Part shown: positions 1-64,000 of the stretch, in pieces | Layout: every line of letters starts with the position of its first letter | Position numbering within the stretch: position 1 is the first letter of the stretch | From: Vibrio breoganii | GTDB taxonomy: Bacteria; Pseudomonadota; Gammaproteobacteria; Enterobacterales; Vibrionaceae | NCBI RefSeq assembly: GCF_001677275.1 | Contig: NZ_CP016177.1 | Location: 1,178,001-1,242,000, forward strand | DNA length: 64,000 bases | Direction of reading: 5' to 3' | Made by a program: the position numbers and the translations under genes | The notes under the pieces: model-generated | What the model was told of the DNA's origin: nothing | The model's input: the letters and a program-made list of their open reading frames with translations, nothing else | Database searches by the model: none

Positions 1-260
1 CCTATTTCTTCTTCCCATTCTATCCATCTGATTTGGCTGCGATTCAGTTTGATAGGGCCGGAACTACCAAGATCGGAAAGTATGTGCTCAACCACTCCTT
101 TATGATCCCAGGCTTTATTGGTGTAGTGTCAGCAACCTTGATCGGTTATTCAATCTCTACAGGTATCTTGCCCATTTGGGGCTGGGCCATTGCGATCGTC
201 GCTATAATCACTACCATTAATCTACATATGAATAGGCAACCAGAAGTGGCTTCAATATAA
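1..260 (+). CDS. Dcu-family anaerobic C4-dicarboxylate antiporter, C-terminal fragment
   Basis: Open in frame 3 from the window edge and ending in TAA at 258-260, so only the last ~85 residues are present. The piece reads [20 protein letters not shown] and then NHSFMIPG, which is the conserved C-terminal segment I recall from DcuA/DcuB, followed by two hydrophobic stretches that would be the last membrane helices. The family exchanges fumarate, malate or aspartate for succinate across the inner membrane during anaerobic growth. The fragment cannot separate DcuA from DcuB. A strong hairpin follows at 322-345. Confidence 0.82.
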
Positions 261-321
261 TTTTTGTTATTAAAAACTTGGTTGTCGGCGAGAGCGCTTA
301 GCTCTGTGTCAGTAAAAAAGA

Positions 322-345
322 AAGCCACTGCTGAAGCAGTGGCTT
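322..345. terminator. Bidirectional terminator hairpin
   Basis: AAGCCACTGC and GCAGTGGCTT form a ten-base stem with a TGAA tetraloop. It sits between the dcu-like gene (plus) and the 3' end of norR (minus). An A-rich 5' flank gives a U-tract for minus-strand transcripts; the plus side has no clean T-run. Confidence 0.75.
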
Positions 346-463
346 CTGAGTCTATTTCCTTAGCTGTTCATACCACAACAATCATTCCTGCAAGCGACAG
401 GACTAGTAAACGATCATGACCTAGATTGTGTTTGTAGAAGCCAACAAGGTTAATAGAAGCGCA

Positions 464-2014
464 TTATTTCAGCCCCAAGCGCTTCATCAAGCGGTGTAAA
501 TTACCAGGGTTAAGTCCCAACTGTTTTGCTGTGGCGCTGAGTTTTTTGTCATTGTTTAAGAAAGCCGATTGTATAAGCTGCATTTGAAACTGCTCCGTCG
601 CCTCTTTTAAGTCCAAGTCTTGCCACTGTTCGATAGATTGCTGCGTGCTGGGTGATTCTAGAGAAGGGGCTTTGTTCGTATTTGGCATATCGCTATGCGC
701 AAACTGAAAATGGCTTGGTTTTAATACAAGGTGCGGGGCGTTGCTTTGTGCTTTGGCAATAACACTTGCTCGATTTATGGCATGCTCAAGCTCACGTACA
801 TTGCCTTCCCATGGGTTGTTTTGCAGTAAGGTGAGCACTTCTGCATCCAGTGTGATGCTAGATACATTTAGCTTATGCTGGCACTGCTGGGCAAAAAATC
901 CTGCTAATAAAATGACGTCTTTATCTCGTTCTCGAAGTGGTGGAACAAATAAAGGAAATACGCTTAGCCTATGGTAGAGATCGGAACGAAAATGCCCCTT
1001 TTTAACCTCTTCGTGCATCACTCTGTTTGTGGCAGCAATAATGCGAACATCCACCTTGATGTTACTGTCATCGCCCACTCGCTGTATGTCGCCATATTGC
1101 AGCGCCCGCAACAGCTTTGCCTGTAGGGCCAGTGAAAGTTCGCCCACCTCATCAAGAAACAGTGTGCCGTGGTTGGCCAATTCAAACTTACCTTTACGGT
1201 CGCTAATAGCGCCGGTGAAAGCGCCCTTGATATGCCCAAAAAGCTCACTCTCTGCGACTGACTCGGGCAGGGCAGCGCAGTTAAGGTACACAAAGGCTTT
1301 ATCTTTTCGGTCAGACTGAGAGTAGATTGCGTGTGCGACGAGCTCTTTACCCACTCCGGTCTCCCCCATGATCAATACGGATAGCTCGGTATGGGCGACA
1401 GCTGAAATATGAGACTTAAGCTCTGTGATACCTTGAGATTGGCCGATAAAATCCAATTGATTGTAATTAGTGCGCTTATTGTTTGAAGTGCTGGATACGC
1501 CAACATTCTTCTCAAGCTTTGCCACCAACAAGGCAGTATGCAAGCTATTGGCCGCTAGGGCACTGATCAGCCGAAAATCGTCATCGGCAAAACCATCAAA
1601 TAGAGTTGGATCAAAGGCATCAATAGTCACGGCACCAATGAGGCGATCTTCTTGAAATAAAGGAAGGCCAATGCAAGAGTGAACCTCTAGTTTTTGTTCA
1701 TGGTTGGGGATGAGCGCATCATAGGGGTCGGGCAGATCGCTGTCAGAAGGAAAACGCACAATATCTCCCGCTCTGGCGATGGCCTCAAGACGAGGGTGTT
1801 GTTCTATGTTAAAGCGTCGTCCTAGCACATCTTCACTAAGGCCATTGATGGCAAGAGGAATGAAGTTTTGATGCTGAAATAGCAGGAGTGCCGCCGCGTC
1901 GCAGTGAAGCATGTTTCGAATAGTGGTCAGCAGCCGTTGAAAGCGGTCTTGCTCGGATATCCCAGAGGTAATGTCCCGAGCTACCTGTATCCACTCGCCC
2001 TTATACTTCTTCAT
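464..2014 (-). CDS. norR: NorR, nitric oxide-responsive sigma-54 activator
   Basis: Sigma-54-dependent regulator of 516 residues, close to the ~504 of E. coli NorR. The order is an N-terminal GAF domain (about residues 15-170), which in NorR carries the mononuclear iron that senses NO, then a AAA+ domain with Walker A GETGVGKE near 217, the sigma-54 contact loop GAFTGA near 263 and Walker B TLFLDEVGEL near 282, and a C-terminal Fis-type helix-turn-helix (about 495-514). It diverges from fpr; the intergenic region holds three TTGTC repeats matching the NorR GT-N7-AC pattern and a -24/-12 promoter, so the target is most likely the fpr side. In E. coli the target is norVW; here norV is absent. 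Confidence 0.92.
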   Translation of the reverse strand: MKKYKGEWIQVARDITSGISEQDRFQRLLTTIRNMLHCDAAALLLFQHQNFIPLAINGLSEDVLGRRFNIEQHPRLEAIARAGDIVRFPSDSDLPDPYDALIPNHEQKLEVHSCIGLPLFQEDRLIGAVTIDAFDPTLFDGFADDDFRLISALAANSLHTALLVAKLEKNVGVSSTSNNKRTNYNQLDFIGQSQGITELKSHISAVAHTELSVLIMGETGVGKELVAHAIYSQSDRKDKAFVYLNCAALPESVAESELFGHIKGAFTGAISDRKGKFELANHGTLFLDEVGELSLALQAKLLRALQYGDIQRVGDDSNIKVDVRIIAATNRVMHEEVKKGHFRSDLYHRLSVFPLFVPPLRERDKDVILLAGFFAQQCQHKLNVSSITLDAEVLTLLQNNPWEGNVRELEHAINRASVIAKAQSNAPHLVLKPSHFQFAHSDMPNTNKAPSLESPSTQQSIEQWQDLDLKEATEQFQMQLIQSAFLNNDKKLSATAKQLGLNPGNLHRLMKRLGLK

Positions 2015-2040
2015 AAACTACTCACAATCCAATCATACTT

Positions 2041-2100
2041 TTGTCAGTGTAACAAAGCTTTGTCATAAAGACATGAAATATGACATTGTCGTAATGATAA
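2041..2100 (+). promoter_or_regulatory. Three tandem NorR-like enhancer sites
   Basis: TTGTC repeats start at 2041, 2060 and 2086. The first two fit the NorR core GT-N7-AC exactly (GTCAGTGTAAC at 2043-2053, GTCATAAAGAC at 2062-2072); the third, GTCGTAATGAT at 2088-2098, differs by one base. They lie 55-110 bases upstream of the -24/-12 promoter, where sigma-54 enhancers usually sit. E. coli NorR also uses three such sites. Confidence 0.68.
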
Positions 2101-2153
2101 TATTAAGGGGTTACTCTGCTATAACGAACTGAATTATAATAAAATACTGCTAT

Positions 2154-2169
2154 TGGCATACCCATTGCA
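2154..2169 (+). promoter_or_regulatory. Sigma-54 (-24/-12) promoter for fpr
   Basis: TGGCATACCCATTGCA matches the sigma-54 consensus TGGCAYR-N4-TTGCW with correct spacing between the invariant GG and GC. Transcription would start near 2180, leaving a leader of about 40 bases before the fpr start. Location downstream of the NorR-like sites makes a chance match unlikely. Confidence 0.78.
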
Positions 2170-2218
2170 TTTAATTGAACTAGATTAAATGTAATGGAAA
2201 ATAAAGAGGTTGAGCGAT

Positions 2219-2989
2219 ATGACTCCACACGTTGGGTTTGTTTGTGGTTTGGTGAGTTCTAGGGTTGATTGGACAGACATTTTATTCTCTATAAGAGTAA
2301 AGGTGTCGGGTATTTCGTTTATCGCAGGTCAGTTTACTAAGTTGGGTTTGTACAACTCTGAGGGTAACTTTCTGCGCAAGGCCTATTCAATAGTGAACTC
2401 CCCAGAGGATTACAACGCAACGGGTGAGTTGGAGTTTTTGATCATTTCCGATCCAGATGGCGCTTTGTCTCCCAACTTACATACCTTGCATCCAAAAGAC
2501 GAAGTTATGGTGGGCGAGCAGTGCGCTGGATTTATGACCTTAGATGAAATCCCAGACCACGCAACCGAACTGTGGATGATGGGAACGGGAACCGGTATCG
2601 GCCCTTACCTATCCATTCTGCAATCAGAGGCCTTCCCTGAGCACTATACCGATATTATTTTGGTGCATGCGGTGCGCTTTAAACAAGATCTCGTGTATAG
2701 CGATTTGATTCAGGCGTTTCAGGAAAAGTTTGGTAACAGGTTTCAATATGTTCCTATTGTGTCTAGAGAAGAGGTGCCGGGGAGTCTCTCTGGCCGAGTG
2801 CCGAAACTGATAGAAAAAAGGGTGCTCGAGTCTCACACTGGTGTGCGTCTAGATATGGAAAAAACATTTGTTTATCTATGTGGCAATCCAGCCATGGTGC
2901 GCGAAAGCGGGCTGACTTTGACGCAAAGGGGCTATCATAAGCACCTAAGACGAAAGCCCGGGCATTATAGCTCGGAGAACTACTGGTAA
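2219..2989 (+). CDS. fpr: Fpr, ferredoxin (flavodoxin)-NADP+ reductase
   Basis: FAD-dependent reductase of 256 residues that moves electrons between NADPH and ferredoxin or flavodoxin. FAD binding is seen in RKAYSIVNSP (near residue 53), NADP binding in MGTGTGIGPYL (near 121), and the end KHLRRKPGHYSSENYW closely matches the C-terminus of E. coli Fpr. I prefer ATG at 2219 because AAAGAGG (2203-2209) lies nine bases upstream; the longer in-frame TTG at 2210 abuts that motif. The NorR-like sites and sigma-54 promoter upstream suggest induction by nitric oxide, which is not how E. coli fpr is controlled (SoxRS). A plausible role, inferred only, is feeding electrons to NO-detoxifying or repair proteins. 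Confidence 0.9.
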   Translation: MTPHVGFVCGLVSSRVDWTDILFSIRVKVSGISFIAGQFTKLGLYNSEGNFLRKAYSIVNSPEDYNATGELEFLIISDPDGALSPNLHTLHPKDEVMVGEQCAGFMTLDEIPDHATELWMMGTGTGIGPYLSILQSEAFPEHYTDIILVHAVRFKQDLVYSDLIQAFQEKFGNRFQYVPIVSREEVPGSLSGRVPKLIEKRVLESHTGVRLDMEKTFVYLCGNPAMVRESGLTLTQRGYHKHLRRKPGHYSSENYW

Positions 2990-3021
2990 GAGTTATTACC
3001 TAAACATCTTTTGCCATGAAC

Positions 3022-3058
3022 GCAGTATTCTGAGATGACTCAGCGTGCTGCTTTTTTT
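3022..3058 (+). terminator. Terminator after fpr
   Basis: Imperfect stem (GCAG/CTGC outside, CTGAG/CTCAG inside) followed by seven T at 3052-3058. It separates fpr from the norW remnant, so the remnant probably receives little transcription. Confidence 0.6.
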
Positions 3059-3063
3059 CATGG

Positions 3064-3723
3064 CGTCCATTAGCCAACAAGCAAGTGACACTTGTTGAGG
3101 CCGGAGAGCGCCTTATGGCAAATCAGTTGCCTGAGTTAGTCGCACTGAAACTAGAGCAATCGATGCGAAAGCTGGACATTGATGCCCGTTGTGGTGAAAC
3201 GGTAACAAAGGTCAGTCAATCTACAAACGGTTATCATGCGGTGCTTGGCAATGGTGAGCAATTGAGTGTGGATGAGGTGTTGGTTTGCGCGGGGCTAGCA
3301 CCTAACATTGCCTTAGCAAAGCAGACTGGCCTTGCTACCAATCGCGGCATATGTGTTGATGAATTGATGCAGACGTCAGAGAAAAACATCTATGCCTTAG
3401 GTGATTGTGCCGAGTTTGGTGGCCAAGTGAGAGCTTATCTTCAACCCGCTGTCGTGAGCGCTTCGGCCTTGGCTAAGACCTTATTGGGGGAGCCTACATC
3501 TGTTGTGCTACCCAACATGATGATAAAGGTCAAAACACCCAAGTATCCAATTCAGATCGCAGGCATTAGTTCAGATAATCACGTTAGCCGTTGGAATCTA
3601 GACATTCAAGCCGATGGTATAGTCGCTAAGGCCTACAACGATCAAGAGGCGATGATTGGTTTCGTTGCAACACAGGATAAAACTAAACAAGCCTTTCCTC
3701 TACTAAGGGAGTTGTCCGCCTAA
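3064..3723 (+). pseudogene. norW: norW remnant: flavorubredoxin reductase lacking its N-terminal third
   Basis: The frame from about 3064 matches E. coli NorW from around residue 160 to its end: VTLVEAGERL, an NAD-domain end, IYALGDCAE (the FAD-binding motif) and the C-terminal domain with KVKTPKYPIQIAG. Roughly 160 N-terminal residues, including the first FAD-binding GxGxxG and the start of the NAD site, are missing, and no Shine-Dalgarno precedes a start; the longest ORF would begin at GTG 3085. NorW passes electrons from NADH to flavorubredoxin NorV. norV is also absent. The rest of the frame is open with no internal stop, so the deletion is either recent or the fragment is under some constraint. 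A terminator lies just upstream. Confidence 0.8.
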
Positions 3724-3737
3724 GGTTTAGGAAGTCA

Positions 3738-3761
3738 AAGCGCCTGCATGTAGGCGTTTTT
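3738..3761 (+). terminator. Terminator after norW remnant
   Basis: CGCCT (3741-3745) pairs with AGGCG (3752-3756) across a six-base loop, followed by TTTTT at 3757-3761. This is a short but typical intrinsic terminator. Confidence 0.7.
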
Positions 3762-3826
3762 GTTACTAGTAATCGCGTAAAGCGACTGCCTTGTATTAAT
3801 ACCCAACAAATTGCTACAAAAATAAC

Positions 3827-3850
3827 CTCAAAAGATCAACAGACCCTAGT
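3827..3850. repeat. Dispersed 24-base motif, copy 1
   Basis: Contains GATCAACAGACCCTAGT. A second copy at 18979-19002 matches in 23 of 24 positions. On the reverse strand it reads CTAG then GGTCTGTTGATC, which would fit a single insertion-sequence end beside a CTAG target, but no partner end or transposase is visible. Confidence 0.55.
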
Positions 3851-3986
3851 AATGGGTGTTTGTCGTAAGTGCAGTATTGGGGGGAAGGGAGTGTTATTAG
3901 GCAGTTCGGTGGTGTTGGCACTGTCAGAGCCTAAGTTGAAAGCACATTACCAACGCTTTACTACCAATCAGCTTGATAGAAACAAT

Positions 3987-4013
3987 GAAGCCAGCTCATT
4001 AATAGCTGGCTTC
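3987..4013 (-). terminator. Terminator after RRM protein gene
   Basis: A perfect ten-base stem, GAAGCCAGCT with AGCTGGCTTC, and a seven-base loop, lying just beyond the 3' end of the minus-strand gene at 4035. The T-tract on the minus side is weak (TTCATTGTTT). Confidence 0.65.
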
Positions 4014-4034
4014 TTAGCAACTGCGAGGTGACTG

Positions 4035-4274
4035 CTAGTTCTTAGCGAGTTTTACTCGTATCTTACTTTGTTTCACTTCAGCGTGATCTAATGCTGATAG
4101 GGCAGCTTTCGCTTCACTTGTGTTTGGCATTTCAACAAAAGCAAAGCCCTTAGAAAGGCCTGTCTCTTGGTCTAGCACTAGGTTACATACCGTAACGTCA
4201 CCGTGCTCAGAGAAAAGAACACGAATCTCATGTTCAGTCATTTTGCGTGAAAGGTTGCGAACTAAAAGTTTCAT
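4035..4274 (-). CDS. Small RRM-type RNA-binding protein
   Basis: A 79-residue single RNA recognition motif. RNP2 is seen as KLLVRNLS at the N-terminus and RNP1 as KGFAFVEM near residues 43-50, in the spacing typical of bacterial glycine-poor RRM proteins. Such proteins bind single-stranded RNA and are often cold-inducible; the specific role here is unknown. It is a single-gene unit with its own hairpin terminator. The first ATG is used; TATCAAGGTCAAAG lies just upstream. Confidence 0.85.
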   Translation of the reverse strand: MKLLVRNLSRKMTEHEIRVLFSEHGDVTVCNLVLDQETGLSKGFAFVEMPNTSEAKAALSALDHAEVKQSKIRVKLAKN

Positions 4275-4336
4275 CTTTGACCTTGATAGATAAATTCGAG
4301 GTTAATTGTCTCAGTTTAGGCGTCCAATACCAAGCA

Positions 4337-4834
4337 TTAAAATCCACCGGCCCATGTGTCGTAGTCATCAATGGTTTGTTTCTCCTCTTTTGTTAGAGGA
4401 GCAGGGTAGTAGGGAAGCGCCAGTAAGGTTTCAGAGGGGAGTAATTCCCAGTCGGGCGTGATTCTATAGCGGTGCAATTCTTCATCGGTACGCACATACA
4501 TATAGTAGCCATCAGGGTGCGTATTGGCATAACTGGCGATGGTGACAACTTCACCTGAAGGGAGTTTCACCTTGCGACCAAGGGGATAGAGCTGATGCAA
4601 AGCAAAGCTAACGGTGGCATCTTGCAAGATACCTTGCTTAAACCTCTCTAAACCTATAGCGGTTGAGGTAGAACGATGAGTCCAACCGGTAAGGTACAAG
4701 CCCGTCAGTGTGTCTTTAAAAGGTTTGCCCTTACGAATGCCTTCATTTGAGATGAACTGTACGGTCAGTGCATCGCCTTGTTGGTCTAGAATTTCTAGAA
4801 ATTGTTCGCCAGTCTTATCTGCTAGGAGTCTCAT
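4337..4834 (-). CDS. Hypothetical protein
   Basis: I do not recognise this 165-residue soluble protein. It has no signal peptide or membrane helix, and is rich in aromatic residues in the second half (YANTHPDGYYMYVRTDEELHRYR) with an acidic tail ending in DTWAGGF. The frame can also start five codons earlier at a GTG (4849), but the ATG at 4834 fits average spacing to AAATAAAGA better. Codon use resembles its neighbours. It is flanked by an upstream-facing small gene on the plus strand and by the RRM gene on the same strand 62 bases away. Confidence 0.7.
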   Translation of the reverse strand: MRLLADKTGEQFLEILDQQGDALTVQFISNEGIRKGKPFKDTLTGLYLTGWTHRSTSTAIGLERFKQGILQDATVSFALHQLYPLGRKVKLPSGEVVTIASYANTHPDGYYMYVRTDEELHRYRITPDWELLPSETLLALPYYPAPLTKEEKQTIDDYDTWAGGF

Positions 4835-4983
4835 GTTCTTTATTTGCACAAATAGAGTAAGTAGAATGGTCAGTGCTGTGATTTGGCCATAAAAACCAAA
4901 TAATGCGTGAATTTGTTTGCATCATCTTTGATTTAGAGTCACATTGAGCACAATTTTTGTCAATTCATAAGTAGAAGTAAGCT

Positions 4984-5202
4984 ATGACCCAACAACAACC
5001 GAATAACCCTTTACACGGTCTCTCTTTAGAGAAGATCTTAACGCGTCTGGTAGAGCATTATGGTTGGAGCGGTCTGTATGCTGAAGTTAGGGTGAACTGT
5101 TTTAGCAATGACCCTTCTATTAAATCATCATTGAAGTTCTTAAGAAAAACCCAGTGGGCAAGAGATAAAGTCGAAGCGCTTTATATCAGCACCTTCAGTT
5201 AA
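4984..5202 (+). CDS. VF530-family (DUF2132) DNA-binding protein
   Basis: A 72-residue protein with the family signature: [21 protein letters not shown], then [21 protein letters not shown] and PWAR-like [11 protein letters not shown]. The family name comes from a Vibrio fischeri structure; members are small helical proteins reported to bind DNA. It stands at the head of three short plus-strand genes (4984-5938) that may form a loose unit. Confidence 0.88.
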
Positions 5203-5271
5203 GCTAAGTAAGTTAGCACAAATTGATGATTGTTCTCGTACAAAGCAAAGTGTCTAGAACGAGATAAAACA

Positions 5272-5487
5272 ATGAATCAAATTAACCCTAAAAAGTTGCT
5301 ACGAAGTAAATGGACGGCGGTAAACTGTCAAAATAAAGAGAAGCACTTTATTGTGACAGAAGTAGAACTCGATGAAGAGGGGATGGTCGAGGTCTGCATT
5401 ATAGAACCTATAGTCACTAAACGAGCCCGCTCTATTGATTGGATGGTATTGAAAGATCCAAAAGAGTGGTTACATGGATGGAAGTAG
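5272..5487 (+). CDS. Tryptophan-rich small protein (TIGR02450 type)
   Basis: A 71-residue protein with the pattern INPKKLLRSKWTAVNCQNKEKHF and a C-terminal WMVLKDPKEWLHGWK, which I recall from the TIGR02450 family of small tryptophan-rich proteins common in marine gammaproteobacteria. No function is established for the family. ATG 5272 is chosen over the upstream TTG (5230) because the conserved block starts there. Confidence 0.75.
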   Translation: MNQINPKKLLRSKWTAVNCQNKEKHFIVTEVELDEEGMVEVCIIEPIVTKRARSIDWMVLKDPKEWLHGWK

Positions 5488-5533
5488 TGAGTGAGCACTA
5501 ATTGCTATTTTGGTTACGCTGTAACTTAACGAG

Positions 5534-5938
5534 ATGAACATAGACCAAAACATCACCGTTGCATTACCTTCTTTAATTCATAGGGTCGGCGGAGAAACCG
5601 TACAATCGGTAAAGCAGCTCGCGCTTAAACATGAGTGTGAGCTAAAGAGGGTACGCCGCAGTCGGCATTGGCAAGTGTCCGGTGATGCCATAAATATTCA
5701 AGCGCTCTGCTCGGAGCTTTCGCAGCAGCCGGATAGTGTGCTTTTTATTATCAAAAAACTGAATCTCGCTCTACAGCTTCATCAAGATAAACTGGAATCC
5801 CCCACAGACCGCTTGAAGCGTTTATTGACCGAAAATCCAAACATGACCTTGTCCGAGTTGATGGAAATGACGCACTGCTCTGTTGCTGAGGCGAGAAGAG
5901 CAAGATTCGAAGTGGATGAGTTCGAATCTTTGGGTTAA
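5534..5938 (+). CDS. Ribosome recycling factor-family-like small protein
   Basis: A 134-residue basic protein beginning MNIDQNITVALPSLIHRVGGE and containing LKRVRRSRHWQVSG, followed by a helical C-terminal part with a TLSELMEMTHCSVAEARRAR helix-turn-helix-like segment. Vibrio genomes carry proteins of this type under the label 'ribosome recycling factor family protein'; the true function is unknown to me. Its stop overlaps the stop of the convergent acetyltransferase gene by four bases. Confidence 0.62.
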   Translation: MNIDQNITVALPSLIHRVGGETVQSVKQLALKHECELKRVRRSRHWQVSGDAINIQALCSELSQQPDSVLFIIKKLNLALQLHQDKLESPTDRLKRLLTENPNMTLSELMEMTHCSVAEARRARFEVDEFESLG

Positions 5939-6345
5939 CTTTCTAGCTCTACAGACATCTTAAGGTAAGGCTCACCGCTTTTGAAAAAACGCTCACCGTG
6001 TGTTTGCATGTTGAAACGAGCATAAAACTCTTGTGCTGACTCTCTGGCATCACACCAAAAATAGGTCACTCCCTGTTTCTTTAGATATTCAATGATGTGC
6101 TCGATCATCTGAGTACCCATGCCTCTTCCTTGATGCTCGTGCAGGGTCGCAAACTTTCTTAGTCTCGCCTCAGCGCCCGTTATGAAAACGGAAGCCACAC
6201 AAAGCAAACTATCATCTTCAAAAACGCCAAAATGGAGTCCGGAATCATCTTCTTTGACTTGGCAAAATTCGATGGGCTTTGAGGGCCAAAGCACGCGGTG
6301 ACGTACGGGTAGGGTTGCTTCTGAGGTAATCAAACGGATCTGCAT
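5935..6345 (-). CDS. GNAT-family N-acetyltransferase
   Basis: A 136-residue protein with one GNAT domain. Motif A is LRKFATLHEHQGRGMGTQMI, with the acetyl-CoA pyrophosphate loop QGRGMG near residues 72-77, and FWCDARESAQEFYARFNM matching motif B. It would transfer an acetyl group from acetyl-CoA to an amine; the substrate is not predictable. It resembles ElaA-type enzymes. It is convergent with and overlaps the preceding gene by four bases. Confidence 0.85.
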   Translation of the reverse strand: MQIRLITSEATLPVRHRVLWPSKPIEFCQVKEDDSGLHFGVFEDDSLLCVASVFITGAEARLRKFATLHEHQGRGMGTQMIEHIIEYLKKQGVTYFWCDARESAQEFYARFNMQTHGERFFKSGEPYLKMSVELES

Positions 6346-6415
6346 CGTTTTATATTGGTGAGTTGACCTAGTGTGAATCTATCAAAGGTCTATTCTGAAA
6401 TCGATACGTATGATG

Positions 6416-6450
6416 ACAAAAATCCCAACAACTACATAGTTATTGGGATT
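6416..6450 (-). terminator. Terminator after ABM-domain gene
   Basis: AATCCCAA (6421-6428) pairs with TTGGGATT (6443-6450), with an inner AACTA/TAGTT helix. On the minus strand it is followed by TTTTTG. It lies directly beyond the 3' end of the monooxygenase gene. Confidence 0.75.
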
Positions 6451-6479
6451 TAAAAATGGGTAGGTATTGAACCTTAGAG

Positions 6480-6770
6480 CTAAGCGATCTGCGTCATCTC
6501 ATTTAGAATAAATTGGTCCACTGCGCCGTCGGTTGCTGCCATATAGTCAGCTAGGTGCTGGTTACTCATGTGAGTTTGCCATAGTTCGCGAGAGACCCAG
6601 TTTTCATAGAACATGAAGTGAGCAGGGTTTTCGTTATCTTGATGCAGGTCGTAGTTGATACAACCCTCTTCTGCACGAGTCACATCGATAAGTTTAAGCA
6701 ACTCAGCTTTTACCAATTCAATTTTGTCTTCTTTAGCAATGATGTTTGCAACGATAGTTAGCTTAGTCAT
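6480..6770 (-). CDS. Antibiotic biosynthesis monooxygenase (ABM) domain protein, YgiN-like
   Basis: A 96-residue single ABM domain: TIVANIIAKEDKIELVKAELLKL, then RAEEGCINYDLHQDNENPAHFMFYENW and a helical end. ABM proteins form dimeric ferredoxin-like barrels; members such as YgiN act as quinol monooxygenases or handle small aromatic compounds. ATG 6770 is preferred over 6824 because AAGGGGA lies about nine bases upstream. A 23-base palindrome upstream (6858-6880) may be its operator. Confidence 0.83.
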   Translation of the reverse strand: MTKLTIVANIIAKEDKIELVKAELLKLIDVTRAEEGCINYDLHQDNENPAHFMFYENWVSRELWQTHMSNQHLADYMAATDGAVDQFILNEMTQIA

Positions 6771-6857
6771 ATGATGTTCCCCTTGGAATGTGTTTGTGTT
6801 GACGGGGAGAATAATAGTGTGCAATCACCATTAAGTGAACGGCTATATATTTGAATT

Positions 6858-6880
6858 ATTATCAAATTTAAATTGATAAT
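6858..6880. promoter_or_regulatory. AT-rich palindrome upstream of ABM gene
   Basis: ATTATCAA and TTGATAAT are perfect inverted arms around seven bases (ATTTAAA). It lies about 90-110 bases before the ABM gene start. The form resembles operators of LysR-, MarR- or related regulators; no regulator gene is adjacent, so the protein is unknown. Confidence 0.45.
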
Positions 6881-6913
6881 ATTGGTGAGAATTGGTCTAC
6901 CGTGTTTACCGAG

Positions 6914-6941
6914 CAAAAAAATGGCTCCACTAAGGAGCCAT
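6914..6941 (-). terminator. Terminator after roxA
   Basis: ATGGCTCC (6921-6928) pairs with GGAGCCAT (6934-6941) over a five-base loop; the minus strand continues with seven T. A textbook intrinsic terminator. Confidence 0.85.
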
Positions 6942-6977
6942 AAAGTCACTGTTAACAGATTCTGTTAATCGCTGTGG

Positions 6978-8123
6978 TTATTCGGTATCGATATACCAAT
7001 AACCCTTGTTGATTAAGTCGCAAAGTAGCGATACATTCGCCGCCGCAATGCCACTTGGGAAGTCATCAACAGTAAGCTGCTGTTGGCCGCAAAGTAGCTT
7101 TATGATTGAACTGTCTTCTTCGGAGACCTTGATCACTTCTCCGTTAATATAGGCAATGCTTTCATCCTGCTCATGATACAGAGCGCGTAAGCCAGCTACT
7201 TTTTCAATGCTGCCACCAGACAGAAGATGATTTGCCACTTCTTCACTTTCCCACAAAGGTTCAGGGGTAATGATATTTAACTGATGACGCGACTGACTTA
7301 GCAAACAACCCATAAAGTCATTCACGCGGTGCTCATCTTCCATTGATGCTAATAGCATCTCCGTTAAGGAATTTAGGTCGCTAGTGCTAATCTGACCAAA
7401 GTTATCCTGCGTCTTCATCTCTGGCTTGTGCAGGTGCACATCACCAACATCGTTGGCTAAGATGTAGTCTGCGAAATTGCTGATCAGCTCTTGTTCTTTT
7501 GGAGAACGAAAGCCGATAGAAAAGCTCATTGACGGTTCAAGTGCAAACCCGTCATGTGGAAACCCTGGTGGTATATATAAGATGTCCCCTGGCTCAAGGA
7601 CTTGGTCAATGATGGCTTCAAAGCCTTCGATTTGACGTAAAGCACTGTGTTGATTGGTTTCAACATATTGGCCTTCATCCTTTGCGCCAACGCGCCAATG
7701 GCGTTTACCACTGCCTTGCACAATAAACACATCATACTGGTCAATATGCGGACCCACACCGCCATCCTTGACTGAGTAGCTGATCATCAAATCATCGAAC
7801 AACCACTGTGGCATGGCCTTAAATGGTTCAACAAGCTCCGCGGCACCTTGATGCCAGTGGTTTGCAGCCTGAACGATGATTGACCAGTTCGTTTCATCTA
7901 GTGAAGCATATTTATCTTCGTTAAAAGGACCATGCTCTGCGATCCACTCACCATCTTTATTAGAAACATAACGCGAGTCGACTTCTTCTTCCATAGTCAG
8001 TCCCGCTAGCTCTTCAGCGGAGATAGGGTCTTGGAAGTTAGCAAAACCGCCCTTAATGATAGTGGGTTTCTTTTGCCAGAATTCAGCCAAAAACTGTTGC
8101 AGTGAAATCGTCAATTGATACAT
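6978..8123 (-). CDS. roxA: RoxA (YcfD), ribosomal protein uL16 arginine 3-hydroxylase
   Basis: A 381-residue JmjC/cupin dioxygenase, against 373 in E. coli YcfD. It uses Fe(II) and 2-oxoglutarate to hydroxylate an arginine of ribosomal protein uL16. The iron ligands are visible as PHIDQYD (His and Asp near residues 125 and 127) and the second histidine in GFPHDGF near 187; KRHWRVG precedes the jelly-roll strands. A winged-helix C-terminal region follows. ATG 8123 is preferred over the longer in-frame start at 8150 because AAGG lies upstream at good spacing and the family begins MYQL. Confidence 0.9.
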   Translation of the reverse strand: MYQLTISLQQFLAEFWQKKPTIIKGGFANFQDPISAEELAGLTMEEEVDSRYVSNKDGEWIAEHGPFNEDKYASLDETNWSIIVQAANHWHQGAAELVEPFKAMPQWLFDDLMISYSVKDGGVGPHIDQYDVFIVQGSGKRHWRVGAKDEGQYVETNQHSALRQIEGFEAIIDQVLEPGDILYIPPGFPHDGFALEPSMSFSIGFRSPKEQELISNFADYILANDVGDVHLHKPEMKTQDNFGQISTSDLNSLTEMLLASMEDEHRVNDFMGCLLSQSRHQLNIITPEPLWESEEVANHLLSGGSIEKVAGLRALYHEQDESIAYINGEVIKVSEEDSSIIKLLCGQQQLTVDDFPSGIAAANVSLLCDLINKGYWYIDTE

Positions 8124-8194
8124 GTTAAACCTTGATAATGTAAGCCACACTTGTGTCTGGCTATGGGTATAAATTTGATGGTTTGTTTGTCTTT

Positions 8195-8223
8195 AGATGC
8201 CCGAAGTGTGTTATCGGGCATCT
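8195..8223 (-). terminator. Hairpin after TrmH-like gene
   Basis: AGATGCCCGA and TCGGGCATCT form a ten-base stem with a nine-base loop just beyond the 3' end of the methyltransferase gene. The T-tract is weak. Confidence 0.6.
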
Positions 8224-8239
8224 AATTCAACAAACAGAC

Positions 8240-8746
8240 CTAAACCTTGAGACGATTATTCACATCACGACTTTGGAGAACGCGCTCAGCATGATCAATC
8301 TCTTGATTTGACTTCGCTAGACGGTCGTACAGAAGCACATTGACCGTTGCAGCCAGGTTCATACAGCCAATAGTTGGCACGTAAACAACGGCATCGGCCT
8401 TATCAACCACTTGCTGAGGGATTGAACCATCCTCTGGTCCAAATATGTATAGCGCTTTCTCAGGGTGTTGAAATTGAGGCAGTGGCGTTGCACCTTCGGC
8501 AAGCTCAACACAGACAATCTTTGTGTCTTGGTCGAGTTCATCGGTAAGGGATTCCATCTGTTTTAGGTCTATTTTCCCTGTCATATCCTTGGTGTCGGTA
8601 TGGTACTTGGCCGCTTGAGCAAAGCGCGTTCCGGTAAAGCGAACCTCACTTGCTTGGTAACACCCAGCTGCGCGCATAACTGCGCCGACATTGGTTGGGC
8701 TTTTAGGGTTACATAGGCCAATCATGGAAATAGAATTTTTAGACAT
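8240..8746 (-). CDS. TrmH (SpoU)-family RNA methyltransferase
   Basis: A 168-residue SPOUT-fold methyltransferase. Motif 1 is NPKSPTNVGAVMRAAGCYQA, motif 2 IFGPEDGSIPQ and motif 3 IGCMNLAATVNVLLYDR, which together form the knotted S-adenosylmethionine site. The length matches stand-alone TrmL/TrmH-like enzymes that 2'-O-methylate RNA; the target base is not determined. It forms a single transcription unit between roxA and metC. Confidence 0.88.
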   Translation of the reverse strand: MSKNSISMIGLCNPKSPTNVGAVMRAAGCYQASEVRFTGTRFAQAAKYHTDTKDMTGKIDLKQMESLTDELDQDTKIVCVELAEGATPLPQFQHPEKALYIFGPEDGSIPQQVVDKADAVVYVPTIGCMNLAATVNVLLYDRLAKSNQEIDHAERVLQSRDVNNRLKV

Positions 8747-8842
8747 TGTTGCTCCGCGCTACTGAATGTTCGCCAAAAATGGCCGAACCTGCTTCTTACT
8801 GCGGGCAGTATATAGGTCTAGCGAAGAAATAGAAGAGTAAAA

Positions 8843-8872
8843 ATAATAGACCTCCCTCGAGTGGGGAGGTCT
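8843..8872 (-). terminator. Terminator after metC
   Basis: AGACCTCCC (8848-8856) pairs with GGGAGGTCT (8864-8872); the minus strand continues with ATTATTTTTA. It lies 12 bases beyond the metC stop. Confidence 0.75.
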
Positions 8873-8883
8873 CAGAAGAAAAA

Positions 8884-10107
8884 TTAACTTACTGCGCTTT
8901 CTTCGGCTTGAAGAACAGCGTTATAGCGAGCAAAGCCCACCTCGAGATCTTTGATAAGATCGTCCACGTTCTCAAGACCGATATGAAGGCGGAATAGAGT
9001 GCCAGTGAAATTCGGGTTTGCTACCGTTCTTAGGCTATTGAAGCTTCTTGGCTCATTAGCAAGAATCAAACTCTCATAGCCGCCCCAAGAGTAACCCATA
9101 CCAAACAGTTCCATTCCATCGAGTAGGGCGGTGGTTGCTTTGGTGTTTTGGCTCTTCATGACAAATGAGAACAAGCCATTGCCGCCGGTAAAGTCACGTT
9201 TGAAGTATTGGTGGCCAGGGCAGGTTTCAAGTTCTGGGTGGCGAACATGATCAACTTCGGGTCTAGTGGCTAACCACTTAGCGACTTTCAAGCTGTTTTG
9301 CTGGTGCTGCTTGAGGCGTACATCTAGGGTGCGAATACCACGCAGGCCGAGATACGCATCATCAGGTGACACGCATTGTCCCATCAGATAGCTATTTTCA
9401 CGCAATTGATCCCAGTATTTTTCAGTCGCGATAGCCGTACCTAGCATGACATCAGAGTGTCCCACAATGTATTTTGTGGCGGCTTGAACTGAGATATCGA
9501 CGCCAAATTCAAAGGGTGAAAAGTGCAGGCCTGCGGACCAAGTATTATCCAACATAACGATCATATCGTTCTGGTGTGCAATCTCTGCAAGCAGAGGGAC
9601 GTTTTGCACTTCCATGGTCACTGAACCAGGAGATTCCAAGAAAAGGAGCTTAGTGTTTGGCTGGATAAGGTCTTGTATCTCTTCGCCAATGGTTGGCGTG
9701 TAGTAGGTCGTCTCAACACCAAGGCGCTTTAGCATAGTGTTGCAGAAGTCGCGTGTTGGTTCGTAACAGGTATCCACCATTAGGATGTGATCGCCTGTTT
9801 CTACAAAAGATAGGATTGCGTTTGAGATAGCCGCAGTGCCACATGGGTAAAGGGCGCAACCAAAGCCACCTTCAAGCTCAACCATAGCGTCTTGGAGTGC
9901 GAAATGAGTTTGGGTGCCGCGGCGACCATAAAATAGTGCTTTATTGGTTCTGTTGATGGCCGCTTGGTTTTTCTCAGCTACCGTATCGAACAAGATCGTC
10001 GATGCGCGCTGTACGGGTGGGTTGACCACTCCATGGGTGTATTTTTTATCTCTACCCGCACTGATAAGTTGCGTAGTTTTTGTCACTGGAGATTTGCTCT
10101 TTGCCAT
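8884..10107 (-). CDS. metC: MetC, cystathionine beta-lyase
   Basis: A PLP-dependent enzyme of 407 residues that cleaves cystathionine to homocysteine, pyruvate and ammonia in methionine synthesis. Cys/Met metabolism features seen are FYGRRGTQTHFALQDAM near the N-terminus, MLDNTWSAG, and the PLP-binding lysine in QAATKYIVGHSDVMLG near residue 211; the C-terminal end has GMGYSWGGYESL and FRLHIGLE, typical for MetC rather than MetB. It is transcribed alone, with a terminator after it. Confidence 0.92.
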   Translation of the reverse strand: MAKSKSPVTKTTQLISAGRDKKYTHGVVNPPVQRASTILFDTVAEKNQAAINRTNKALFYGRRGTQTHFALQDAMVELEGGFGCALYPCGTAAISNAILSFVETGDHILMVDTCYEPTRDFCNTMLKRLGVETTYYTPTIGEEIQDLIQPNTKLLFLESPGSVTMEVQNVPLLAEIAHQNDMIVMLDNTWSAGLHFSPFEFGVDISVQAATKYIVGHSDVMLGTAIATEKYWDQLRENSYLMGQCVSPDDAYLGLRGIRTLDVRLKQHQQNSLKVAKWLATRPEVDHVRHPELETCPGHQYFKRDFTGGNGLFSFVMKSQNTKATTALLDGMELFGMGYSWGGYESLILANEPRSFNSLRTVANPNFTGTLFRLHIGLENVDDLIKDLEVGFARYNAVLQAEESAVS

Positions 10108-10202
10108 CTGCCTTCCCTGATGTAATTGCTATAGGGTTATTTAAACCATGAGCAGGGCAGGCAGTGCAAGAAAAATTACGTTTAATCAAGTAAATCTCAT
10201 GT

Positions 10203-11657
10203 TTATAGAACAGGACTAAACAGATAAAAAGCGCGCTCTAGGAAGCGATGTAACATACTTCGTTCACGCCAGTGATCTTCGTCTACCGTTGTCGACTGCT
10301 GTATGTAGGTTTGCTGTAGCCAATATAGTTGCTGGGTAAACTCGGCATCATCAACCACTAATGTGACCTCTAAGTTAAGCCAAAGGCTTCTCACATCAAG
10401 ATTTACCGTCCCTATTAGACAATATTGCTGGTCTATTACCACCGATTTGGTATGCAGCAATCCACCTTCAAATTCATGAATAATGACCCCAGCAGATAAC
10501 AACTCTGCATAGAAGGCTTTAGATGCCCAACCGACCATAATAGAGTCATTTTTCTTTGGAATAATGAGCTCTACTTTGACACCACGTTGTGCGGTAGTGC
10601 GGAGTGTTTGCAGTAACTCTTCGCTTGGAACAAAGTAAGGTGTGGTGATGGTCACCGCTTCACTGGCACGGCTAATGGCAATAGTCAGTACTTGCTGGAT
10701 AAGGTTCTCTGGCATGCCCGGGCCTGATGGAACCACCTGTATTGGGTGCAGCAGATTGTCTTGGTCGATATGGCACTCTGGCGGGGCAGGGAAGGAGCGC
10801 TCGCCTGTTTCAACCTCCCAGTCCCAGCAATGGATAGCTGAGAGAACGTTCACTGTTGGCCCTGTGATTCGCACCATCACGTCGACCCACATTCCAACCC
10901 CCGCATCTTGTTTGAAATACTCAGGATCTACAAGGTTCATTGAGCCCGTGTAGGCAACATTATCATCGATAACGATGATTTTTCTGTGCTGTCTCAAATC
11001 AAGACGACGCAGGAACATACGCCAAGGGTTTACCTGCAGAGCTTGAACCACCTCGACACCCGCATCTTGCATCATCTTGCACCAAGAAGAGGAGAAGAAC
11101 TTTCGGCTACCCGCAGCATCAATAAGGATCTGGCATCGCACACCTCGCTGTGAGGCTCTGATCAAAGCCGCAGACACAGCATTAGCCAAACCACCCTCAT
11201 TCCAGATGTAAAACTCCATGCGAATAATGCTTTGCGCTTGCTCAATGTCTTCGACAATCGACTTTAGAATTTTCTCTGGTGTATCTTGCAAAGATAAGGT
11301 GTTACCACAAAGGGCAGGGATGCCCATGCGCTTGGTACACAAATCATCGATATGGGTAATGTGTGTTGGCGTTTTTTCAGGAAGGTGAGCGTTACAATCA
11401 AGCAGCTTTAAGAACCAAGCTTCATAAGGGTTAAACATCGCCTGCGCGCGTTCCGCTCTTTTTTTGCCTAGGTTTAACTCTCCAAATAGGAAGTAACAGA
11501 TCACCCCGATTATTGGCAGAATATAGATAATCATTAGCCAAGCTAAAGAGACGCTAACAGAACGCCTTTTGATGACTACCCGAATGGTGACACCCGCTAC
11601 AATTATCCAGTACAACGCGATCCCGATAAGGGTCAGCGCATGATAAAATCCTTCCAT
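10203..11657 (-). CDS. clsA: Cardiolipin synthase (ClsA type)
   Basis: A 484-residue inner-membrane phospholipase D-family enzyme that condenses two phosphatidylglycerol molecules into cardiolipin and glycerol. Two N-terminal transmembrane segments (about residues 5-25 and 35-60) precede two HKD motifs: HRKIIVID near 221-229 and HTKSVVID near 399-406, each followed by GSMN or GTVN. Length and the membrane anchors match E. coli ClsA (486). It is a single-gene unit; no clear terminator follows. Confidence 0.92.
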   Translation of the reverse strand: MEGFYHALTLIGIALYWIIVAGVTIRVVIKRRSVSVSLAWLMIIYILPIIGVICYFLFGELNLGKKRAERAQAMFNPYEAWFLKLLDCNAHLPEKTPTHITHIDDLCTKRMGIPALCGNTLSLQDTPEKILKSIVEDIEQAQSIIRMEFYIWNEGGLANAVSAALIRASQRGVRCQILIDAAGSRKFFSSSWCKMMQDAGVEVVQALQVNPWRMFLRRLDLRQHRKIIVIDDNVAYTGSMNLVDPEYFKQDAGVGMWVDVMVRITGPTVNVLSAIHCWDWEVETGERSFPAPPECHIDQDNLLHPIQVVPSGPGMPENLIQQVLTIAISRASEAVTITTPYFVPSEELLQTLRTTAQRGVKVELIIPKKNDSIMVGWASKAFYAELLSAGVIIHEFEGGLLHTKSVVIDQQYCLIGTVNLDVRSLWLNLEVTLVVDDAEFTQQLYWLQQTYIQQSTTVDEDHWRERSMLHRFLERAFYLFSPVL

Positions 11658-11922
11658 TTCTCTCAGTTAATAATCAATCACTTATAGTTGTAGTGTATAC
11701 GCAAAAAGGCACTTTGTACGTCTTTTGCGAAAGAGTGTCGTAATGGGCGTGAAATTAAGCTGAGTTATTATTGAAGAGTAATCAGATTGTGAATAAGGTG
11801 TATGAAAAACCAAGGCTTTAGTGGTATCGGAGCGGCAATAGTGACAAAGGTAGGATTCACTCAGCGCTCACTATATACTTAACCCTCAATCCCAGTGACC
11901 AATCACTCATCCAGAGCCGTTC

Positions 11923-12612
11923 ATGTTTGACATAGTAGATAATCAACCCGATTTCGTGTTGATCAACAAGCACCCGGGCGTTAGCGTCCATAAAGATGAC
12001 CAAGAAACGGCTTTACTACAAGAAGTCCAAAGCGCTATCGATAGTGGGCCACTTTACCTTATTCATAGATTGGACAAGATGACCTCTGGATTGTTACTAC
12101 TGGGTAAGAATCAACAGGCAGCAAGTGAACTTTCTCAGGCGTTTGCCAAACGCGAAGTAGAGAAATTCTATCTAGCAATCTCAGATAAAAAGCCGAAGAA
12201 AAAGCAGGGACTGGTAAAGGGTGATATGGCCAAGAGCCGCCGCTCTATGTGGAAGCTTATACCAAGTAATGAAAACCCTGCCATTACCCAGTTTTTCTCC
12301 GCATCTGGCGACGGCTACCGCGTATTTATCTGTAAACCTCGTACGGGAAAGACGCACCAAATACGTGTGGCGTTAAAATCCATTGGTAGCCCTATTGTGG
12401 GTGACCCAATTTATACGCCGACTAGCCAAAGCGATAGGGGTTACCTGCATGCGTTTGCCCTTGCTTTTGAGCTTAAGGGGCAGGCCTATCGCTATCAACT
12501 TGACCCTAGCAATGACACTAGCCTTGGCGAGCTATGGCAACGAGACGCTATCAAACAACAGATTGCAAACTGGCAACAACCACAACTACTGAATTGGCCG
12601 AAAATAAAATGA
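11923..12612 (+). CDS. RluA-family pseudouridine synthase (TIGR01621 type)
   Basis: A 229-residue pseudouridine synthase with the RluA core and no S4 domain. The catalytic aspartate lies in IHRLDKMTSGLLLL (about residue 51), followed by FYLAI and the RTGKTHQIRVAL block. I recall this short subfamily as TIGR01621, whose RNA target is not established. Its stop overlaps the start of the next methyltransferase gene (ATGA), so the two RNA-modification genes form an operon. Confidence 0.88.
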   Translation: MFDIVDNQPDFVLINKHPGVSVHKDDQETALLQEVQSAIDSGPLYLIHRLDKMTSGLLLLGKNQQAASELSQAFAKREVEKFYLAISDKKPKKKQGLVKGDMAKSRRSMWKLIPSNENPAITQFFSASGDGYRVFICKPRTGKTHQIRVALKSIGSPIVGDPIYTPTSQSDRGYLHAFALAFELKGQAYRYQLDPSNDTSLGELWQRDAIKQQIANWQQPQLLNWPKIK

Positions 12613-13559
12613 CTGAAATACCCCAACCAATGAACCCACAAGCGCTTCCTGTACTTTTTTCAAAATTGAAGGAAGGGTTAGCGCTTGCGCCAACTGAAGT
12701 AAGACGCTTGTTTCACGGACGAGGTCGTACCTATGAGGGGCTCGAGCAGATCACTTGTGATTGGATTGGTCAGCACCTGGTTGTACAGCTATTTAGGCCA
12801 GTGACAAACGAATTTATGGTTGAACTCACCCAAGGGTTAGAGGCATTGGCATCCGAGCCTGATCATGCTTCAATACGTTCGATCTCAATTCAACATCGTT
12901 ATGAACACGGCGCGCCGACGCAGTTTCTTTTAGGAGAGCAACCAGACAAGGTTGAGGTGGTGGAGTCCGGTCTGAAATACTGGATGAATATCTCTTCCAA
13001 TCAAAATTCTGGTTTGTTCTTAGATATGCGCCTAGGCCGAGATTGGGTGAGAGAAAACTCTGAGGGCAAGAACGTCCTTAACCTATTCTCTTATACCTGC
13101 GGTTTTTCGGTTGCGGCGATTGCTGGTGGAGCCAGCCAGGTGGTGAATGTGGATATGGCACGCTCATCTCTTAGCCGAGGGCGCGACAACCATCACTTGA
13201 ACAAGCAAGAGGTGAGCCGAGTTAAGTTTCTTGCCCATGATATCTTTAAATCTTGGGGCAAGATCAAACGCATGGGGCCATACGATTTAATCATCTCGGA
13301 TCCGCCGTCTTTCCAAAAGGGTAGCTTTGCTCTAACCAAGGATTATCAGAAGATCCTGCGACGCCTGCCGGATTTACTCACAGAGAACGGTCAAGTGATG
13401 GCTTGCGCTAATTCACCAGCGGTCACTTCTGATTTTGTCATTGACGGTATGGCGGAGCATGCCCCAACGCTCAATTACTTACAACGTTTGGACAATCCGC
13501 CAGAATTTGCCGATGTAGACCCAGAAGCCAGCTTAAAGGTACAACTGTTTAGTCGTTAA
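12609..13559 (+). CDS. Class I SAM-dependent methyltransferase, RlmK-like
   Basis: A 316-residue protein with the SAM fold: motif I NLFSYTCGFSVAAIAGGASQ near 158-180, VNVDMARSSLSRGRDNH as motif II, and the catalytic DPPSFQKGSF near 231, a pattern shared with rRNA m5C/m2G methyltransferases such as RlmI and the C-terminal half of RlmKL. ATG 12609 is chosen because it overlaps the upstream stop as ATGA; the earlier in-frame ATG at 12534 lies well inside the synthase gene. The substrate is probably RNA, inferred from the fold and the partner. Confidence 0.82.
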   Translation: MTEIPQPMNPQALPVLFSKLKEGLALAPTEVRRLFHGRGRTYEGLEQITCDWIGQHLVVQLFRPVTNEFMVELTQGLEALASEPDHASIRSISIQHRYEHGAPTQFLLGEQPDKVEVVESGLKYWMNISSNQNSGLFLDMRLGRDWVRENSEGKNVLNLFSYTCGFSVAAIAGGASQVVNVDMARSSLSRGRDNHHLNKQEVSRVKFLAHDIFKSWGKIKRMGPYDLIISDPPSFQKGSFALTKDYQKILRRLPDLLTENGQVMACANSPAVTSDFVIDGMAEHAPTLNYLQRLDNPPEFADVDPEASLKVQLFSR

Positions 13560-13573
13560 CTTGACGCTGGAAA

Positions 13574-13616
13574 CAAAAAAAGGCCAAAGTAGTTATTTCT
13601 ACTTTGGCCTTTTTTA
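13574..13616. terminator. Bidirectional terminator
   Basis: AGGCCAAAGTAG (13581-13592) pairs with CTACTTTGGCCT (13599-13610), six-base loop, with an A-run before and a T-run after, so it can stop transcripts from both the methyltransferase gene and the converging aspS operon. Confidence 0.9.
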
Positions 13617-13629
13617 TCTGTATGCTCAA

Positions 13630-14043
13630 TTATTCAGCGGCTTTCTCTTCACTGGTAGTACAGGTCTTGGAGCTAATCATTTCTTCTACAACTAACTGAC
13701 CTCGGTTATTTCGAACCTTGATGAGGTAACCGATGCCTTCTTCCATAGACGCTCTCACATCTTCAGAGCTGCAGTAATAGTTTTTCGCACTCGCAACCAA
13801 CTGATCGGCAGACTTACTGCCCGATTGGTTGTACAGCATTTCAATGATGACAATACTTCCCTTTGCTGACGCTCTAGTGATGGTCAAAGGGCCATATTCA
13901 ATTGGCAGGCTTGAAGCCAAGATCCCAGCTCGGCGATCCGCCTTGAGTTCTAGCTCTCTCTGCTTATCACCGTTTGATGAACAGCCTGCAAGAATAAGAG
14001 TGGCCAGTGCCGCGATAAACAGAGTTTTAAGTGATGAATGCAT
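13630..14043 (-). CDS. aspS: GspS/AspS-type pilotin lipoprotein
   Basis: A 137-residue predicted lipoprotein. The lipobox LILAGC puts the lipidated cysteine at residue 21. The mature part has RRAGILASSLPIEYGPLTITRASAKGSIVIIEMLY and two cysteines (about 91 in NYYC and 129 in SKTC), the layout I recall for AspS, the type II secretion pilotin of V. cholerae that carries the secretin to the outer membrane. It is the last gene of the yciB-yciA-yciI operon, three bases after yciI. The symbol rests on resemblance; another small lipoprotein family remains possible. Confidence 0.72.
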   Translation of the reverse strand: MHSSLKTLFIAALATLILAGCSSNGDKQRELELKADRRAGILASSLPIEYGPLTITRASAKGSIVIIEMLYNQSGSKSADQLVASAKNYYCSSEDVRASMEEGIGYLIKVRNNRGQLVVEEMISSKTCTTSEEKAAE

Positions 14044-14045
14044 AA

Positions 14046-14342
14046 TTAGAATACTTTTTTAAAGGGTTTGACGATAACGTTCTGATAAACGCCAGCTTCG
14101 ATGTAGGGATCAGCATCAGCCCATTCCTTGGCATCTTGCAAGGATTCAAATTGTGCGATGACGGTAGAGCCAGTAAATCCTGCTTCACCTGGATTATCGC
14201 TGTCGATTGCTGGCATTGGACCTGCGGTAAGCAAACGTCCTTGATCTTGTAGACTCTGCAAACGCTCTAGGTGCTGCTCTCGCACGCTAAGACGTTTTTG
14301 CAATGAATCTTCGACATCTTGAGAAAAAATAACATACCACAT
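14046..14342 (-). CDS. yciI: YciI family protein
   Basis: A 98-residue YciI/YCII-fold protein starting [24 protein letters not shown], with the conserved [22 protein letters not shown] ending. YciI proteins are small dimers with a ferredoxin-like fold related to muconolactone isomerases; the histidine and aspartate they share suggest an active site, but the reaction in the cell is not known. Eleven bases separate it from yciA, and three from the lipoprotein gene, so one transcript is likely. Confidence 0.88.
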
Positions 14343-14353
14343 AGTCAGTCCTT

Positions 14354-14776
14354 TTACTTTTCAATTGCGCGAGGGCGCCCATTTTCATCGATTGCAACAT
14401 AATGGAAGGTAGCTTCGCAAACAAGATCGCGCTCACCTGTGCGCTCGCCCATAACTTTTTTGTTCCATACCTGTAATTCGATAGACATGGATGAGTTACC
14501 AATGCGGCTGCACTCTCCATGACAGCATACTATGTCTCCCACAGAAACGGGGCGTTTAAAGGTAATACTTGATACAGAGACTGTAGCAATACGTCCTTTT
14601 GAGATCTCTTTGGCAAGAATACCACCCGCCAAATCGAGTTGAGACATAATCCAACCACCAAAGATATCACCATTCGCATTGGTATCCGCTGGCATAGCGA
14701 GGGTTCTAAGTAGCATCTCGCCTCTAGGGAGGATTTTTTCGGATTGAGATGATGGGGAAGTCATTGCGTTATTCAC
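14354..14776 (-). CDS. yciA: YciA acyl-CoA thioesterase
   Basis: A 140-residue hotdog-fold thioesterase that hydrolyses a broad range of acyl-CoA esters in the cytoplasm. The family core [28 protein letters not shown] is present, including the catalytic aspartate of [10 protein letters not shown], then [18 protein letters not shown]. coli YciA is 132 residues. Its start overlaps the end of yciB by eight bases. Confidence 0.93.
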
Positions 14777-15302
14777 TCTCTTTTTGCATATGTTTGTAAA
14801 TATAAATACCGGTGAGCAAGGTGAAGATCAGCGTCGCGGCGAGCAAGCCAAAGACCTTGAAGTTAACCCAAGTATCAAGCGGCAGATTGAAAGCGATGTA
14901 GACATTCAGGACGGCGCAACCTGTAAAAAACAGCGTCCAAGCCCAATTAATCTTATTCCATACACTGTCAGGCAAAGTGATCTCTTTGCCAAGCATTCCC
15001 TTGATAACCGGCTTTCCGATTAATTGAGTGACGATAAGCCCTATTGCAAATACAGCATAAACTAGGGTTACCTTCCACTTTATGAAGTTGTCATCATGCA
15101 GAAATAGGGTCATGCCACCTAAAATGGTGACCATAATAAAAGTGATGAGCTGCATCTTTTCAACTTTTTTGTACATTACGTACGTCACAATGAGTTGAAG
15201 GGCAGTGGCAACGATTAATGCCCCTGTAGCGGTATAGATGTCGTACATCTTGTACAACACAAAAAATATTATCAGGGGAATAAAATCGAGTAACTGCTTC
15301 AT
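14769..15302 (-). CDS. yciB: YciB (IspZ), inner membrane septation protein
   Basis: A 177-residue membrane protein with five to six hydrophobic segments, starting [23 protein letters not shown] and containing [27 protein letters not shown], the family signature. YciB is linked to cell-envelope synthesis and septation through interaction with division proteins. E. coli YciB has 179 residues, so ATG 15302 is preferred to the longer frame starting at 15380. First gene of the four-gene operon. Confidence 0.92.
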
Positions 15303-15460
15303 TGTTCTTATTGAAATTAGCGTTTGAATCAGTCTACCTAATTGAACACATGAAATATAGCGTTGACCGGCCTTACACACCCATTAACTCTCATTAAATA
15401 CTTTGCGTCATGACAGTTTTATTTCAGACGACGCTTAATTAATCGAAAATAATTGACCTA

Positions 15461-15505
15461 GGTAGAGTAAACATTCTACCATGTGGGTAGAGTAAACATT
15501 CTACC
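15461..15505. promoter_or_regulatory. Tandem palindromic operator of the TetR regulator
   Basis: Two identical copies of GGTAGAGTAAACATTCTACC at 15461-15480 and 15486-15505. Each has inverted arms GGTAGA and TCTACC around eight bases, and the copies start 25 bases apart. They end just before the Shine-Dalgarno and start of the TetR gene, so the regulator probably represses itself and the following oxidoreductase. Confidence 0.82.
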
Positions 15506-15516
15506 TAGAGGGGATT

Positions 15517-16026
15517 ATGGTAAAAGATGAAATTGCAGGTCGTTTAGAGATCGCGTTCAGTCAGCACGGCTTTGCACAAATGAGCGTCGCTGAACTTAAA
15601 GTCGCCTCTGGTGTGAGTTTAAGAACTCTATATCGCTATTATCCATCGAAAGAGTCAATGGTGATTGGTGCGCTCGAGCATCGCCATCGGCGATATCTTG
15701 CCTTTTTAGATAATGAGTCATTTGAAAATGGAACAGAGTCGGTCATTGCACTATTCGACGCTTTAGCCCATTGGATGAGCGAAGATGCGCCAAATGGTTG
15801 CTTGTCAATGAACGCATTTTCGGCATTTCCAAATAATGACGAGGTGAACGCCGCGGTACAACAGCATAAAGAACAACTGGTTCAACTTTTAGCCCAAAGA
15901 AGCACAAGACCTGACTTGGCAATGGCGTTGTTTTTACTACATGAAGGCGTATCTCTAGCATGGCCAACTATGGGCGACCAAGCCATAGTGGCAGCGAAGG
16001 ATATGGTTAGGAAACTTTTAAAATGA
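15517..16026 (+). CDS. TetR/AcrR family transcriptional regulator
   Basis: A 169-residue regulator with an N-terminal helix-turn-helix (about residues 20-45, VAELKVASGVSLRTLYRYYPSKESM) and a ligand-binding helical domain. A strong AGAGGGG precedes the ATG. The gene sits behind a duplicated palindrome that is almost certainly its own operator, and its stop overlaps the start of the quinone oxidoreductase gene as ATGA, the usual layout for a repressor and the enzyme that acts on its inducer. The inducer is unknown, probably a reactive electrophile or quinone. Confidence 0.88.
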   Translation: MVKDEIAGRLEIAFSQHGFAQMSVAELKVASGVSLRTLYRYYPSKESMVIGALEHRHRRYLAFLDNESFENGTESVIALFDALAHWMSEDAPNGCLSMNAFSAFPNNDEVNAAVQQHKEQLVQLLAQRSTRPDLAMALFLLHEGVSLAWPTMGDQAIVAAKDMVRKLLK

Positions 16027-17062
16027 ATACACAAACTATGTATGGCGTCCAAATGATCGGTCACGGAGATTTCGATCAGCTGCAGTATAGAACGGATATT
16101 GAAGTGCCCACTCCTACCAAGGGAGAGGTGTTAATCAAAGTGTCTGCGGCAGGGGTGAATAACACTGACATCAACACCAGAATTGGTTGGTACTCAAAGA
16201 ATGACGCCGACGGTGATGATACCTCGTGGTCAGGTGATGCTTTTCGCTTTCCAAGAATTCAAGGCGCGGACGTTTGTGGCGTCATCGTTGCCGTGGGCGA
16301 TGGTGTCGAGACGACGAGAATTGGCGAGCGAGTGATCGTTGAACCTTGCCTTAATGAAGCCAATGGTGAAGCCTTGCCAAGCCCTTGGTATTTTGGCTCA
16401 GAATGTGACGGTGGATTTGCCGAGTTTACTAAGGTGGCATCGCGTTATGCCCATCATGTAAACACCCAACTCTCTGACGTAGAGCTTGCCTCATTTCCTT
16501 GCTCTTATTCAACGGCAGAGAACATGCTCACTCGCGCCAATGTAGATGCATCTGACACGGTTTTGGTGACAGGGGCTACAGGTGGTGTAGGGTCGGCGGC
16601 TATTCAGTTGGCAAAGGCGCGTGGTGCTACGGTCATTGGCGTAACCAGCCGTTCCAAAGAAGCGCTTTTGAAGGGCATCGGCACTGATGAAGTGGTTTTT
16701 AGAGACCAAGATCTAGTATCAATCCTAGGGGTCAACAGCGTTGATGTGGTGATTGATCTTGTTGGTGAAGCTGGCCGACATTGCTTGATGTAATGAAGCC
16801 CAAGGGGCGCTACGCTGTTTCAGGCGCTATTGCCGGCGCTGATGTGACATTGGATCTTCGCACCTTGTATCTAAAGGACCTAAGCTTCTTTGGTTGTACA
16901 GTTATCGAGCCAGAAGTCTTTCCAAACTTAGTGAAACGCATAGAGAGTGGCCAGATCAAACCTCTAGTGGCTATGACCTTTCCTTTGCAACAAATTGAGC
17001 AAGCACAGCTAGCATTTATGGAGAAAAAGCACTTAGGGAAGATAGTACTAACTCTAGATTAG
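16023..17062 (+). pseudogene. Zinc-type alcohol dehydrogenase / quinone oxidoreductase, frameshifted
   Basis: Medium-chain dehydrogenase/reductase of about 346 residues, split by one missing base. The first part (16023-16793) has the GroES-like domain and the nucleotide-binding VLVTGATGGVGSAAIQLAKARG; it breaks after VVIDLVGEAG and stops at 16791-16793. The +1 frame continues at once with PTLLDVMKPKGRYAVSGAIAG and the usual end KKHLGKIVLTL. Adding one T near 16772 restores GEAWPTLLDVM, the expected family sequence. It is co-transcribed with the TetR gene. A sequencing error is a real alternative; otherwise the enzyme has lost its C-terminal third and is likely inactive. Confidence 0.83.
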
Positions 17063-17126
17063 CCCCTTGCGCTAATCGTGTCATGATGATTAACTGGCTA
17101 AATAAATCAGTGTGTTAGGAGTGACA

Positions 17127-17753
17127 ATGAGTAAGGAAACTGCGCGTCTTTATCACGTTTATGATCCCATGTGCGCATGGTGCTGGGGTTATAAACCAAC
17201 GTGGCTACAACTAGAGTCAGCACTAAAAGACAAACTAGAGATAGTGTATCTGGTCGGTGGGCTAGCCTCTGACTCAGATATCCCTATGCCAATGGAGATG
17301 CGTATCCAGATTGCCTCATACTGGAATAAAATTGAGTCCTTACTTGGGACTCAATTTAACCACGACTTTTGGACATCGAACACGCCGCGTCGTTCTACGT
17401 ATCCCGCCTGTAGAGCCATGCTTTCGGCAAGATTGCAAGGTGCTGAGAAGCAGATGTTAACTGCCATTCAACACGCCTATTATCTTCAAGCTAGAAATCC
17501 AAGTGACGTATCAACATTAATCGAGCTCGCCCGTGAAATTGGACTCAATGTCGAGCAGTTTGAAAGGGATTTAGGTTCAGCCGAGATAGAGCAAGCACTG
17601 ATGCAGGAACTTAGGTTTGCCCGCTCAATAGGTGGCAATAGCTTTCCTTCGCTGTTTGTTGTCAAAGGGGAGTCTGTTACTGAGCTACCGATAAACTACC
17701 AAGATGCCGCAGTCACGCTTAATCAGATAGATCATGTTTTAGCGAAAATTTAG
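17127..17753 (+). CDS. DsbA family protein (thioredoxin-fold, CAWC)
   Basis: A 208-residue cytoplasmic DsbA-like protein. The active-site pair is in YDPMCAWCWGYKP (Cys 16 and 19) and the cis-proline region is NSFPSLFVV. No signal peptide is present. Such proteins, related to FrnE and 2-hydroxychromene-2-carboxylate isomerases, act as thiol oxidoreductases of unknown substrate. The ATG at 17127 is chosen because TTAGGAG sits five bases upstream; the longer frame starts at GTG 17112. Confidence 0.86.
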   Translation: MSKETARLYHVYDPMCAWCWGYKPTWLQLESALKDKLEIVYLVGGLASDSDIPMPMEMRIQIASYWNKIESLLGTQFNHDFWTSNTPRRSTYPACRAMLSARLQGAEKQMLTAIQHAYYLQARNPSDVSTLIELAREIGLNVEQFERDLGSAEIEQALMQELRFARSIGGNSFPSLFVVKGESVTELPINYQDAAVTLNQIDHVLAKI

Positions 17754-17852
17754 AGTAATTTTTTGGGAAACAGCGAGTACCTTAAAATAGCATGCTACAT
17801 TTATTGTGAATCCAACTGCAATTTTACTCTATACCTTACTAAAGGGGTGATT

Positions 17853-18098
17853 ATGTTAGGTGAGAAACACTCTCTCGAGAATGACTTTCCAGAACTACAA
17901 GACGTTATCAAGCAACTGGTTGAAACCAATGAAGCCTTTGCCCAAGACAACAAGACCTATACTGCATTAGATAAAGAAATTCGTGTACTAGAGCTAAACG
18001 GTGATCCTATTACCGACGAAGAAATGCATAAGATGAAACACGACAGAGCAGTGTTGAAAGACTCCCTATATCAGCGTCTAGTCGCCGCTAAAGGCTAG
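17853..18098 (+). CDS. YdcH family (DUF465) small protein
   Basis: An 81-residue highly charged coiled-coil protein: HSLENDFPELQDVIKQL, then NKTYTALDKEIRVLELNG and KDSLYQRLVAAKG. It matches the YdcH/DUF465 family, whose function is unknown. ATG 17853 follows AAGGGGTG at good spacing; the upstream 30 codons of the frame are not conserved. A paralogue lies at 38343-38603, with the same LEVxGxPIxDxxMHxxKxxR layout. Confidence 0.9.
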   Translation: MLGEKHSLENDFPELQDVIKQLVETNEAFAQDNKTYTALDKEIRVLELNGDPITDEEMHKMKHDRAVLKDSLYQRLVAAKG

Positions 18099-18115
18099 TT
18101 TAAAATGTTATAGAT

Positions 18116-18146
18116 AAGGCCACTATTGCAGTGGCCTTTGTTGTTT
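18116..18146. terminator. Terminator between ydcH-like and SDR genes
   Basis: AAGGCCACT (18116-18124) pairs with AGTGGCCTT (18130-18138) with a five-base loop, followed by TGTTGTTTTT. It serves the plus-strand gene and possibly the converging SDR gene. Confidence 0.8.
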
Positions 18147-18150
18147 TTGA

Positions 18151-18957
18151 CTACTTAAATCTTGCCAACATCTCATCTAACGTTGACACAACACTATTAC
18201 ATTTAGCTGCGTTCATAGCATCCGCATGGGGGTTGCTAAAACGGCCAATATCATTATCAAAATACTGTCCTGATGCATCGGCAAATTCTTCTGATAGCGC
18301 AGCACGAACTAGGATGCTCGCACCAATAGAAAGATCGCCTCCGGCAACGCCATACGCTTCCTTCACCATTTTACTACCCAGAAATGAAGCTGGGTTTACC
18401 GCTATGATTGCAGGGCCGTCCGCGCCTAGGGATTGAGCCAGGGTTCTTGTCCACATGGTAATCGCCAGCTTACTTTGCGCGTAGGCCTCGCCTTCTGAAA
18501 GCGATTTTCCACCCAATAGAGCGTCGATATCAACCGTAGATTGCGCTGCTGAAGATAGGTTCACCACGCGACTCTCACCATTCATTAGAGGGAGTAACTG
18601 TTGCGTGAGCAAGTAAGGTGCAAGTGTATTGACTGCAAAGCGTACATCTAAGTTATCAGCAGTTACTGCATTCGGAACGCTGTAAACACCGGCATTGTTA
18701 ATCAATGCATCAAGGTGCGAATGATCGTGAGTTATTTTATCAGCCAGCGTTTTAACATCAGCTAAACGAGAAAGATCGGACTCGTAGGTCTCTATTTTGC
18801 TAGCACCTGGAAGACTAGAAAGTTCATCTTGTACTTTTTTAAGCTTCTGAGGATTACGACCATGTATCAATAGATGATGGCCTTGCTCGGCGAGTGTTTT
18901 GGCAGTCTCAAGGCCAATACCGTCGGTAGCGCCAGTGATTAGTATGATTTTCTGCAT
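18151..18957 (-). CDS. Short-chain dehydrogenase/reductase (SDR)
   Basis: A 268-residue classical SDR. The cofactor motif TGATDGIGLETAKTLAEQG is at residues 7-25, NNAGVY near 85, and the catalytic YAQSKLA near 155 (YxxxK); the size resembles retinol-dehydrogenase-like members. ATG 18957 follows GAGGATAG. The substrate is not predictable. The dispersed 24-base motif lies 22-45 bases upstream of the start and may affect its promoter. Confidence 0.88.
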   Translation of the reverse strand: MQKIILITGATDGIGLETAKTLAEQGHHLLIHGRNPQKLKKVQDELSSLPGASKIETYESDLSRLADVKTLADKITHDHSHLDALINNAGVYSVPNAVTADNLDVRFAVNTLAPYLLTQQLLPLMNGESRVVNLSSAAQSTVDIDALLGGKSLSEGEAYAQSKLAITMWTRTLAQSLGADGPAIIAVNPASFLGSKMVKEAYGVAGGDLSIGASILVRAALSEEFADASGQYFDNDIGRFSNPHADAMNAAKCNSVVSTLDEMLARFK

Positions 18958-18978
18958 GGTGACTATCCTCAAATTAAG

Positions 18979-19002
18979 CTCAAAAGGTCAACAGACCCTA
19001 GT
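18979..19002. repeat. Dispersed 24-base motif, copy 2
   Basis: Contains GGTCAACAGACCCTAGT; it matches the copy at 3827-3850 in 23 of 24 positions and lies just upstream of the SDR gene. The reverse strand contains TTGACC, so it could contribute a -35-like element there. Confidence 0.55.
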
Positions 19003-19105
19003 TATGAATCAGTTAGATATTAGTTGCTAGATCAATAAGATAACACCTTGATTGACAGATTTAATTAGCTGGATCCGCGAAACAGTTTAAAGAATTCGTT
19101 AATAA

Positions 19106-20131
19106 TCAATCTACATCTCCGAGGGAAAGGTTTTCTTCAATCGGCGGAGTAATCTCAATGATCTTCAAAAGAGACATTGGTGGGTAAAGGTTGAGCACTT
19201 TAGCAATGTTAATATTGACGGTGTAGGCAAAATCTTCCACACGCAATACCGGCAGTTCTCCTGCCGTTGTATCTGTTGAGAATAGCGTGTCTATTTGCAG
19301 TGCGGCTACTTTACCCACTTCATAATCGTTGGCCGCAATAGACATGAGCGCATGGGAGTCATGAACCATGTTCTCATAAGGCGTGATTATCGGCAGAGAG
19401 GCTTTTAGGGCGCAGTCGATCAAGATTGCTCCGTGCTTCTCTAAATAAGTGCTAGAACCAAGATAGATAAAATCGACATCTTGCTGCTTGAGCGTTTGAA
19501 TACCTTGTTCAATGGCCTGCATGGGCTCAGCATTAGAATTTAATGGAACTGAAACGAGCTTAAAACCATGCTGTTCACTTAGGGCTTTGAGTTCTTTTAC
19601 TTTATTGAGCGAATTCTCCGCACTGGGCTCAAACAAAACCCCCAACACTTTAAAGTTTGGCATGTATTGCTTGATGGCATTGATGTTGACGGCTTCAGGT
19701 ACTCGGCTGTACACACCAGTAATATTGCGTCGACCAGTATGTGAGAAATCATCGATAATATCAGAGGCGATAGGGTCAGATACTTGGGTGAAAATCACAG
19801 GAATCGAACTGTCTATGCCTTTGGTGTCATGCTTCTTGCCTGCGATTTCGATGGTCGTTTTTGTTCCCCATGTTACTACGGCATCCGGTCTTTCTTTATT
19901 GATTTGCGCTCTGATGGACGCCAGATTATTGGGGTCACCGTGGGCATTTAAAAGCTGTAACTGGATATCGTGGGGAGAGTTGTTGAGAGCATCATTTAGC
20001 CCCTTACAAACGGCTTCACAACCGTCCCATAGCACCATAGTCACGGTATATTGGCTAGAAGCACTCACTCTTATGCAGCTAGCACAAACGAGTAGGACAA
20101 AGGTCATGAATTGAATGACGGCTTTGCTCAT
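19106..20131 (-). CDS. Periplasmic binding protein of the ABC_sub_bind (TrpX-like) family
   Basis: A 341-residue secreted protein with a signal peptide (VIQFMTFVLLVCASCIRVSAS, cleavage near residue 25). The mature part is a two-lobed periplasmic binding fold: YTVTMVLWDGCEAVCKGLND, KERPDAVVTWGTKTTIEIAG, IPVIFTQVSDPIAS, NITGVYSRVP and DFIYLGSSTYLEKHG, as in PF04392-type proteins (TrpX and relatives). No ABC permease or ATPase gene is nearby. Its ATG overlaps the stop of the preceding sensor-MFS gene (ATGA), so the two proteins are made together and may form a sensing or uptake pair. The ligand is unknown. Confidence 0.82.
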   Translation of the reverse strand: MSKAVIQFMTFVLLVCASCIRVSASSQYTVTMVLWDGCEAVCKGLNDALNNSPHDIQLQLLNAHGDPNNLASIRAQINKERPDAVVTWGTKTTIEIAGKKHDTKGIDSSIPVIFTQVSDPIASDIIDDFSHTGRRNITGVYSRVPEAVNINAIKQYMPNFKVLGVLFEPSAENSLNKVKELKALSEQHGFKLVSVPLNSNAEPMQAIEQGIQTLKQQDVDFIYLGSSTYLEKHGAILIDCALKASLPIITPYENMVHDSHALMSIAANDYEVGKVAALQIDTLFSTDTTAGELPVLRVEDFAYTVNINIAKVLNLYPPMSLLKIIEITPPIEENLSLGDVD

Positions 20132-22845
20132 GATGAAGACTCCAGCTTGCGTTGAGGTATTTGCAGTAGAAGACTGAGCAATACTCCACCTATGAAGAAC
20201 CACGCAAGAAAGTGTAAAGTCGCGGCATAGGAGTAGTAACCGCTGAGCACCCCCGCAATCAGCAGTCCAAAGATTGCCCCGCCTCGTTCAATTACGCGCA
20301 TTAACCCAAGCACATTTGAAGCTCCTAGATGGGCAAGGGGACCTTCAGCGAGTCGCATGACCCTATCAGTGAGAGGTCCCATGCATAGACCCATACACAA
20401 ACCACAAAGCATACACACCCATACCATGCCGACAAAGCTAGGACTCATCGACACCAACAGTAGGGCGATAGAGGTGATCAGTAGTGATAGGGGAAGTAGA
20501 CCTGGGGCAACCTGCAACCTTTGCGGGAGCTTGCCTAACAAAGAGCCACCTAATATATAGAACAGAAAGTACAGTAACATAGCCCTAGATATGTCGACGA
20601 TTGACACGTGAATTTCATTTAACTGCATTGCTAAAAGGTAGGTAATGAAGACGTGGTCAATCAGGGCTAGAGGTAACATGTAGCCAATAATGAGGGCAAG
20701 ATATTGACGATGAGTGAAACACTCTAGCATCTTAATGGATAGCCCTTGAGAGCTTGAGCGAGTTACCTTTGGCTTTCCTTTGCATACAAACTGCGCAATA
20801 AGCACTATAGCGACTGCGGCAAATAGGGCACAGATTATAAACGCGACTCGTGCTCCCACATACTCAGCCAGTACACCCCCTAAAGCTGTACCCGCAAATA
20901 CACCAGCCGTTGCGGTTGCCCGCAATTGGCTATTGGCTATCGCTCGGGATTGTTTAGGTAACTGATCTAATGCGTAGTCTTGGCAAGCCAGTAAGGCTAG
21001 AACGAACCCAATTCCGTTGATGGCATTGGCAAAAATCAGCTGCGGAATATTGGTGGAATAGAAGAAGGCGATTTTCGCCAGTATGGTCAGTGACGCAGAA
21101 GCGAGAAAGAGGTGTCTGTATCCTAGTTTGATGCTGAGCGGTCTTGCAAAAGGTGCGACAACAAGGCCGGCTATCATGTAGCTGACTAGAGGCAGTGTCA
21201 GCAACAAGTTGGCGTTGACGGCTCCGACTTGAGGTAAAAGTTCTTTACTGAAAATAAGAAAAAAAGACAGGGGTAATTCATCAGCCAGCGAGATAAGAAA
21301 TAGGGCGAAGCGTACATCCGATAGGTGAGCAAGGCGAAGTACCTTTGGTCTAGGAAAGGAAAACTGCAGTCGTGGGCTTGCGGTAATGCTAATCTTTATT
21401 ATTCGTTGAGGAACAGAAATGATGCTCCTAACTAAGCGTCGACCGAGATCAAGGGCATGCTGGTTCAGCTGATCCAATTGCTTAGTTTGCTGATGATCAG
21501 AGGTCCCCTTATAGACTAAAGAAAAATCAAACTGAGCTTGTTTACGAGCAATGATGGCCAAGGCATTAAGAGGCTTGGTAATTGAAACGGTAAGCATTAA
21601 AGCCACTAGTTCGAACCCCAATAGCAACACCACCATCAACAGCGTTAAGAAATCCAGTGAATGAGATAAAAGCTGTTTATCTATCTGAGCGCTATTGGTT
21701 TGAAAAATTAATTTGGCTTGATCTTGATGATTAAGCTGTAGGGTCTTCTCAATGCTGTTGGCAAAGCCCGTTGACACTTGCCCTACGGTTGTAGACCAAT
21801 GTTGCGTTTGGATTGTTAATCCTTCAATTTCATCAAATAGATCAACAAGGTGTGTAAAGTAATCTCTGTCTTGCGCGAGGGTTACAAGGGGAATATTGAG
21901 ATACATAGCATGCTCAATTTCCTTGGCAACTTCGTTGGTGATCAGTTGGGTTCGCAGGTTTATTTCTGGGGATATGGAGCGTTGAATTTCATTATGTCCA
22001 TAGGCGGAAAGAACAAGCGCTCCAATCAGTACCAGAGAAAAAACCACTAAGCCCATTTTCTTTAGAATTGTCCTAGTAAAGCCTGTTTCATCTATTCCGA
22101 GTATTTTTGTGTCTGTGAGGTCTTTAATGGAATAAGGGGCCGGACCATTACAAGGCGGTATAGTAAATGAGTGCACAAGAAGAGTGTAGTTGCCCAATGC
22201 TGTTTTATAGTGGTTGGCAACTTCTTCATTGACACCGTTTCTACTGTGTAACTGTTCGACAATTCGCTTACTGATTCCACCAAGTACAACGATACCGATC
22301 AGCGAACCAGTGAGCCAGATCATGCTTGTCCAAGCGAGGGTGGTTTCTTTAAACATCTGTTGGCGCAGCGCCATATCTTTAGTGTCGTATTGAATTAACA
22401 GTATTGCTATTTCATGCTTGTGACTGTTTAGTATCACCCGTCCAACAAGGCCTTGCTCTTCTGTAGTGAGAACTGGCCAACTGTCGTCGGAAGCCCTTAT
22501 CCACTGGTGAACCGTTCTTTGCGAAACAGAAATTTTTCCGCCCGTTGCACTAGCGACCATAATGCCTGTTGGATTGATGAGATACAGGTTTTGAATGTTT
22601 GGGTCGCTAGATTGTGCCCGCTGTAAGAGGTGTTCTTTGTTGCGGACCGATGATACCGGCAGCCCCATTTCTGCAAATGACTCAATAGGCTGGGCCGCAA
22701 TACTTAGCGTGGTTATTATGCGTTTCTGGGTTAGATCATTTAAGAGAGAAGCGTGCTGTAAAATAAACAAGCCTGCCAAAGAAAAGAGAATAACTCCTAG
22801 AATTAGGGTAAAAGACACCACTATTTTGCGTTGAAAACTCACCAC
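20128..22845 (-). CDS. Two-sensor, HAMP and MFS transporter fusion protein
   Basis: A 905-residue membrane protein of uncommon layout. Residues 10-30 and 174-192 are membrane segments around a periplasmic sensor-like domain (Cache-type size); 262-282 and about 392-415 enclose a second periplasmic domain; a HAMP-like linker follows (ITKPLNALAIIARKQAQFDF, about 415-465). From about 508 to 900 there is a full MFS-like transporter (12 hydrophobic segments), with R-K-rich loops such as RPLSIKLGYRHLF and CMGPLTDRVMRL. It has no kinase, cyclase or methyl-accepting domain, so the sensors seem to act on the transporter directly. The start is one of two adjacent GTG codons; the Shine-Dalgarno is weak. 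It is transcribed with the binding protein gene downstream. Confidence 0.8.
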   Translation of the reverse strand: MVSFQRKIVVSFTLILGVILFSLAGLFILQHASLLNDLTQKRIITTLSIAAQPIESFAEMGLPVSSVRNKEHLLQRAQSSDPNIQNLYLINPTGIMVASATGGKISVSQRTVHQWIRASDDSWPVLTTEEQGLVGRVILNSHKHEIAILLIQYDTKDMALRQQMFKETTLAWTSMIWLTGSLIGIVVLGGISKRIVEQLHSRNGVNEEVANHYKTALGNYTLLVHSFTIPPCNGPAPYSIKDLTDTKILGIDETGFTRTILKKMGLVVFSLVLIGALVLSAYGHNEIQRSISPEINLRTQLITNEVAKEIEHAMYLNIPLVTLAQDRDYFTHLVDLFDEIEGLTIQTQHWSTTVGQVSTGFANSIEKTLQLNHQDQAKLIFQTNSAQIDKQLLSHSLDFLTLLMVVLLLGFELVALMLTVSITKPLNALAIIARKQAQFDFSLVYKGTSDHQQTKQLDQLNQHALDLGRRLVRSIISVPQRIIKISITASPRLQFSFPRPKVLRLAHLSDVRFALFLISLADELPLSFFLIFSKELLPQVGAVNANLLLTLPLVSYMIAGLVVAPFARPLSIKLGYRHLFLASASLTILAKIAFFYSTNIPQLIFANAINGIGFVLALLACQDYALDQLPKQSRAIANSQLRATATAGVFAGTALGGVLAEYVGARVAFIICALFAAVAIVLIAQFVCKGKPKVTRSSSQGLSIKMLECFTHRQYLALIIGYMLPLALIDHVFITYLLAMQLNEIHVSIVDISRAMLLYFLFYILGGSLLGKLPQRLQVAPGLLPLSLLITSIALLLVSMSPSFVGMVWVCMLCGLCMGLCMGPLTDRVMRLAEGPLAHLGASNVLGLMRVIERGGAIFGLLIAGVLSGYYSYAATLHFLAWFFIGGVLLSLLLQIPQRKLESSS

Positions 22846-22981
22846 AAATCACCGAAGTTTGATGGAGCGAGCGATACTTTTTACGACGAGTACGCGAGAG
22901 AAATGCGCTGGTTATTTTTTGAGCGATAGAGAAGGGTAGTTCGCAATGAGAATAGAAACAAGTCTAGGAAATATTTGAAAT

Positions 22982-23009
22982 AAAAAAGCTGGGCGTTATA
23001 GCCCAGCTT
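22982..23009 (-). terminator. Terminator after dicarboxylate/amino acid symporter gene
   Basis: AAGCTGGGC (22986-22994) pairs with GCCCAGCTT (23001-23009), followed on the minus strand by TTTTTTA. It lies 24 bases beyond the stop. Confidence 0.85.
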
Positions 23010-23032
23010 GATATTGAGTGTTGTCGTATCAG

Positions 23033-24307
23033 TTACGCTTGTTGCTTCTGAAGCTCAACTTGTGCTTCTTCTTCAATTAGAGCATCAACGATAACAGCAC
23101 ATGCCGCATCACCAGTGATGTTTAGCGCTGTACGAATCATGTCAAAGATACGGTCTAGAGCGAACAGTAGTGGTAGGCCTTCAATTGGAATACCTGCTGC
23201 TAGCAATACTGCAACGACAAGGAACGATGGCCCTGGTACACCTGCTTGACCAACTGCACCCAATGTAGATGTGGCGATGATAGCGATGTATGCACCTAGG
23301 CTTAGATCGATGCCGAACATTTGCGCGAAGAAGATAGCCACCAAGCCGTAGTAGATTGCGTTACCAGACATGTTGATGGTTGCGCCAAGAGGCAATACGA
23401 AAGAAGCCGTAGAGTTCTTAACACCTAGTTCATTCTCAACCGTGTTCATGGTTACAGGAAGTGTTGCCATAGAAGAGGCTGTTGAAAGAGCAACCGCTTG
23501 TGGTTTCTTCATAGCGACTAGGAACTTCTTAGCAGAAGTCTTAGTGAATACGTGAACCAAAATAGGGTAGACAACGAAACCAAAGATTAAGATAGCGGCA
23601 ACGTAAACCAAGAATAGCTTGAACACTACCATCAGTGCGCCAAAACCGAACGAACCAACCGCATCAGCCATTAGACCGAATACGCCTAAAGGAGCGATCA
23701 GCATAACCTTGTTGATCATCCAAACCATTGCATCAACAATAGCATTTACGCCATTGATAAGAGGGTCGCGACGCTCTTTTTCTAGGCTAGAAACAGCAAT
23801 ACCAAAGAAAAGACAGAAAACTAGAATTTGCAGTATGTTTGCTTCATTCAAAGACTGGAAGAAGTTGGTTGGGATCATGCCAGTAACTGTGTCCCAGAAG
23901 CCTGGAAGAGCGCCTTGGGCTGCGTATTCTGCAGAGAACATGCTTTCTACAGAAGCAACATCGATACCGGTACCTGGTTGGAATAGGTTACCCATGACCA
24001 AAGCAAGTGCTACCGCTAGTGCAGACGTTAAACCGAAGAAGCCAAGCGTTGTTAGGCCAACTTTCCCAGCATTAGAGCTGTTACCTAGACCCGCAGCACC
24101 AGAGATCAGTGCAACAGCAACTAGAGGAATAACCAACATCTTGATCAGATTGATGAAGATAGTACCTAGGGGAGCAAATACAGTTGCGCTCTCACCCATC
24201 ATTGCACCTACTAGGGTGCCGACAATCATCGCAATAACAACTTGCACACCAATATTGCCGAGTAAACTTTTATCTTTTAACACTTCCTTTACCTTTTGTG
24301 CTAACAA
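23033..24307 (-). CDS. Dicarboxylate/amino acid:cation symporter (DAACS family)
   Basis: A 416-424-residue transporter of the glutamate/aspartate/dicarboxylate symporter family. The two re-entrant loops are marked by ALSTASSMATLPVTM (HP1) and the TM7 motif INMSGNAIYYG, with ALDRIFDMIRTALNITGDA (TM8) near the end. It imports an anionic amino acid or C4-dicarboxylate with Na+ or H+; the exact substrate is not certain. The longest frame starts at TTG 24307 without a Shine-Dalgarno; GTG 24283 has AAAAGG upstream and may be the true start. A strong CRP-like site lies about 110 bases upstream. Confidence 0.88.
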   Translation of the reverse strand: MLAQKVKEVLKDKSLLGNIGVQVVIAMIVGTLVGAMMGESATVFAPLGTIFINLIKMLVIPLVAVALISGAAGLGNSSNAGKVGLTTLGFFGLTSALAVALALVMGNLFQPGTGIDVASVESMFSAEYAAQGALPGFWDTVTGMIPTNFFQSLNEANILQILVFCLFFGIAVSSLEKERRDPLINGVNAIVDAMVWMINKVMLIAPLGVFGLMADAVGSFGFGALMVVFKLFLVYVAAILIFGFVVYPILVHVFTKTSAKKFLVAMKKPQAVALSTASSMATLPVTMNTVENELGVKNSTASFVLPLGATINMSGNAIYYGLVAIFFAQMFGIDLSLGAYIAIIATSTLGAVGQAGVPGPSFLVVAVLLAAGIPIEGLPLLFALDRIFDMIRTALNITGDAACAVIVDALIEEEAQVELQKQQA

Positions 24308-24416
24308 TTCGAGGTATTGCCGAATATAAGAACTTATATATGGCCCTATGCCCTATATTTAGGGGTGCTTCTTTGTACTTTTATTCGAGGTTACGTGCAG
24401 AGGAAGTGGGAATAAA

Positions 24417-24432
24417 TGTGATCCTGATCACT
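24417..24432. promoter_or_regulatory. CRP (cAMP receptor protein)-like binding site
   Basis: TGTGATCCTGATCACT, with A/T-rich flanks AAA and ATATTT, matches the CRP consensus TGTGA-N6-TCACA in all but the last base. Located upstream of the symporter gene, consistent with catabolite control of dicarboxylate or amino acid uptake. Confidence 0.65.
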
Positions 24433-24606
24433 ATATTTTTAGGGGCATTGATAAACTCAGGCGACTGAATGAGTAATTTATTATGTTTTTGTGTGATAAA
24501 TGGACAAGGCAATCGTTTGCGTCGTGCAAGATCTATACATACATTAAACTTGGTTATGAGTGCAGTTGTAATGAGTATGTTGCATATACTGGGATGGGGT
24601 AATGAC

Positions 24607-24641
24607 AAAAAAGCCACATTCCGCTTTCGCAAAATGTGGCT
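24607..24641 (-). terminator. trp operon terminator
   Basis: AGCCACATT (24612-24620) pairs with AATGTGGCT (24633-24641); on the minus strand the hairpin is followed by TTTTTT. It lies 23 bases beyond the trpA stop. Confidence 0.85.
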
Positions 24642-24663
24642 CTAGATACTCAGTAAAACAGAG

Positions 24664-25470
24664 TTACTTTTGAGTCGCTGCCTTCATATTGGTGACGAAA
24701 GTCGCTAATTCGCCAAGCATCTTCTCAGCATTCTCAACATTGTCCTCAATGATTTTCACTACAGCGGATCCAGAGATCGCGCCAGCAGCGCCTGCTTCAA
24801 TGGCTGTTTTCACTTGCTCAGGTTGAGAGATACCAAAGCCTAGTAGTGCTGGTGGAGCATCAAACTTAGCTAAGCGCTCAAGCATGTGATCAACGGGCAT
24901 ATTTGCTTTCGTTTCTGCGCCAGTAACACCTGCGCGAGAAAGCAGATAAGTGTAACCACCACCCAGCTCTGATACTTGCTTTAGTGTCTCATCCGTTGCG
25001 GTTGGAGGCGCGATGAAGATGGCATGTACGCCCGCTTTCTTAGCCGCAATATTGAACTCCTCACTTTCACCGGTTGGTACATCGGCAATCAGCACAGAAT
25101 CAACGCCCGCTTTCGCACAGGCTTGATAGAAGGAGTCGATACCGTTTGCAAACACTAGGTTTGCGTACACCAGCAGACCGATAGGAAGATCTGGATGTTG
25201 CTCTCGGATTTGAGCGATTAACTCGAAGCAAATAGTCGGCGTCGTCTTTGAATCTAAAGCACGAATATTAGCGCCTTGAATTGTCGGGCCATCGGCTAAT
25301 GGATCTGAGAATGGAATGCCTAATTCAAGCGCGTCAGCACCAGCATTGGCCAGCGTCTGCATGATTTGCAAAGACAATTCAGGATTAGGATCGCCAATGG
25401 TAACGAAAGGAACAAATGCACCTTGTTTTTTTGCATCTAAACGCTCAAATAGCGCAGCGTAACGGTCCAT
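24664..25470 (-). CDS. trpA: TrpA, tryptophan synthase alpha subunit
   Basis: A 268-residue TIM barrel that cleaves indole-3-glycerol phosphate to indole and glyceraldehyde 3-phosphate; indole is channelled to TrpB. Key catalytic residues are visible: the glutamate in [16 protein letters not shown] and the aspartate loop of that segment, plus [10 protein letters not shown] at the phosphate site. Its ATG overlaps the trpB stop by one base. Last gene of the operon, followed by a strong terminator. Confidence 0.96.
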
Positions 25471-26660
25471 TACATCTCTCCCTTTTCTTTCAAAATATCA
25501 TGTACTGTAAAGATATCTTTATCACCACGACCTGATAGGTTAACCACTAACAGTTGTTCTTTTTCTGGCTCATCAAATGCCAGTTTTAATGCGTAAGCAA
25601 GTGCATGTGCTGACTCAAGAGCAGGGATGATGCCCTCTTTACGCGCCAAGATTTGGAATGCATCTAGTGCTTCGTCATCGGTAACTGCGCCGTATTCTGC
25701 GCGACCTGTCGCATTAAGGTGTGCGTGCTGTGGGCCCACAGATGGGAAATCTAGGCCTGCAGATACTGAGTAAGATTCTTCAATCTGACCGTGAGTATCT
25801 TGCATCAATGGTGCTTTCATACCAAAGAAGATGCCTAGCTTGCCGTGCTTAAGAGGCGCGCCGTGCATGTCTGTATCCAGACCTTTACCTGCAGGCTCTA
25901 CACCAATAAGACGAACATCAGACTCTTCGATGAAATCAGAGAACATACCAATCGCATTTGAACCACCGCCAACACAGGCAATCACTGCGTCAGGTAGACG
26001 GCCTTCGCGAGCCATGATCTGATGCTTAGTTTCTTCACCAATCATGTGCTGGAATTCACGCACGATTGTTGGGAATGGGTGAGGACCTGCTGCAGTACCG
26101 AGTAGGTAGTGCGCGTCTTCGTAGCTTGCAGACCAGTCACGTAGTGCTTCGTTACAGGCATCTTTCAATGTTGCTGAGCCAGAGTGTACAGGGATAACTT
26201 CTGCACCCATTAGACGCATGCGGAAAACGTTAGGGCTTTGACGTTCTACGTCTTTAGCACCCATGTAAACGCGACATTTAAGACCAAGCAGTGCACAAGC
26301 CAGTGCTGATGCAACGCCGTGTTGACCCGCGCCAGTTTCAGCGATGATTTCAGTCTTACCCATACGCTTAGCAAGAAGCGCTTGGCCAAGTACTTGGTTA
26401 GTTTTATGAGCGCCGCCGTGAAGCAAATCTTCACGCTTTAGGTATAGCTTGGTTTTCGTGCCTGTTGTCAGGTTACGAGTCAGCGTTAGCGCAGTTGGGC
26501 GACCTGCATATTCTTGCAGTAGCTGCATGAATTCTGCGTGAAACTCAGGGTCTTCTTGTGCATCAATGAAAGCTTGCTCAAGTTGGTCAAGCGCCGGCAC
26601 GAGGATCTGTGGAACGTATTGTCCACCGAACTCTCCAAAGTAGGCATCTAGTTTTGCCAT
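25470..26660 (-). CDS. trpB: TrpB, tryptophan synthase beta subunit
   Basis: A PLP enzyme of 396 residues that joins indole and serine to give tryptophan. The PLP lysine is in [20 protein letters not shown], the glutamate site in [11 protein letters not shown], and the phosphate loop in [12 protein letters not shown]. Length equals E. coli TrpB. Sixty bases separate it from trpCF, a small gap with an imperfect hairpin (CTATCT/AGATAG). Confidence 0.97.
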
Positions 26661-26720
26661 CGTAATTTCCTTAAATTCGGTATCGCTATCTCAGCAAATG
26701 CTCAGAGATAGATGTTGTAA

Positions 26721-28112
26721 TCAATAATTTCTGATCGCGGCAAAAGCTTGTTCTAGCTTTTCACGAGATTTCTTACCTGGTTCAACTTCTACGCCGGAGT
26801 TTAGATCAAGACCCAAACAGCCAAGCTGTGATGCCTGTGCAATGTTGTCTGCATTTAAGCCGCCCGCTAGCATCACATTAGGATTGTCTATTTTCGACCA
26901 ATCAAATGCCTTACCCGTACCGCCGCTTTGAGTGCCTACTTTTGAGTCGAGAAGGTGGCGATCAACGTTCCCTACAAAAGAGGGCACTTCGTCCATTACG
27001 CCATAGGCTTTCCAGATCTCTGTGCTGTCATCGAGTTGCTCACGCAAGTCAGCGACAAAGGCTTCATCTTCATCACCGTGCAATTGGATAGCATTTAATT
27101 CTAAGGATTTTGCCATCTCGCAGATGTAATCAGCGCTTTGGTTTTGGAAAACACCCACATAGCGAAGAGGGGCGCCGCTCATCGTAAGGCGAGCACTTTC
27201 TTTATCTACCTTGCGCTTTGACTTGTCAGCAAAGATAAGTCCGCCATAGACAGCACCTGCATTATAAGCCTTTGCAGCGTCATCAGCGTGAGTCAAACCG
27301 CAAACCTTGTTTTCACCCAGCAGTACTTTACGCACCGCCAGTTCAATGTTGTCTTCTGACATCAGGGAACTACCAATTAAGAAGCCATTGGCAAACTTAG
27401 CGAGGTCGCGGACTTGCTGATGGTTGTAGATACCAGACTCAGAAATTACAGTGGTGCCTTGTGGTAATTTCGGCGCTAATTCTTTGGTGCGATTTAAATC
27501 GATAGTTAGGTCGCGTAGATTACGGTTGTTGATGCCAACCACTTTTGCTTTCAATTCGATAGCACGTTGCAACTCTTCTTCATTACTTACTTCAGTAAGA
27601 ATGCCCATACCTAAAGAGTGGGCAATTTGTGCCAGCTCGCGATATTCATCGTCGTTAAGTACAGATAACATCAACAAGATTGCATCCGCTTGATAATGAC
27701 GAGCCAGATAAACCTGATACGGCGCTATCATGAAGTCTTTACATAGAATTGGCTGCTTGGTTTGCTTCTTTACCTGAGGTAAGAAATTAAAGTTGCCTTG
27801 AAAGTACTTCTCATCAGTGAGCACTGAGATAGCACTCGCATGATTGTTGTAGACCGAGGCGATGTAATCCAGATCGAAGTCATCACGAATCAAGCCTTTC
27901 GATGGAGAGGCTTTCTTACACTCAAGGATAAACGCAGTGTTATCGCCAGAAAGCGCATCGTAAAAGCTGCGATCTGATTGAGTCAGCGATGCCTGAAAGG
28001 TGTCTAGTGGTTGCGCTTTCTCGCGCTCTTCAACCCAAATCGCCTTGTCAGTAACGATCTTAGCCAGCACTTGTGCCATGTCTTTGTTTTGTTGAGAGAT
28101 ATGCTCTGACAT
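26721..28112 (-). CDS. trpCF: TrpCF, bifunctional indole-3-glycerol phosphate synthase / phosphoribosylanthranilate isomerase
   Basis: A 463-residue fused enzyme. The N-terminal IGPS domain has AFILECKKASPSKGLIRDDF (catalytic lysine), PILCKDFMIAPYQV and ISESGIYNHQQV; the C-terminal PRAI domain starts near residue 260 with NKVCGLTHADDAAKAYNAGAVYGGLIF (catalytic cysteine) and has LAGGLNADN near the end. Together they convert phosphoribosylanthranilate to indole-glycerol phosphate. This fusion is normal for enterics and vibrios. Two bases separate it from trpD. Confidence 0.97.
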   Translation of the reverse strand: MSEHISQQNKDMAQVLAKIVTDKAIWVEEREKAQPLDTFQASLTQSDRSFYDALSGDNTAFILECKKASPSKGLIRDDFDLDYIASVYNNHASAISVLTDEKYFQGNFNFLPQVKKQTKQPILCKDFMIAPYQVYLARHYQADAILLMLSVLNDDEYRELAQIAHSLGMGILTEVSNEEELQRAIELKAKVVGINNRNLRDLTIDLNRTKELAPKLPQGTTVISESGIYNHQQVRDLAKFANGFLIGSSLMSEDNIELAVRKVLLGENKVCGLTHADDAAKAYNAGAVYGGLIFADKSKRKVDKESARLTMSGAPLRYVGVFQNQSADYICEMAKSLELNAIQLHGDEDEAFVADLREQLDDSTEIWKAYGVMDEVPSFVGNVDRHLLDSKVGTQSGGTGKAFDWSKIDNPNVMLAGGLNADNIAQASQLGCLGLDLNSGVEVEPGKKSREKLEQAFAAIRNY

Positions 28113-28114
28113 GA

Positions 28115-29113
28115 TTAACCTCTAGCTGCCAGTTGTTCTACAAGTTGGTATGCCTTGCCGCTACGCATTGCGGCAATTGCCTGCTGTGCATTGGCTTTAA
28201 GGTCTTCGTGACCAAACAGTTTCATTAGCAGGGCAACGTTTGCTGCTACCGCTGATTCTTGCGCTTCAGTGCCTTTGCCTGAGAGAAGGTCAGTCACAAT
28301 AGTGCGGTTCTCTTCAGGTGTGCCACCTTTTAGCGCTTCTAACGGATGTGAGTTTAGACCAAAGTCTTCTGCCGTTAGCGTGTAATGCTCTATCTTACCG
28401 TCTTTGATTTCCGCAACCGTCGTAGTGCCGTGAATGGCGACTTCATCAAGACCGCTACCGTGAACAACCGCTGCGCGCTTCATGTCCATTTGCTGCATAG
28501 TTTCAGCAATAGGGGCCACTAAGCTTTCATCGTAAACGCCCATCAGTTCGATGTTGGGACGAGCAGGGTTAATCAGTGGACCAAGAATATTGAAGATAGT
28601 GCGTGTTTTTAGTGCCTGACGTACTGGCATCGCATGACGCACACCTTGGTGATACTGAGGTGCAAACAAAAAGGCAACACCAATATCGTCGACAGCTTTA
28701 CGAGTGTCTTCTGCGCTCATGGCTAGGTTGATACCAAAAGAGTCCAACAAATCAGAAGAACCAGACTTGCTCGATACACCGCGGTTGCCGTGTTTTGCTA
28801 CTTTAAGACCAACGGCTGCGGCAACAAAAGCTGCAGTGGTGGAGATGTTGAAGGTATTAGAACCGTCACCACCTGTGCCTACGATGTCGGCAAAGTCGTA
28901 ATCTGGACGCGGGAAAGGCTGTGCATTCGCCAGCAGTGCTTTAGCGGCGCCAGCAATTTCTTCTGGTGTCTCGCCTTTAATTTTCAGAGCGGTAAGGACT
29001 GAACTCAGTACAATCGGCTCTACTTCGCCTTTAATAATTTGGTCAAACAGTGTTTGACTCTGCTCTTGGCTTAAGGCTTCTTGGCGATAAAGTTGTTCAA
29101 GAATTTGTTGCAT
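28115..29113 (-). CDS. trpD: TrpD, anthranilate phosphoribosyltransferase
   Basis: A 332-residue enzyme that transfers phosphoribosyl from PRPP to anthranilate. The PRPP-binding loop is DIVGTGGDGSNTFNIST and the anthranilate site includes KHGNRGVSSKSGSSDLLDSFG, with MPVRQALKTRTIFNILGPLINPARP. In E. coli TrpD is fused behind TrpG; here the two are separate genes 12 bases apart, as expected in Vibrio. Confidence 0.97.
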   Translation of the reverse strand: MQQILEQLYRQEALSQEQSQTLFDQIIKGEVEPIVLSSVLTALKIKGETPEEIAGAAKALLANAQPFPRPDYDFADIVGTGGDGSNTFNISTTAAFVAAAVGLKVAKHGNRGVSSKSGSSDLLDSFGINLAMSAEDTRKAVDDIGVAFLFAPQYHQGVRHAMPVRQALKTRTIFNILGPLINPARPNIELMGVYDESLVAPIAETMQQMDMKRAAVVHGSGLDEVAIHGTTTVAEIKDGKIEHYTLTAEDFGLNSHPLEALKGGTPEENRTIVTDLLSGKGTEAQESAVAANVALLMKLFGHEDLKANAQQAIAAMRSGKAYQLVEQLAARG

Positions 29114-29125
29114 CGTTCTTCCTTG

Positions 29126-29728
29126 TTATTGTTCTTTTGAAAGTTCAATAGACCCTAGTGCCCACTCAATTGAGTTCGCTAAAAGGGTGGCTCCATAGGT
29201 GGTCATAATAGACTCGGGATGGAACTGAAATCCACATACTTTGTCTTGCTCATGAACGACCGACATGACTAAGTCGTCTACTTGTGCGGTGATGGTTAAA
29301 TCATCGGTCACTTTTGTTGCCACTAAAGAGTGGTAGCGCGCAATCGCAAACGGTGACGGCAAACCTTGGTAAGTTGCATGATTATCGTGTTGCATCATGG
29401 ATACTTTACCGTGAATGATTTCACCCGCACCAGCGACGGTGCCGCCATAGGCTTCAACAATGGCTTGGTGGCCAAGGCAGATGCCGATCATGGGCACCTT
29501 GCCTTTGAAGCCGTCGATAATTGCAGGCATGTTTCCTGCTTCGCTCGGGGCGCCAGGTCCTGGTGATAGGACAATCACAGGGTTATCAAGTTCACCTAGC
29601 GCATTACCTAGCATTTCAACGTCTATATTGTTTCGGTACACGGTCACATCGTGGCCAAGGGTACGGAATTGATCCACTAGGTTGTAGGTGAATGAATCGA
29701 AGTTATCGATAAAAAGAATATTAGCCAT
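29126..29728 (-). CDS. trpG: TrpG, anthranilate synthase glutamine amidotransferase
   Basis: A 200-residue class I amidotransferase that releases ammonia from glutamine for TrpE. The nucleophile cysteine is in MIGICLGHQAIVEAYGG, the His-Glu pair in FQFHPESIMT, and the start MANILFIDNFDSFTYNLVDQFR is typical. It overlaps the 3' end of trpE by eight bases, which suggests translational coupling of the two subunits. Confidence 0.96.
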   Translation of the reverse strand: MANILFIDNFDSFTYNLVDQFRTLGHDVTVYRNNIDVEMLGNALGELDNPVIVLSPGPGAPSEAGNMPAIIDGFKGKVPMIGICLGHQAIVEAYGGTVAGAGEIIHGKVSMMQHDNHATYQGLPSPFAIARYHSLVATKVTDDLTITAQVDDLVMSVVHEQDKVCGFQFHPESIMTTYGATLLANSIEWALGSIELSKEQ

Positions 29729-31298
29729 GCTTCACCTCAGTATGTGCGGCTTGAATTGCACTGATTACAGCTTGCGCTTTACCGCGAGTCTCATCGGCTT
29801 CTGCTTGAGGGTCTGAGTCAAATACGACGCCAGCTCCGGCTTGAACCTTTGCGATGCCATTTTCAACATACGCAGAGCGAATAACGATACAGGTGTCTAG
29901 ATCACCGCGACCTGTCATATAACCCACAGCGCCACCGTAGGTGCCTCTGCGTTGTTGCTCAACATCGCGGATTAACTGCATTGCACGAATCTTTGGCGCG
30001 CCCGTTAGCGTTCCCATATTCATGCAGGCTTGGTAGGCATGTAACGCATCTAGGTCATTTCTCAGTTGTCCCACAACGCGCGATACAAGGTGCATCACGT
30101 GGCTGTAGCGGTCAACTTTAAGCAGGTCCGCTACGTGGCGAGTTCCCGCAGCAGCAATACGCGCTACATCGTTGCGAGCCAGATCCACGAGCATCATGTG
30201 CTCTGCATTTTCTTTGCGATCAGAACGAAGCTCTAGCTCGATACGGCTATCAAGGTCATGGTTGATGCTGCCGTCTGGATTCTTGCCGCGGCGTCTTGTG
30301 CCCGCAATTGGGTAGATCTCAATCTGATTGCTTTGTGTTTCGTATTTAAGCGCACTCTCAGGAGAGGCACCAAACAGAGTGAATAGCTCGTCTTGCATGT
30401 AGAACATGTAAGGGCTTGGGTTACTCTTCTTTAGATGCTTATAAGCAGCCAGTGGAGAAGGGCACTCTAGAGAGAAGTGTCTCGAAGGCACCACTTGGAA
30501 CACGTCACCTTTAACCACAAACTCTTTTAGGTCACGGACGGTTTGGCAAAACTCTTCATCACTGATATTTACCGCTACATCGCAGCGCTCTAGCTTGACC
30601 GAATCAGGTGTAGGCTCAACCACCTTCATTTCCGCTTCGATGGTTTGGAGACGGCCTTCTAATGTTGCGCGAGTCTCTTCATTAGCATCAAACAAGCTGC
30701 CATAAAGGTGTGCTTGTTGCTGCTGATGGTCAATAACAATGAGGGTTTCTGATACGTAAAATACATAGTCAGGGCAACGGCTGTTTTCAGCGGCATCGCC
30801 TAGAGGTTCAAAGTTGGCCACTAAGTCATAAGCAAACAAGCCGCCGATGAACAGCGCCATAGGGTCATGCTCATCACAATTGAAGCTCTTTTTCACTAAG
30901 CGCAACATATCAAACGATGACGGCTGACGAAGTCTGCTGTCTTCATCAAGGTTGATATCAGGAGCGGTGAAGTTGACGGTGAGTGCACTATCGCTCTGTT
31001 CAGAGACGAACTCAGAGTTTAGGTTCGACGCAATGCGAGCAAGTAATGCACGTCCGTTATCCGAGTTGGCGGTTAACACCACTTGGTGGCCGCGACACTC
31101 GATGCGCATAGCGGCATCAACAAGTAGTAAGCTCTTTAGATCTTCTTTGGAGTCAATCTCTGCGGATTCGAGTAGTAGGGTATCCGCTTTGTCTTTACAC
31201 AGATGATGGAATAGCTCCGTTGGATCTTGTGTATAGAAGACATCGCGTTGCAGAAGCTCTAGTTGGCCTTGTGCAGTCAGATTAATGGTCTTATTCAC
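29721..31298 (-). CDS. trpE: TrpE, anthranilate synthase component I
   Basis: A chorismate-using enzyme of 525 residues from the GTG at 31298. The tryptophan feedback motif LLLESAEIDS, the catalytic region MFYMQDELFTLFGASPESALKYE, PIAGTRRRGKNPDG and ELRSDRKENAEHMMLVDLARND, and the end GAGVVFDSDPQAEADETRGKAQAV are all present. The GTG is chosen because AAGGAGGT lies just upstream; the longer ATG frame at 31334 would place that motif inside the gene. It is the first structural gene after the attenuator. Confidence 0.95.
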   Translation of the reverse strand: MNKTINLTAQGQLELLQRDVFYTQDPTELFHHLCKDKADTLLLESAEIDSKEDLKSLLLVDAAMRIECRGHQVVLTANSDNGRALLARIASNLNSEFVSEQSDSALTVNFTAPDINLDEDSRLRQPSSFDMLRLVKKSFNCDEHDPMALFIGGLFAYDLVANFEPLGDAAENSRCPDYVFYVSETLIVIDHQQQQAHLYGSLFDANEETRATLEGRLQTIEAEMKVVEPTPDSVKLERCDVAVNISDEEFCQTVRDLKEFVVKGDVFQVVPSRHFSLECPSPLAAYKHLKKSNPSPYMFYMQDELFTLFGASPESALKYETQSNQIEIYPIAGTRRRGKNPDGSINHDLDSRIELELRSDRKENAEHMMLVDLARNDVARIAAAGTRHVADLLKVDRYSHVMHLVSRVVGQLRNDLDALHAYQACMNMGTLTGAPKIRAMQLIRDVEQQRRGTYGGAVGYMTGRGDLDTCIVIRSAYVENGIAKVQAGAGVVFDSDPQAEADETRGKAQAVISAIQAAHTEVKHG

Positions 31299-31468
31299 AA
31301 GACCTCCTTGTAAGCTTGAATTTCTTTGCATCACATACTCTCATATTCTGTTGCTCCACCCAAAAGTGATTGCGTAAAAGCGGGTCAAAGTTTGCGCACT
31401 TAACTCATTTTTGCGAGGCAATTTGATAGAGTTAGTTTGCGACGCGCTGGATTGTGTAAAAAAGGCAT

Positions 31469-31496
31469 AAAAAAAGCCCGCACATTAATGCGAGCT
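31469..31496 (-). terminator. trp attenuator (Rho-independent terminator) with competing antiterminator
   Basis: On the minus strand AGCTCGCA pairs with TGCGGGCT (one G-T pair) and is followed by seven T (31469-31475). The 5' arm AGCTCGC can pair instead with GCGAGCT at 31526-31532, just past the trpL stop, giving the antiterminator; and that same segment can pair with the Trp-codon region TGGCTCG. This is classical 1:2, 2:3, 3:4 attenuation. Confidence 0.9.
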
Positions 31497-31532
31497 CTAG
31501 AGTTGTGTAGACACACTCAATGCTTAGCTCGC

Positions 31533-31637
31533 TTAAGTTTCGAGCCACCAACGCCATACGTTAGATACTGCGCATACACAAACTCTACCGAATTCGGTAC
31601 AGATTGGCGTTTGCTGTTGTATCATGACTGTATTCAT
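31533..31637 (-). CDS. trpL: TrpL, trp operon leader peptide
   Basis: A 34-residue leader peptide, start ATG at 31635-31637, stop TAA at 31533-31535. It ends NVWRWWLET: three tryptophan codons within four, directly ahead of the attenuator. When charged tRNA-Trp is scarce the ribosome stalls here and the antiterminator forms. No in-frame start lies further upstream because of a TAG. The Shine-Dalgarno is weak (AAGGA lies about 14-16 bases upstream). Confidence 0.88.
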   Translation of the reverse strand: MNTVMIQQQTPICTEFGRVCVCAVSNVWRWWLET

Positions 31638-31671
31638 AGCGATCTGCTAAACATCCTTAATTAATCTAGGT

Positions 31672-31705
31672 GTACTAGTTAACTAGTACACGAGTGGAAA
31701 GTCAA
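31672..31705 (-). promoter_or_regulatory. trp promoter and TrpR operator
   Basis: The perfect palindrome GTACTAGTTAACTAGTAC (31672-31689) is the TrpR operator as in E. coli. It overlaps a promoter read on the minus strand: -35 TTGACT (complement of 31700-31705), a 17-base spacer and -10 TTAACT (complement of 31677-31682), the same arrangement as the E. coli trp promoter. Confidence 0.93.
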
Positions 31706-31712
31706 GCCTTTT

Positions 31713-32573
31713 ATGATATTTGATCTGCATTCTCACACTACCGCGTCTGATGGCCGTTTTAGTCCGCAAGCTCTCATTGATAGAGCTATCGAGCACCGTG
31801 TTGGCGTACTTGCTATAACAGACCACGACACTGTAGAGGGTATAGAGCCTGCCTTGGAATACATTCGAGATTCTGAAGCGGATATTCAACTACTACCCGG
31901 TATAGAGATTTCAACGGTTTGGTCGAATAAGGATATCCATATTGTTGGATTGAATATCGATATTCGCAATCCAAAGCTGACACAGCTTATTGAAGAGCAG
32001 CAAGCAAGGCGTATAGAGCGTTCGGAGTTGATTGCGCATCGTTTATCTAAGCACCTTAAGGTCGACCCCTTGCCTGAGGTAAAGGCGATAGCAAATGGCG
32101 CTCCGGTAACGCGTGCTCACTTTGCCAAGTGGCTGGTAGACAATGGCCATGCGAAGAACATGCAGCAAGTATTCAAACGCTTTTTAACCCGAGACAAGCC
32201 AGGGTACGTGCCTCCTATTTGGTGTTCAATGACAGATGCGGTCAATGCCATTCATGCTGCTGGAGGTTTGGCCGTGTTAGCTCACCCTGGCCGTTATGAT
32301 CTCACTGCAAAATGGCAAAAACGATTGTTATCGGCATTTGCTGAGGCGGGCGGGGATGCAATGGAGGTTTCTCAACCTCAACAAAGTCAACAAGAGCGAC
32401 GCAACTTGGCTGATTATGCTATACAATACAATCTATTAGCTTCCCAAGGTTCCGATTTTCATTATCCATCGCCTTGGATGGAATTAGGGAAGAATTTGTG
32501 GCTCCCGTCCGGAGTGACTCCCGTATGGGAACAATGGCCACAGTTTTCTGATCCTAAGGCATCGACTCTATAG
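31713..32573 (+). CDS. rnm: RNase AM (YciV/Rnm), PHP-domain 5'-3' exoribonuclease
   Basis: A 286-residue PHP-family metal enzyme. Metal-ligand motifs are [11 protein letters not shown] at the N-terminus, [11 protein letters not shown] near 32-40, LPGIEIST near 62, [11 protein letters not shown] near 190, and [10 protein letters not shown] near 248. E. coli YciV matures the 5' ends of rRNAs and trims short RNAs. The start is only 23 bases past the TrpR operator, and the -35 of the trp promoter lies within this gene's leader, so TrpR might affect it; the same divergent trpL-yciV layout exists in E. coli. Confidence 0.92.
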
Positions 32574-32596
32574 ATGCCTGCTCATAAGGAGATACG

Positions 32597-33217
32597 ATGA
32601 GTCAGTATTTTTATGTTCATCCAGATAATCCGCAAGCGCGCCTTATCACACAAGCCGTTGCTATCATTCGCAATGGTGGGGTAGTGATCTACCCGACAGA
32701 TTCGGGTTATGCACTTGGATGTCAGCTAGAGAACAAATCCGCACTGGATCGCGTGTGTCGAATTCGTAAAATCGATGACAAGCACAACTTCACACTGCTA
32801 TGCCGAGATCTATCAGAGCTATCCTTGTATGCACGCGTCGACAATAGCGCGTTCCGTCTATTGAAAAACAATACACCGGGTGCGTATACCTTTATCTTTA
32901 AAGGAACAAAAGAGGTGCCTCGTCGTCTAATGAATGCCAAGCGTAAAACCATTGGTATTCGTGTTCCAGATAACAAGATTGCGCTAGATTTATTAGAAGC
33001 GTTAGGCGAGCCGATGATGTCGACGACCCTTATCCTTCCTGGTAATGAAGTGACAGAATCTGATCCAGAAGAGATCAGAGACAAGCTAGAGCATGCGGTA
33101 GATTTGATCATCAATGGTGGTTACTTGGGTGAGCAACCAACGACGGTGATTGATTTTAGTGAAGATGACCCCGTTATCGCACGTCGTGGAGCCGGGGATA
33201 CAACTCCGTTTGAATAG
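32597..33217 (+). CDS. yciO: YciO (Sua5/YrdC/YciO family) protein
   Basis: A 206-residue YrdC-fold protein: QAVAIIRNGGVVIYPTDSGYALGCQLENK, RVCRIRKIDDKHNFTLLCRDLSELS, and RRLMNAKRKTIGIRVPDN. The family is related to TsaC/Sua5, which make threonylcarbamoyl-AMP for tRNA t6A, but YciO lacks a clear proven role in that pathway. It follows rnm after 23 bases with GGAG upstream, as in E. coli (yciV-yciO). Confidence 0.93.
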   Translation: MSQYFYVHPDNPQARLITQAVAIIRNGGVVIYPTDSGYALGCQLENKSALDRVCRIRKIDDKHNFTLLCRDLSELSLYARVDNSAFRLLKNNTPGAYTFIFKGTKEVPRRLMNAKRKTIGIRVPDNKIALDLLEALGEPMMSTTLILPGNEVTESDPEEIRDKLEHAVDLIINGGYLGEQPTTVIDFSEDDPVIARRGAGDTTPFE

Positions 33218-33373
33218 TAAGTATTTGTTAATAAAATCAATGGCTTGCTAGGCATTAAAAATGCAGTAAATATTGAGTGATTTTCGGTTGGGTTTTTGAG
33301 ATACTACGCGACCGCAATTTCTGCGAAACATTACTTCATCCGACGTCTGAGAAGACGACACAAAGGTAACTAA

Positions 33374-34264
33374 ATGAGCGAAAAATTACAGAAAATTTTA
33401 GCACGCGCTGGTCATGGATCTCGCCGCGAACTTGAAAGCTTAATTAAATCAGGTCGCGTAAGCGTTAATGGTCAGGTAGCCACGCTAGGAGAGCGCTTAG
33501 AAGATGACTTAGCGGTTGTCCGCATTGATGGTCATCAAGTGCCAGTTAAAGCTCCTGAAGAAGTAGTGTGTCGTGTTCTTGCTTACTACAAGCCAGAAGG
33601 TGAATTGTGTACTCGTCACGATCCAGAAGGTCGCCGTACAGTATTTGACCGTCTTCCTAAGGTCAGCGGTGCTCGTTGGATCTCTGTGGGTCGATTGGAT
33701 GCAAACACCTCAGGCTTGTTGCTGTTTACTACCGATGGTGAACTTGCAAACCGTCTAATGCACCCAAGCCGCCAAGTTGAGCGTGAATACCTAGTTCGCG
33801 TATTTGGTGATGTAAACGAGGAGAAGGTTCGTAACCTAACTCGTGGCGTGCAACTTGAAGACGGCATGGCTCGCTTCGAAGACATCGTTTACGCTGGTGG
33901 TGAAGGTATGAACCATACCTTCTACGTCGTGATTAACGAAGGTCGTAACCGTGAAGTTCGTCGCCTTTGGGAATCTCAAGACACCACAGTAAGTCGTCTA
34001 AAGCGTGTTCGCTACGGTGATATCTTCCTAGAGAAGAAATTGCCTCGTGGGGGATGGATGGAAATGAACCTGAAACAGGTTAACTACCTTCGTGAACTTG
34101 TTGAGCTTCAACCAGAGAAAGCAACAGTAATCGATGAGCGTAATACCTCTCGTAACCGTGAGCGCTCTCGTTCTCAAAAAATCCGTCGTGCAGTACGTCG
34201 CCACGAGGAGCGTATTACCTCGAATGGCCCAGCTAAACGCAAGCCAAAGAAAGCGCGCAAATAG
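33374..34264 (+). CDS. rluB: RluB, 23S rRNA pseudouridine(2605) synthase
   Basis: A 296-residue RsuA-family pseudouridine synthase. It has an S4 RNA-binding domain at the N-terminus ([23 protein letters not shown]), the catalytic aspartate in [28 protein letters not shown] (about residue 110), and [12 protein letters not shown] basic tail rich in R and K (about 255-296) matches the RluB extension. It is separated from yciO by 156 bases and ends in a strong hairpin at 34285. Confidence 0.94.
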
Positions 34265-34284
34265 CTTTCAATATCAGATTCAAG

Positions 34285-34311
34285 AAGCGACTCCAAAGAG
34301 TCGCTTTTTTT
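34285..34311 (+). terminator. rluB terminator
   Basis: AAGCGACTC (34285-34293) pairs with GAGTCGCTT (34298-34306), loop CAAA, followed by a T-run. Standard intrinsic terminator. Confidence 0.9.
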
Positions 34312-34383
34312 ATACCTCAAATATGGATTTAAACGATAAACTGTTCGTATCAGAAACTAACTGGTACATAAAAGGACGCGAAA

Positions 34384-34725
34384 ATGAATGGCATTCAGCT
34401 TGGATACAATCATGAGTACTCTGAAATTGCGCCAACGATTGAGGAGGTAAGGTTTCTGTCTGGCTACGCTCTTTTAGAGTTTGGCGCGCCTTGGTGTCCC
34501 CATTGTCAAACTGGTGAAATCGTTATTCAGCAAGCGCTAGACGAGATCTCGCCTCAGCTTCATATTAAGATCTTTGATGGCAAGGGTAAAAAACTAGGCA
34601 GACTGTTTTCAGTGAAGCTTTGGCCCACGTTAATCTTGCTTAAAGAGGGCCAAGAGGTAGATAGAATCGTGCGCCCCACCTCTGTTGACGATGTGCGAAT
34701 GCTAACAGCACTTATTGATGAGTAA
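34384..34725 (+). CDS. Thioredoxin family protein (CPHC)
   Basis: A 113-residue thioredoxin-fold protein with the active-site WCPHC near residue 37-41 in LLEFGAPWCPHCQTGEI, and a cis-proline in VKLWPTLILLKEGQ. The C-terminal CPHC is the DsbA type rather than CGPC of thioredoxin, so redox potential may differ. There is no signal peptide, so it is cytoplasmic. Start at 34384 follows AAAGGAC. It is a single-gene unit, near the rluB terminator. Confidence 0.88.
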   Translation: MNGIQLGYNHEYSEIAPTIEEVRFLSGYALLEFGAPWCPHCQTGEIVIQQALDEISPQLHIKIFDGKGKKLGRLFSVKLWPTLILLKEGQEVDRIVRPTSVDDVRMLTALIDE

Positions 34726-34754
34726 CCTTGTACTCTGCTCAGTTAGCCCCCGAA

Positions 34755-36689
34755 TCACTCTGGTTCAATGGACTCTAGGTTTCCCCAAGGCTGCAACGCG
34801 ATACTCTGACCTCCCAACCAAATAACAATAGGTAAAGGTTTAGGTTTGACGTATTCGGCAAAGGTTGTGTCGTGAATAACATCCTTATCCGTCGCCTCAA
34901 ATACCATTAAGTCTGCAAACATTACTTGGCGGTCATACTTAAGTATCTCCGCAACTTCTCCCCAGTACACATAATCATTCGCCTCCATCCATGATGTTAG
35001 TGGCTTGGTGAAAAGTTGATTAGAATTTGTTGGATAAGCAATATCAATGTTGAGTTCGCTATTGTGTTCGTTGTTGATTAAGTAAGCTTGAATGCCGGTT
35101 TCTTCAGCAAACTGATAGGTTAAGGTAGGGTTTGGAGATTGAATGATACTCTCGATAGATTCAATACGAAAAGGAAGAGGCACATCACCATTTCTTAGGC
35201 GTTGTAATGTGTATAAAGGGTCTAAACCACCAACGTTACTCTGTGCTTCTATGACCGAAAAGCGAGGTTTAGGGTTGTCCTCGAGGGGATTGATTACGTA
35301 AGTGGACCACTCAGCTCGTATCCCATTGAGATTGGCCCCGCGCGATTCATACAAGTTCAAAGATATCGCATAGACCGCTTTTTTCTGCTCAGGATAGAAA
35401 CGCATCTTTGCCAGTTTGAAGTGCGAAGGTAGAAAAGCCTTTTTAAATGCTTTGACCTTATTTGGGTTAATCTCAAAATTAATGAAGATAGTTTTTGGCG
35501 CAGTTTTTAGCTCGAAGAATAGAGTTGGCTTCGAAATACCCCCTAAGGTAGAAAGCCCTTGATAGAGATCCTGCAGGGCAAAATAGAAGGTAGGTATATA
35601 CATGGGAGGCGTATTGGCGAACATGCTCTCAAAGACTTTTTGCGGTGGTGTAGGGGGTATCCCCATATCTGGAGCGCCAAAAGCGGATGCTACTAGACAC
35701 GCATACTGTTTGGATAGAGAGTTAGGTATCATTGGATTGTAACAATCTGCAGGGCCTAATGCTGGAGATTGAACCGTGACATTAGCCGTGACCGGTTGCG
35801 CCATGAATGACATATCGTCCTTTGGAATAATCACTTCCACCAAGTTATGTGCATATTCGGACCAAGGAAAGGTCGAACTTACCGTCGCTTTATTTATCTT
35901 AACCTTGTGCAAGCGAGCGCTAACCGAACTGCCGTCATAGTAGTAGCGAGTCTGAGCCCCTTTTGGCCCTAAGGTATTCTCGGCCGCATCTAAATACGCC
36001 TGACTGAATGTTTTACCTTGGGTACTTCTGCCTATGGGGATATCTAATTCAAGTACATACCCATTAGTTGAGATAAGGGATGAGCGAATTCGGCCCTTAA
36101 GCTTATCTAGTGTGATTTCTGAAGGGGTTAGGGTGTTCAATTCAAGCAGATCGTTGCCAGGTATCTCTTTAAATGAGGCAAAGCGATACACTTGGATTTG
36201 CGTGCTACCAGCAACAGTGACAAAGGTTTTCCATTCTACCTTTAGCCCTTGCTCAGCCCCTGATGTTTGTGCAATATCAGCCATAAGGTAATAGTGTTTG
36301 TCCTGTTGTGAAAATAAGCTAAAAGAAGATCCATTCTGTTTATTGAGCCAAGCGGCGAACCTTCTATGTAGCTTAGATTCAGTGAGAGACGATACTTTAC
36401 TTACACTGAGATAGGGTGGCAGTTCTATGGCTGATGCAAATTGCTCAATCTCACTGGGTTTGATTTGCCATGTGAGTAACACTCTATCGTGGAGGTGGTA
36501 GGGGAAAACGGGGGGTGTCTCGCCAGAGAGGGTGGTTTGAGTGAGGGATGCATTTAATGTACTACCACCAAATACCTGATTTCGAATGGTAATGAGGTTT
36601 TCTTTTTCCAAAGTGGTGATAGAAAGTGCGCTATGAGGGAGTAACGAAACAAGCAGTGTGATAAACGAAATGATGACAATTTTCGACAT
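34755..36689 (-). CDS. Large secreted protein with a duplicated module, unknown function
   Basis: A 644-residue protein with a clear signal peptide (IVIISFITLLVSLLPHSALS, cleavage near 23). I do not recognise a named family with confidence. The two halves look alike: one runs about 65-300 (LTWQIKPSEIEQFA, LKVEWKTFVT, then PGNDLLELNTLTPSEITLDKLKG), the other about 370-640 (FINFEINPNKVKAFKKAF, GIRAEWSTYVINP, FRIESIESII, SWMEANDYVYWGE), so an ancient tandem duplication is likely. The fold may be akin to acetoacetate decarboxylase-like barrels, a guess only. Transcribed alone; a 285-base promoter region precedes it. Confidence 0.68.
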   Translation of the reverse strand: MSKIVIISFITLLVSLLPHSALSITTLEKENLITIRNQVFGGSTLNASLTQTTLSGETPPVFPYHLHDRVLLTWQIKPSEIEQFASAIELPPYLSVSKVSSLTESKLHRRFAAWLNKQNGSSFSLFSQQDKHYYLMADIAQTSGAEQGLKVEWKTFVTVAGSTQIQVYRFASFKEIPGNDLLELNTLTPSEITLDKLKGRIRSSLISTNGYVLELDIPIGRSTQGKTFSQAYLDAAENTLGPKGAQTRYYYDGSSVSARLHKVKINKATVSSTFPWSEYAHNLVEVIIPKDDMSFMAQPVTANVTVQSPALGPADCYNPMIPNSLSKQYACLVASAFGAPDMGIPPTPPQKVFESMFANTPPMYIPTFYFALQDLYQGLSTLGGISKPTLFFELKTAPKTIFINFEINPNKVKAFKKAFLPSHFKLAKMRFYPEQKKAVYAISLNLYESRGANLNGIRAEWSTYVINPLEDNPKPRFSVIEAQSNVGGLDPLYTLQRLRNGDVPLPFRIESIESIIQSPNPTLTYQFAEETGIQAYLINNEHNSELNIDIAYPTNSNQLFTKPLTSWMEANDYVYWGEVAEILKYDRQVMFADLMVFEATDKDVIHDTTFAEYVKPKPLPIVIWLGGQSIALQPWGNLESIEPE

Positions 36690-36974
36690 AGTTTTCCCTT
36701 AGTTCACTAGTAACTAGACGGGACACTGAATACGTCTTGGTCTCGTAGATGTAGATGAGAACCGCTTATAAGGTTTAGTCTGTTACACGTGAATTACAAG
36801 CTACATCCTCCCGAATAATCATCAAACGTCATAAGATCCGACCTGTTGTTTACTGAGGGTATTACGCTGGTGAGAGTGTGATTTCTCCCGCTAACTAATT
36901 GATAAGCAAATGGTTAAAATGGCTCCTGTATCCGGTGTATAGGAAATACAAACAAATAGGAGAAGTGAGAGACA

Positions 36975-37412
36975 ATGGAAGTAATAATCGGAAGCGACGC
37001 GGAGATTATCAGAAAGGCACAGGTTATTCGTAATCAAGTGTTTACTGTAGAGCAGGGAATCCCACAAGAGCTAGATTTAGATGGATTAGATGAGACAAGC
37101 CATCACCTTTTGATGACGGATAATGATGATCTCGTAGCCACAGCTAGGCTGACGCCAAAGCAAGGTGGCGCATCTGTAATGGCTCGTGTAGCGGTATTGA
37201 AGGCATATAGAGGATGTGGGTTAGCGAGTAAGATAGTAGAGGCCTTGATTGAGTACGCGAATAACCAAGGAATAGATTCCATTGAAATACACGCGCATGA
37301 ATACCTGAAAGAGTTTTACGAGCGCTTTGGCTTTTCGTTTGTCCAACAGGTCGAAGTTGTGAGTGAGCATCAGTTAATTGAGATGCAATACCAAGCTTCA
37401 ATCACCCAATAA
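36975..37412 (+). CDS. GNAT-family N-acetyltransferase (ElaA/YjcF-like)
   Basis: A 145-residue acetyltransferase with the acetyl-CoA loop in MARVAVLKAYRGCGLASKIVEALIEYA (R-G-C-G-L-A) near residues 68-95, preceded by RNQVFTVEQGIPQELDLDGLD, a block typical for ElaA/YjcF-like members, and ending with HAHEYLKEFYERFGFSFVQ. GGAGAAGTGAG lies upstream of the ATG. Target unknown. Confidence 0.88.
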   Translation: MEVIIGSDAEIIRKAQVIRNQVFTVEQGIPQELDLDGLDETSHHLLMTDNDDLVATARLTPKQGGASVMARVAVLKAYRGCGLASKIVEALIEYANNQGIDSIEIHAHEYLKEFYERFGFSFVQQVEVVSEHQLIEMQYQASITQ

Positions 37413-37505
37413 ACTTCATCACCTAGTTAACTTCAACAATCTAGCTAAACTGCAGTTGCACTCTAGAGTGAATAGCCCTTAAAGGGGTCACTGCAGTCAG
37501 GTTAA

Positions 37506-38174
37506 CTAGTCTCTAGCTGGGGCATTTCTTTGCGACGGAGAATCTTTAAACGCCTTACTGAAGGTTAACGGGTCAACTTGTTCTCTTTGCTGTTGACTTG
37601 CCTGCGCCCACCACATCAATTGCGCTAAAGTTCGGTACAAGTAATCATCCCATTGTGCCTGGTCGTCAGGGTTGATGGTGCGCCCTGTTTCATCAAATAC
37701 ATCTTGCGCACAAGGTAGATGAACCATTGCAGAAACGGGAAGGCAACCCAACTCTGAAAGAAAGGTGCGCATAGACACTGCGGCTCTAGCGCCGCCCCAT
37801 TGACCCGCAGAGTAGGTGACGATTGCGCTAGGCTTGAACGAAAAGAGTGAACTGCCAAAGTGATTTAAAAGGTGCGCCAGTGCAGGGCTCATCGAGTGGT
37901 TATACTCGGGGCTCACCATCACATAGGCATCTGCATTCTTTATTTTAGTGGCCAGCGTTTCTAAGTCTTGAGGAACCTGTTTTCGACTGTAGGCAAACTC
38001 CGGCTTAAAGACTCCACCAGTTTCGTAATCTAACGGGTCAATGATTTCTATGCTATTACCGGGAAAGGCTTGATCTAAAAGCTGTGAACATGCAAGGCTC
38101 ACTCTCTCACCCAGTCGCTTAGGTCGTGGCGGTCCACTGGTACGGCTAGAGCCCAAAAATATAAGGATATTCAA
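37506..38174 (-). CDS. NADPH-dependent FMN reductase-family flavoprotein
   Basis: A 222-residue flavodoxin-fold reductase. FMN-binding motifs are ILIFLGSSRTSGPPRPKRLGERV at the N-terminus, VMVSPEYNHSMSPALAHLLNHFG near residues 84-106, and YSAGQWGGARAAVSMRTFLSELG. These enzymes reduce FMN, quinones or azo dyes with NAD(P)H. The start codon is TTG at 38174 with AAGGACGAAAG upstream. Single gene on the minus strand, 68 bases of gap to no clear terminator. Confidence 0.86.
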   Translation of the reverse strand: MNILIFLGSSRTSGPPRPKRLGERVSLACSQLLDQAFPGNSIEIIDPLDYETGGVFKPEFAYSRKQVPQDLETLATKIKNADAYVMVSPEYNHSMSPALAHLLNHFGSSLFSFKPSAIVTYSAGQWGGARAAVSMRTFLSELGCLPVSAMVHLPCAQDVFDETGRTINPDDQAQWDDYLYRTLAQLMWWAQASQQQREQVDPLTFSKAFKDSPSQRNAPARD

Positions 38175-38342
38175 CGTCTTTCGTCCTTGTTGATACTGAT
38201 TTTTAGTCGGCTATGTTATCGAATGTTGTCAGCGAAACCCATCTTTTCTGACTTCGGGCACCTTTTCTAACTTTGGGTACTGTGCCACATTTCTTCAATT
38301 AGCTTGGTTCTATACTGAGGGAAGCCAAATCAAGAGGAGATG

Positions 38343-38603
38343 CCGATGCTCAATGAAAATCACGCCTTTATCCTAGATTTTCCTGAACTAAAACTCGATA
38401 TAGTTCAGCTAAATCATGACGATCCAACGTTCAAAGCCGCTATGCAAAAGTACCATGAGTTAGATTATGACATCCGAGAGCTCGAGGTATCAGGGAGCCC
38501 TATCGATGATGGCAATATGCATGATCTTAAGCTAAAGCGTATGGAGCTCAAAGACGAGTTATATCAACAACTGACCAAGCACCATCAACAAGCCACCAGC
38601 TAA
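38343..38603 (+). CDS. YdcH family (DUF465) small protein, second paralogue
   Basis: An ~86-residue coiled-coil protein like the one at 17853: FILDFPELKLDIVQLN, KYHELDYDIRELEVSGSPIDDGNMHDLKLKRMELKDELYQQL. It starts at ATG 38343 or 38349 with AGAGGAG just upstream. The two paralogues share the pattern FPEL, LxxxIRxLExxGxPIxDxxMHxxK and KDxLYQxL. Function unknown. Confidence 0.87.
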   Translation, partial: PMLNENHAFILDFPELKLDIVQLNHDDPTFKAAMQKYHELDYDIRELEVSGSPIDDGNMHDLKLKRMELKDELYQQLTKHHQQATS

Positions 38604-38614
38604 CGGTATGGTAT

Positions 38615-38647
38615 AAAAAAGGACTCTGCTACTTAGAGCTAGAGTCC
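38615..38647 (-). terminator. Terminator between ydcH-like and small hypothetical gene
   Basis: GGACTCT (38621-38627) pairs with AGAGTCC (38641-38647), with an inner GCT/AGC; the minus strand continues in TTTTTT. It serves mainly the minus-strand gene. Confidence 0.78.
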
Positions 38648-38675
38648 CATTTGCTTAAGCGATGCCACTCGACAC

Positions 38676-38882
38676 TTAGTAATCGATTTGGTGCTCGATT
38701 AAGTCAGCATCACTAAACCAAACGACCGTCCCTGTATAACCGTTCTCTTTCAATAGGCTATCTATCTGCGCGGCGATGCGCGCGGTCATCTTAAACCAAC
38801 CATTGTCGCACTCTAATTCGCTAAGTAGATCTTCTGCGATAGAGAGTGCGGTTTCGTCAAGCTGCAAGTTCGTGTAGTTCAT
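38676..38882 (-). CDS. Small hypothetical protein
   Basis: A 68-residue protein, MNYTNLQLDETALSIAEDLL..., acidic, with no signal peptide and no motif I can name. ATG 38882 is chosen over the TTG at 38894 because the latter has no upstream Shine-Dalgarno. Helical prediction by eye is likely for residues 8-45. It has its own terminator, which supports a real gene. Confidence 0.62.
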   Translation of the reverse strand: MNYTNLQLDETALSIAEDLLSELECDNGWFKMTARIAAQIDSLLKENGYTGTVVWFSDADLIEHQIDY

Positions 38883-38969
38883 TTTGATTTCCAAGGTGCA
38901 GGAAAGCTCTAATTGGCTGAGGCAGTCCTTATTGAGAAAGGGATTCTAGCACACTCATGCACGAACCCT

Positions 38970-39572
38970 TTACGCCTTAGGCTTTGTTTCAGCGGTTTCG
39001 ATGAAATCCATAATCTGTTGCTGTTTTTCTGTGCTGACCTTAAGCGCTTCTGCGGTGATCTGTATGGACTGAGCCATTGAGGAGATATTGCCGGTAGCTC
39101 GAACCAGCGTTTGTTGCATTGGTTTTAAGATCAATAGATAGATGGCCACCAGAGCCAGTACGATCACCAGAACGATGGCACACAATACTACTATTAACTT
39201 GAACTGAAGGTCATCCATTAGCGTTTGACTGGTTTGCTTAAAAGCAACGCGAGATTGCTCCAAGGCATTGGGTAAGCCGCGCAGGGTTTGAGTCGTCGAC
39301 AAGGTGAGTTGATTGACGCTATTGATGGTTTTATCCAGAGCCTGTTTCTGATCCTCACTCAAGTTGGGATTATCGACAATCGCTTGTAGGGAGTCAGAAA
39401 TTGATTCTAGTGACTGTGTTGCTTGCTCAGCATATTGCTCCATCCCATCTAAATCTAGAGTCATATCAATATTGATCAATGGTTGCTGATGTTGCTTGGT
39501 CACGGCTTCTTCAGCCAAGCTAGTAAATGAGCTAAAAGCTAGAACTAATGCCACTAGGCAATGCTTTAACAT
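38970..39572 (-). CDS. Membrane-anchored coiled-coil protein, unknown function
   Basis: A 200-residue exported protein: signal peptide LKHCLVALVLAFSSFTSLAEE (cleavage near 20), a periplasmic helical stretch (about 40-120) with heptad-like spacing in QYAEQATQSLESISDSLQAI and QLTLSTTQTL, one transmembrane segment near 122-147 (KLIVVLCAIVLVIVLALVAI), and a cytoplasmic helical tail. It resembles the membrane-proximal part of a chemoreceptor without signalling domains. Family not recognised. Confidence 0.65.
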   Translation of the reverse strand: MLKHCLVALVLAFSSFTSLAEEAVTKQHQQPLINIDMTLDLDGMEQYAEQATQSLESISDSLQAIVDNPNLSEDQKQALDKTINSVNQLTLSTTQTLRGLPNALEQSRVAFKQTSQTLMDDLQFKLIVVLCAIVLVIVLALVAIYLLILKPMQQTLVRATGNISSMAQSIQITAEALKVSTEKQQQIMDFIETAETKPKA

Positions 39573-39814
39573 GAGAGTTCCCTTTCTCAGTGTTTGGTCA
39601 CTCTACTGTAGAGAACAACGCTGGGTATTGCTAGTGGATTAGGCTGTATTATGAATTGGTTTAATCCGTTTCGATGCAAAATAACCGTTTTTAAATCAGT
39701 CACTTCGCCAATACACTCGTGACTGAGTTCTTTGATTTCTCAGTTGGCTAATGACTGTTGAGTAAAAATGGGGCAAGCTGATATCGGGTATGAGAGATTT
39801 CAACAAGGATGAAA

Positions 39815-40615
39815 ATGGAACTGAGTATTTACCAAGTTGACGCCTTTGCATCAGAGGCATTCACAGGTAACCCTGCTGGAGTCTGCATTACAGACACGCC
39901 TCTTTCAGATGAACTCATGCTATCAATTGCAAAAGAAATGTCTGTCTCAGAAACGGCTTTTCTGTCACGTGAGAATATGAACCTTCGTTGGTTCACACCG
40001 GAAGTTGAGGTGAAGCTATGTGGGCATGGAACATTATCAGTTGCCCATATATTGGCTGAAACAGGAGAGGCAAAGGTTGGGGATCTGATTACCTTCAATA
40101 CCTTGTCTGGCCCTTTGAGTGCAAAAATCACAGATAATGATATCGAGCTTAATTTTCCAACGGCAACTTTGACAAGCGAACAGCCACTAAATGCCCAATT
40201 ATTGAAAGCTTTAGGGCTCAAAGATAATGATGTCCTTTCATCAGCAATCTTTGACTCTAAACAACTTATAGAGGTCGTCGATGAGCGGGTTGTGATGAGC
40301 CTTTCCCCTGACTTTACAGCGATGAAAAAACTAAGTGGGAGAGGGGTCGTGATTACCTCAGCTTCTAACAAGTCGGACCTAGACTTCTTGTCTCGATATT
40401 TTGCTCCGTGGGTGGGCATTGAAGAAGATCCGGTAACCGGATCTAATCACTGCGCATTAAGCCTATATTGGGGCAAAAAGCTTGGAAAAACTGAGCTTAA
40501 GGCCTATCAAGCCTCTGCTAGAGGTGGGTACATTGACATGAAGCTGTTACCCGGCAACCGAACCACTTTAATAGGAAAAGCGATCACTACCATTAAGGGT
40601 GTTATGTTCGTTTAA
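39815..40615 (+). CDS. PhzF-family isomerase/epimerase
   Basis: A 266-residue PhzF-fold protein. N-terminal IYQVDAFASEAFTGNPAGVCI is the family signature; the catalytic glutamate lies in KEMSVSETAFLS near 45, and the second-domain signature is FAPWVGIEEDPVTGSNHCALSLYW (glycine-rich, with the conserved D-P-V-T-G-S). In PhzF of phenazine makers it isomerises trans-2,3-dihydro-3-hydroxyanthranilate; most homologues like YddE have unknown substrates and no phz genes are near. ATG 39815 is preferred to 39809 because AAGG would be too close to the latter. Confidence 0.9.
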   Translation: MELSIYQVDAFASEAFTGNPAGVCITDTPLSDELMLSIAKEMSVSETAFLSRENMNLRWFTPEVEVKLCGHGTLSVAHILAETGEAKVGDLITFNTLSGPLSAKITDNDIELNFPTATLTSEQPLNAQLLKALGLKDNDVLSSAIFDSKQLIEVVDERVVMSLSPDFTAMKKLSGRGVVITSASNKSDLDFLSRYFAPWVGIEEDPVTGSNHCALSLYWGKKLGKTELKAYQASARGGYIDMKLLPGNRTTLIGKAITTIKGVMFV

Positions 40616-40749
40616 TTACCTACGATGCCATCAGTTAGAGATAGAGGTAACACGTATCCTTCTTTCTTCTCTATTTATCTCATTACTGATATTGCGTACT
40701 CAGTTAGCCGTATACCTTTTGAGTAAAAGCGTATCCTAAGGAACTAGAA

Positions 40750-41739
40750 ATGATCAATATAGCGTTTTTCAGTACCAAGTCTTATGACGAACAGGCATTT
40801 ACGGTAGCCAAAGCAGACCGTGATTTTCAGTACCATTTCTTTGATTTTCAGTTGACTGAAAAAACAGCGAAGTTAGCCAAGGGCTGTGAAGTGGTTTGTG
40901 CTTTTGTGAATGACGATTTATCAAAGCCAGTGCTGGAGCAGCTAGCTATGCGCGGAGTGAAAATGATTGCTATGCGCTGTGCGGGCTTTAACAACGTTGA
41001 TCTTGATTCAGCGAAAGCGCTAGGTATTCAGGTTGCCCGAGTGCCCGCTTATTCACCTGAGGCCATTGCTGAGCATGCGGTTGGTCTGATGATGACACTC
41101 AATAGGCGCTTTCACAAAGCCTATCAACGCACTCGTGATGCAAACTTCTCCTTAGAAGGATTGGTTGGTTTTAACTTCCACGGACGCACTGCCGGGATTA
41201 TAGGTACGGGGAAAATTGGCCTTGCAACAATGCGAATTCTGAAAGGGTTGGGAATGAACATACTGTGTTTTGACCCTTATCCTAGTGACGTGGCCAAGGA
41301 GCTTGGCGCTAATTACTGCGACTTAGATACACTTTTTAAGCAATCGGATGTGATTTCTTTGCACTGCCCGATGACAAAAGAGAATTTTCATCTGCTGAAT
41401 GAAGAGGCATTTAGCAAAATGAAGGATGGCGTAATGATCATCAACACCAGTCGTGGGGAATTGGTTAACTCTAATGCGGCAATAGAAGCGTTGAAGAATG
41501 GGAAAATCGGTGCCCTAGGTTTGGATGTTTACGAAGGGGAGAAGGATTTGTTCTTTAAGGATAAATCTAATGATGTGATCATCGATGACGTGTTTCGTCG
41601 CTTGTCTGCATGCCACAACGTTATCTTTACCGGACACCAAGCCTTTCTAACCGTCGATGCCTTAAAAAGCATTGCCTCGACCACACTAGAAAACGTGGAC
41701 AGCTTTGGTGCCAATGAAAGGACCGCTAATTTTCTATAA
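40750..41739 (+). CDS. ldhA: LdhA, D-lactate dehydrogenase (fermentative)
   Basis: A 329-residue 2-hydroxyacid dehydrogenase, as long as E. coli LdhA. It reduces pyruvate to D-lactate with NADH under oxygen limitation. The NAD-binding loop is GIIGTGKIGLATMRILKG near 152, the active-site arginine is in NTSRGELVNS near 235, and the catalytic histidine in TGHQAFLT near 296. The N-terminal FFDFQLTEKTAKLAKGCEVVCAFVNDD block closely matches LdhA. A terminator hairpin follows. Confidence 0.95.
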   Translation: MINIAFFSTKSYDEQAFTVAKADRDFQYHFFDFQLTEKTAKLAKGCEVVCAFVNDDLSKPVLEQLAMRGVKMIAMRCAGFNNVDLDSAKALGIQVARVPAYSPEAIAEHAVGLMMTLNRRFHKAYQRTRDANFSLEGLVGFNFHGRTAGIIGTGKIGLATMRILKGLGMNILCFDPYPSDVAKELGANYCDLDTLFKQSDVISLHCPMTKENFHLLNEEAFSKMKDGVMIINTSRGELVNSNAAIEALKNGKIGALGLDVYEGEKDLFFKDKSNDVIIDDVFRRLSACHNVIFTGHQAFLTVDALKSIASTTLENVDSFGANERTANFL

Positions 41740-41756
41740 AGCGCGTTAGAAAAGTG

Positions 41757-41791
41757 AATCGACAAGCTAAGGGTGTCTCAGCTTGTCGATT
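41757..41791. terminator. ldhA/desaturase bidirectional terminator
   Basis: AATCGACAAGCT (41757-41768) pairs with AGCTTGTCGATT (41780-41791), a 12-base stem between ldhA (plus) and the converging desaturase gene ending at 41799. Confidence 0.85.
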
Positions 41792-41798
41792 TCATTAG

Positions 41799-42923
41799 CT
41801 ACGCAAATCGCTTTACGTTATCCATCCACATTTGCTGCTGATACTGAAATTGCTCTTTCAGTTGCTGGTGGCGGATCTTCAATACTTCAAGCTCGTGGCT
41901 CTTCAGTACCTGCTGTTTCTTGTTCTGCAGTAGGTGCATTTTGCTGTCGTAATAGTCGCGCATGCTTTCAATTAAAGACTCAAACTCTTGTTCAAGTTTA
42001 TTAGAGAGTGATGGGCTTGCATCCATTTCATTGAGTTTTTGATGGGCATTTTGCAGCATCATAGTCGCACGCGCTTTCTCAATCTTAAATTGTGGCGTAA
42101 CACGCAGTTTCTCAGTCAGACCCACCCACGAACACGCTTTAATTAACCACTTAGTAGGGTCGTAGTGCCACCAGCTAATTCCATTGCGGTAGTCATTTTC
42201 AAACAGATGGTGGAAGTTATGGTAACCCTCTCCAAAAGTAAAAAATGCCAGAATACCGTTGTCTCGCGCTGAGTTTTTGTTGGTGAAGGTTTGCTTACCC
42301 CAAATGTGCGCTAGAGAATTAATAAAGAACGTCGTGTGGTGGCTTAAGACAAGCCTTACCGCTCCAACAACTAAGAACATCCCGATGATGTCGTTGTACA
42401 GTACGCCCAATAAGATAGGAAATCCAAAGTTAGTCACTACAGCCAGCAGACCGTAATATTTGTGCTGCCATTGGACAATGTTGTCTTTTTTAAGGTCGCG
42501 GCAGTTTTGGTAGTCGGAGTAAGTCTCTTGGTTGTAATCACGTAGCATCCAGCCCATATGTGAGTACCAAAAACCACGTGAGGCCGAGTAAGGGTCTTTA
42601 ACATCGTGGTCAACATGCTTGTGATGCTCACGATGATCCGAAGACCAATGCAAAGCGCTATTTTGCAAAGAGAATGCGCCGCCAATGGCAAAGATAGCCT
42701 TAAGGACAGGGCTAGCTTGATAGGTTTTGTGACTCCACAGGCGATGGTAGCCCGCAGTAATGGATAGATTGGTAAAGCTGAATGCAATAACGAACCAAAT
42801 CAGATGTGCCCAGCTCAAACCATAATTAAACGCATACCAAGGCGTAACAACAGCAGCTAACAACAGACTAGAGACAAATATAAAAATGTTAAACCACAGT
42901 AGTGGTGGACGTTGAGGGCTCAC
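41799..42923 (-). CDS. Membrane acyl-CoA desaturase (delta-9 type)
   Basis: A 374-residue membrane desaturase with two pairs of hydrophobic segments and the three histidine boxes that bind the di-iron centre: HRLWSH near 59-65, HREHHKH near 95-102 and YHNFHH near 234-240. It would insert a cis double bond in saturated fatty acyl chains using oxygen and electrons from a reductase. The C-terminal ~75 residues (LQNKKQQVLKSHELEVLKIR and after) are a predicted coiled coil, a tail I do not recall in typical delta-9 enzymes. Start is GTG 42923 with GGAG upstream. Confidence 0.9.
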   Translation of the reverse strand: MSPQRPPLLWFNIFIFVSSLLLAAVVTPWYAFNYGLSWAHLIWFVIAFSFTNLSITAGYHRLWSHKTYQASPVLKAIFAIGGAFSLQNSALHWSSDHREHHKHVDHDVKDPYSASRGFWYSHMGWMLRDYNQETYSDYQNCRDLKKDNIVQWQHKYYGLLAVVTNFGFPILLGVLYNDIIGMFLVVGAVRLVLSHHTTFFINSLAHIWGKQTFTNKNSARDNGILAFFTFGEGYHNFHHLFENDYRNGISWWHYDPTKWLIKACSWVGLTEKLRVTPQFKIEKARATMMLQNAHQKLNEMDASPSLSNKLEQEFESLIESMRDYYDSKMHLLQNKKQQVLKSHELEVLKIRHQQLKEQFQYQQQMWMDNVKRFA

Positions 42924-43278
42924 AATTACTCCATATTTTAAGTTTCAGCTTACAACTGTTCGCTAGAATATCAGCTTATGTTTATAAAGCAAACAGCTTG
43001 ATCACACAGAGGTAACAAAACGTTGCAAAAGAGTGGGCATGTTCTAAGAGACCCTTCCAGTTCTTTCTGAAACTGAAGGATGACAAAGCTAAATTCTCGC
43101 TCTGCAGGACCAGGTCCATCACAGGAGAGTTAGTCACCCCATCGATAGCAAATAGAATGAACCCCTATAGGAGTTCTTTATCTTTTCTTATTTGCGTTCT
43201 CCACTCACTCAGTGCACTTAATCAAATCAGTCGAGATCTGTATCTATGCCTCACGTCTTTTCCAATCGTCGACGTATC
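42924..43278. other. Intergenic region, no gene seen
   Basis: Between the divergent desaturase and YrhK-domain genes. I see no coding frame of merit. It has a near-palindrome GAACCCCTATAGGAGTTC (43159-43176) and T-rich sequence after it, which could be an operator or a weak terminator for an unseen small transcript. Promoters of both genes should be here. Confidence 0.45.
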
Positions 43279-43959
43279 ATGAATTTAACGGCCAACAAAA
43301 AGGAACTAGCGTCTCAATTTCGCTGGGAAACCATCAATGCTATTGCCTACAAGGTTGGCGGTGCTTTATTTGTGATTGGCAGTTATTTCTTTTTCCCAGA
43401 TCAAGCTCAGTATGCTCATATTGGGGGGGGTATATTCCTCATTGCATCACTGATTTATCTTGTGGTGAATGTTCATGATATGGCTGAGATACGGCGCTAC
43501 TGGAAAAACCATACCGCGCACAATCGACAAGACAAGCTAGAGTATTTTGCTGGCGCGACTTACATGTTAGGGACGCTGTGTTTTGTATTGGGACGAGTGC
43601 TTGGATTTGAGGCGGTAGGATATCCATTAGTGAGTGCGTGGCTGTTTATTATCGGAAGCCTACTGTTTGTGTTTGGCGCATCCACCAATGTTTTTTTGAT
43701 CATACGTGCAGAGTCGGTAGAGCTATTACAGCTAATGAACCTCACATCCATTACCTTTATCGTAGGTTCAGTTTTATATGCGATTGCCTCGGTGCCTTAT
43801 CTTTGGGCCTTTGAATCTCAGGTAGATCACTTGCTCATTCTTAATTTTCTTGCATGGCAGTATATGATTGGAAGTCTGTTGTTTTTATTGGGTGGTGTAT
43901 TTAATTACTGGCGTGCGTATTTACTGATGCAGCGTAAGATTGAAAATATAGCGGCATGA
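43279..43959 (+). CDS. YrhK-domain membrane protein (duplicated)
   Basis: A 226-residue membrane protein with about six hydrophobic segments. Two YrhK-like units appear: AYKVGGALFVIGSYFFFP with ANIGGGIFLIASLIY and LMNLTSITFIVGSVLYAIASVPYLW with ILNFLAWQYMIGSLLFLLGGVF, each a helix pair in which a G-xxx-G phenylalanine-rich helix recurs. YrhK domain proteins have no known function. The start is uncertain: an in-frame ATG lies at 43246 and no good Shine-Dalgarno precedes either start. Confidence 0.75.
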   Translation: MNLTANKKELASQFRWETINAIAYKVGGALFVIGSYFFFPDQAQYAHIGGGIFLIASLIYLVVNVHDMAEIRRYWKNHTAHNRQDKLEYFAGATYMLGTLCFVLGRVLGFEAVGYPLVSAWLFIIGSLLFVFGASTNVFLIIRAESVELLQLMNLTSITFIVGSVLYAIASVPYLWAFESQVDHLLILNFLAWQYMIGSLLFLLGGVFNYWRAYLLMQRKIENIAA

Positions 43960-44019
43960 GTTTTCTCTCATGCCTTCACAAGAGAACATCTTTTAGTAAC
44001 CGAATTTGTCTCTTTTCTC

Positions 44020-44340
44020 TTAGAGGTTTTTCCAATCCAGCATGTCGTAGACTTCGAAGGCGGCCTCTTCATAAGGGTGGGCTTCTAGAAGCGCCTCAAT
44101 ACTTTGTCTTATATATCGGTCATCACAGACTAGCTCTATTTTTAGCTCTTTAAGGCGTTCTACCTCACCATGGTTGCCAATATGTGGATTGGCATCAGCC
44201 AATGGGCGAAACTGGCCTTGGCCTTCGGTTTGGAAGCAGCAGCGATCGTAGTCTCCAATCTTTCCTGCGCCCGCATCGAATAGCGCATCTTTTACCGCTT
44301 CAGCGTTGTCCACGGGAACAAAGAAAATGATTTTTTTCAT
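44020..44340 (-). CDS. NIF3-like / YqfO-family small protein
   Basis: A 106-residue protein, MKKIIFFVPVDNAEAVKDALFDAGAGKIGDYDRCCFQTEGQGQFRP, and ending AHPYEEAAFEVYDMLDW. It corresponds to the inserted YqfO-type (CutA-like trimeric) domain of NIF3 proteins, found alone in many gammaproteobacteria and labelled 'NGG1p interacting factor NIF3'. The function is unknown; metal or nucleotide binding is suspected. Confidence 0.85.
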   Translation of the reverse strand: MKKIIFFVPVDNAEAVKDALFDAGAGKIGDYDRCCFQTEGQGQFRPLADANPHIGNHGEVERLKELKIELVCDDRYIRQSIEALLEAHPYEEAAFEVYDMLDWKNL

Positions 44341-44622
44341 CTAAGCACTCAAGAAATAAAGTCAATCAATAAGATGATTGTAGAGTAAATATGAGCAGTT
44401 GTTTGCCAATCAATCTGTCTACAGGGCAGGTATGACGTTTGCCTTTGAGAGCGTGATAAAGAGGTAGTTTTTCGTTATTGGAACAGGGGTTAGATGCGGC
44501 TTTGTAAGACACCGTATTCAACAATAAATCATTACGGATACGACAAAAATTATTTGATTTTCAACGGTGCCTTTTCACTCTATTTTCAGCTTGTTCTAAT
44601 AACACAAATAATAGAGGTCATT

Positions 44623-44979
44623 GTGGCTGAGACATTGATTCGCTTGGGTGAAAAACGCTTCTACGACGATAAAGCTTTTCCTCGCGGTTTCGCTAAATCA
44701 GGCAACTTTACAATCTTAGAAGATGAACTATTGATGTATTACGGTGATACCTTGTCTGGTTTAGAAACTGGCAGGCTAGAGCCGATGAATCAAGAAGAAA
44801 AACATTTTCTAAAAGCACTTAAGGATCCGAAAAAGGCGAACACTAAACTTGAAACAACGTGGCTGAAATACATCAAACATTCTCGCACAAGAAAATGTTT
44901 TTATACCTTTAACAGCAAGAAAATATCCACCAATCACAGCGCCTTTGAGCAAGAGTTAGCTTACGCTTACGAGGACTGA
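44623..44979 (+). CDS. maoP: MaoP (DUF413), Ori macrodomain protein homologue
   Basis: A 118-residue protein of the DUF413 family: LGEKRFYDDKAFPRGFAKSGNFTILEDELL, LEPMNQEEKHFLKALKDPKKANTKLETTWLKYIKHSRTRKCFYTF. In E. coli MaoP (YifE) acts with the DNA site maoS to organise the Ori macrodomain. The GTG at 44623 with AGAGG upstream gives the conserved start; the frame is open for 43 codons further upstream but those lack conservation. Ends at a bidirectional terminator. Confidence 0.85.
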   Translation: MAETLIRLGEKRFYDDKAFPRGFAKSGNFTILEDELLMYYGDTLSGLETGRLEPMNQEEKHFLKALKDPKKANTKLETTWLKYIKHSRTRKCFYTFNSKKISTNHSAFEQELAYAYED

Positions 44980-44993
44980 TCGTTTTAAATTGT

Positions 44994-45024
44994 GAGAGGT
45001 ATTTTTCGGTGAAGAATACCTCTC
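44994..45024. terminator. Terminator between maoP and cytochrome b561 genes
   Basis: GAGAGGTATT (44994-45003) pairs with AATACCTCTC (45015-45024). The T-run sits inside the loop region, so termination efficiency is uncertain, but the location between two converging genes is right. Confidence 0.7.
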
Positions 45025-45044
45025 GTTGTTCTACGCTTCAGGCG

Positions 45045-45584
45045 TTAAAACTTCTTTCCAAGCATGCGGCTGATAGTGCCGTCTTTATCGATAAATTGGT
45101 GCTTTAGCGCTCCAGCAATATGAAGTACCAGCACAGCAACTATGATGTTCACAGCACTGTGATGGATAGTGCTGCCCACTTGTTGCAACCACTCAATCTT
45201 TTCACCCTCATTAATAATCACCCAACCGAAAACATCGACAGCTCTACCGCCAGCGGCGCTCATAGTGATGCCAGAAATAGGCATGGCTATCGTCGCTAAC
45301 ATCAAGATGCCATGCACTGCGTGGGCGATCTTTTCTTGCCATACTGGGCTGCTACTTAGACTCGATAGTTTGCCTTCTTTGAGTCTCCATGCAATGCGCA
45401 TCGTCGCGACAATAAGGATCAGCACACCAAAGGATTTGTGATAACCCATTAACTCAAATTTGCTGGGTCCTCTGTCCATTTCAGACATGATCAGGCCGAC
45501 GACAAATACACCAATGAAGGACGCGCCGGTAAGCCAGTGCATTACAATGGTAGTGAGTGAAAGTTTTTTGGGCTTGGGTGCCAT
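45045..45584 (-). CDS. Cytochrome b561 family protein (CybB-like)
   Basis: A 179-residue four-helix membrane protein with histidines placed for two b hemes: MHW at about 15-16, GYHKSFG near 48, AHAVHG near 87 and STIHHSAVN near 140. Bacterial CybB oxidises membrane quinol and can pass electrons to superoxide or other acceptors. It sits alone and converges on maoP. Start ATG 45584; frame carries a basic first segment (MAPKPKKLS). Confidence 0.86.
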   Translation of the reverse strand: MAPKPKKLSLTTIVMHWLTGASFIGVFVVGLIMSEMDRGPSKFELMGYHKSFGVLILIVATMRIAWRLKEGKLSSLSSSPVWQEKIAHAVHGILMLATIAMPISGITMSAAGGRAVDVFGWVIINEGEKIEWLQQVGSTIHHSAVNIIVAVLVLHIAGALKHQFIDKDGTISRMLGKKF

Positions 45585-45698
45585 GGATTTATACCGAATA
45601 GAAAATTTATAAGCGTATTATCTATGAACTTTATGAAACTAACAGGTGAATTACTGTAAAGTAACGTAAATGGGCCCTTAATTGCATAAGGCATTGAA

Positions 45699-47522
45699 AT
45701 GCAGAAACAAAATACAATAGAACAGCAGCAAAATATGCCTGATAAAGGGTCGAAAGATGATCGGAAAAGCTTGAGTATTTTACTTGAGCTGCTCAAATTT
45801 GTGGGGCCTTATAAAGGCAAGGTTATCGCTGCTCTAATTGCCCTGTTTTTTACAGCAGGGCTGACGCTATCCGTAGGTCACGGAGTTCGCTTGCTCATCG
45901 ATGAGGGCTTCTCCCAGCGCTCACTCAGCGATCTTGGCAATGCGATTCAATTCATTGTTATTGTGACTGTCTGTATCTCCGTCGGCACCTTCTTTAGGTT
46001 CTATCTTGTCTCATCGGTTGGTGAGCGCGTCAGTGCGGATATACGTCTTGCGGTGTTCAACCACGTTGTGACCTTGCACCCTAGCTATTTTGAAACCAAT
46101 GGCAGTGGCGACATTATGTCACGCCTAACCACCGACACTACGCTATTACAAAGCATCATTGGTTCGTCCTTTTCCATGGCGATGCGCAGCGCATTAATGT
46201 GTATTGGCGCAATCATTATGCTATTCGCCACCAACGTAAAGCTCACTCTGATAGTGCTCGCTTCAGTCCCTTTTATCTTAGTGCCAATCTTGGTTTACGG
46301 CAGGCGAGTTCGCGCGCTCTCGCGTAAAAGTCAGGATTCAATGTCGGATGTAGGCAGTTATGCAGGAGAGGCGATTGAGCACATAAAAACGGTGCAGAGT
46401 TATAGCCGAGAGTCTGAGGAGAAGGCGTCATTTTCAACAGAGGTGGAGCGCGCGTATGAGATAGGGCGAGAGCGAGTAAAGCAGCGGGCCATCCTTATCT
46501 CTGGAGTGATTGTGATCGTCTTTGGCGCTATATCCGGCATGTTATGGGTTGGGGGAAGCGATGTTATTCACGGCAAGATGTCGGCAGGTGATTTAGGTGC
46601 TTTTGTCTTCTATGCCATTATGGTTGCTTCATCGACGGCGACCATCTCTGAGGTCTTTGGAGAGTTGCAACGTGCCGCTGGCGCCACTGAGCGATTGCTC
46701 GAAATCCTCAATGTAGAGAGCCATATAGTGGCACCGCAAAATGATGCGCTCTCAACCAAGGGGGTGTCCGCAGAGGTCTCCTTTGATGATGTGTCTTTCT
46801 TTTATCCATCAAGAAAAGACAGCGCGGCCATTAGCCAGCTGAATCTGACCGCTGAAGAAGGCAGGGTACTGGCGCTGGTGGGGCCGTCTGGCGCAGGTAA
46901 AACGACACTGTTTGAACTGCTGCAACGTTTCTATGATCCTCAGAAGGGAGCGGTAAAACTCGGTGGCGTGGATGTACGTCGTTTTGATCCCAAAGAACTG
47001 CGCGACACTATGGCATTAGTGCCTCAGCAACCAGCGCTGTTTAGTCATGATGTGTTTCATAACATCCGGTATGGCAAACCCAACGCAACCGATGCAGAAG
47101 TGATAGAAGCGGCCAAGAAGGCGCATGCCCATGAGTTTATTGTGAACTTGCCTCAGGGCTACCAAAGCTTCTTAGGAGAAAAGGGCGTTCGACTGTCCGG
47201 TGGGCAGCGTCAGAGGATCGCGATTGCAAGAGCCATTCTTAAAGACCCAACAATCTTACTATTGGATGAAGCCACCAGTGCCCTTGATAGTGAGAGTGAA
47301 CACCACGTGCAAAAGGCACTAGAAGAGTTAATGAAAAACAGAACCACGATCATCATTGCTCATCGCCTTTCTACCATTCAACACGCTGACCAAATTGCCG
47401 TTTTAGATCACGGAGAACTGGTCGATGTGGGTAATCATGCCCAGTTACTGCAAAGCTGTGATTTGTATCAGCGACTGGTAGAGCTACAGTTTAAACAAGG
47501 CGCAAGAGAGGCTATTGAATAG
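45699..47522 (+). CDS. ABC half-transporter (permease plus ATPase, MsbA/lipid-exporter type)
   Basis: A 607-residue ABC exporter half-transporter: six membrane helices in residues ~30-330 and a nucleotide-binding domain. Walker A LVGPSGAGKTTLFELLQ is near 395-410, the Q-loop near 440 in ALVPQQPALFSHD, the signature VRLSGGQRQR near 497, Walker B ILLLDEATSALD near 520 and the H-loop IAHRLSTIQ. Such homodimers export lipids, peptides or drugs. The label MsbA is not justified because the lipid A biosynthetic genes are not adjacent. Single-gene unit. Confidence 0.9.
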   Translation: MQKQNTIEQQQNMPDKGSKDDRKSLSILLELLKFVGPYKGKVIAALIALFFTAGLTLSVGHGVRLLIDEGFSQRSLSDLGNAIQFIVIVTVCISVGTFFRFYLVSSVGERVSADIRLAVFNHVVTLHPSYFETNGSGDIMSRLTTDTTLLQSIIGSSFSMAMRSALMCIGAIIMLFATNVKLTLIVLASVPFILVPILVYGRRVRALSRKSQDSMSDVGSYAGEAIEHIKTVQSYSRESEEKASFSTEVERAYEIGRERVKQRAILISGVIVIVFGAISGMLWVGGSDVIHGKMSAGDLGAFVFYAIMVASSTATISEVFGELQRAAGATERLLEILNVESHIVAPQNDALSTKGVSAEVSFDDVSFFYPSRKDSAAISQLNLTAEEGRVLALVGPSGAGKTTLFELLQRFYDPQKGAVKLGGVDVRRFDPKELRDTMALVPQQPALFSHDVFHNIRYGKPNATDAEVIEAAKKAHAHEFIVNLPQGYQSFLGEKGVRLSGGQRQRIAIARAILKDPTILLLDEATSALDSESEHHVQKALEELMKNRTTIIIAHRLSTIQHADQIAVLDHGELVDVGNHAQLLQSCDLYQRLVELQFKQGAREAIE

Positions 47523-48188
47523 ATGCGCTCGCGTGTAATTCACGGCTTAGCGGATGGCACTAAGCCGTATTATCAGTCTAGACAAACGGCTCCCACCAAT
47601 ACGATTATTTCAATGACCTTAAGTATTAGAGCAGTGCTTGTTGGTTCTGTATGTTACTTAATCCAAAGAAATCTCTTTTCCTGTGCCGTTGAGATGAGCA
47701 TGTCGAATAGTAGCGAGCAAACCATCATTTGAGTTTATGTCTATACCCAATTGGGCTTTCTACAATTGCGACCCTGCACACGCTATCTTTATATTAGAGT
47801 TCGAAAGTGTGAAAGTGTGGTGGTCGGATACCATGCTCTGAGTCGTTTTTTAGTAATTCGAAATAACGATGGTCATCTGTTCGGTTTTGGTCATGTGAGA
47901 CTCAGCATAAAAACTTTGCAGCAAGTCTCTGCTCACAACGCTTCTTACTTTGGAATATGGGCTGAGTACTTCCCCGGCTCTGAAATCCCTCAATAAGTCA
48001 TGGTGTTATAGTCAACAGCCTGTTTACAATAAGAGGTTGTGAGCGCCATAATGAGACTGTGCGCAACTAGCGTCATTTCGCTGGATAGTAATGGATGTGC
48101 ACTTTTCTATTCGGCGAGTTCAGGTTAAGCATCGGAAGTAAATACCGAACACGCATATTCATAGACTTAGGTAGGGAGCGCCTGAATA
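47523..48188. other. Intergenic region, no credible gene
   Basis: About 660 bases with only short frames (47523-47732, 47751-47996) that lack Shine-Dalgarno and resemble no family. The main structure is the hairpin ACGGCTTAG/CTAAGCCGT (47542-47568), which may be the end of the ABC transporter transcript. Confidence 0.5.
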
Positions 48189-49730
48189 TTGTACGTCACA
48201 CAAAGTACCAATCTCTTACTGAAAACTTTGCTTAGATACCTAGGGGCGTTGCTACTCTTATTGCTTACTGGGTGTTCATCATTGAAATATTCAACGGTGA
48301 GTGAGCAAGAGGAGTTGGCTCAATGTGCTGACCCAAGTTACGAATGGAGGCCAAAGTTAACGCCAGAGCAAATCATTAATACAAGGGCTATCCGCAGTTC
48401 GGTTAATGATTACATTGCGTTGAACGAACAACTGCTATCTTATCGCGAACGAATGTTTGTAGAAATTGAATCGATGAGAGCTGATTATTCGGAAGATAAT
48501 CCTATACCGTCCAAGGTATTAAACAGACTAAACCAAAAGTTAGTAGAGAGTGTAGAGCTTGCCTATCAATTCGAAAACGTTTTGCAAAACAACTACTGTT
48601 GGTATGGCAGTCTCGAAGATGGAGAGCAGGACTATTCATCGTTTATCGGCTTTATGTTAGAGCTCTCCAGCGCATTGACACTCTATGATATCTATTTCCA
48701 AGTTTATAGCACGGCCTACGAGAATCAGCGTCTAACTCGCTTCTTAAATCAAGGCGATAAGGGCTATGAAAAACCGCCAAATTCCTTGTCTTTGTATGCT
48801 CAGAATATCCAAGATTTTGCCAACCTCAAGAGATTGTCAGAGCAGGTCGCTTTTTATCAAGATAATATCAGCAACTATCCAAAGCTCGTTAACTCCTCAC
48901 AGCTTTGGTATTTGAAACTCAATATTGAGCAAAGTCCTACTTTTCAAAAGATCCCTGACATGAAACTGAGTGAGGTGATGTCGAAACGCTTTAGCCATAA
49001 TGTCGATATTGCGGTTTACGATTTCGAAGAGATCAATCGCTCAGCGGTCAACGGAATTAGTGGTTTCTTCGGTAATGTGACTGGCTTGTTTGAATCGAGA
49101 AAGGGCTATCTCTACAACTCCCCGGAGGTTATACAAGATGTGAGTTCGCACTTAAAAGCAGGGGACATTTTGTTAGAAAAAACGCCTTTCCGGTTAACGG
49201 ATAAAGTGATTCCTGGGTATTGGGGTCATGCGGCTGTTTGGGTTGGCAGTGAAGAGGAGCTAACTGCCCTTGGTATTTGGGACCATCCTATTGTCGTAAA
49301 ACATCATCAACAAATACGTGAAGGGGACATGGTGGCAGAAGCGTTGCGCTCTGGAGTACAACTCAGTTCTCTTGAGCACTTCATGAACATCGATGACCTA
49401 GCAATGATACGCGTAAGCAATCAGACACAAGAGCAAAAGCAGCAGGTGATTATTGATACGTTACGCCAGATAGGGAAGGAGTACGACTTCAATTACGATA
49501 TAGAAACAACAGATAAAATAGTGTGCTCGCAACTTGTCTATATCGCCTACAGTGACATCAATTGGTCAACAGATAGGGTCGCAGGGCGATATACCATCAG
49601 TCCTGATGCGATAGCTGCTCAGACGTTAACTAATGAGCAGGTTAGTATCGAACTTCTGTATTTGTACAATAAGCGAGTAGATCAAGATTTGTCGCTACAG
49701 ATGTCGGAAGTGTTGTTGGCCGAAGAGTAA
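48189..49730 (+). CDS. Lipoprotein with C-terminal YiiX-like (permuted NlpC/P60) domain
   Basis: A 513-residue lipoprotein. The lipobox LLLTGC gives a lipidated cysteine at about residue 29. The middle region (about 50-300) is helical with no family I recognise. The C-terminal region matches YiiX/permuted papain-fold proteins: SHLKAGDILLEKTPF, then the catalytic histidine in YWGHAAVWVG near 347, and the cysteine in KIVCSQLVYIAY near 445. Members of this group act on lipids or cell-wall amides. TTG 48189 is chosen with AGGGAG upstream; the next gene follows after 29 bases, so the two are probably co-transcribed. Confidence 0.78.
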   Translation: MYVTQSTNLLLKTLLRYLGALLLLLLTGCSSLKYSTVSEQEELAQCADPSYEWRPKLTPEQIINTRAIRSSVNDYIALNEQLLSYRERMFVEIESMRADYSEDNPIPSKVLNRLNQKLVESVELAYQFENVLQNNYCWYGSLEDGEQDYSSFIGFMLELSSALTLYDIYFQVYSTAYENQRLTRFLNQGDKGYEKPPNSLSLYAQNIQDFANLKRLSEQVAFYQDNISNYPKLVNSSQLWYLKLNIEQSPTFQKIPDMKLSEVMSKRFSHNVDIAVYDFEEINRSAVNGISGFFGNVTGLFESRKGYLYNSPEVIQDVSSHLKAGDILLEKTPFRLTDKVIPGYWGHAAVWVGSEEELTALGIWDHPIVVKHHQQIREGDMVAEALRSGVQLSSLEHFMNIDDLAMIRVSNQTQEQKQQVIIDTLRQIGKEYDFNYDIETTDKIVCSQLVYIAYSDINWSTDRVAGRYTISPDAIAAQTLTNEQVSIELLYLYNKRVDQDLSLQMSEVLLAEE

Positions 49731-49759
49731 TTCTCACTTTTATTAGGGAAGGAATAACC

Positions 49760-50746
49760 TTGTTTAAGACGTTTTTAGCCAGCTTAATGCTACTGCTTGC
49801 TGGTGGCGCAGTATCAGGAGAGGTGGATAACTACTATGGTTGGGGAAAAGAATTAAAAGATGAAAAAAAGGCTTTTAATCAATACCTGAACGTAACAGTT
49901 ACTCAAATCTTAGTTGATCAGAAATCCAAGTTTTCTACAGCGCAGTGTCCTGACGTTGCTGAGTGGATCATGCGAAATCTGGGTGCGCAGAGATATCCTC
50001 TAGCCTACCGAGGCGCATTAAATTCAGATATGGAGATCTGGGCTCAAGAATCCCCTTTGTTAGACCGGTTACCTGCAGTTGGAGTATCTCTAGACCAATA
50101 CGCTTTGGATAGTATCTATTCCCCAGTGATGCGCACAGCAGGTATCAAAACTGACCTCGACCATATTATTAATGTGAACGGCACATATATTGGTACGGAC
50201 AAAATCAGCCATTTTTTGGGATCAGGCTATGAGTACTACAAGCGCTACAGAAAAGCGATTCAATCTACATCACCGGAACTAGCGCAGATGGAAGCTATTG
50301 CGTGGGCTGACTCGATGGAAGGGGGATTGTTAGGAATGAAGGTAGTCGGCGTCTACTCCTATGCGGATCTTGAGGCTAACTATCAAGGATTTTTGTTTGC
50401 AAAGGATCTGTGTGATAAACCGTATATTAAGCAAGTGGATTCACAGTGGCAGTTGACGACCCCTATTGAAGTCGAAAACTATGTTAATCCCAACTGGGAT
50501 GAATCCTTCAATGTCTCAGCATACAGTAAGTCCAGACTAGAGAGTGTAAAAAACAACCTAACCCACTTACCGGTTTGTGATCTGAAAGACGGGGCTTGGG
50601 TTAAAACGCAAACAGAGCAATATAAGCGGTTCGATCAATCCCCGAGAACAAAGCAAAGCGACTATTTAAACACGAGCTTTTCAGCACAGTTGCTTTACTT
50701 GACCCAACAATACAAACACGCTCCGGACACATTGACGGCTGAGTAA
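49760..50746 (+). CDS. Exported protein of unknown function, probably cut short by a stop codon
   Basis: A 328-residue secreted protein (signal peptide to about AVSG, residue 20; TTG start with GGAAGGAA upstream). It has a GTDKISHFLGSGYEYYKRY block that recalls the D-K-x-x-H-F motif of small outer-membrane-linked DUF2279 proteins, and SMEGGLLGMKVVGVYSYADLEANYQG. The frame stays open for 37 codons past the TAA at 50744-50746, reading LRAQFKELNITQSQLDAWARK and on to TAA at 50858-50860; a CAA-to-TAA change would join them as LTAEQLRAQF. So the original protein was probably ~366 residues. It follows the YiiX-like lipoprotein gene and may be its partner. Confidence 0.65.
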   Translation: MFKTFLASLMLLLAGGAVSGEVDNYYGWGKELKDEKKAFNQYLNVTVTQILVDQKSKFSTAQCPDVAEWIMRNLGAQRYPLAYRGALNSDMEIWAQESPLLDRLPAVGVSLDQYALDSIYSPVMRTAGIKTDLDHIINVNGTYIGTDKISHFLGSGYEYYKRYRKAIQSTSPELAQMEAIAWADSMEGGLLGMKVVGVYSYADLEANYQGFLFAKDLCDKPYIKQVDSQWQLTTPIEVENYVNPNWDESFNVSAYSKSRLESVKNNLTHLPVCDLKDGAWVKTQTEQYKRFDQSPRTKQSDYLNTSFSAQLLYLTQQYKHAPDTLTAE

Positions 50747-51085
50747 CTGCGCGCCCAGTTCAAAGAGCTGAATATTACCCAATCTCAACTTGATGCCTGG
50801 GCGCGAAAGGTAAGTACACCGTTACAGGCAGACTTTACGCTGTCAGCGCTTTGTCCATAAGGGGCATGGAGTAAGAGGGCATGTATTATAGCTATGGGCT
50901 CGGTTAGAGCTAATAGCTCCCTGTTGATTAATCTAGATAATTTATGGCAAGTGATTGCAGCACCTCCATTACTCACGCAAAAAGCAAAACCTGCTCCTGT
51001 TATCTTTTGGTCTTGAGTTGTATTTCCGACCTCTAAACAACTAATGTTAGTAGTGACACCATTGTAAATTATGTGGGTGGTTACT

Positions 51086-51784
51086 ATGAAAATATTGAGC
51101 GTTAGCCTTGCATTTTTGTTGTTGCTTACCTTAGCGTCGAACGGCGCTTATAGTGATAGCAAAAAAGGTGGTTATGAAAACTTGTCTTCAATACATTTTG
51201 TATCTGAAGCTATTAGTGAACACGAAAGACTTCATTTGATATTTATGCGTGAAGAAGAAAAACTTGCTCGCGATGTTTATATAAAACTAAGCATAGAGCA
51301 CCCTGAAACGAGAATATTTGGCAAAATTGCAATAGCTGAAACTCATCATACTGGTAGCGTTTTTGATGCGTTACTGCGATTTAATATCGACGATCCCGTT
51401 GTGAATGATAATGTTGGAGTATTTTCAGGCGAGGAGTTTGGTCCGTATTTCACTGAAAAATATACAGATCTTACTAACCAAGGGCTATCCAGTGAGTTGG
51501 ATGCGCTTTATGTGGGAGCCTTCATCGAAGAACTCGATATGTTAGACATAAAGACTTGTCCGAAAGTGATGATAGAAGAAATCGACTCAATTAAGGTATC
51601 GAATGATTGTGGTTTAATCTATACAAACGATAGAGTGATTAGCTCGCTTTACGGGCATTTAATCGCAGGTTCGGAAGATCACCTAAAAGCCTTTGTTTAT
51701 AATATTGAAAAATACATAGGAGAAGGCGCATATCAAGCGCAAGTTCTCCCTCAAGAAGATATCGATGACATTTTAGGTCGATAA
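51086..51784 (+). CDS. DUF2202 ferritin-like domain protein, exported
   Basis: A 232-residue protein: signal peptide (MKILSVSLAFLLLLTLASNG) and a DUF2202 domain with HERLHLIFMREEEKLARDVYIKLSIEHPE, EETHH-like AIAETHHTGSVFDALL, and EELDMLDI. The repeated E-E/E-x-x-H pattern is that of ferritin-like helices that may bind a di-metal centre. Function unknown. ATG 51086 gives the signal peptide; the frame can also start at ATG 51071. A strong hairpin terminator follows. Confidence 0.85.
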   Translation: MKILSVSLAFLLLLTLASNGAYSDSKKGGYENLSSIHFVSEAISEHERLHLIFMREEEKLARDVYIKLSIEHPETRIFGKIAIAETHHTGSVFDALLRFNIDDPVVNDNVGVFSGEEFGPYFTEKYTDLTNQGLSSELDALYVGAFIEELDMLDIKTCPKVMIEEIDSIKVSNDCGLIYTNDRVISSLYGHLIAGSEDHLKAFVYNIEKYIGEGAYQAQVLPQEDIDDILGR

Positions 51785-51807
51785 AGAGAATGACATCTAA
51801 CGTGGTT

Positions 51808-51850
51808 AGCAAAGCTTACTGTATTTTAAATATAGTAGCTTTGCTTTTTT
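51808..51850 (+). terminator. Terminator after DUF2202 gene
   Basis: AGCAAAGCT (51808-51816) pairs with AGCTTTGCT (51837-51845), with further pairing (ACT/AGT), followed by a T-run to 51850. Confidence 0.85.
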
Positions 51851-51997
51851 GATCCGGGCCAGAAAATGCGGGCTTCGGAAAGGGGTAGGATAATGAGGCG
51901 GATTCTCTTTGAGTATGTGAATTACAATTGAGCCAGTACAACCTATCTGGTCTAGTGAATTCTTGAACTGAAAACGATGATTGCGTACTCCCTAATC

Positions 51998-53173
51998 TTA
52001 TTTAGCAGCCTTCTGGATGATAAACATCTCGTAGCCAAACTCATCCAAGTAGCGCTCATAGATGCTGACTTCTGTGTTGATGTCATTGAGCGCATTGGAG
52101 TCAGGCATGCTTGGCGTCAACTCGATGGCTCTTTGCTTCAGTGGTAGGTAGTAGTTTTCCCATGCTTGTTGGCTTAGCGGGAAATGGTCAACAACCTTAT
52201 AGCCTGCCGCTTTGATCTGCTCTAAGCGAATATCAACGCTAACCATGTCAGGGTATTCGCCCTTCCAAAACTCTTGTGCTTCAGGGGTCTGTTTGTCTGT
52301 AAACCACACCAAATCGCTGAGTATCATCACGCCATTGTGTTCAAGCAGTGGTCGCCACTCTTTGAGCGCACTTTCTACACCCATAATGTACGCACTGCCT
52401 TCAGCCCATATTAGGTCAAAACCTTTAGGCTCAAAGGGCAGGTCGGTCATGCTGGCACACACAGGCTTGATGCGATCGTTTAGACCGTGCTCAGTAAAGC
52501 GTTCGACCAACCTATCTAGCGCGGACTGCTCGTTATCAACGACCGTGATTGCTGCTTGGGTGTTGTTTGCCAGTACTGTTGTGGCTAACCCCTTGCCCGA
52601 ACCTATTTCCAGTATGTTACGACTAGTGAGTGGTACTAAATTGAGGGCTTTTAGGGTTTCTTGTTCGCTGCCTGGTCCCCAGTGATCGAGTGTTTCGTAG
52701 ACCTTCATAAAGTCGGCCATGTAATCTTGATGTTCGTTCATGTCTTTTGACAACCATTTTAATCTGAGGGCTTCTTTTTCATCAAAGCCTTGTTTAATAA
52801 GCCAATCCAAGTGAGCATCGGGTGCTAATTGACTGACGTTCTCATGCCAAGCTCTGTGGTCACCTTCGCCAAGGAGTGCTGCTAATACACCTCTAGAATG
52901 CTGTTTCTGAGCGATCTCTTTATCGAGTTCATCTAGGCGGTTTAGCAGTAGGGCTCTGTCTATCTTCGCTTCTAGGCAGCCTTTGCACTCCTTCAAGGTT
53001 AATCCTGCTGCTTGTAACGTCTGAATCAACAACACTCTTTGCACATCTTTATCGCTGTAGACGCGATAACCATTGTCCAACCTGACTCCACTGATCAGCT
53101 TAAGCTTCTCGTAGTAGAGCAAAGCGGTACGTGACAAGCCGACTTTCTGAGCCAGCTCTGATATGCGGTACAT
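51998..53173 (-). CDS. MerR-family regulator fused to a SAM-dependent methyltransferase
   Basis: A 391-residue fusion. Residues 1-70 are a MerR winged helix (MYRISELAQKVGLSRTALLYYEKLKLI, NGYRVYSDKDVQRVLLIQTLQAAGLTL), followed by a coiled coil dimerisation helix (about 78-110). From about 165 there is a class I methyltransferase: ILEIGSGKGLATTVLA near 186-200, DNEQSALDRL and FDLIWAEGSAYIMG. In other MerR proteins this C-terminal slot holds an effector-binding domain, so the methyltransferase may be the sensor or the output. Candidate promoter: TTGACC (complement of 53226-53231) with a 19-base spacer, typical for MerR-controlled promoters. Confidence 0.85.
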   Translation of the reverse strand: MYRISELAQKVGLSRTALLYYEKLKLISGVRLDNGYRVYSDKDVQRVLLIQTLQAAGLTLKECKGCLEAKIDRALLLNRLDELDKEIAQKQHSRGVLAALLGEGDHRAWHENVSQLAPDAHLDWLIKQGFDEKEALRLKWLSKDMNEHQDYMADFMKVYETLDHWGPGSEQETLKALNLVPLTSRNILEIGSGKGLATTVLANNTQAAITVVDNEQSALDRLVERFTEHGLNDRIKPVCASMTDLPFEPKGFDLIWAEGSAYIMGVESALKEWRPLLEHNGVMILSDLVWFTDKQTPEAQEFWKGEYPDMVSVDIRLEQIKAAGYKVVDHFPLSQQAWENYYLPLKQRAIELTPSMPDSNALNDINTEVSIYERYLDEFGYEMFIIQKAAK

Positions 53174-53906
53174 AGGGTGATTCCTTACTTGGTTGCCTCT
53201 AACTTAAACTATAAAGCAATAGACAGGTCAACATAAAGTGGTGATTTTTTTCTTTGATTTACGTGGAGTAGATTCATCTGGGCAGATCAAGTTAGGGATG
53301 TTGGTTGAAGAGGTGATGTAGTGAGTTAGAACTGAATAGAAGTAACGTTTGAACGGGAAAAATGCTAATAAAAACTATCTATGAAAGGCTCTATTTAAAA
53401 TATAAGCCAGTTTAGGAGTGACGGTCAAATGTCACGTAATAGATATCTATAATTAATACTATTTGAGAATTTTGTAATATGAGTAATTTAATATTTAAAA
53501 ATACTTTAAATTAACGCACTTTATATTTGATTGGCATCTTAGTGAATAAAACCACATAGATACATAGAGTTATGTTTAGTTCTGAAATAGATATGATTTA
53601 TATAAACAATAAAAACGTTTAAAAACAGAAGGTTAAGATTGTTTTCTGCCATCACTTTGATGCATCTATACACTGAATAAATAAATTACCATAGCAATAT
53701 ATAGGTCAGGATGTTTAAATGCTCTCGATCTTTGACTAAGTAGATTAATACATTGGAACTTATTTACTTAGATCATTGTCTCAAAACAAGCATTTGGCTT
53801 AGTTCTATTTTTTGTGTTGATGTTAATCATCGTTAAATAAGTTGAGTGCTACCTTTGTCTTCGTGCTTATGACTCAGTCATACGCCAGTTCGTTAATGTG
53901 AATTAA
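53174..53906. other. AT-rich intergenic region upstream of RND operon
   Basis: About 730 bases, strongly A+T-rich, with no credible reading frame. It carries the MerR gene promoter side (53200-53231) and the promoter for the RND operon. The palindrome ATGACTCAGTCAT lies at 53869-53881, about 26 bases before the first adaptor start. Such long AT-rich gaps are typical of H-NS-bound or heavily regulated promoters. Confidence 0.5.
53869..53881. promoter_or_regulatory. Palindrome upstream of RND operon, possible operator
   Basis: ATGACTCAGTCAT is a perfect 13-base palindrome just before the adaptor start. It could be a regulator half-site pair; the protein is unknown, and a chance match remains possible. 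Confidence 0.35.
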
Positions 53907-54962
53907 ATGAGAAATAGAGTGTTAGGATCTTATTTTACTCGAGCCTGGGTTATTCCTGTGTGCTTATTCAGTTTAACTGCCTGCGACAATCAGCAGGCAC
54001 TTGTGGCGGAACCAGAATCGAGACCAGCCAAACTTATTACGGTGTCTGCGGGTAGCGACCGCTTTGAGCGCGTATTCCCTGCATCCACGCTTGCGGGTGA
54101 TAAGGCCGTTTTGGCATTTCGCGTTTCAGGGCAGGTGATCAATCTGCCAATCAAAACCGGACAAAAAGTAAACAAAGGCGACTTACTTGGGCTACTAAAC
54201 CAAGAAGAGTACGCGCTGTTTTTAGCTGAAGCAGAAGCGGAGTATGCCCTTGCTAGTGTGCAGCTTGAGCGCGCTAAAAAACTGATCGCCGACCGTGTCA
54301 TATCTGAACAAGATTACGATCAGGCTGTTGCTGCTGAACAAGTGGCAAAAGCGACATATGAACAAGCTAGAGCAAACTTTCAAGATACACGCTTAGTCGC
54401 GCCTTTTGATGGCACCATCTCCATGAGGCACATCGATAACTTTGAGTATCTTGAAGCCAAACAAAGTGCGATGAATATTCAATCGGACTCTTTATTGAGA
54501 GTGGTATTCCAACTTCCAAACTCGATGGTGAATCGCGTGAAGGGTGCTGATGCAGAGTTTTCTATGCAGTTTGATTCTTACTCTGGTGAGACCTTCCCAT
54601 TGGTGTTTCAAGAAATTGATACTGAGTCAGATTCCTCTACCGGTAACTATAAAGTGACCATGGTAATGGAAAGGCCAGATGACATTGGGATCATGCCTGG
54701 TATGTCAGGTGACGTGACCCTTTCGCTTCCTAGGGCTAATCCTTCAACACTTCCTGATTCTTCAGTATTTCCTTGTGAGGAAAACTGGTGTGTTTGGCGA
54801 ATTGATGAAGAATCTCGCACAGCGAAAACACCGGTCATTCTTGCTGAGAATGGGCAGTTGATCTCGGGCCTAGATGATGGCGACCAAATTGTGTTGTCAG
54901 GTGTGAATCAATTATCTGAAGGCCTGAAAGTACGTGAGTGGATTAAGGAGAAAGGGCTATGA
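53907..54962 (+). CDS. RND efflux periplasmic adaptor (first of two)
   Basis: A 351-residue HlyD-like membrane fusion protein with an N-terminal lipobox (FSLTACDNQQ), a lipoyl/barrel-sandwich domain (KAVLAFRVSGQVINLPIKTGQKVNKGDLLGLL), and an alpha-hairpin (AEYALASVQLERAKKLIADRVISEQDYDQAVAAEQVAKATYEQA), then LVAPFDGTISMRHID. It links an RND pump to an outer-membrane channel. Next gene overlaps by four bases (ATGA). Two adaptors plus one pump is the layout of V. cholerae vexIJK; the first would be VexI-like. Confidence 0.85.
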   Translation: MRNRVLGSYFTRAWVIPVCLFSLTACDNQQALVAEPESRPAKLITVSAGSDRFERVFPASTLAGDKAVLAFRVSGQVINLPIKTGQKVNKGDLLGLLNQEEYALFLAEAEAEYALASVQLERAKKLIADRVISEQDYDQAVAAEQVAKATYEQARANFQDTRLVAPFDGTISMRHIDNFEYLEAKQSAMNIQSDSLLRVVFQLPNSMVNRVKGADAEFSMQFDSYSGETFPLVFQEIDTESDSSTGNYKVTMVMERPDDIGIMPGMSGDVTLSLPRANPSTLPDSSVFPCEENWCVWRIDEESRTAKTPVILAENGQLISGLDDGDQIVLSGVNQLSEGLKVREWIKEKGL

Positions 54963-56053
54963 GTTCATTCAAATCCCAGTCTTTAAAGTGGCTATTTGTA
55001 TTAGCTACGCCTTATTTCCTGAGTGGTTGTGAACGCCCAAGCGTCGAGCCTACCACACGATTGCAAACGGTTGAGTTGCTTAAGCTAGCCACTACCTCTG
55101 CTGCTGATGCATTGATGTTTCCTGCTATCGCGACGGCTGCAGAGCGTGCACATTTGAGTTTCCTTGTTTCTGGTGAAGTAACAGAAGTACTAGTGAAAGA
55201 GGGAGATCGAGTGTCAAAAGGTGACGTTATCGCCAAGTTAGACCCTCGAGATTTCAGGATTGCAGTACGCAACGCCGAAGCAAGTTACACCGCTATCAAT
55301 AGTCGATACCAAAGATCAAAGCCGTTACTTGAGAAAGGGTTACTGGCTCAATCAGAGTTTGATGAATTGTCGGCTAAGCGCCAGATGGCAAAGGTTGAGT
55401 TAGATTTTGCTCGTTTGTACTTGGAATATACCCAATTGAAGTCGCCGATAGATGGCATGATTTCTCGAGTCAATGTTGAGCAATTTGAGAATATCACTCT
55501 AGGTCAGAACATAGTGAATGTTCACAATATTGATGAGGTGGATGTACTGGTTAAAATTCCAGATCGCTTGTTCATCAATAAACCGTCAGAGCAAGAAATT
55601 TGGCAGGCAAAGGCAAGTGTTCAATCACCAAGTGGACAACTGTTTGATGCGACGATCAAAGAGTTCACCACGGAGCCAGATCCTACATCAGGGACTTATA
55701 CCATCACGCTAACCCTGCCGATGCCACAAGATGAACTCATCTTAGACGGCATGGCGGTTGAGGCCTTTAAACCAAAGAACATATCCGGCATGGAATTAGG
55801 TCCAATTTCTACCGTGCCTTATAAAGCGTTGATCAATGCGGATGGGGACACCCTCAATCGAGAAGAAAAATACGTTTGGGTGTATGACAACAATACAGTC
55901 AGAAAACAAAAAGTAACAACGGGTGCGATAACAGGCAACTCAGTGCAAGTTATTGCCGGATTAGAGGGTGATGAAATTATCGTTGTTAAAGGGTTATCGC
56001 AATTGCGAGAGGGCGCTGAAGTGAAAGTGACAAATATGGGGGCAATGCAGTGA
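54959..56053 (+). CDS. RND efflux periplasmic adaptor (second)
   Basis: A 364-residue HlyD-like adaptor with lipobox FLSGC near residue 24, lipoyl domain (AERAHLSFLVSGEVTEVLVKEGDRVSKGDVIAKLDP), hairpin and LKSPIDGMISRVNVEQFENI. It has the same order as the first adaptor but clearly diverged in sequence. Overlaps both neighbours by four bases, so tightly coupled. Probably forms mixed or paired adaptor hexamers with the first. Confidence 0.87.
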   Translation: MSSFKSQSLKWLFVLATPYFLSGCERPSVEPTTRLQTVELLKLATTSAADALMFPAIATAAERAHLSFLVSGEVTEVLVKEGDRVSKGDVIAKLDPRDFRIAVRNAEASYTAINSRYQRSKPLLEKGLLAQSEFDELSAKRQMAKVELDFARLYLEYTQLKSPIDGMISRVNVEQFENITLGQNIVNVHNIDEVDVLVKIPDRLFINKPSEQEIWQAKASVQSPSGQLFDATIKEFTTEPDPTSGTYTITLTLPMPQDELILDGMAVEAFKPKNISGMELGPISTVPYKALINADGDTLNREEKYVWVYDNNTVRKQKVTTGAITGNSVQVIAGLEGDEIIVVKGLSQLREGAEVKVTNMGAMQ

Positions 56054-59000
56054 GTTCTAATAAGAGTGACCAAACTACCGCTCAATCAGATGAGCAAGTA
56101 ACCGGTATTGCCGCGTATTTTATTCGCAATAAAGTGATCAGCTGGATGATCACCTTGATCTTCCTTGTTGGTGGTGTTGCTGCCTTTTTCGACCTAGGTC
56201 GCTTAGAAGACCCCGCATTTACCATCAAAGATGCAATGGTTGTCACCAATTACCCAGGGGCAACGCCAGAAGAAGTGGAAGAAGAAGTCACTTATCCATT
56301 GGAAAAAGCCATTCAGCAGCTGACCTATGTGGATGAAGTGACGTCTATATCAACTCGCGGACTGTCTCAAATCACTGTGACGATCAAACGAAACTACACT
56401 TCGGAAGATCTCCCACAAATATGGGATGAACTGCGTCGAAAAGTCACCGATATTCAGGGTTCTTTACCACCAGGCGTGAACACTCCAGCGGTCATTGATG
56501 ATTTCGGCGACGTGTATGGGGTGTTGTTGGCGGTCACCGGTGAAGGCTATTCCTATAAAGAGTTGCTTGATTATGTGGATTATCTCCGCCGAGAGCTAGA
56601 GCTCGTTGATGGTGTCAGTAAAGTGTCTGTCTCTGGTGAGCAACAAGAGCAAGTCTTTATCGAAATGTCGATGAAGCGCATGAACGCTCTTGGTATTGCC
56701 CCTGAGACGGTATTCAATTTGCTGAATACTCAAAATACCGTGTCATCTTCAGGTGCGGTAAGGGTTGGCGATGAATACATCCGAATCCAACCTACAGGGC
56801 AATTTGACAGTGTCGAGCAGTTAGGCGACCTCATCATCACCGATGAGAGTACGTCGGGTTTGGTGTACTTAAAAGACGTTGCAGAGATAAAACGCGGTTA
56901 CATAGATGTTCCTACCAATGTGCTGAATTTTAACGGCAATATGGCGCTAAATATGGGAATTTCATTCAACGCTGGCGTGAATGTGGTTACCATTGGCGAA
57001 GCTCTTGACCAAAAACTGGCCGAGCTAGAGTATCAACAGCCTATCGGCATCAACATTGATGAGATCTATGCTCAACCAGGCGAAGTTGATAAATCGGTAA
57101 GTAGTTTTGTAGTCAGTCTTGCTCAAGCGGTTGGTATCGTGATCGTGGTGCTGCTGTTCTTCATGGGCGTACGTTCTGGGGTACTGATTGGCCTGATCCT
57201 TCTGCTGACCGTTTTGGGTACGTTTGTGTTCATGAGCTACCTTGGCATAGAGCTACAACGTATTTCTCTTGGCGCGCTAGTTATTGCGCTGGGGATGCTG
57301 GTGGATAATGCCATTGTGATTGTTGAAGGCATATTGGTCGGCATGAAGAAGGGGCGCACTCGACTTCAGGCAGCGACTGATATTGTCACGCAAACCAAGT
57401 GGCCACTACTGGGTGCGACTGTGATTGCGGTAACGGCGTTTGCGCCTATCGGTTTATCAGAGGACTCGACGGGTGAGTACTGTCGTACCTTGTTTACTGT
57501 GTTGTTGATCTCTTTGATGCTGTCGTGGTTCACCGCGATGTCATTGACACCATTTTTTGCGGACCTGTTCTTTAAGGGGCAAAAAGTCGAAGCGAACGAA
57601 GAAGGCAGCCAATACAACGGTATTGTATTTGTCATCTATCGTAAGTTTCTTGAGTTTTGTATGAATCGCGCTTGGCTGACTATCTCAGCGCTAATAGTGA
57701 TGTTCTGCACAAGCCTGTATGGATTTAGTTTTATTAAGCAGTCGTTTTTCCCAGCGTCTACCACTCCTATCTTTATGTCAGATATCTGGCTACCGGAAGG
57801 CACGGATATTCGCGCGACTAACGCTAAACTGCAAGAGCTAGAAGAATGGTTGCTAGAGCAGGAAGGTGTTGAAGACGTAACGACTTCTGCGGGTCAAGGT
57901 TTGCAACGCTTTATGCTGACTTACACGCCAGAGAAAAGCTATGCGGCCTATGGTGAAGTCACCACTCGCGTGGAAAGCTATGAAGTGCTGAATGGCATTG
58001 TGGCTAAGTACATTGATCATTTGGATACCAACTATCCAGAAATTAACCATCGTATGAAGCAAATTGAGCTAGGCCCTGGAGGCGGAGCAAAAATTGAAGC
58101 ACGAGTGATTGGTTCTGATCCTACGGTATTGCGTGAGTTGGGTGCTCAAATTGTTGATATCTTGAATGACGACCCAGGCGCTAACAACATTCGCCATGAC
58201 TGGAGAGAAAGAACTAAGGTTCTTGAGCCAATCTTTAATGAAAGTCAGGCTCGTCGATACGGCATCACTAAGGCCGATATAGATGACTTTTTGCAAATGT
58301 CGTTCTCTGGAAAGACAGCGGGCCTGTATCGTGATGGCACAACCTTAATGCCAATTGTTGGGCGCTTAACAGAAGAAGAACGCGTTGATTTTAGAAATAT
58401 CGACAGTTTGAAAATCTGGAGCCCAGTGCTGAATGATTATGTGCCTTTGCAGCAAATGTTGATGGGTTATGAAACCCGCTGGGAAGACCCTATTATCATG
58501 CGTAAAGACAGAAAGCGTATGCTGACGGTATTTGCCGACCATGACATCCTGGGAGACGAAACCGCTGCGACATTGCAACAGCGTGTACAAGAAAAAATAG
58601 AAGCTGTTGAGATGCCTCAAGGTTATAGCTTGGAGTGGGGCGGAGAGCTTGAATCTTCGAGCGACGCTAAAGGCGCTTTAGCATCGAGTATGCCTATGGG
58701 CTACCTGTTTATGTTTTTGATTACAGTGTTCTTGTTCAGTTCTGTTAAAGAGCCATTGATTGTATGGTGTACCGTACCATTGGCGATTGTAGGTGTGACC
58801 TGTGGCTTGCTGTTGTTTGATACCCCGTTTGGTTTTATGGCCTTGCTTGGTTTGTTGAGCCTATCTGGGATGCTATTGAAGAACGGTATCGTATTGATTG
58901 ATCAAATTGAAGTTGAAATGCGCTCAGGAAAGGACCCGTATCTAGCGGTGGTAGAAGCAGCTATGAGTCGTGTTAGGCCAGTATGTATGGCGGCGATTAC

Positions 59001-59193
59001 AACGATACTGGGCATGATCCCATTGCTGCCGGATATCTTCTTTAGACCGATGGCGGTAACCATTATGTTTGGTCTGGGCTTTGCCACAGTGCTGACTCTG
59101 ATTGTGGTGCCAGTGTTGTATAAAGTGTTCCACAACATCAAATACAATGGCGAAACGACTAAAACGGCAGAGCTAGCGAGCGACGTTTTATAG
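56050..59193 (+). CDS. RND efflux pump inner-membrane transporter
   Basis: A 1047-residue RND permease of 12 membrane helices and two large periplasmic loops. Family signatures are GRLEDPAFTIKDAMVVTNYPGATPEEVEEEVTYPLE at the N-terminus and ALGMLVDNAIVIVEGILVG near residue 417, where the aspartate is in the proton relay. Later ITTILGMIPLLPDIFFRPMAVTIMFGL. It pumps drugs or bile-type compounds out with proton motive force. No outer membrane channel gene follows, so a shared TolC is expected. VexK-like by gene order. Confidence 0.9.
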   Translation: MSSNKSDQTTAQSDEQVTGIAAYFIRNKVISWMITLIFLVGGVAAFFDLGRLEDPAFTIKDAMVVTNYPGATPEEVEEEVTYPLEKAIQQLTYVDEVTSISTRGLSQITVTIKRNYTSEDLPQIWDELRRKVTDIQGSLPPGVNTPAVIDDFGDVYGVLLAVTGEGYSYKELLDYVDYLRRELELVDGVSKVSVSGEQQEQVFIEMSMKRMNALGIAPETVFNLLNTQNTVSSSGAVRVGDEYIRIQPTGQFDSVEQLGDLIITDESTSGLVYLKDVAEIKRGYIDVPTNVLNFNGNMALNMGISFNAGVNVVTIGEALDQKLAELEYQQPIGINIDEIYAQPGEVDKSVSSFVVSLAQAVGIVIVVLLFFMGVRSGVLIGLILLLTVLGTFVFMSYLGIELQRISLGALVIALGMLVDNAIVIVEGILVGMKKGRTRLQAATDIVTQTKWPLLGATVIAVTAFAPIGLSEDSTGEYCRTLFTVLLISLMLSWFTAMSLTPFFADLFFKGQKVEANEEGSQYNGIVFVIYRKFLEFCMNRAWLTISALIVMFCTSLYGFSFIKQSFFPASTTPIFMSDIWLPEGTDIRATNAKLQELEEWLLEQEGVEDVTTSAGQGLQRFMLTYTPEKSYAAYGEVTTRVESYEVLNGIVAKYIDHLDTNYPEINHRMKQIELGPGGGAKIEARVIGSDPTVLRELGAQIVDILNDDPGANNIRHDWRERTKVLEPIFNESQARRYGITKADIDDFLQMSFSGKTAGLYRDGTTLMPIVGRLTEEERVDFRNIDSLKIWSPVLNDYVPLQQMLMGYETRWEDPIIMRKDRKRMLTVFADHDILGDETAATLQQRVQEKIEAVEMPQGYSLEWGGELESSSDAKGALASSMPMGYLFMFLITVFLFSSVKEPLIVWCTVPLAIVGVTCGLLLFDTPFGFMALLGLLSLSGMLLKNGIVLIDQIEVEMRSGKDPYLAVVEAAMSRVRPVCMAAITTILGMIPLLPDIFFRPMAVTIMFGLGFATVLTLIVVPVLYKVFHNIKYNGETTKTAELASDVL

Positions 59194-59207
59194 TCTAGGT
59201 AATAATA

Positions 59208-59243
59208 AAAAAGGCCAGATGGATTAACATCTGGCCTTTTTTA
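59208..59243. terminator. RND operon/yciU terminator
   Basis: AGGCCAGATG (59212-59221) pairs with CATCTGGCCT (59228-59237), six-base loop, with A-run before and T-run after. Works for both the RND operon and the converging yciU gene. Confidence 0.9.
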
Positions 59244-59254
59244 TTTCTCTATAT

Positions 59255-59575
59255 TTAGTCGCGCTTCCACAATATATGGCAAAACTTGTGGTCAGGGTCG
59301 CGTGACACCAACAGTCTTGCGAACACGTCATCCAGCGTATCATCCGCTTCGTTTACCAGGCCGATCTTGATTTCGGCGTAGGTTTCTTTGTCAACTTCAA
59401 ACCCTACGTGTTGAACCCAATCATCACCGGTTTCAACCAGCTCAGCAGCACCTCTCTCTTCAAATTGAAGAGTGAATAGAGCCACATCGGCGGCCTCTAG
59501 GTTATCTGGAGCCATCTCGAGAAAAATGTCGTAAGCGGTATCGATGGTGTCATCGTAAGACAAAAGTTCAGTCAT
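59255..59575 (-). CDS. yciU: YciU (HI1450-like, DUF440) DNA-mimic protein
   Basis: A 106-residue, very acidic protein: YDDTIDTAYDIFLEMAPDNLEAADVALFTLQFEERGAAELVETGDDW, matching E. coli YciU and the H. influenzae HI1450 fold. The family has a surface charge pattern like double-stranded DNA and is thought to bind DNA-binding proteins such as HU. Start at 59575, 106 residues as in the family. Between polB and the RND operon, transcribed with no obvious partner. Confidence 0.92.
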   Translation of the reverse strand: MTELLSYDDTIDTAYDIFLEMAPDNLEAADVALFTLQFEERGAAELVETGDDWVQHVGFEVDKETYAEIKIGLVNEADDTLDDVFARLLVSRDPDHKFCHILWKRD

Positions 59576-59634
59576 TAGATTTCCTTAGCGGTATCTTTGA
59601 TAATTAGCGCGATTGTACGCCTTAATTGTGTCAA

Positions 59635-61998
59635 TTAGAACAGCCCAAGCTGAGGTGCATTGATATCATCAAATTTTAGCCCAACGAAGGGTAAGATGGC
59701 ATCGGCAATTGGCTTTATCTGTTTATCAATATAGTGCTCGTAGTCGATTGGGTTCTTCACATACTCAAGAGGCTCAGGGCCAATGGTGGTCATCATATAA
59801 GCGATTCGACCACGGTTTTGATATTGCAGTGGTCGCCCAAGTTGCTGGTTAATCTCATCGGCTAAACGAGCAGCGCGCACTTGCGGTGGAATGTTTTTCT
59901 GATACTCATGAAGCCTTCTGCGAAGTCGCTTTCGATACACCAGTTTATTATCCATTTCCCCGCTCTCAACTTGTTCTACGGTATCTAAAATGAACTGCGT
60001 GGGATCGGAGCCGGCAAAGATAAGCTCGTAAAGGTGCGCCTGAAAATCTCGCGCAACCTCAGTCCAGTCGCTACGGGCACTCTCTAAGCCTTTAAACACG
60101 ATACGAGAGCCAGATTCTTGAGTAATTAATCCGGCATAGCGCTTCTTTGAACCTGTTTCAGAGCCGCGAATGGTTGGCATGAAAAATCGAGAAAAGTGGG
60201 TTTCATATTCAAGCTCAAGCAGGGAGGTGAGGTTATATTCCTCGGTCAAATGCTGGGTCCACCAACTATTGATGTGCTTGGTCAGCGCATTGCCAATATC
60301 ATCCGCTTGCTCTTGGGTGCACTCATCTTTGAGAGAAACAAACGTAGAATCCGTATCCCCATAGATCACCTCATAGCCTTGTTCTTCAATAAGCTTACGT
60401 GTGGTCTTCATTATTTCGTGACCACGTAACGTAATCGATGATGCCAATCGTGTATCAAAGAAGCGACAACCGGAAGATCCCAATACACCGTAAAAGGAGT
60501 TCATTATGATCTTAATGGCTTGAGAGAAAGCGACTTCTTTGTCCTTCTTAGCCTGATCTCGGGCCTGCCACAGCTCTTCAATGAGGTTGGGCAAAAAGTG
60601 TTTTTCTCTATGAAACTGCGCCTTACGAAAGCCTGGTACGGCTTGGTCTGCCTCGTTGCCTATTTCTAGTTGTAGCCCCTCGATTAGCCCCATAGGGTCA
60701 ATGAGAAAGCTGCGAATAATAGCGGGGTAGAGGCTTTTAAAATCTAGGACCAGAACAGAGTCATACAGGCCAGGTCTGGAGTCCATAACAAATCCACCCG
60801 GACTGGCAATCCAATCGTTTGGCATGAGATTTGGCGCTACATAGCCACCTCTATGCAGGCGTGGCAGATACAAGTTAGAGAATGCGGCAACACTGCCACC
60901 AATGCGATCAAGGGCGAGACCTGTGAGTTTACTGCGCTGAATGAGGTAATCGAGTAGGTGTGTCTTCTCAAAGATCTTGTTCACCAACACGCAGTCTTGC
61001 AGGTTGTACTTAGCAAGAGCAGGCTTATCATGATGGAACATATGATTGATCTCTTCCATCCTGTCTTGCACATTGTGTATGGCTTTGCCTTCGTGCAGCA
61101 GTTCTTGAGAGACAGACTCTAGTGACCAAGAATCGAAAGAATAAGTGGCTGATTTAAGCCCATCAATGCCATCAACCACCACGCGTCCCGGTATGGTAAT
61201 AAAGCCTTGTTGGCTTTGATTAGATTGTCGGTAAAAACAGGTTTGTTTGTCTCGTCCGAGAGTCAGCCTAAGTTTGTTTTGCTCTGCTCGCTGCACCAAT
61301 AGTCGCATGTCAAAGCCAATCACATTCCAACCCACAATGATGTCAGGGTCAAACTGCGTAAACCAATCAATCAATGCCAGCAAAAGGGCTCGTTCATTCT
61401 CGACCCACTGAATGGGTTTACCTTGTTCGGGTTGCGCTTCACCAATCATGATGACTCGGCTATCAAGCTCAGAATCCAATCCCACTGAATAGAGAACGCC
61501 CTTGGCGGAACATTCTATATCCAACGAGACAACGGATAAGTTGGGTGAGTACTCTTTAGCCGCTCGGCATTGTGCGTTTGCTACCTTGAGATAGCCGTTT
61601 TCTTGCTGCTCGACACCATCAAATTCTATTTGCCCCTGAATAAACCGCTCCATCAAGTAGCGATCGACCAGCCTGATATCGGATTCATAGATAGGAATCG
61701 AGTGGCTAGTTAACACGGTTTCAAAATCAGACGCATGCTTACGAGTAGGGAAGTAGCAGGCAGTAGTCGCCTCTAGTTGGAATGTTTTTAGAGGAAGCGG
61801 TTTAGTCTCACAAGGGATATTAAGCTGCTTTGCTAACTGCTGAACCTGCGCTTCATCAGAGCTGTTTATAAAGTAGACAGACTTTTGATCTGGGATTTGA
61901 ATCAAAGTGGGGCCGAGATCCGTAGAAACCCACAGCTCAATAAGGCTAGAAAAACCTAAATCTTTACTTTGACGAGTTAGTATAAATCCTGAACGCAA
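59635..61998 (-). CDS. polB: DNA polymerase II (PolB)
   Basis: A family B polymerase of 787 residues (E. coli Pol II 783) that replicates past damage. 3'-5' exonuclease motifs are VSLDIECSA near 157 and IVGWNVIGFDMRLL near 215; polymerase motif A LDFKSLYPAIIRSF near 416, motif B IKIIMNSFYGVLGS near 488, and motif C YGDTDSTF near 545. Start is TTG at 61998 with AAGG about nine bases upstream; no LexA box was found in the 100 bases I scanned, though E. coli polB is SOS-controlled. Confidence 0.93.
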   Translation of the reverse strand: MRSGFILTRQSKDLGFSSLIELWVSTDLGPTLIQIPDQKSVYFINSSDEAQVQQLAKQLNIPCETKPLPLKTFQLEATTACYFPTRKHASDFETVLTSHSIPIYESDIRLVDRYLMERFIQGQIEFDGVEQQENGYLKVANAQCRAAKEYSPNLSVVSLDIECSAKGVLYSVGLDSELDSRVIMIGEAQPEQGKPIQWVENERALLLALIDWFTQFDPDIIVGWNVIGFDMRLLVQRAEQNKLRLTLGRDKQTCFYRQSNQSQQGFITIPGRVVVDGIDGLKSATYSFDSWSLESVSQELLHEGKAIHNVQDRMEEINHMFHHDKPALAKYNLQDCVLVNKIFEKTHLLDYLIQRSKLTGLALDRIGGSVAAFSNLYLPRLHRGGYVAPNLMPNDWIASPGGFVMDSRPGLYDSVLVLDFKSLYPAIIRSFLIDPMGLIEGLQLEIGNEADQAVPGFRKAQFHREKHFLPNLIEELWQARDQAKKDKEVAFSQAIKIIMNSFYGVLGSSGCRFFDTRLASSITLRGHEIMKTTRKLIEEQGYEVIYGDTDSTFVSLKDECTQEQADDIGNALTKHINSWWTQHLTEEYNLTSLLELEYETHFSRFFMPTIRGSETGSKKRYAGLITQESGSRIVFKGLESARSDWTEVARDFQAHLYELIFAGSDPTQFILDTVEQVESGEMDNKLVYRKRLRRRLHEYQKNIPPQVRAARLADEINQQLGRPLQYQNRGRIAYMMTTIGPEPLEYVKNPIDYEHYIDKQIKPIADAILPFVGLKFDDINAPQLGLF

Positions 61999-62372
61999 TC
62001 TGCAAACCTTTTTGCTACTCTTATTGAAGAAGATGATACCAAACCCTTGTCTAGGCAGTTATATGAATTTGGTTTCTATCAACAATGTTTTTCAATTTAC
62101 TGATTTTATTGGATAAAAAATGGACCTTTATCCTCAGGCATTGCCTATGATTAATGTTGCATAAGAGCGGGTTTGGTATAAAAAACGAACGAACGATCCC
62201 TTAATTGCAGTAGTAGGTCATAATAATTGAACTAAATTGTTGTAAAAATGGCGAATACTAAGCATATTTGCATGTTGTTGGCTACAGCAATAACGTAGAA
62301 TAAGGACCGCATGTTATGATTCATTCATGACGAACTTTGCGGCAAAAAAATAAAAAGTGTGGAGATACAAGT
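61999..62372. other. Intergenic region between polB and varA
   Basis: About 370 bases holding the divergent promoters of polB and varA. AT-rich, with a short ACGAACGAACGA run near 62188. I see no gene and no clear LexA operator. Confidence 0.5.
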
Positions 62373-63017
62373 TTGATTAATGTTTTCCTTGTAGATGATC
62401 ACGAGCTTGTACGCACAGGGATAAGACGTATTATTGAAGACGTCCGTGGAATGAATGTAGCAGGGGAAGCGCAAAGCGGTGAAGAATCTGTAAAATGGTG
62501 CCGAAATAACCATGTTGATGTAATCCTTATGGATATGAACATGCCCGGTATTGGTGGCCTTGAGGCCACAAAAAAAATCTTACGTTTTAACCCAGACGTT
62601 AAGATCATTGTGTTGACCGTTCATACGGAAAACCCATTCCCTACCAAAGTAATGCAAGCTGGTGCTGCTGGCTATCTTACCAAGGGAGCGGGCCCTGATG
62701 AAATGGTTAACGCAATTCGTATGGTGAACAGCGGTCAACGCTACATTTCACCTGAGATCGCTCAACAGATGGCTCTGAGTCAAGTTTCACATTCTTCTGA
62801 TAATCCTTTCAAGGACCTCTCGGAGCGTGAGCTACAAATCATGTTGATGATCACCAAAGGCCAGAAGGTCACGGATATTTCCGAACAGCTGAGCCTTAGC
62901 CCTAAAACAGTAAATAGCTATCGCTATAGACTGTTTAGCAAGCTAGATATCAGTGGTGACGTTGAATTGACTCACCTAGCTATTCGTCACGGAATGTTGG
63001 ATACAGAGACACTTTAG
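62373..63017 (+). CDS. varA: VarA (UvrY/GacA-type) response regulator
   Basis: A 214-residue NarL-type response regulator. The receiver domain starts [15 protein letters not shown], the phosphoacceptor is Asp54 in [10 protein letters not shown], and the output LuxR-type helix-turn-helix is near 145-205 ([46 protein letters not shown]). In Vibrio, VarS phosphorylates VarA, which turns on the CsrB-type small RNAs and so affects the carbon storage and quorum systems. TTG 62373 is chosen with GGAGAT upstream. Its stop overlaps the uvrC start. Confidence 0.95.
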
Positions 63018-64000
63018 TGACAACAGGGTTCGACTCAGCCGCATTTCTTAAAACGGTTACCGACCAGCCCGGCGTTTATCGTATGTATAACGCCGAGGCT
63101 GTTGTTATTTATGTCGGCAAAGCCAAAGACCTAAAAAAACGCCTCAGCAGTTACTTCAGAAAAAAGCTCGATAACGAGAAAACGCGCGCCTTGGTCAGCC
63201 ATATTGATCACATAGACGTGACGGTGACGCATACCGAAACTGAAGCTCTTATTCTTGAGCATAACTACATTAAACAGTACTTACCCAAGTACAACGTTTT
63301 GCTTCGAGACGATAAATCCTATCCCTATATTTTCATCAGTAACCATAAGCATCCTCGCTTGTCTCTTCATCGCGGCTCTAAAAAGCGTAAAGGGGAGTAC
63401 TTTGGTCCTTATCCTGACTCTGGAGCAGTAAGGCAAACCCTGCACTTGCTACAGAAAATACTGCCGATGAGACAGTGTGAAGACACCATCTACGCCAACC
63501 GAACCAGACCGTGTTTGATGTACCAAATTGGCCGATGTGCTGCGCCGTGTGTCAGTAGCGTGATTTCTGATGAAGAATACGCAGACCTTGTGCAATGGGT
63601 TCGCTTGTTCTTACAAGGCAAAGACAAGCTGGTAGTAGGGCAACTGATTGACAAAATGGATGAAGCCAGCCGTACCCTGAAATTTGAACAAGCGGCTAAA
63701 TTTCGCGATCAAATTCAGGCAATAAGGCGAATTCAAGAGCAGCAATTTGTATCTGAAGATAGCTTCGATGATATCGACGTGCTCGGCTATGCCCAAGAAT
63801 CCGGTGTGGCGTGTATTCATATCTTGATGATCCGCCAAGGCAAGATATTGGGCAGTCGTAGCTTTTTTCCTAAGATCCCCAATAATAGCCCGCAAGACGA
63901 AATCTTTTACAGCTTCATTAGCCAGTATTACCTCAATCAATCAGAGGGTAGGGCACTGCCTAGCCGTTTGATATTTGCAGCAGGTCTGCTGGCTGAAGAA
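63017..64000 (+). CDS. uvrC: UvrC, excinuclease ABC subunit C (N-terminal part)
   Basis: Starts at GTG 63017, overlapping the varA stop by one base, and runs open to the window end, 328 codons. The GIY-YIG nuclease domain is present ([29 protein letters not shown]), then [39 protein letters not shown], the C-x-C-rich GRCAAPC region, and the UVR domain ([24 protein letters not shown]). It makes the dual incision in nucleotide excision repair with UvrAB. The varA-uvrC order is conserved in gammaproteobacteria. Confidence 0.95.

What the first reader, a model, noticed from the sequence alone, without database searches (positions are those of the whole stretch)
19106..22845. Operon of a sensor-HAMP-MFS fusion and a periplasmic binding protein without an ABC transporter
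Seen: a 905-residue protein joins two periplasmic sensor-like loops and a HAMP-like linker to a full MFS-type transporter, and its stop overlaps the start of an ABC_sub_bind-type periplasmic protein. No kinase, cyclase, or ABC permease is near. Known: HAMP links usually pass signals to kinases or cyclases; PF04392 proteins usually feed ABC transporters. Inference: the binding protein may deliver ligand or signal to the sensor loops, which gate the MFS part, a possible undescribed regulated-transport system.
Basis: partly seen in the sequence, partly recalled or inferred. Interest (0 to 1): 0.7.

Follow-up and report, generated by a model that had tools for sequence, protein, structure and literature searches.

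The report
Sensor-headed transporter with binding-protein partner
A two-gene unit in a marine Vibrio makes a transporter-like membrane protein with two built-in outside sensors plus a small-molecule catcher protein; the same pair recurs in distant bacteria, often inside a toxin-injection machine's gene cluster or beside signalling enzymes, so it looks like a sensing module rather than an ordinary nutrient importer.

Summary
A Vibrio protein of 905 aa joins two TM-flanked periplasmic loops, a linker and an MFS domain, and overlaps by 4 nt a 341-aa PF04392 binding protein; no ABC permease is near. The pair is kept by purifying selection at the same site in V. comitans. In a sample of 148 Vibrio genomes, 43 (44 loci) hold the module, each with a PF04392 gene next to it (44 of 44): 36 lie inside a type VI secretion (T6SS) core operon, 6 beside VgrG-DUF6931-PAAR, and only the window and V. 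comitans in neither. Of 17 loci outside Vibrio, 9 have SpoIIE, adenylate-cyclase or GGDEF-EAL neighbours, 2 VgrG, 6 none recognised. The first sensor is often a separate gene, and fusion arose at least twice, so the parts probably form one complex. The T6SS form appears to be the vtsABCD 'transporter proteins' of fish-associated Vibrionaceae (mapping inferred). Best reading: a binding-protein-triggered receptor whose signal passes through the linker into an MFS bundle acting as transceptor; whether that bundle signals, transports or both is not shown. HAMP and Cache matches in the window are sub-threshold and no ligand is known.

The parts
20128..22845 (-). 905-aa fused protein: sensor loop 1, sensor loop 2, linker, MFS domain (GTG start)
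   Evidence: 81% identical in V. comitans
22246..22845 (-). residues 1-200: TM, periplasmic Cache-like loop 1, TM; homologous to the separate ~265-aa sensor subunit of split relatives
   Evidence: E 1.3e-9 to the separate subunit in L005; dCache_1 E 0.0027, sub-threshold; structure matches mostly PDC/Cache sensors at Z 7-9.8 but from a low-confidence model, and no Foldseek match at E <= 0.001
21586..22056 (-). residues 264-420: TM, periplasmic loop 2, TM (second sensor)
   Evidence: hydropathy, alignment A1; no Pfam hit
21421..21585 (-). residues 421-475: HAMP-like cytoplasmic linker
   Evidence: aligned with a region scoring HAMP E 8e-5 in L030; no Pfam hit in the window; residues 421-508 have net charge +10, consistent with the cytoplasmic side
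20131..21321 (-). residues 509-905: MFS domain, closest curated families mostly drug and metabolite exporters; TM11 R-x-x-E-R-x-G motif
19106..20131 (-). 341-aa binding protein, PF04392; Sec-type signal sequence by eye only
20128..20131 (-). ATGA stop/start overlap (probable translational coupling)
   Evidence: a 4-nt overlap is also seen in 44 of 59 other loci by mechanical ORF ends
22986..23009 (-). terminator-like hairpin with T-run between the upstream transporter gene and the pair: the pair is probably its own transcription unit
   Evidence: 5 terminator-like sites found, 3.9 expected; this one has the most pairs (9). No promoter-like site was found just upstream of the GTG (6 found in the region, 7.0 expected)

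Best explanation
The two genes encode one envelope sensing unit. SHOWN: the binding protein and the sensor-MFS protein are inherited together; the first sensor and the sensor-MFS part are separate genes in many relatives and fused here. INFERRED: the PF04392 protein binds a small periplasmic solute (ligand unknown) and docks on the two Cache-like loops, much as LuxP docks on LuxQ (recalled). The loop movement passes through the HAMP-like linker into the MFS bundle, which works as a transceptor: its conformational or transport state is the signal. In relatives the state is read by co-encoded partners (SpoIIE phosphatase, adenylate cyclase, GGDEF-EAL protein, or T6SS with its FHA protein). In the window no partner is co-encoded, so the output is either a partner encoded elsewhere or the MFS activity itself.
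For: A PF04392 gene beside the sensor-MFS gene in 44 of 44 Vibrio loci (Pfam on all 44) and in distant Proteobacteria and one Thermodesulfobacteriota plasmid. MFS and binding-protein identities correlate, r 0.97 over 60 loci and 0.80 over 16 divergent representatives (part of this is shared ancestry). Fused and split forms interleave in the tree: window next to L059 and the VgrG-linked split clade, T6SS 855-aa form next to split L057 and L058, so sensor subunit and MFS protein probably touch. Neighbours: T6SS core in 36 of 44 Vibrio loci, VgrG operon in 6 of 44, SpoIIE in L029, L030, L034, L129, cyclase in L058, L061, GGDEF-EAL in L035, L062, L063. In L030 and L034 an extra copy keeps the sensor part but its TM bundle no longer scores as MFS, and it lies beside SpoIIE.
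Against: No direct evidence of docking, ligand or output. Window HAMP and Cache matches are below Pfam cut-offs or absent; profile comparison of the sensor alignment with one dCache domain gave no support (0.4% probability); both AlphaFold models are poor (pLDDT 43.6 and 34.7) and Foldseek found nothing at E <= 0.001. The MFS half is the best-conserved part of the window protein, which would also fit a working transporter. The window's genome has no TssK and no co-encoded output. 6 of 17 loci outside Vibrio show no recognised output gene (L033, L054, L056, L059, L060, L128). L060 showed no binding protein on its 8.4-kb contig, and L055 has neither large sensor loops nor a binding protein.
Confidence: 0.5

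Rival explanations
1. Regulated exporter: the MFS domain is a working exporter, and the binding protein plus sensor loops switch it on or off in response to an outside solute. Signalling neighbours in relatives respond in parallel.
For: Closest curated MFS families are mostly drug and metabolite exporters, though some importers are listed too; MFS half is under the strongest constraint; invariant charged residues R640, E643, R644 (L013 numbering) in TM11 of the 15-row alignment; ligase genes (D-Ala-D-Ala-ligase-like or glutamate-cysteine-ligase family) sit beside the pair in several relatives and could make an exported compound.
Against: The motif-A aspartate present in 9 of 15 rows is replaced in the window and V. 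comitans, but also in L030, L034 and L035, so this counts little; degenerate MFS copies beside SpoIIE in L030 and L034; no ligase by the window pair.
Confidence: 0.27
2. Binding-protein-dependent MFS importer: the PF04392 protein delivers its solute straight to the MFS domain, analogous to TRAP systems, and the loops are docking platforms.
For: Constant pairing and no ABC permease by the pair, whereas the genome's other PF04392 gene has permease-like and ATPase-like genes next to it (named by eye).
Against: MFS domain is closest mostly to exporters; two extra sensor loops and a HAMP-like linker are not needed for delivery; signalling neighbours unexplained.
Confidence: 0.1
3. Decaying remnant: in the window clade, cut loose from T6SS, the pair is a leftover with no function.
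For: Long branch of the window clade in the MFS tree (1.65); no TssK in the genome; faster evolution than flanking trp genes.
Against: Intact in two species at the same place, dN/dS 0.07-0.18.
Confidence: 0.05

Closest known systems
vtsABCD genes of V. anguillarum / Aliivibrio wodanis T6SS (PMC8861277, passages; the 2009 source paper is not held)
   Same: Vibrio T6SS clusters hold a sensor-MFS protein, a PF04392 protein and an SBP_bac_3-like protein, in 8 of 36 after an ATP-grasp-type gene, between ClpV and FHA; the paper calls vtsABCD 'transporter proteins' with roles in stress responses and hcp expression.
   Different: The mapping of vtsA-D to these four genes is my inference, not a sequence comparison. 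The window pair is outside any T6SS, its genome lacks TssK, and no ATP-grasp or SBP_bac_3-like gene was seen beside it (by eye).
LuxP-LuxQ type receptors (recalled)
   Same: Periplasmic binding protein working with a membrane protein that has periplasmic sensor loops and a HAMP-type linker.
   Different: Output domain is an MFS bundle, not a histidine kinase.
UhpC and DctA/DcuS-type transceptors, CbrA-type transporter-kinase fusions (recalled)
   Same: A transporter fold used in sensing.
   Different: Here sensor loops and linker precede the transporter domain, and a binding protein goes with it; no kinase.
TagQRST of P. aeruginosa H1-T6SS (passage in PMC10482370)
   Same: Envelope sensing parts encoded with a T6SS that act upstream of FHA.
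   Different: TagTS is ABC-transporter-like; no homology tested.
TrpXYZ-like ABC system of the same genome
   Same: Its binding protein is also PF04392.
   Different: It has permease-like and ATPase-like genes next to it (by eye); the window pair does not.

Membership tests
PF04392 binding protein | score above the curated cut-off | tested here: met
   114.9 bits vs 25.9
ABC importer with PF04392 binding protein | permease and ATPase genes adjacent | tested here: not met
   none among ORFs at 15000-27000 (gene names by eye)
TrpX equivalog (NF041285) | score above 390 bits | tested here: not met
   131.3 bits
MFS transporter | MFS_1 profile match above cut-off over nearly the whole profile | tested here: met
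   90.1 bits vs 33.4, profile 4-323 of 347
MFS transporter | transport activity | not testable with these tools
   no assay; motif A altered in the window clade and some relatives
HAMP-linked signalling proteins | HAMP profile match in the linker | tested here: inconclusive
   window 0 families; L030 HAMP E 8e-5, 23.3 bits vs cut-off 25; L013 HAMP_2 E 0.075; L031 and L033 none
Cache sensor domain | Cache profile match or fold in the periplasmic loops | tested here: inconclusive
   loop 1 dCache_1 E 0.0027 below cut-off, loop 2 none; VIA rows mostly Cache, Z 7-9.8, from a model with pLDDT about 50-66 there; Foldseek 0 matches at E <= 0.001; hhalign 0.4%
vtsABCD-type T6SS module | homologous sensor-MFS plus PF04392 pair | tested here: met
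   profile A1 finds both sets; PF04392 in 44 of 44; trees
vtsABCD-type T6SS module | location in a T6SS cluster | tested here: not met
   window neighbours are not T6SS (by eye); TssK 0 hits in the genome
LuxPQ-type two-component receptor | histidine kinase output domain | tested here: not met
   Pfam shows MFS_1 plus a sub-threshold dCache_1 match only
LuxPQ-type receptor | binding protein docks on periplasmic loops | not testable with these tools
   no complex prediction available
UhpC-type MFS sensor | sequence membership and kinase partner | not tested
   considered from recall only

The most novel reading that the evidence does not exclude
A general, undescribed receptor class: periplasmic PF04392 protein plus tandem Cache-like loops plus HAMP-like linker plus an MFS bundle that serves mainly as the signal-transmitting membrane domain, plugged into different outputs (T6SS, SpoIIE partner switching, cAMP, c-di-GMP), with the window showing a fused stand-alone version freed from T6SS.
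Probability: 0.4. Interest if true: 0.85.

Novelty: new variant of a known kind. Interest (0 to 1): 0.62.

Why it matters
If right, an MFS domain is placed downstream of a sensor and HAMP-like linker, the reverse of transporter-to-kinase fusions, and the unit would be a candidate environmental input for T6SSs in a good share of Vibrio species (36 of 44 Vibrio copies, in a sample of 148 genomes, lie in a T6SS core operon). It makes a testable question of what outside solute informs these systems, and the window copy, free of T6SS, allows the module to be studied alone.

Tried and rejected
A single-protein scan of genome contigs returned only V. comitans (the tool may leave out the window's own or near-identical records). 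A profile scan of viral contigs found no relative. AlphaFold with a two-row alignment gave poor models; the model of residues 1-497 is used only as weak support (Foldseek none at E <= 0.001; VIA list, includes unrelated rows such as a flagellar cap and Mrs2), and I did not search with the 905-aa model. hhalign of the sensor alignment against one dCache domain gave no support. The idea that VP1391 of V. parahaemolyticus is this protein was dropped: it is described as a possible enhancer-binding protein (passage). Chance adjacency was rejected: PF04392 has only 2 copies in the genome. Paper searches for the architecture and its SpoIIE and T6SS links turned up no description of the module beyond PMC8861277; for most listed papers I saw only the listing, for six I saw passages, and most subscription journals are not held.

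Rows left out before counts: L017 (broken MFS gene, binding protein present), L055 (no large sensor loops, no binding protein), L060 (contig edge, no binding protein seen), L128 and L129 (binding protein present; in L129 on the opposite strand, one gene away) are not in the 60-entry set. L120 and L127 in that set are the same sequence, so it holds 59 distinct loci. Over-long binding-protein frames (L054, L057) were cut to the last 345 residues in the trees. The TM11 motif is absent in L059, L061 and the broken L116 (57 of 60). The binding protein of L062 matches my own profile (E 9e-11) but no Pfam family. Of 24 plasmid records listed I opened seven (H1, H2, H9, H11, H13, H15, H17) and H19, eight in all.
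Full report
OBSERVATION. The 905-aa protein starts at GTG 22845 and ends at 20128; the binding protein most likely starts at ATG 20131 and is 341 aa, overlapping the stop by 4 nt. Pfam gives MFS_1 over residues 514-833 and PF04392, both well above cut-off, and a sub-threshold Cache match. Hydropathy shows four TM segments around two loops before the MFS helices. A terminator-like hairpin lies between the upstream gene and the pair, so the pair is probably its own unit. Upstream is a dicarboxylate-transporter-like gene and then trp genes; downstream an SDR-like gene (names by eye).

The organism is a Vibrio: the one hit in named genomes is V. comitans, 81% identical over residues 1-903, with the same kind of flanking genes. 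dN/dS is 0.073 for the MFS half, 0.184 for the sensor half and 0.092 for the binding protein, against 0.011-0.022 for three flanking genes and 0.079 for the SDR gene: maintained, but faster than housekeeping neighbours. The genome has one other PF04392 gene, followed by genes that look like an ABC permease and ATPase (by eye).

RELATIVES. The first search with the window protein found 8 of 148 Vibrio genomes at E <= 1e-30. The distant ones, about 22-25% identical, turned out to be three-gene operons: a ~265-aa TM-loop-TM protein resembling the window protein's N-terminus, a ~700-aa sensor-MFS protein, and a binding protein. A profile of 15 such proteins (A1) then found, at E <= 1e-60, 43 of 148 Vibrio genomes (44 loci), 11 of 398 genomes of a phylum sample and 6 of 369 of a class sample, the window included. 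These are samples drawn from larger groups.

In Vibrio a binding-protein gene is next to the sensor-MFS gene in all 44 loci, and all 44 match PF04392. Two of the MFS genes, L017 and L116, are broken. 36 of 44 lie inside a T6SS core operon with the order TssF-TssG-ClpV-MFS-PF04392-SBP_bac_3-like-FHA-TssJ-TssK. 8 of these 36 carry an additional ~384-aa gene before the MFS gene; it matches D-Ala-D-Ala ligase in L119 and is annotated so, or as ATP-grasp, in V. tubiashii and V. crassostreae plasmids. 6 of 44 are followed by VgrG-DUF6931-PAAR (Pfam for L013; the others by similarity). The window and V. comitans fall in neither class; the window genome has no TssK.

Outside Vibrio I examined 17 loci. 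Neighbours: SpoIIE phosphatase in L029, L030 (with sub-threshold HAMP matches), L034 (about 600 bases upstream) and L129 (opposite strand); dCache adenylate/guanylate cyclase in L058 and L061; GGDEF-EAL in L035, L062 and L063; VgrG in L028 and, one gene away, L057; none recognised in L033, L054, L056, L059, L060 and L128. In Aureimonas (L129) a glutamate-cysteine-ligase-family gene follows the MFS gene. In Nitratidesulfovibrio, another phylum, a PF04392-type gene overlaps the MFS gene, with a CesT-type secretion chaperone gene upstream. Two relatives do not fit: L060 (no binding protein on a short contig) and L055 (short loops, no binding protein).

EVOLUTION. Identities of the MFS proteins and of their binding proteins correlate at 0.97 over 60 entries (59 distinct) and 0.80 over 16 divergent representatives, and the trees share their main clades. 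In both, the window clade joins L059 and the VgrG-linked split clade, while the T6SS 855-aa fused form groups with the split forms L057 and L058. Fusion or fission of the first sensor therefore happened at least twice, which argues that sensor subunit and sensor-MFS protein act together (L059's split state is judged from its 682-aa length at a contig edge). The sensor subunit is also found by the profile of the sensor-MFS protein, so the tandem sensors look like a duplication.

MECHANISM. I take the pair as a receptor unit: binding protein to Cache-like loops to HAMP-like linker to MFS bundle. The co-inheritance is shown; docking, ligand and signal flow are inferred by analogy with LuxP-LuxQ (recalled). 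For the MFS part I favour a transceptor role because of the frequent signalling and T6SS neighbours and because L030 and L034 keep extra copies with the sensor part but a TM bundle that no longer scores as MFS, next to SpoIIE. Against this, the MFS half is the most conserved part of the window protein and its nearest families are mostly exporters, so a regulated exporter remains a strong rival. Cache and HAMP assignments rest on weak scores in the window itself, on a low-confidence model whose VIA matches are mostly Cache sensors while Foldseek gave none at E <= 0.001, and on one relative for HAMP; one direct profile test failed.

KNOWN OR NEW. PMC8861277 (passages) says that the A. [quoted passage not shown] anguillarum; the 2009 source is not held. 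The gene order makes it likely that these are the ATP-grasp, MFS, PF04392 and SBP_bac_3-like genes, but I could not compare sequences, and another paper uses vtsA1-D1 for different T6SS genes (PMC11790442, passages). None of the NCBIfam models matched by the sensor-MFS proteins tested reaches its cut-off, and the sensor subunit matches none. I found no account of the module as a family, of its stand-alone form, or of its SpoIIE, cyclase or GGDEF-EAL associations in the searches listed under Tried and rejected.

VERDICT.

Noticed in passing
L092-L125, L031, L032: All 36 T6SS-embedded copies are followed by a second, SBP_bac_3-like protein of about 230-260 aa before FHA; its role is unknown.
   Followed up: partly
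L119:7238-8389, L062:11139-12362, L129:5223-6794: A ligase-type enzyme (D-Ala-D-Ala-ligase-like ATP-grasp, or glutamate-cysteine-ligase family) recurs beside the module in separate lineages, possibly making a small molecule for it.
   Followed up: partly
L030:12136-14163 and L034:2184-4391: Second copies with the sensor part recognisable but a TM bundle that no longer scores as MFS, next to SpoIIE phosphatase genes.
   Followed up: partly
L017 (G059) and L116 (G011): Broken copies of the sensor-MFS gene (interrupted reading frames) with the rest of the operon present.
   Followed up: no
L055:6494-8215 (annotated CDS 6713-8215): Azospirillum MFS protein of the same subfamily (TM11 motif kept) with N-terminal TM segments but no large sensor loops and no binding protein.
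   Followed up: partly
L128/L131 (Nitratidesulfovibrio vulgaris plasmid): PF04392-MFS pair downstream of a DUF3626 gene and a CesT-type type III secretion chaperone gene: possible link to another secretion system.
   Followed up: no
L013:15111-16151: A 346-aa gene after PAAR in a VgrG-linked locus matches nothing in Pfam (E <= 0.1) or NCBIfam (E <= 0.001); possible T6SS cargo or adaptor.
   Followed up: no
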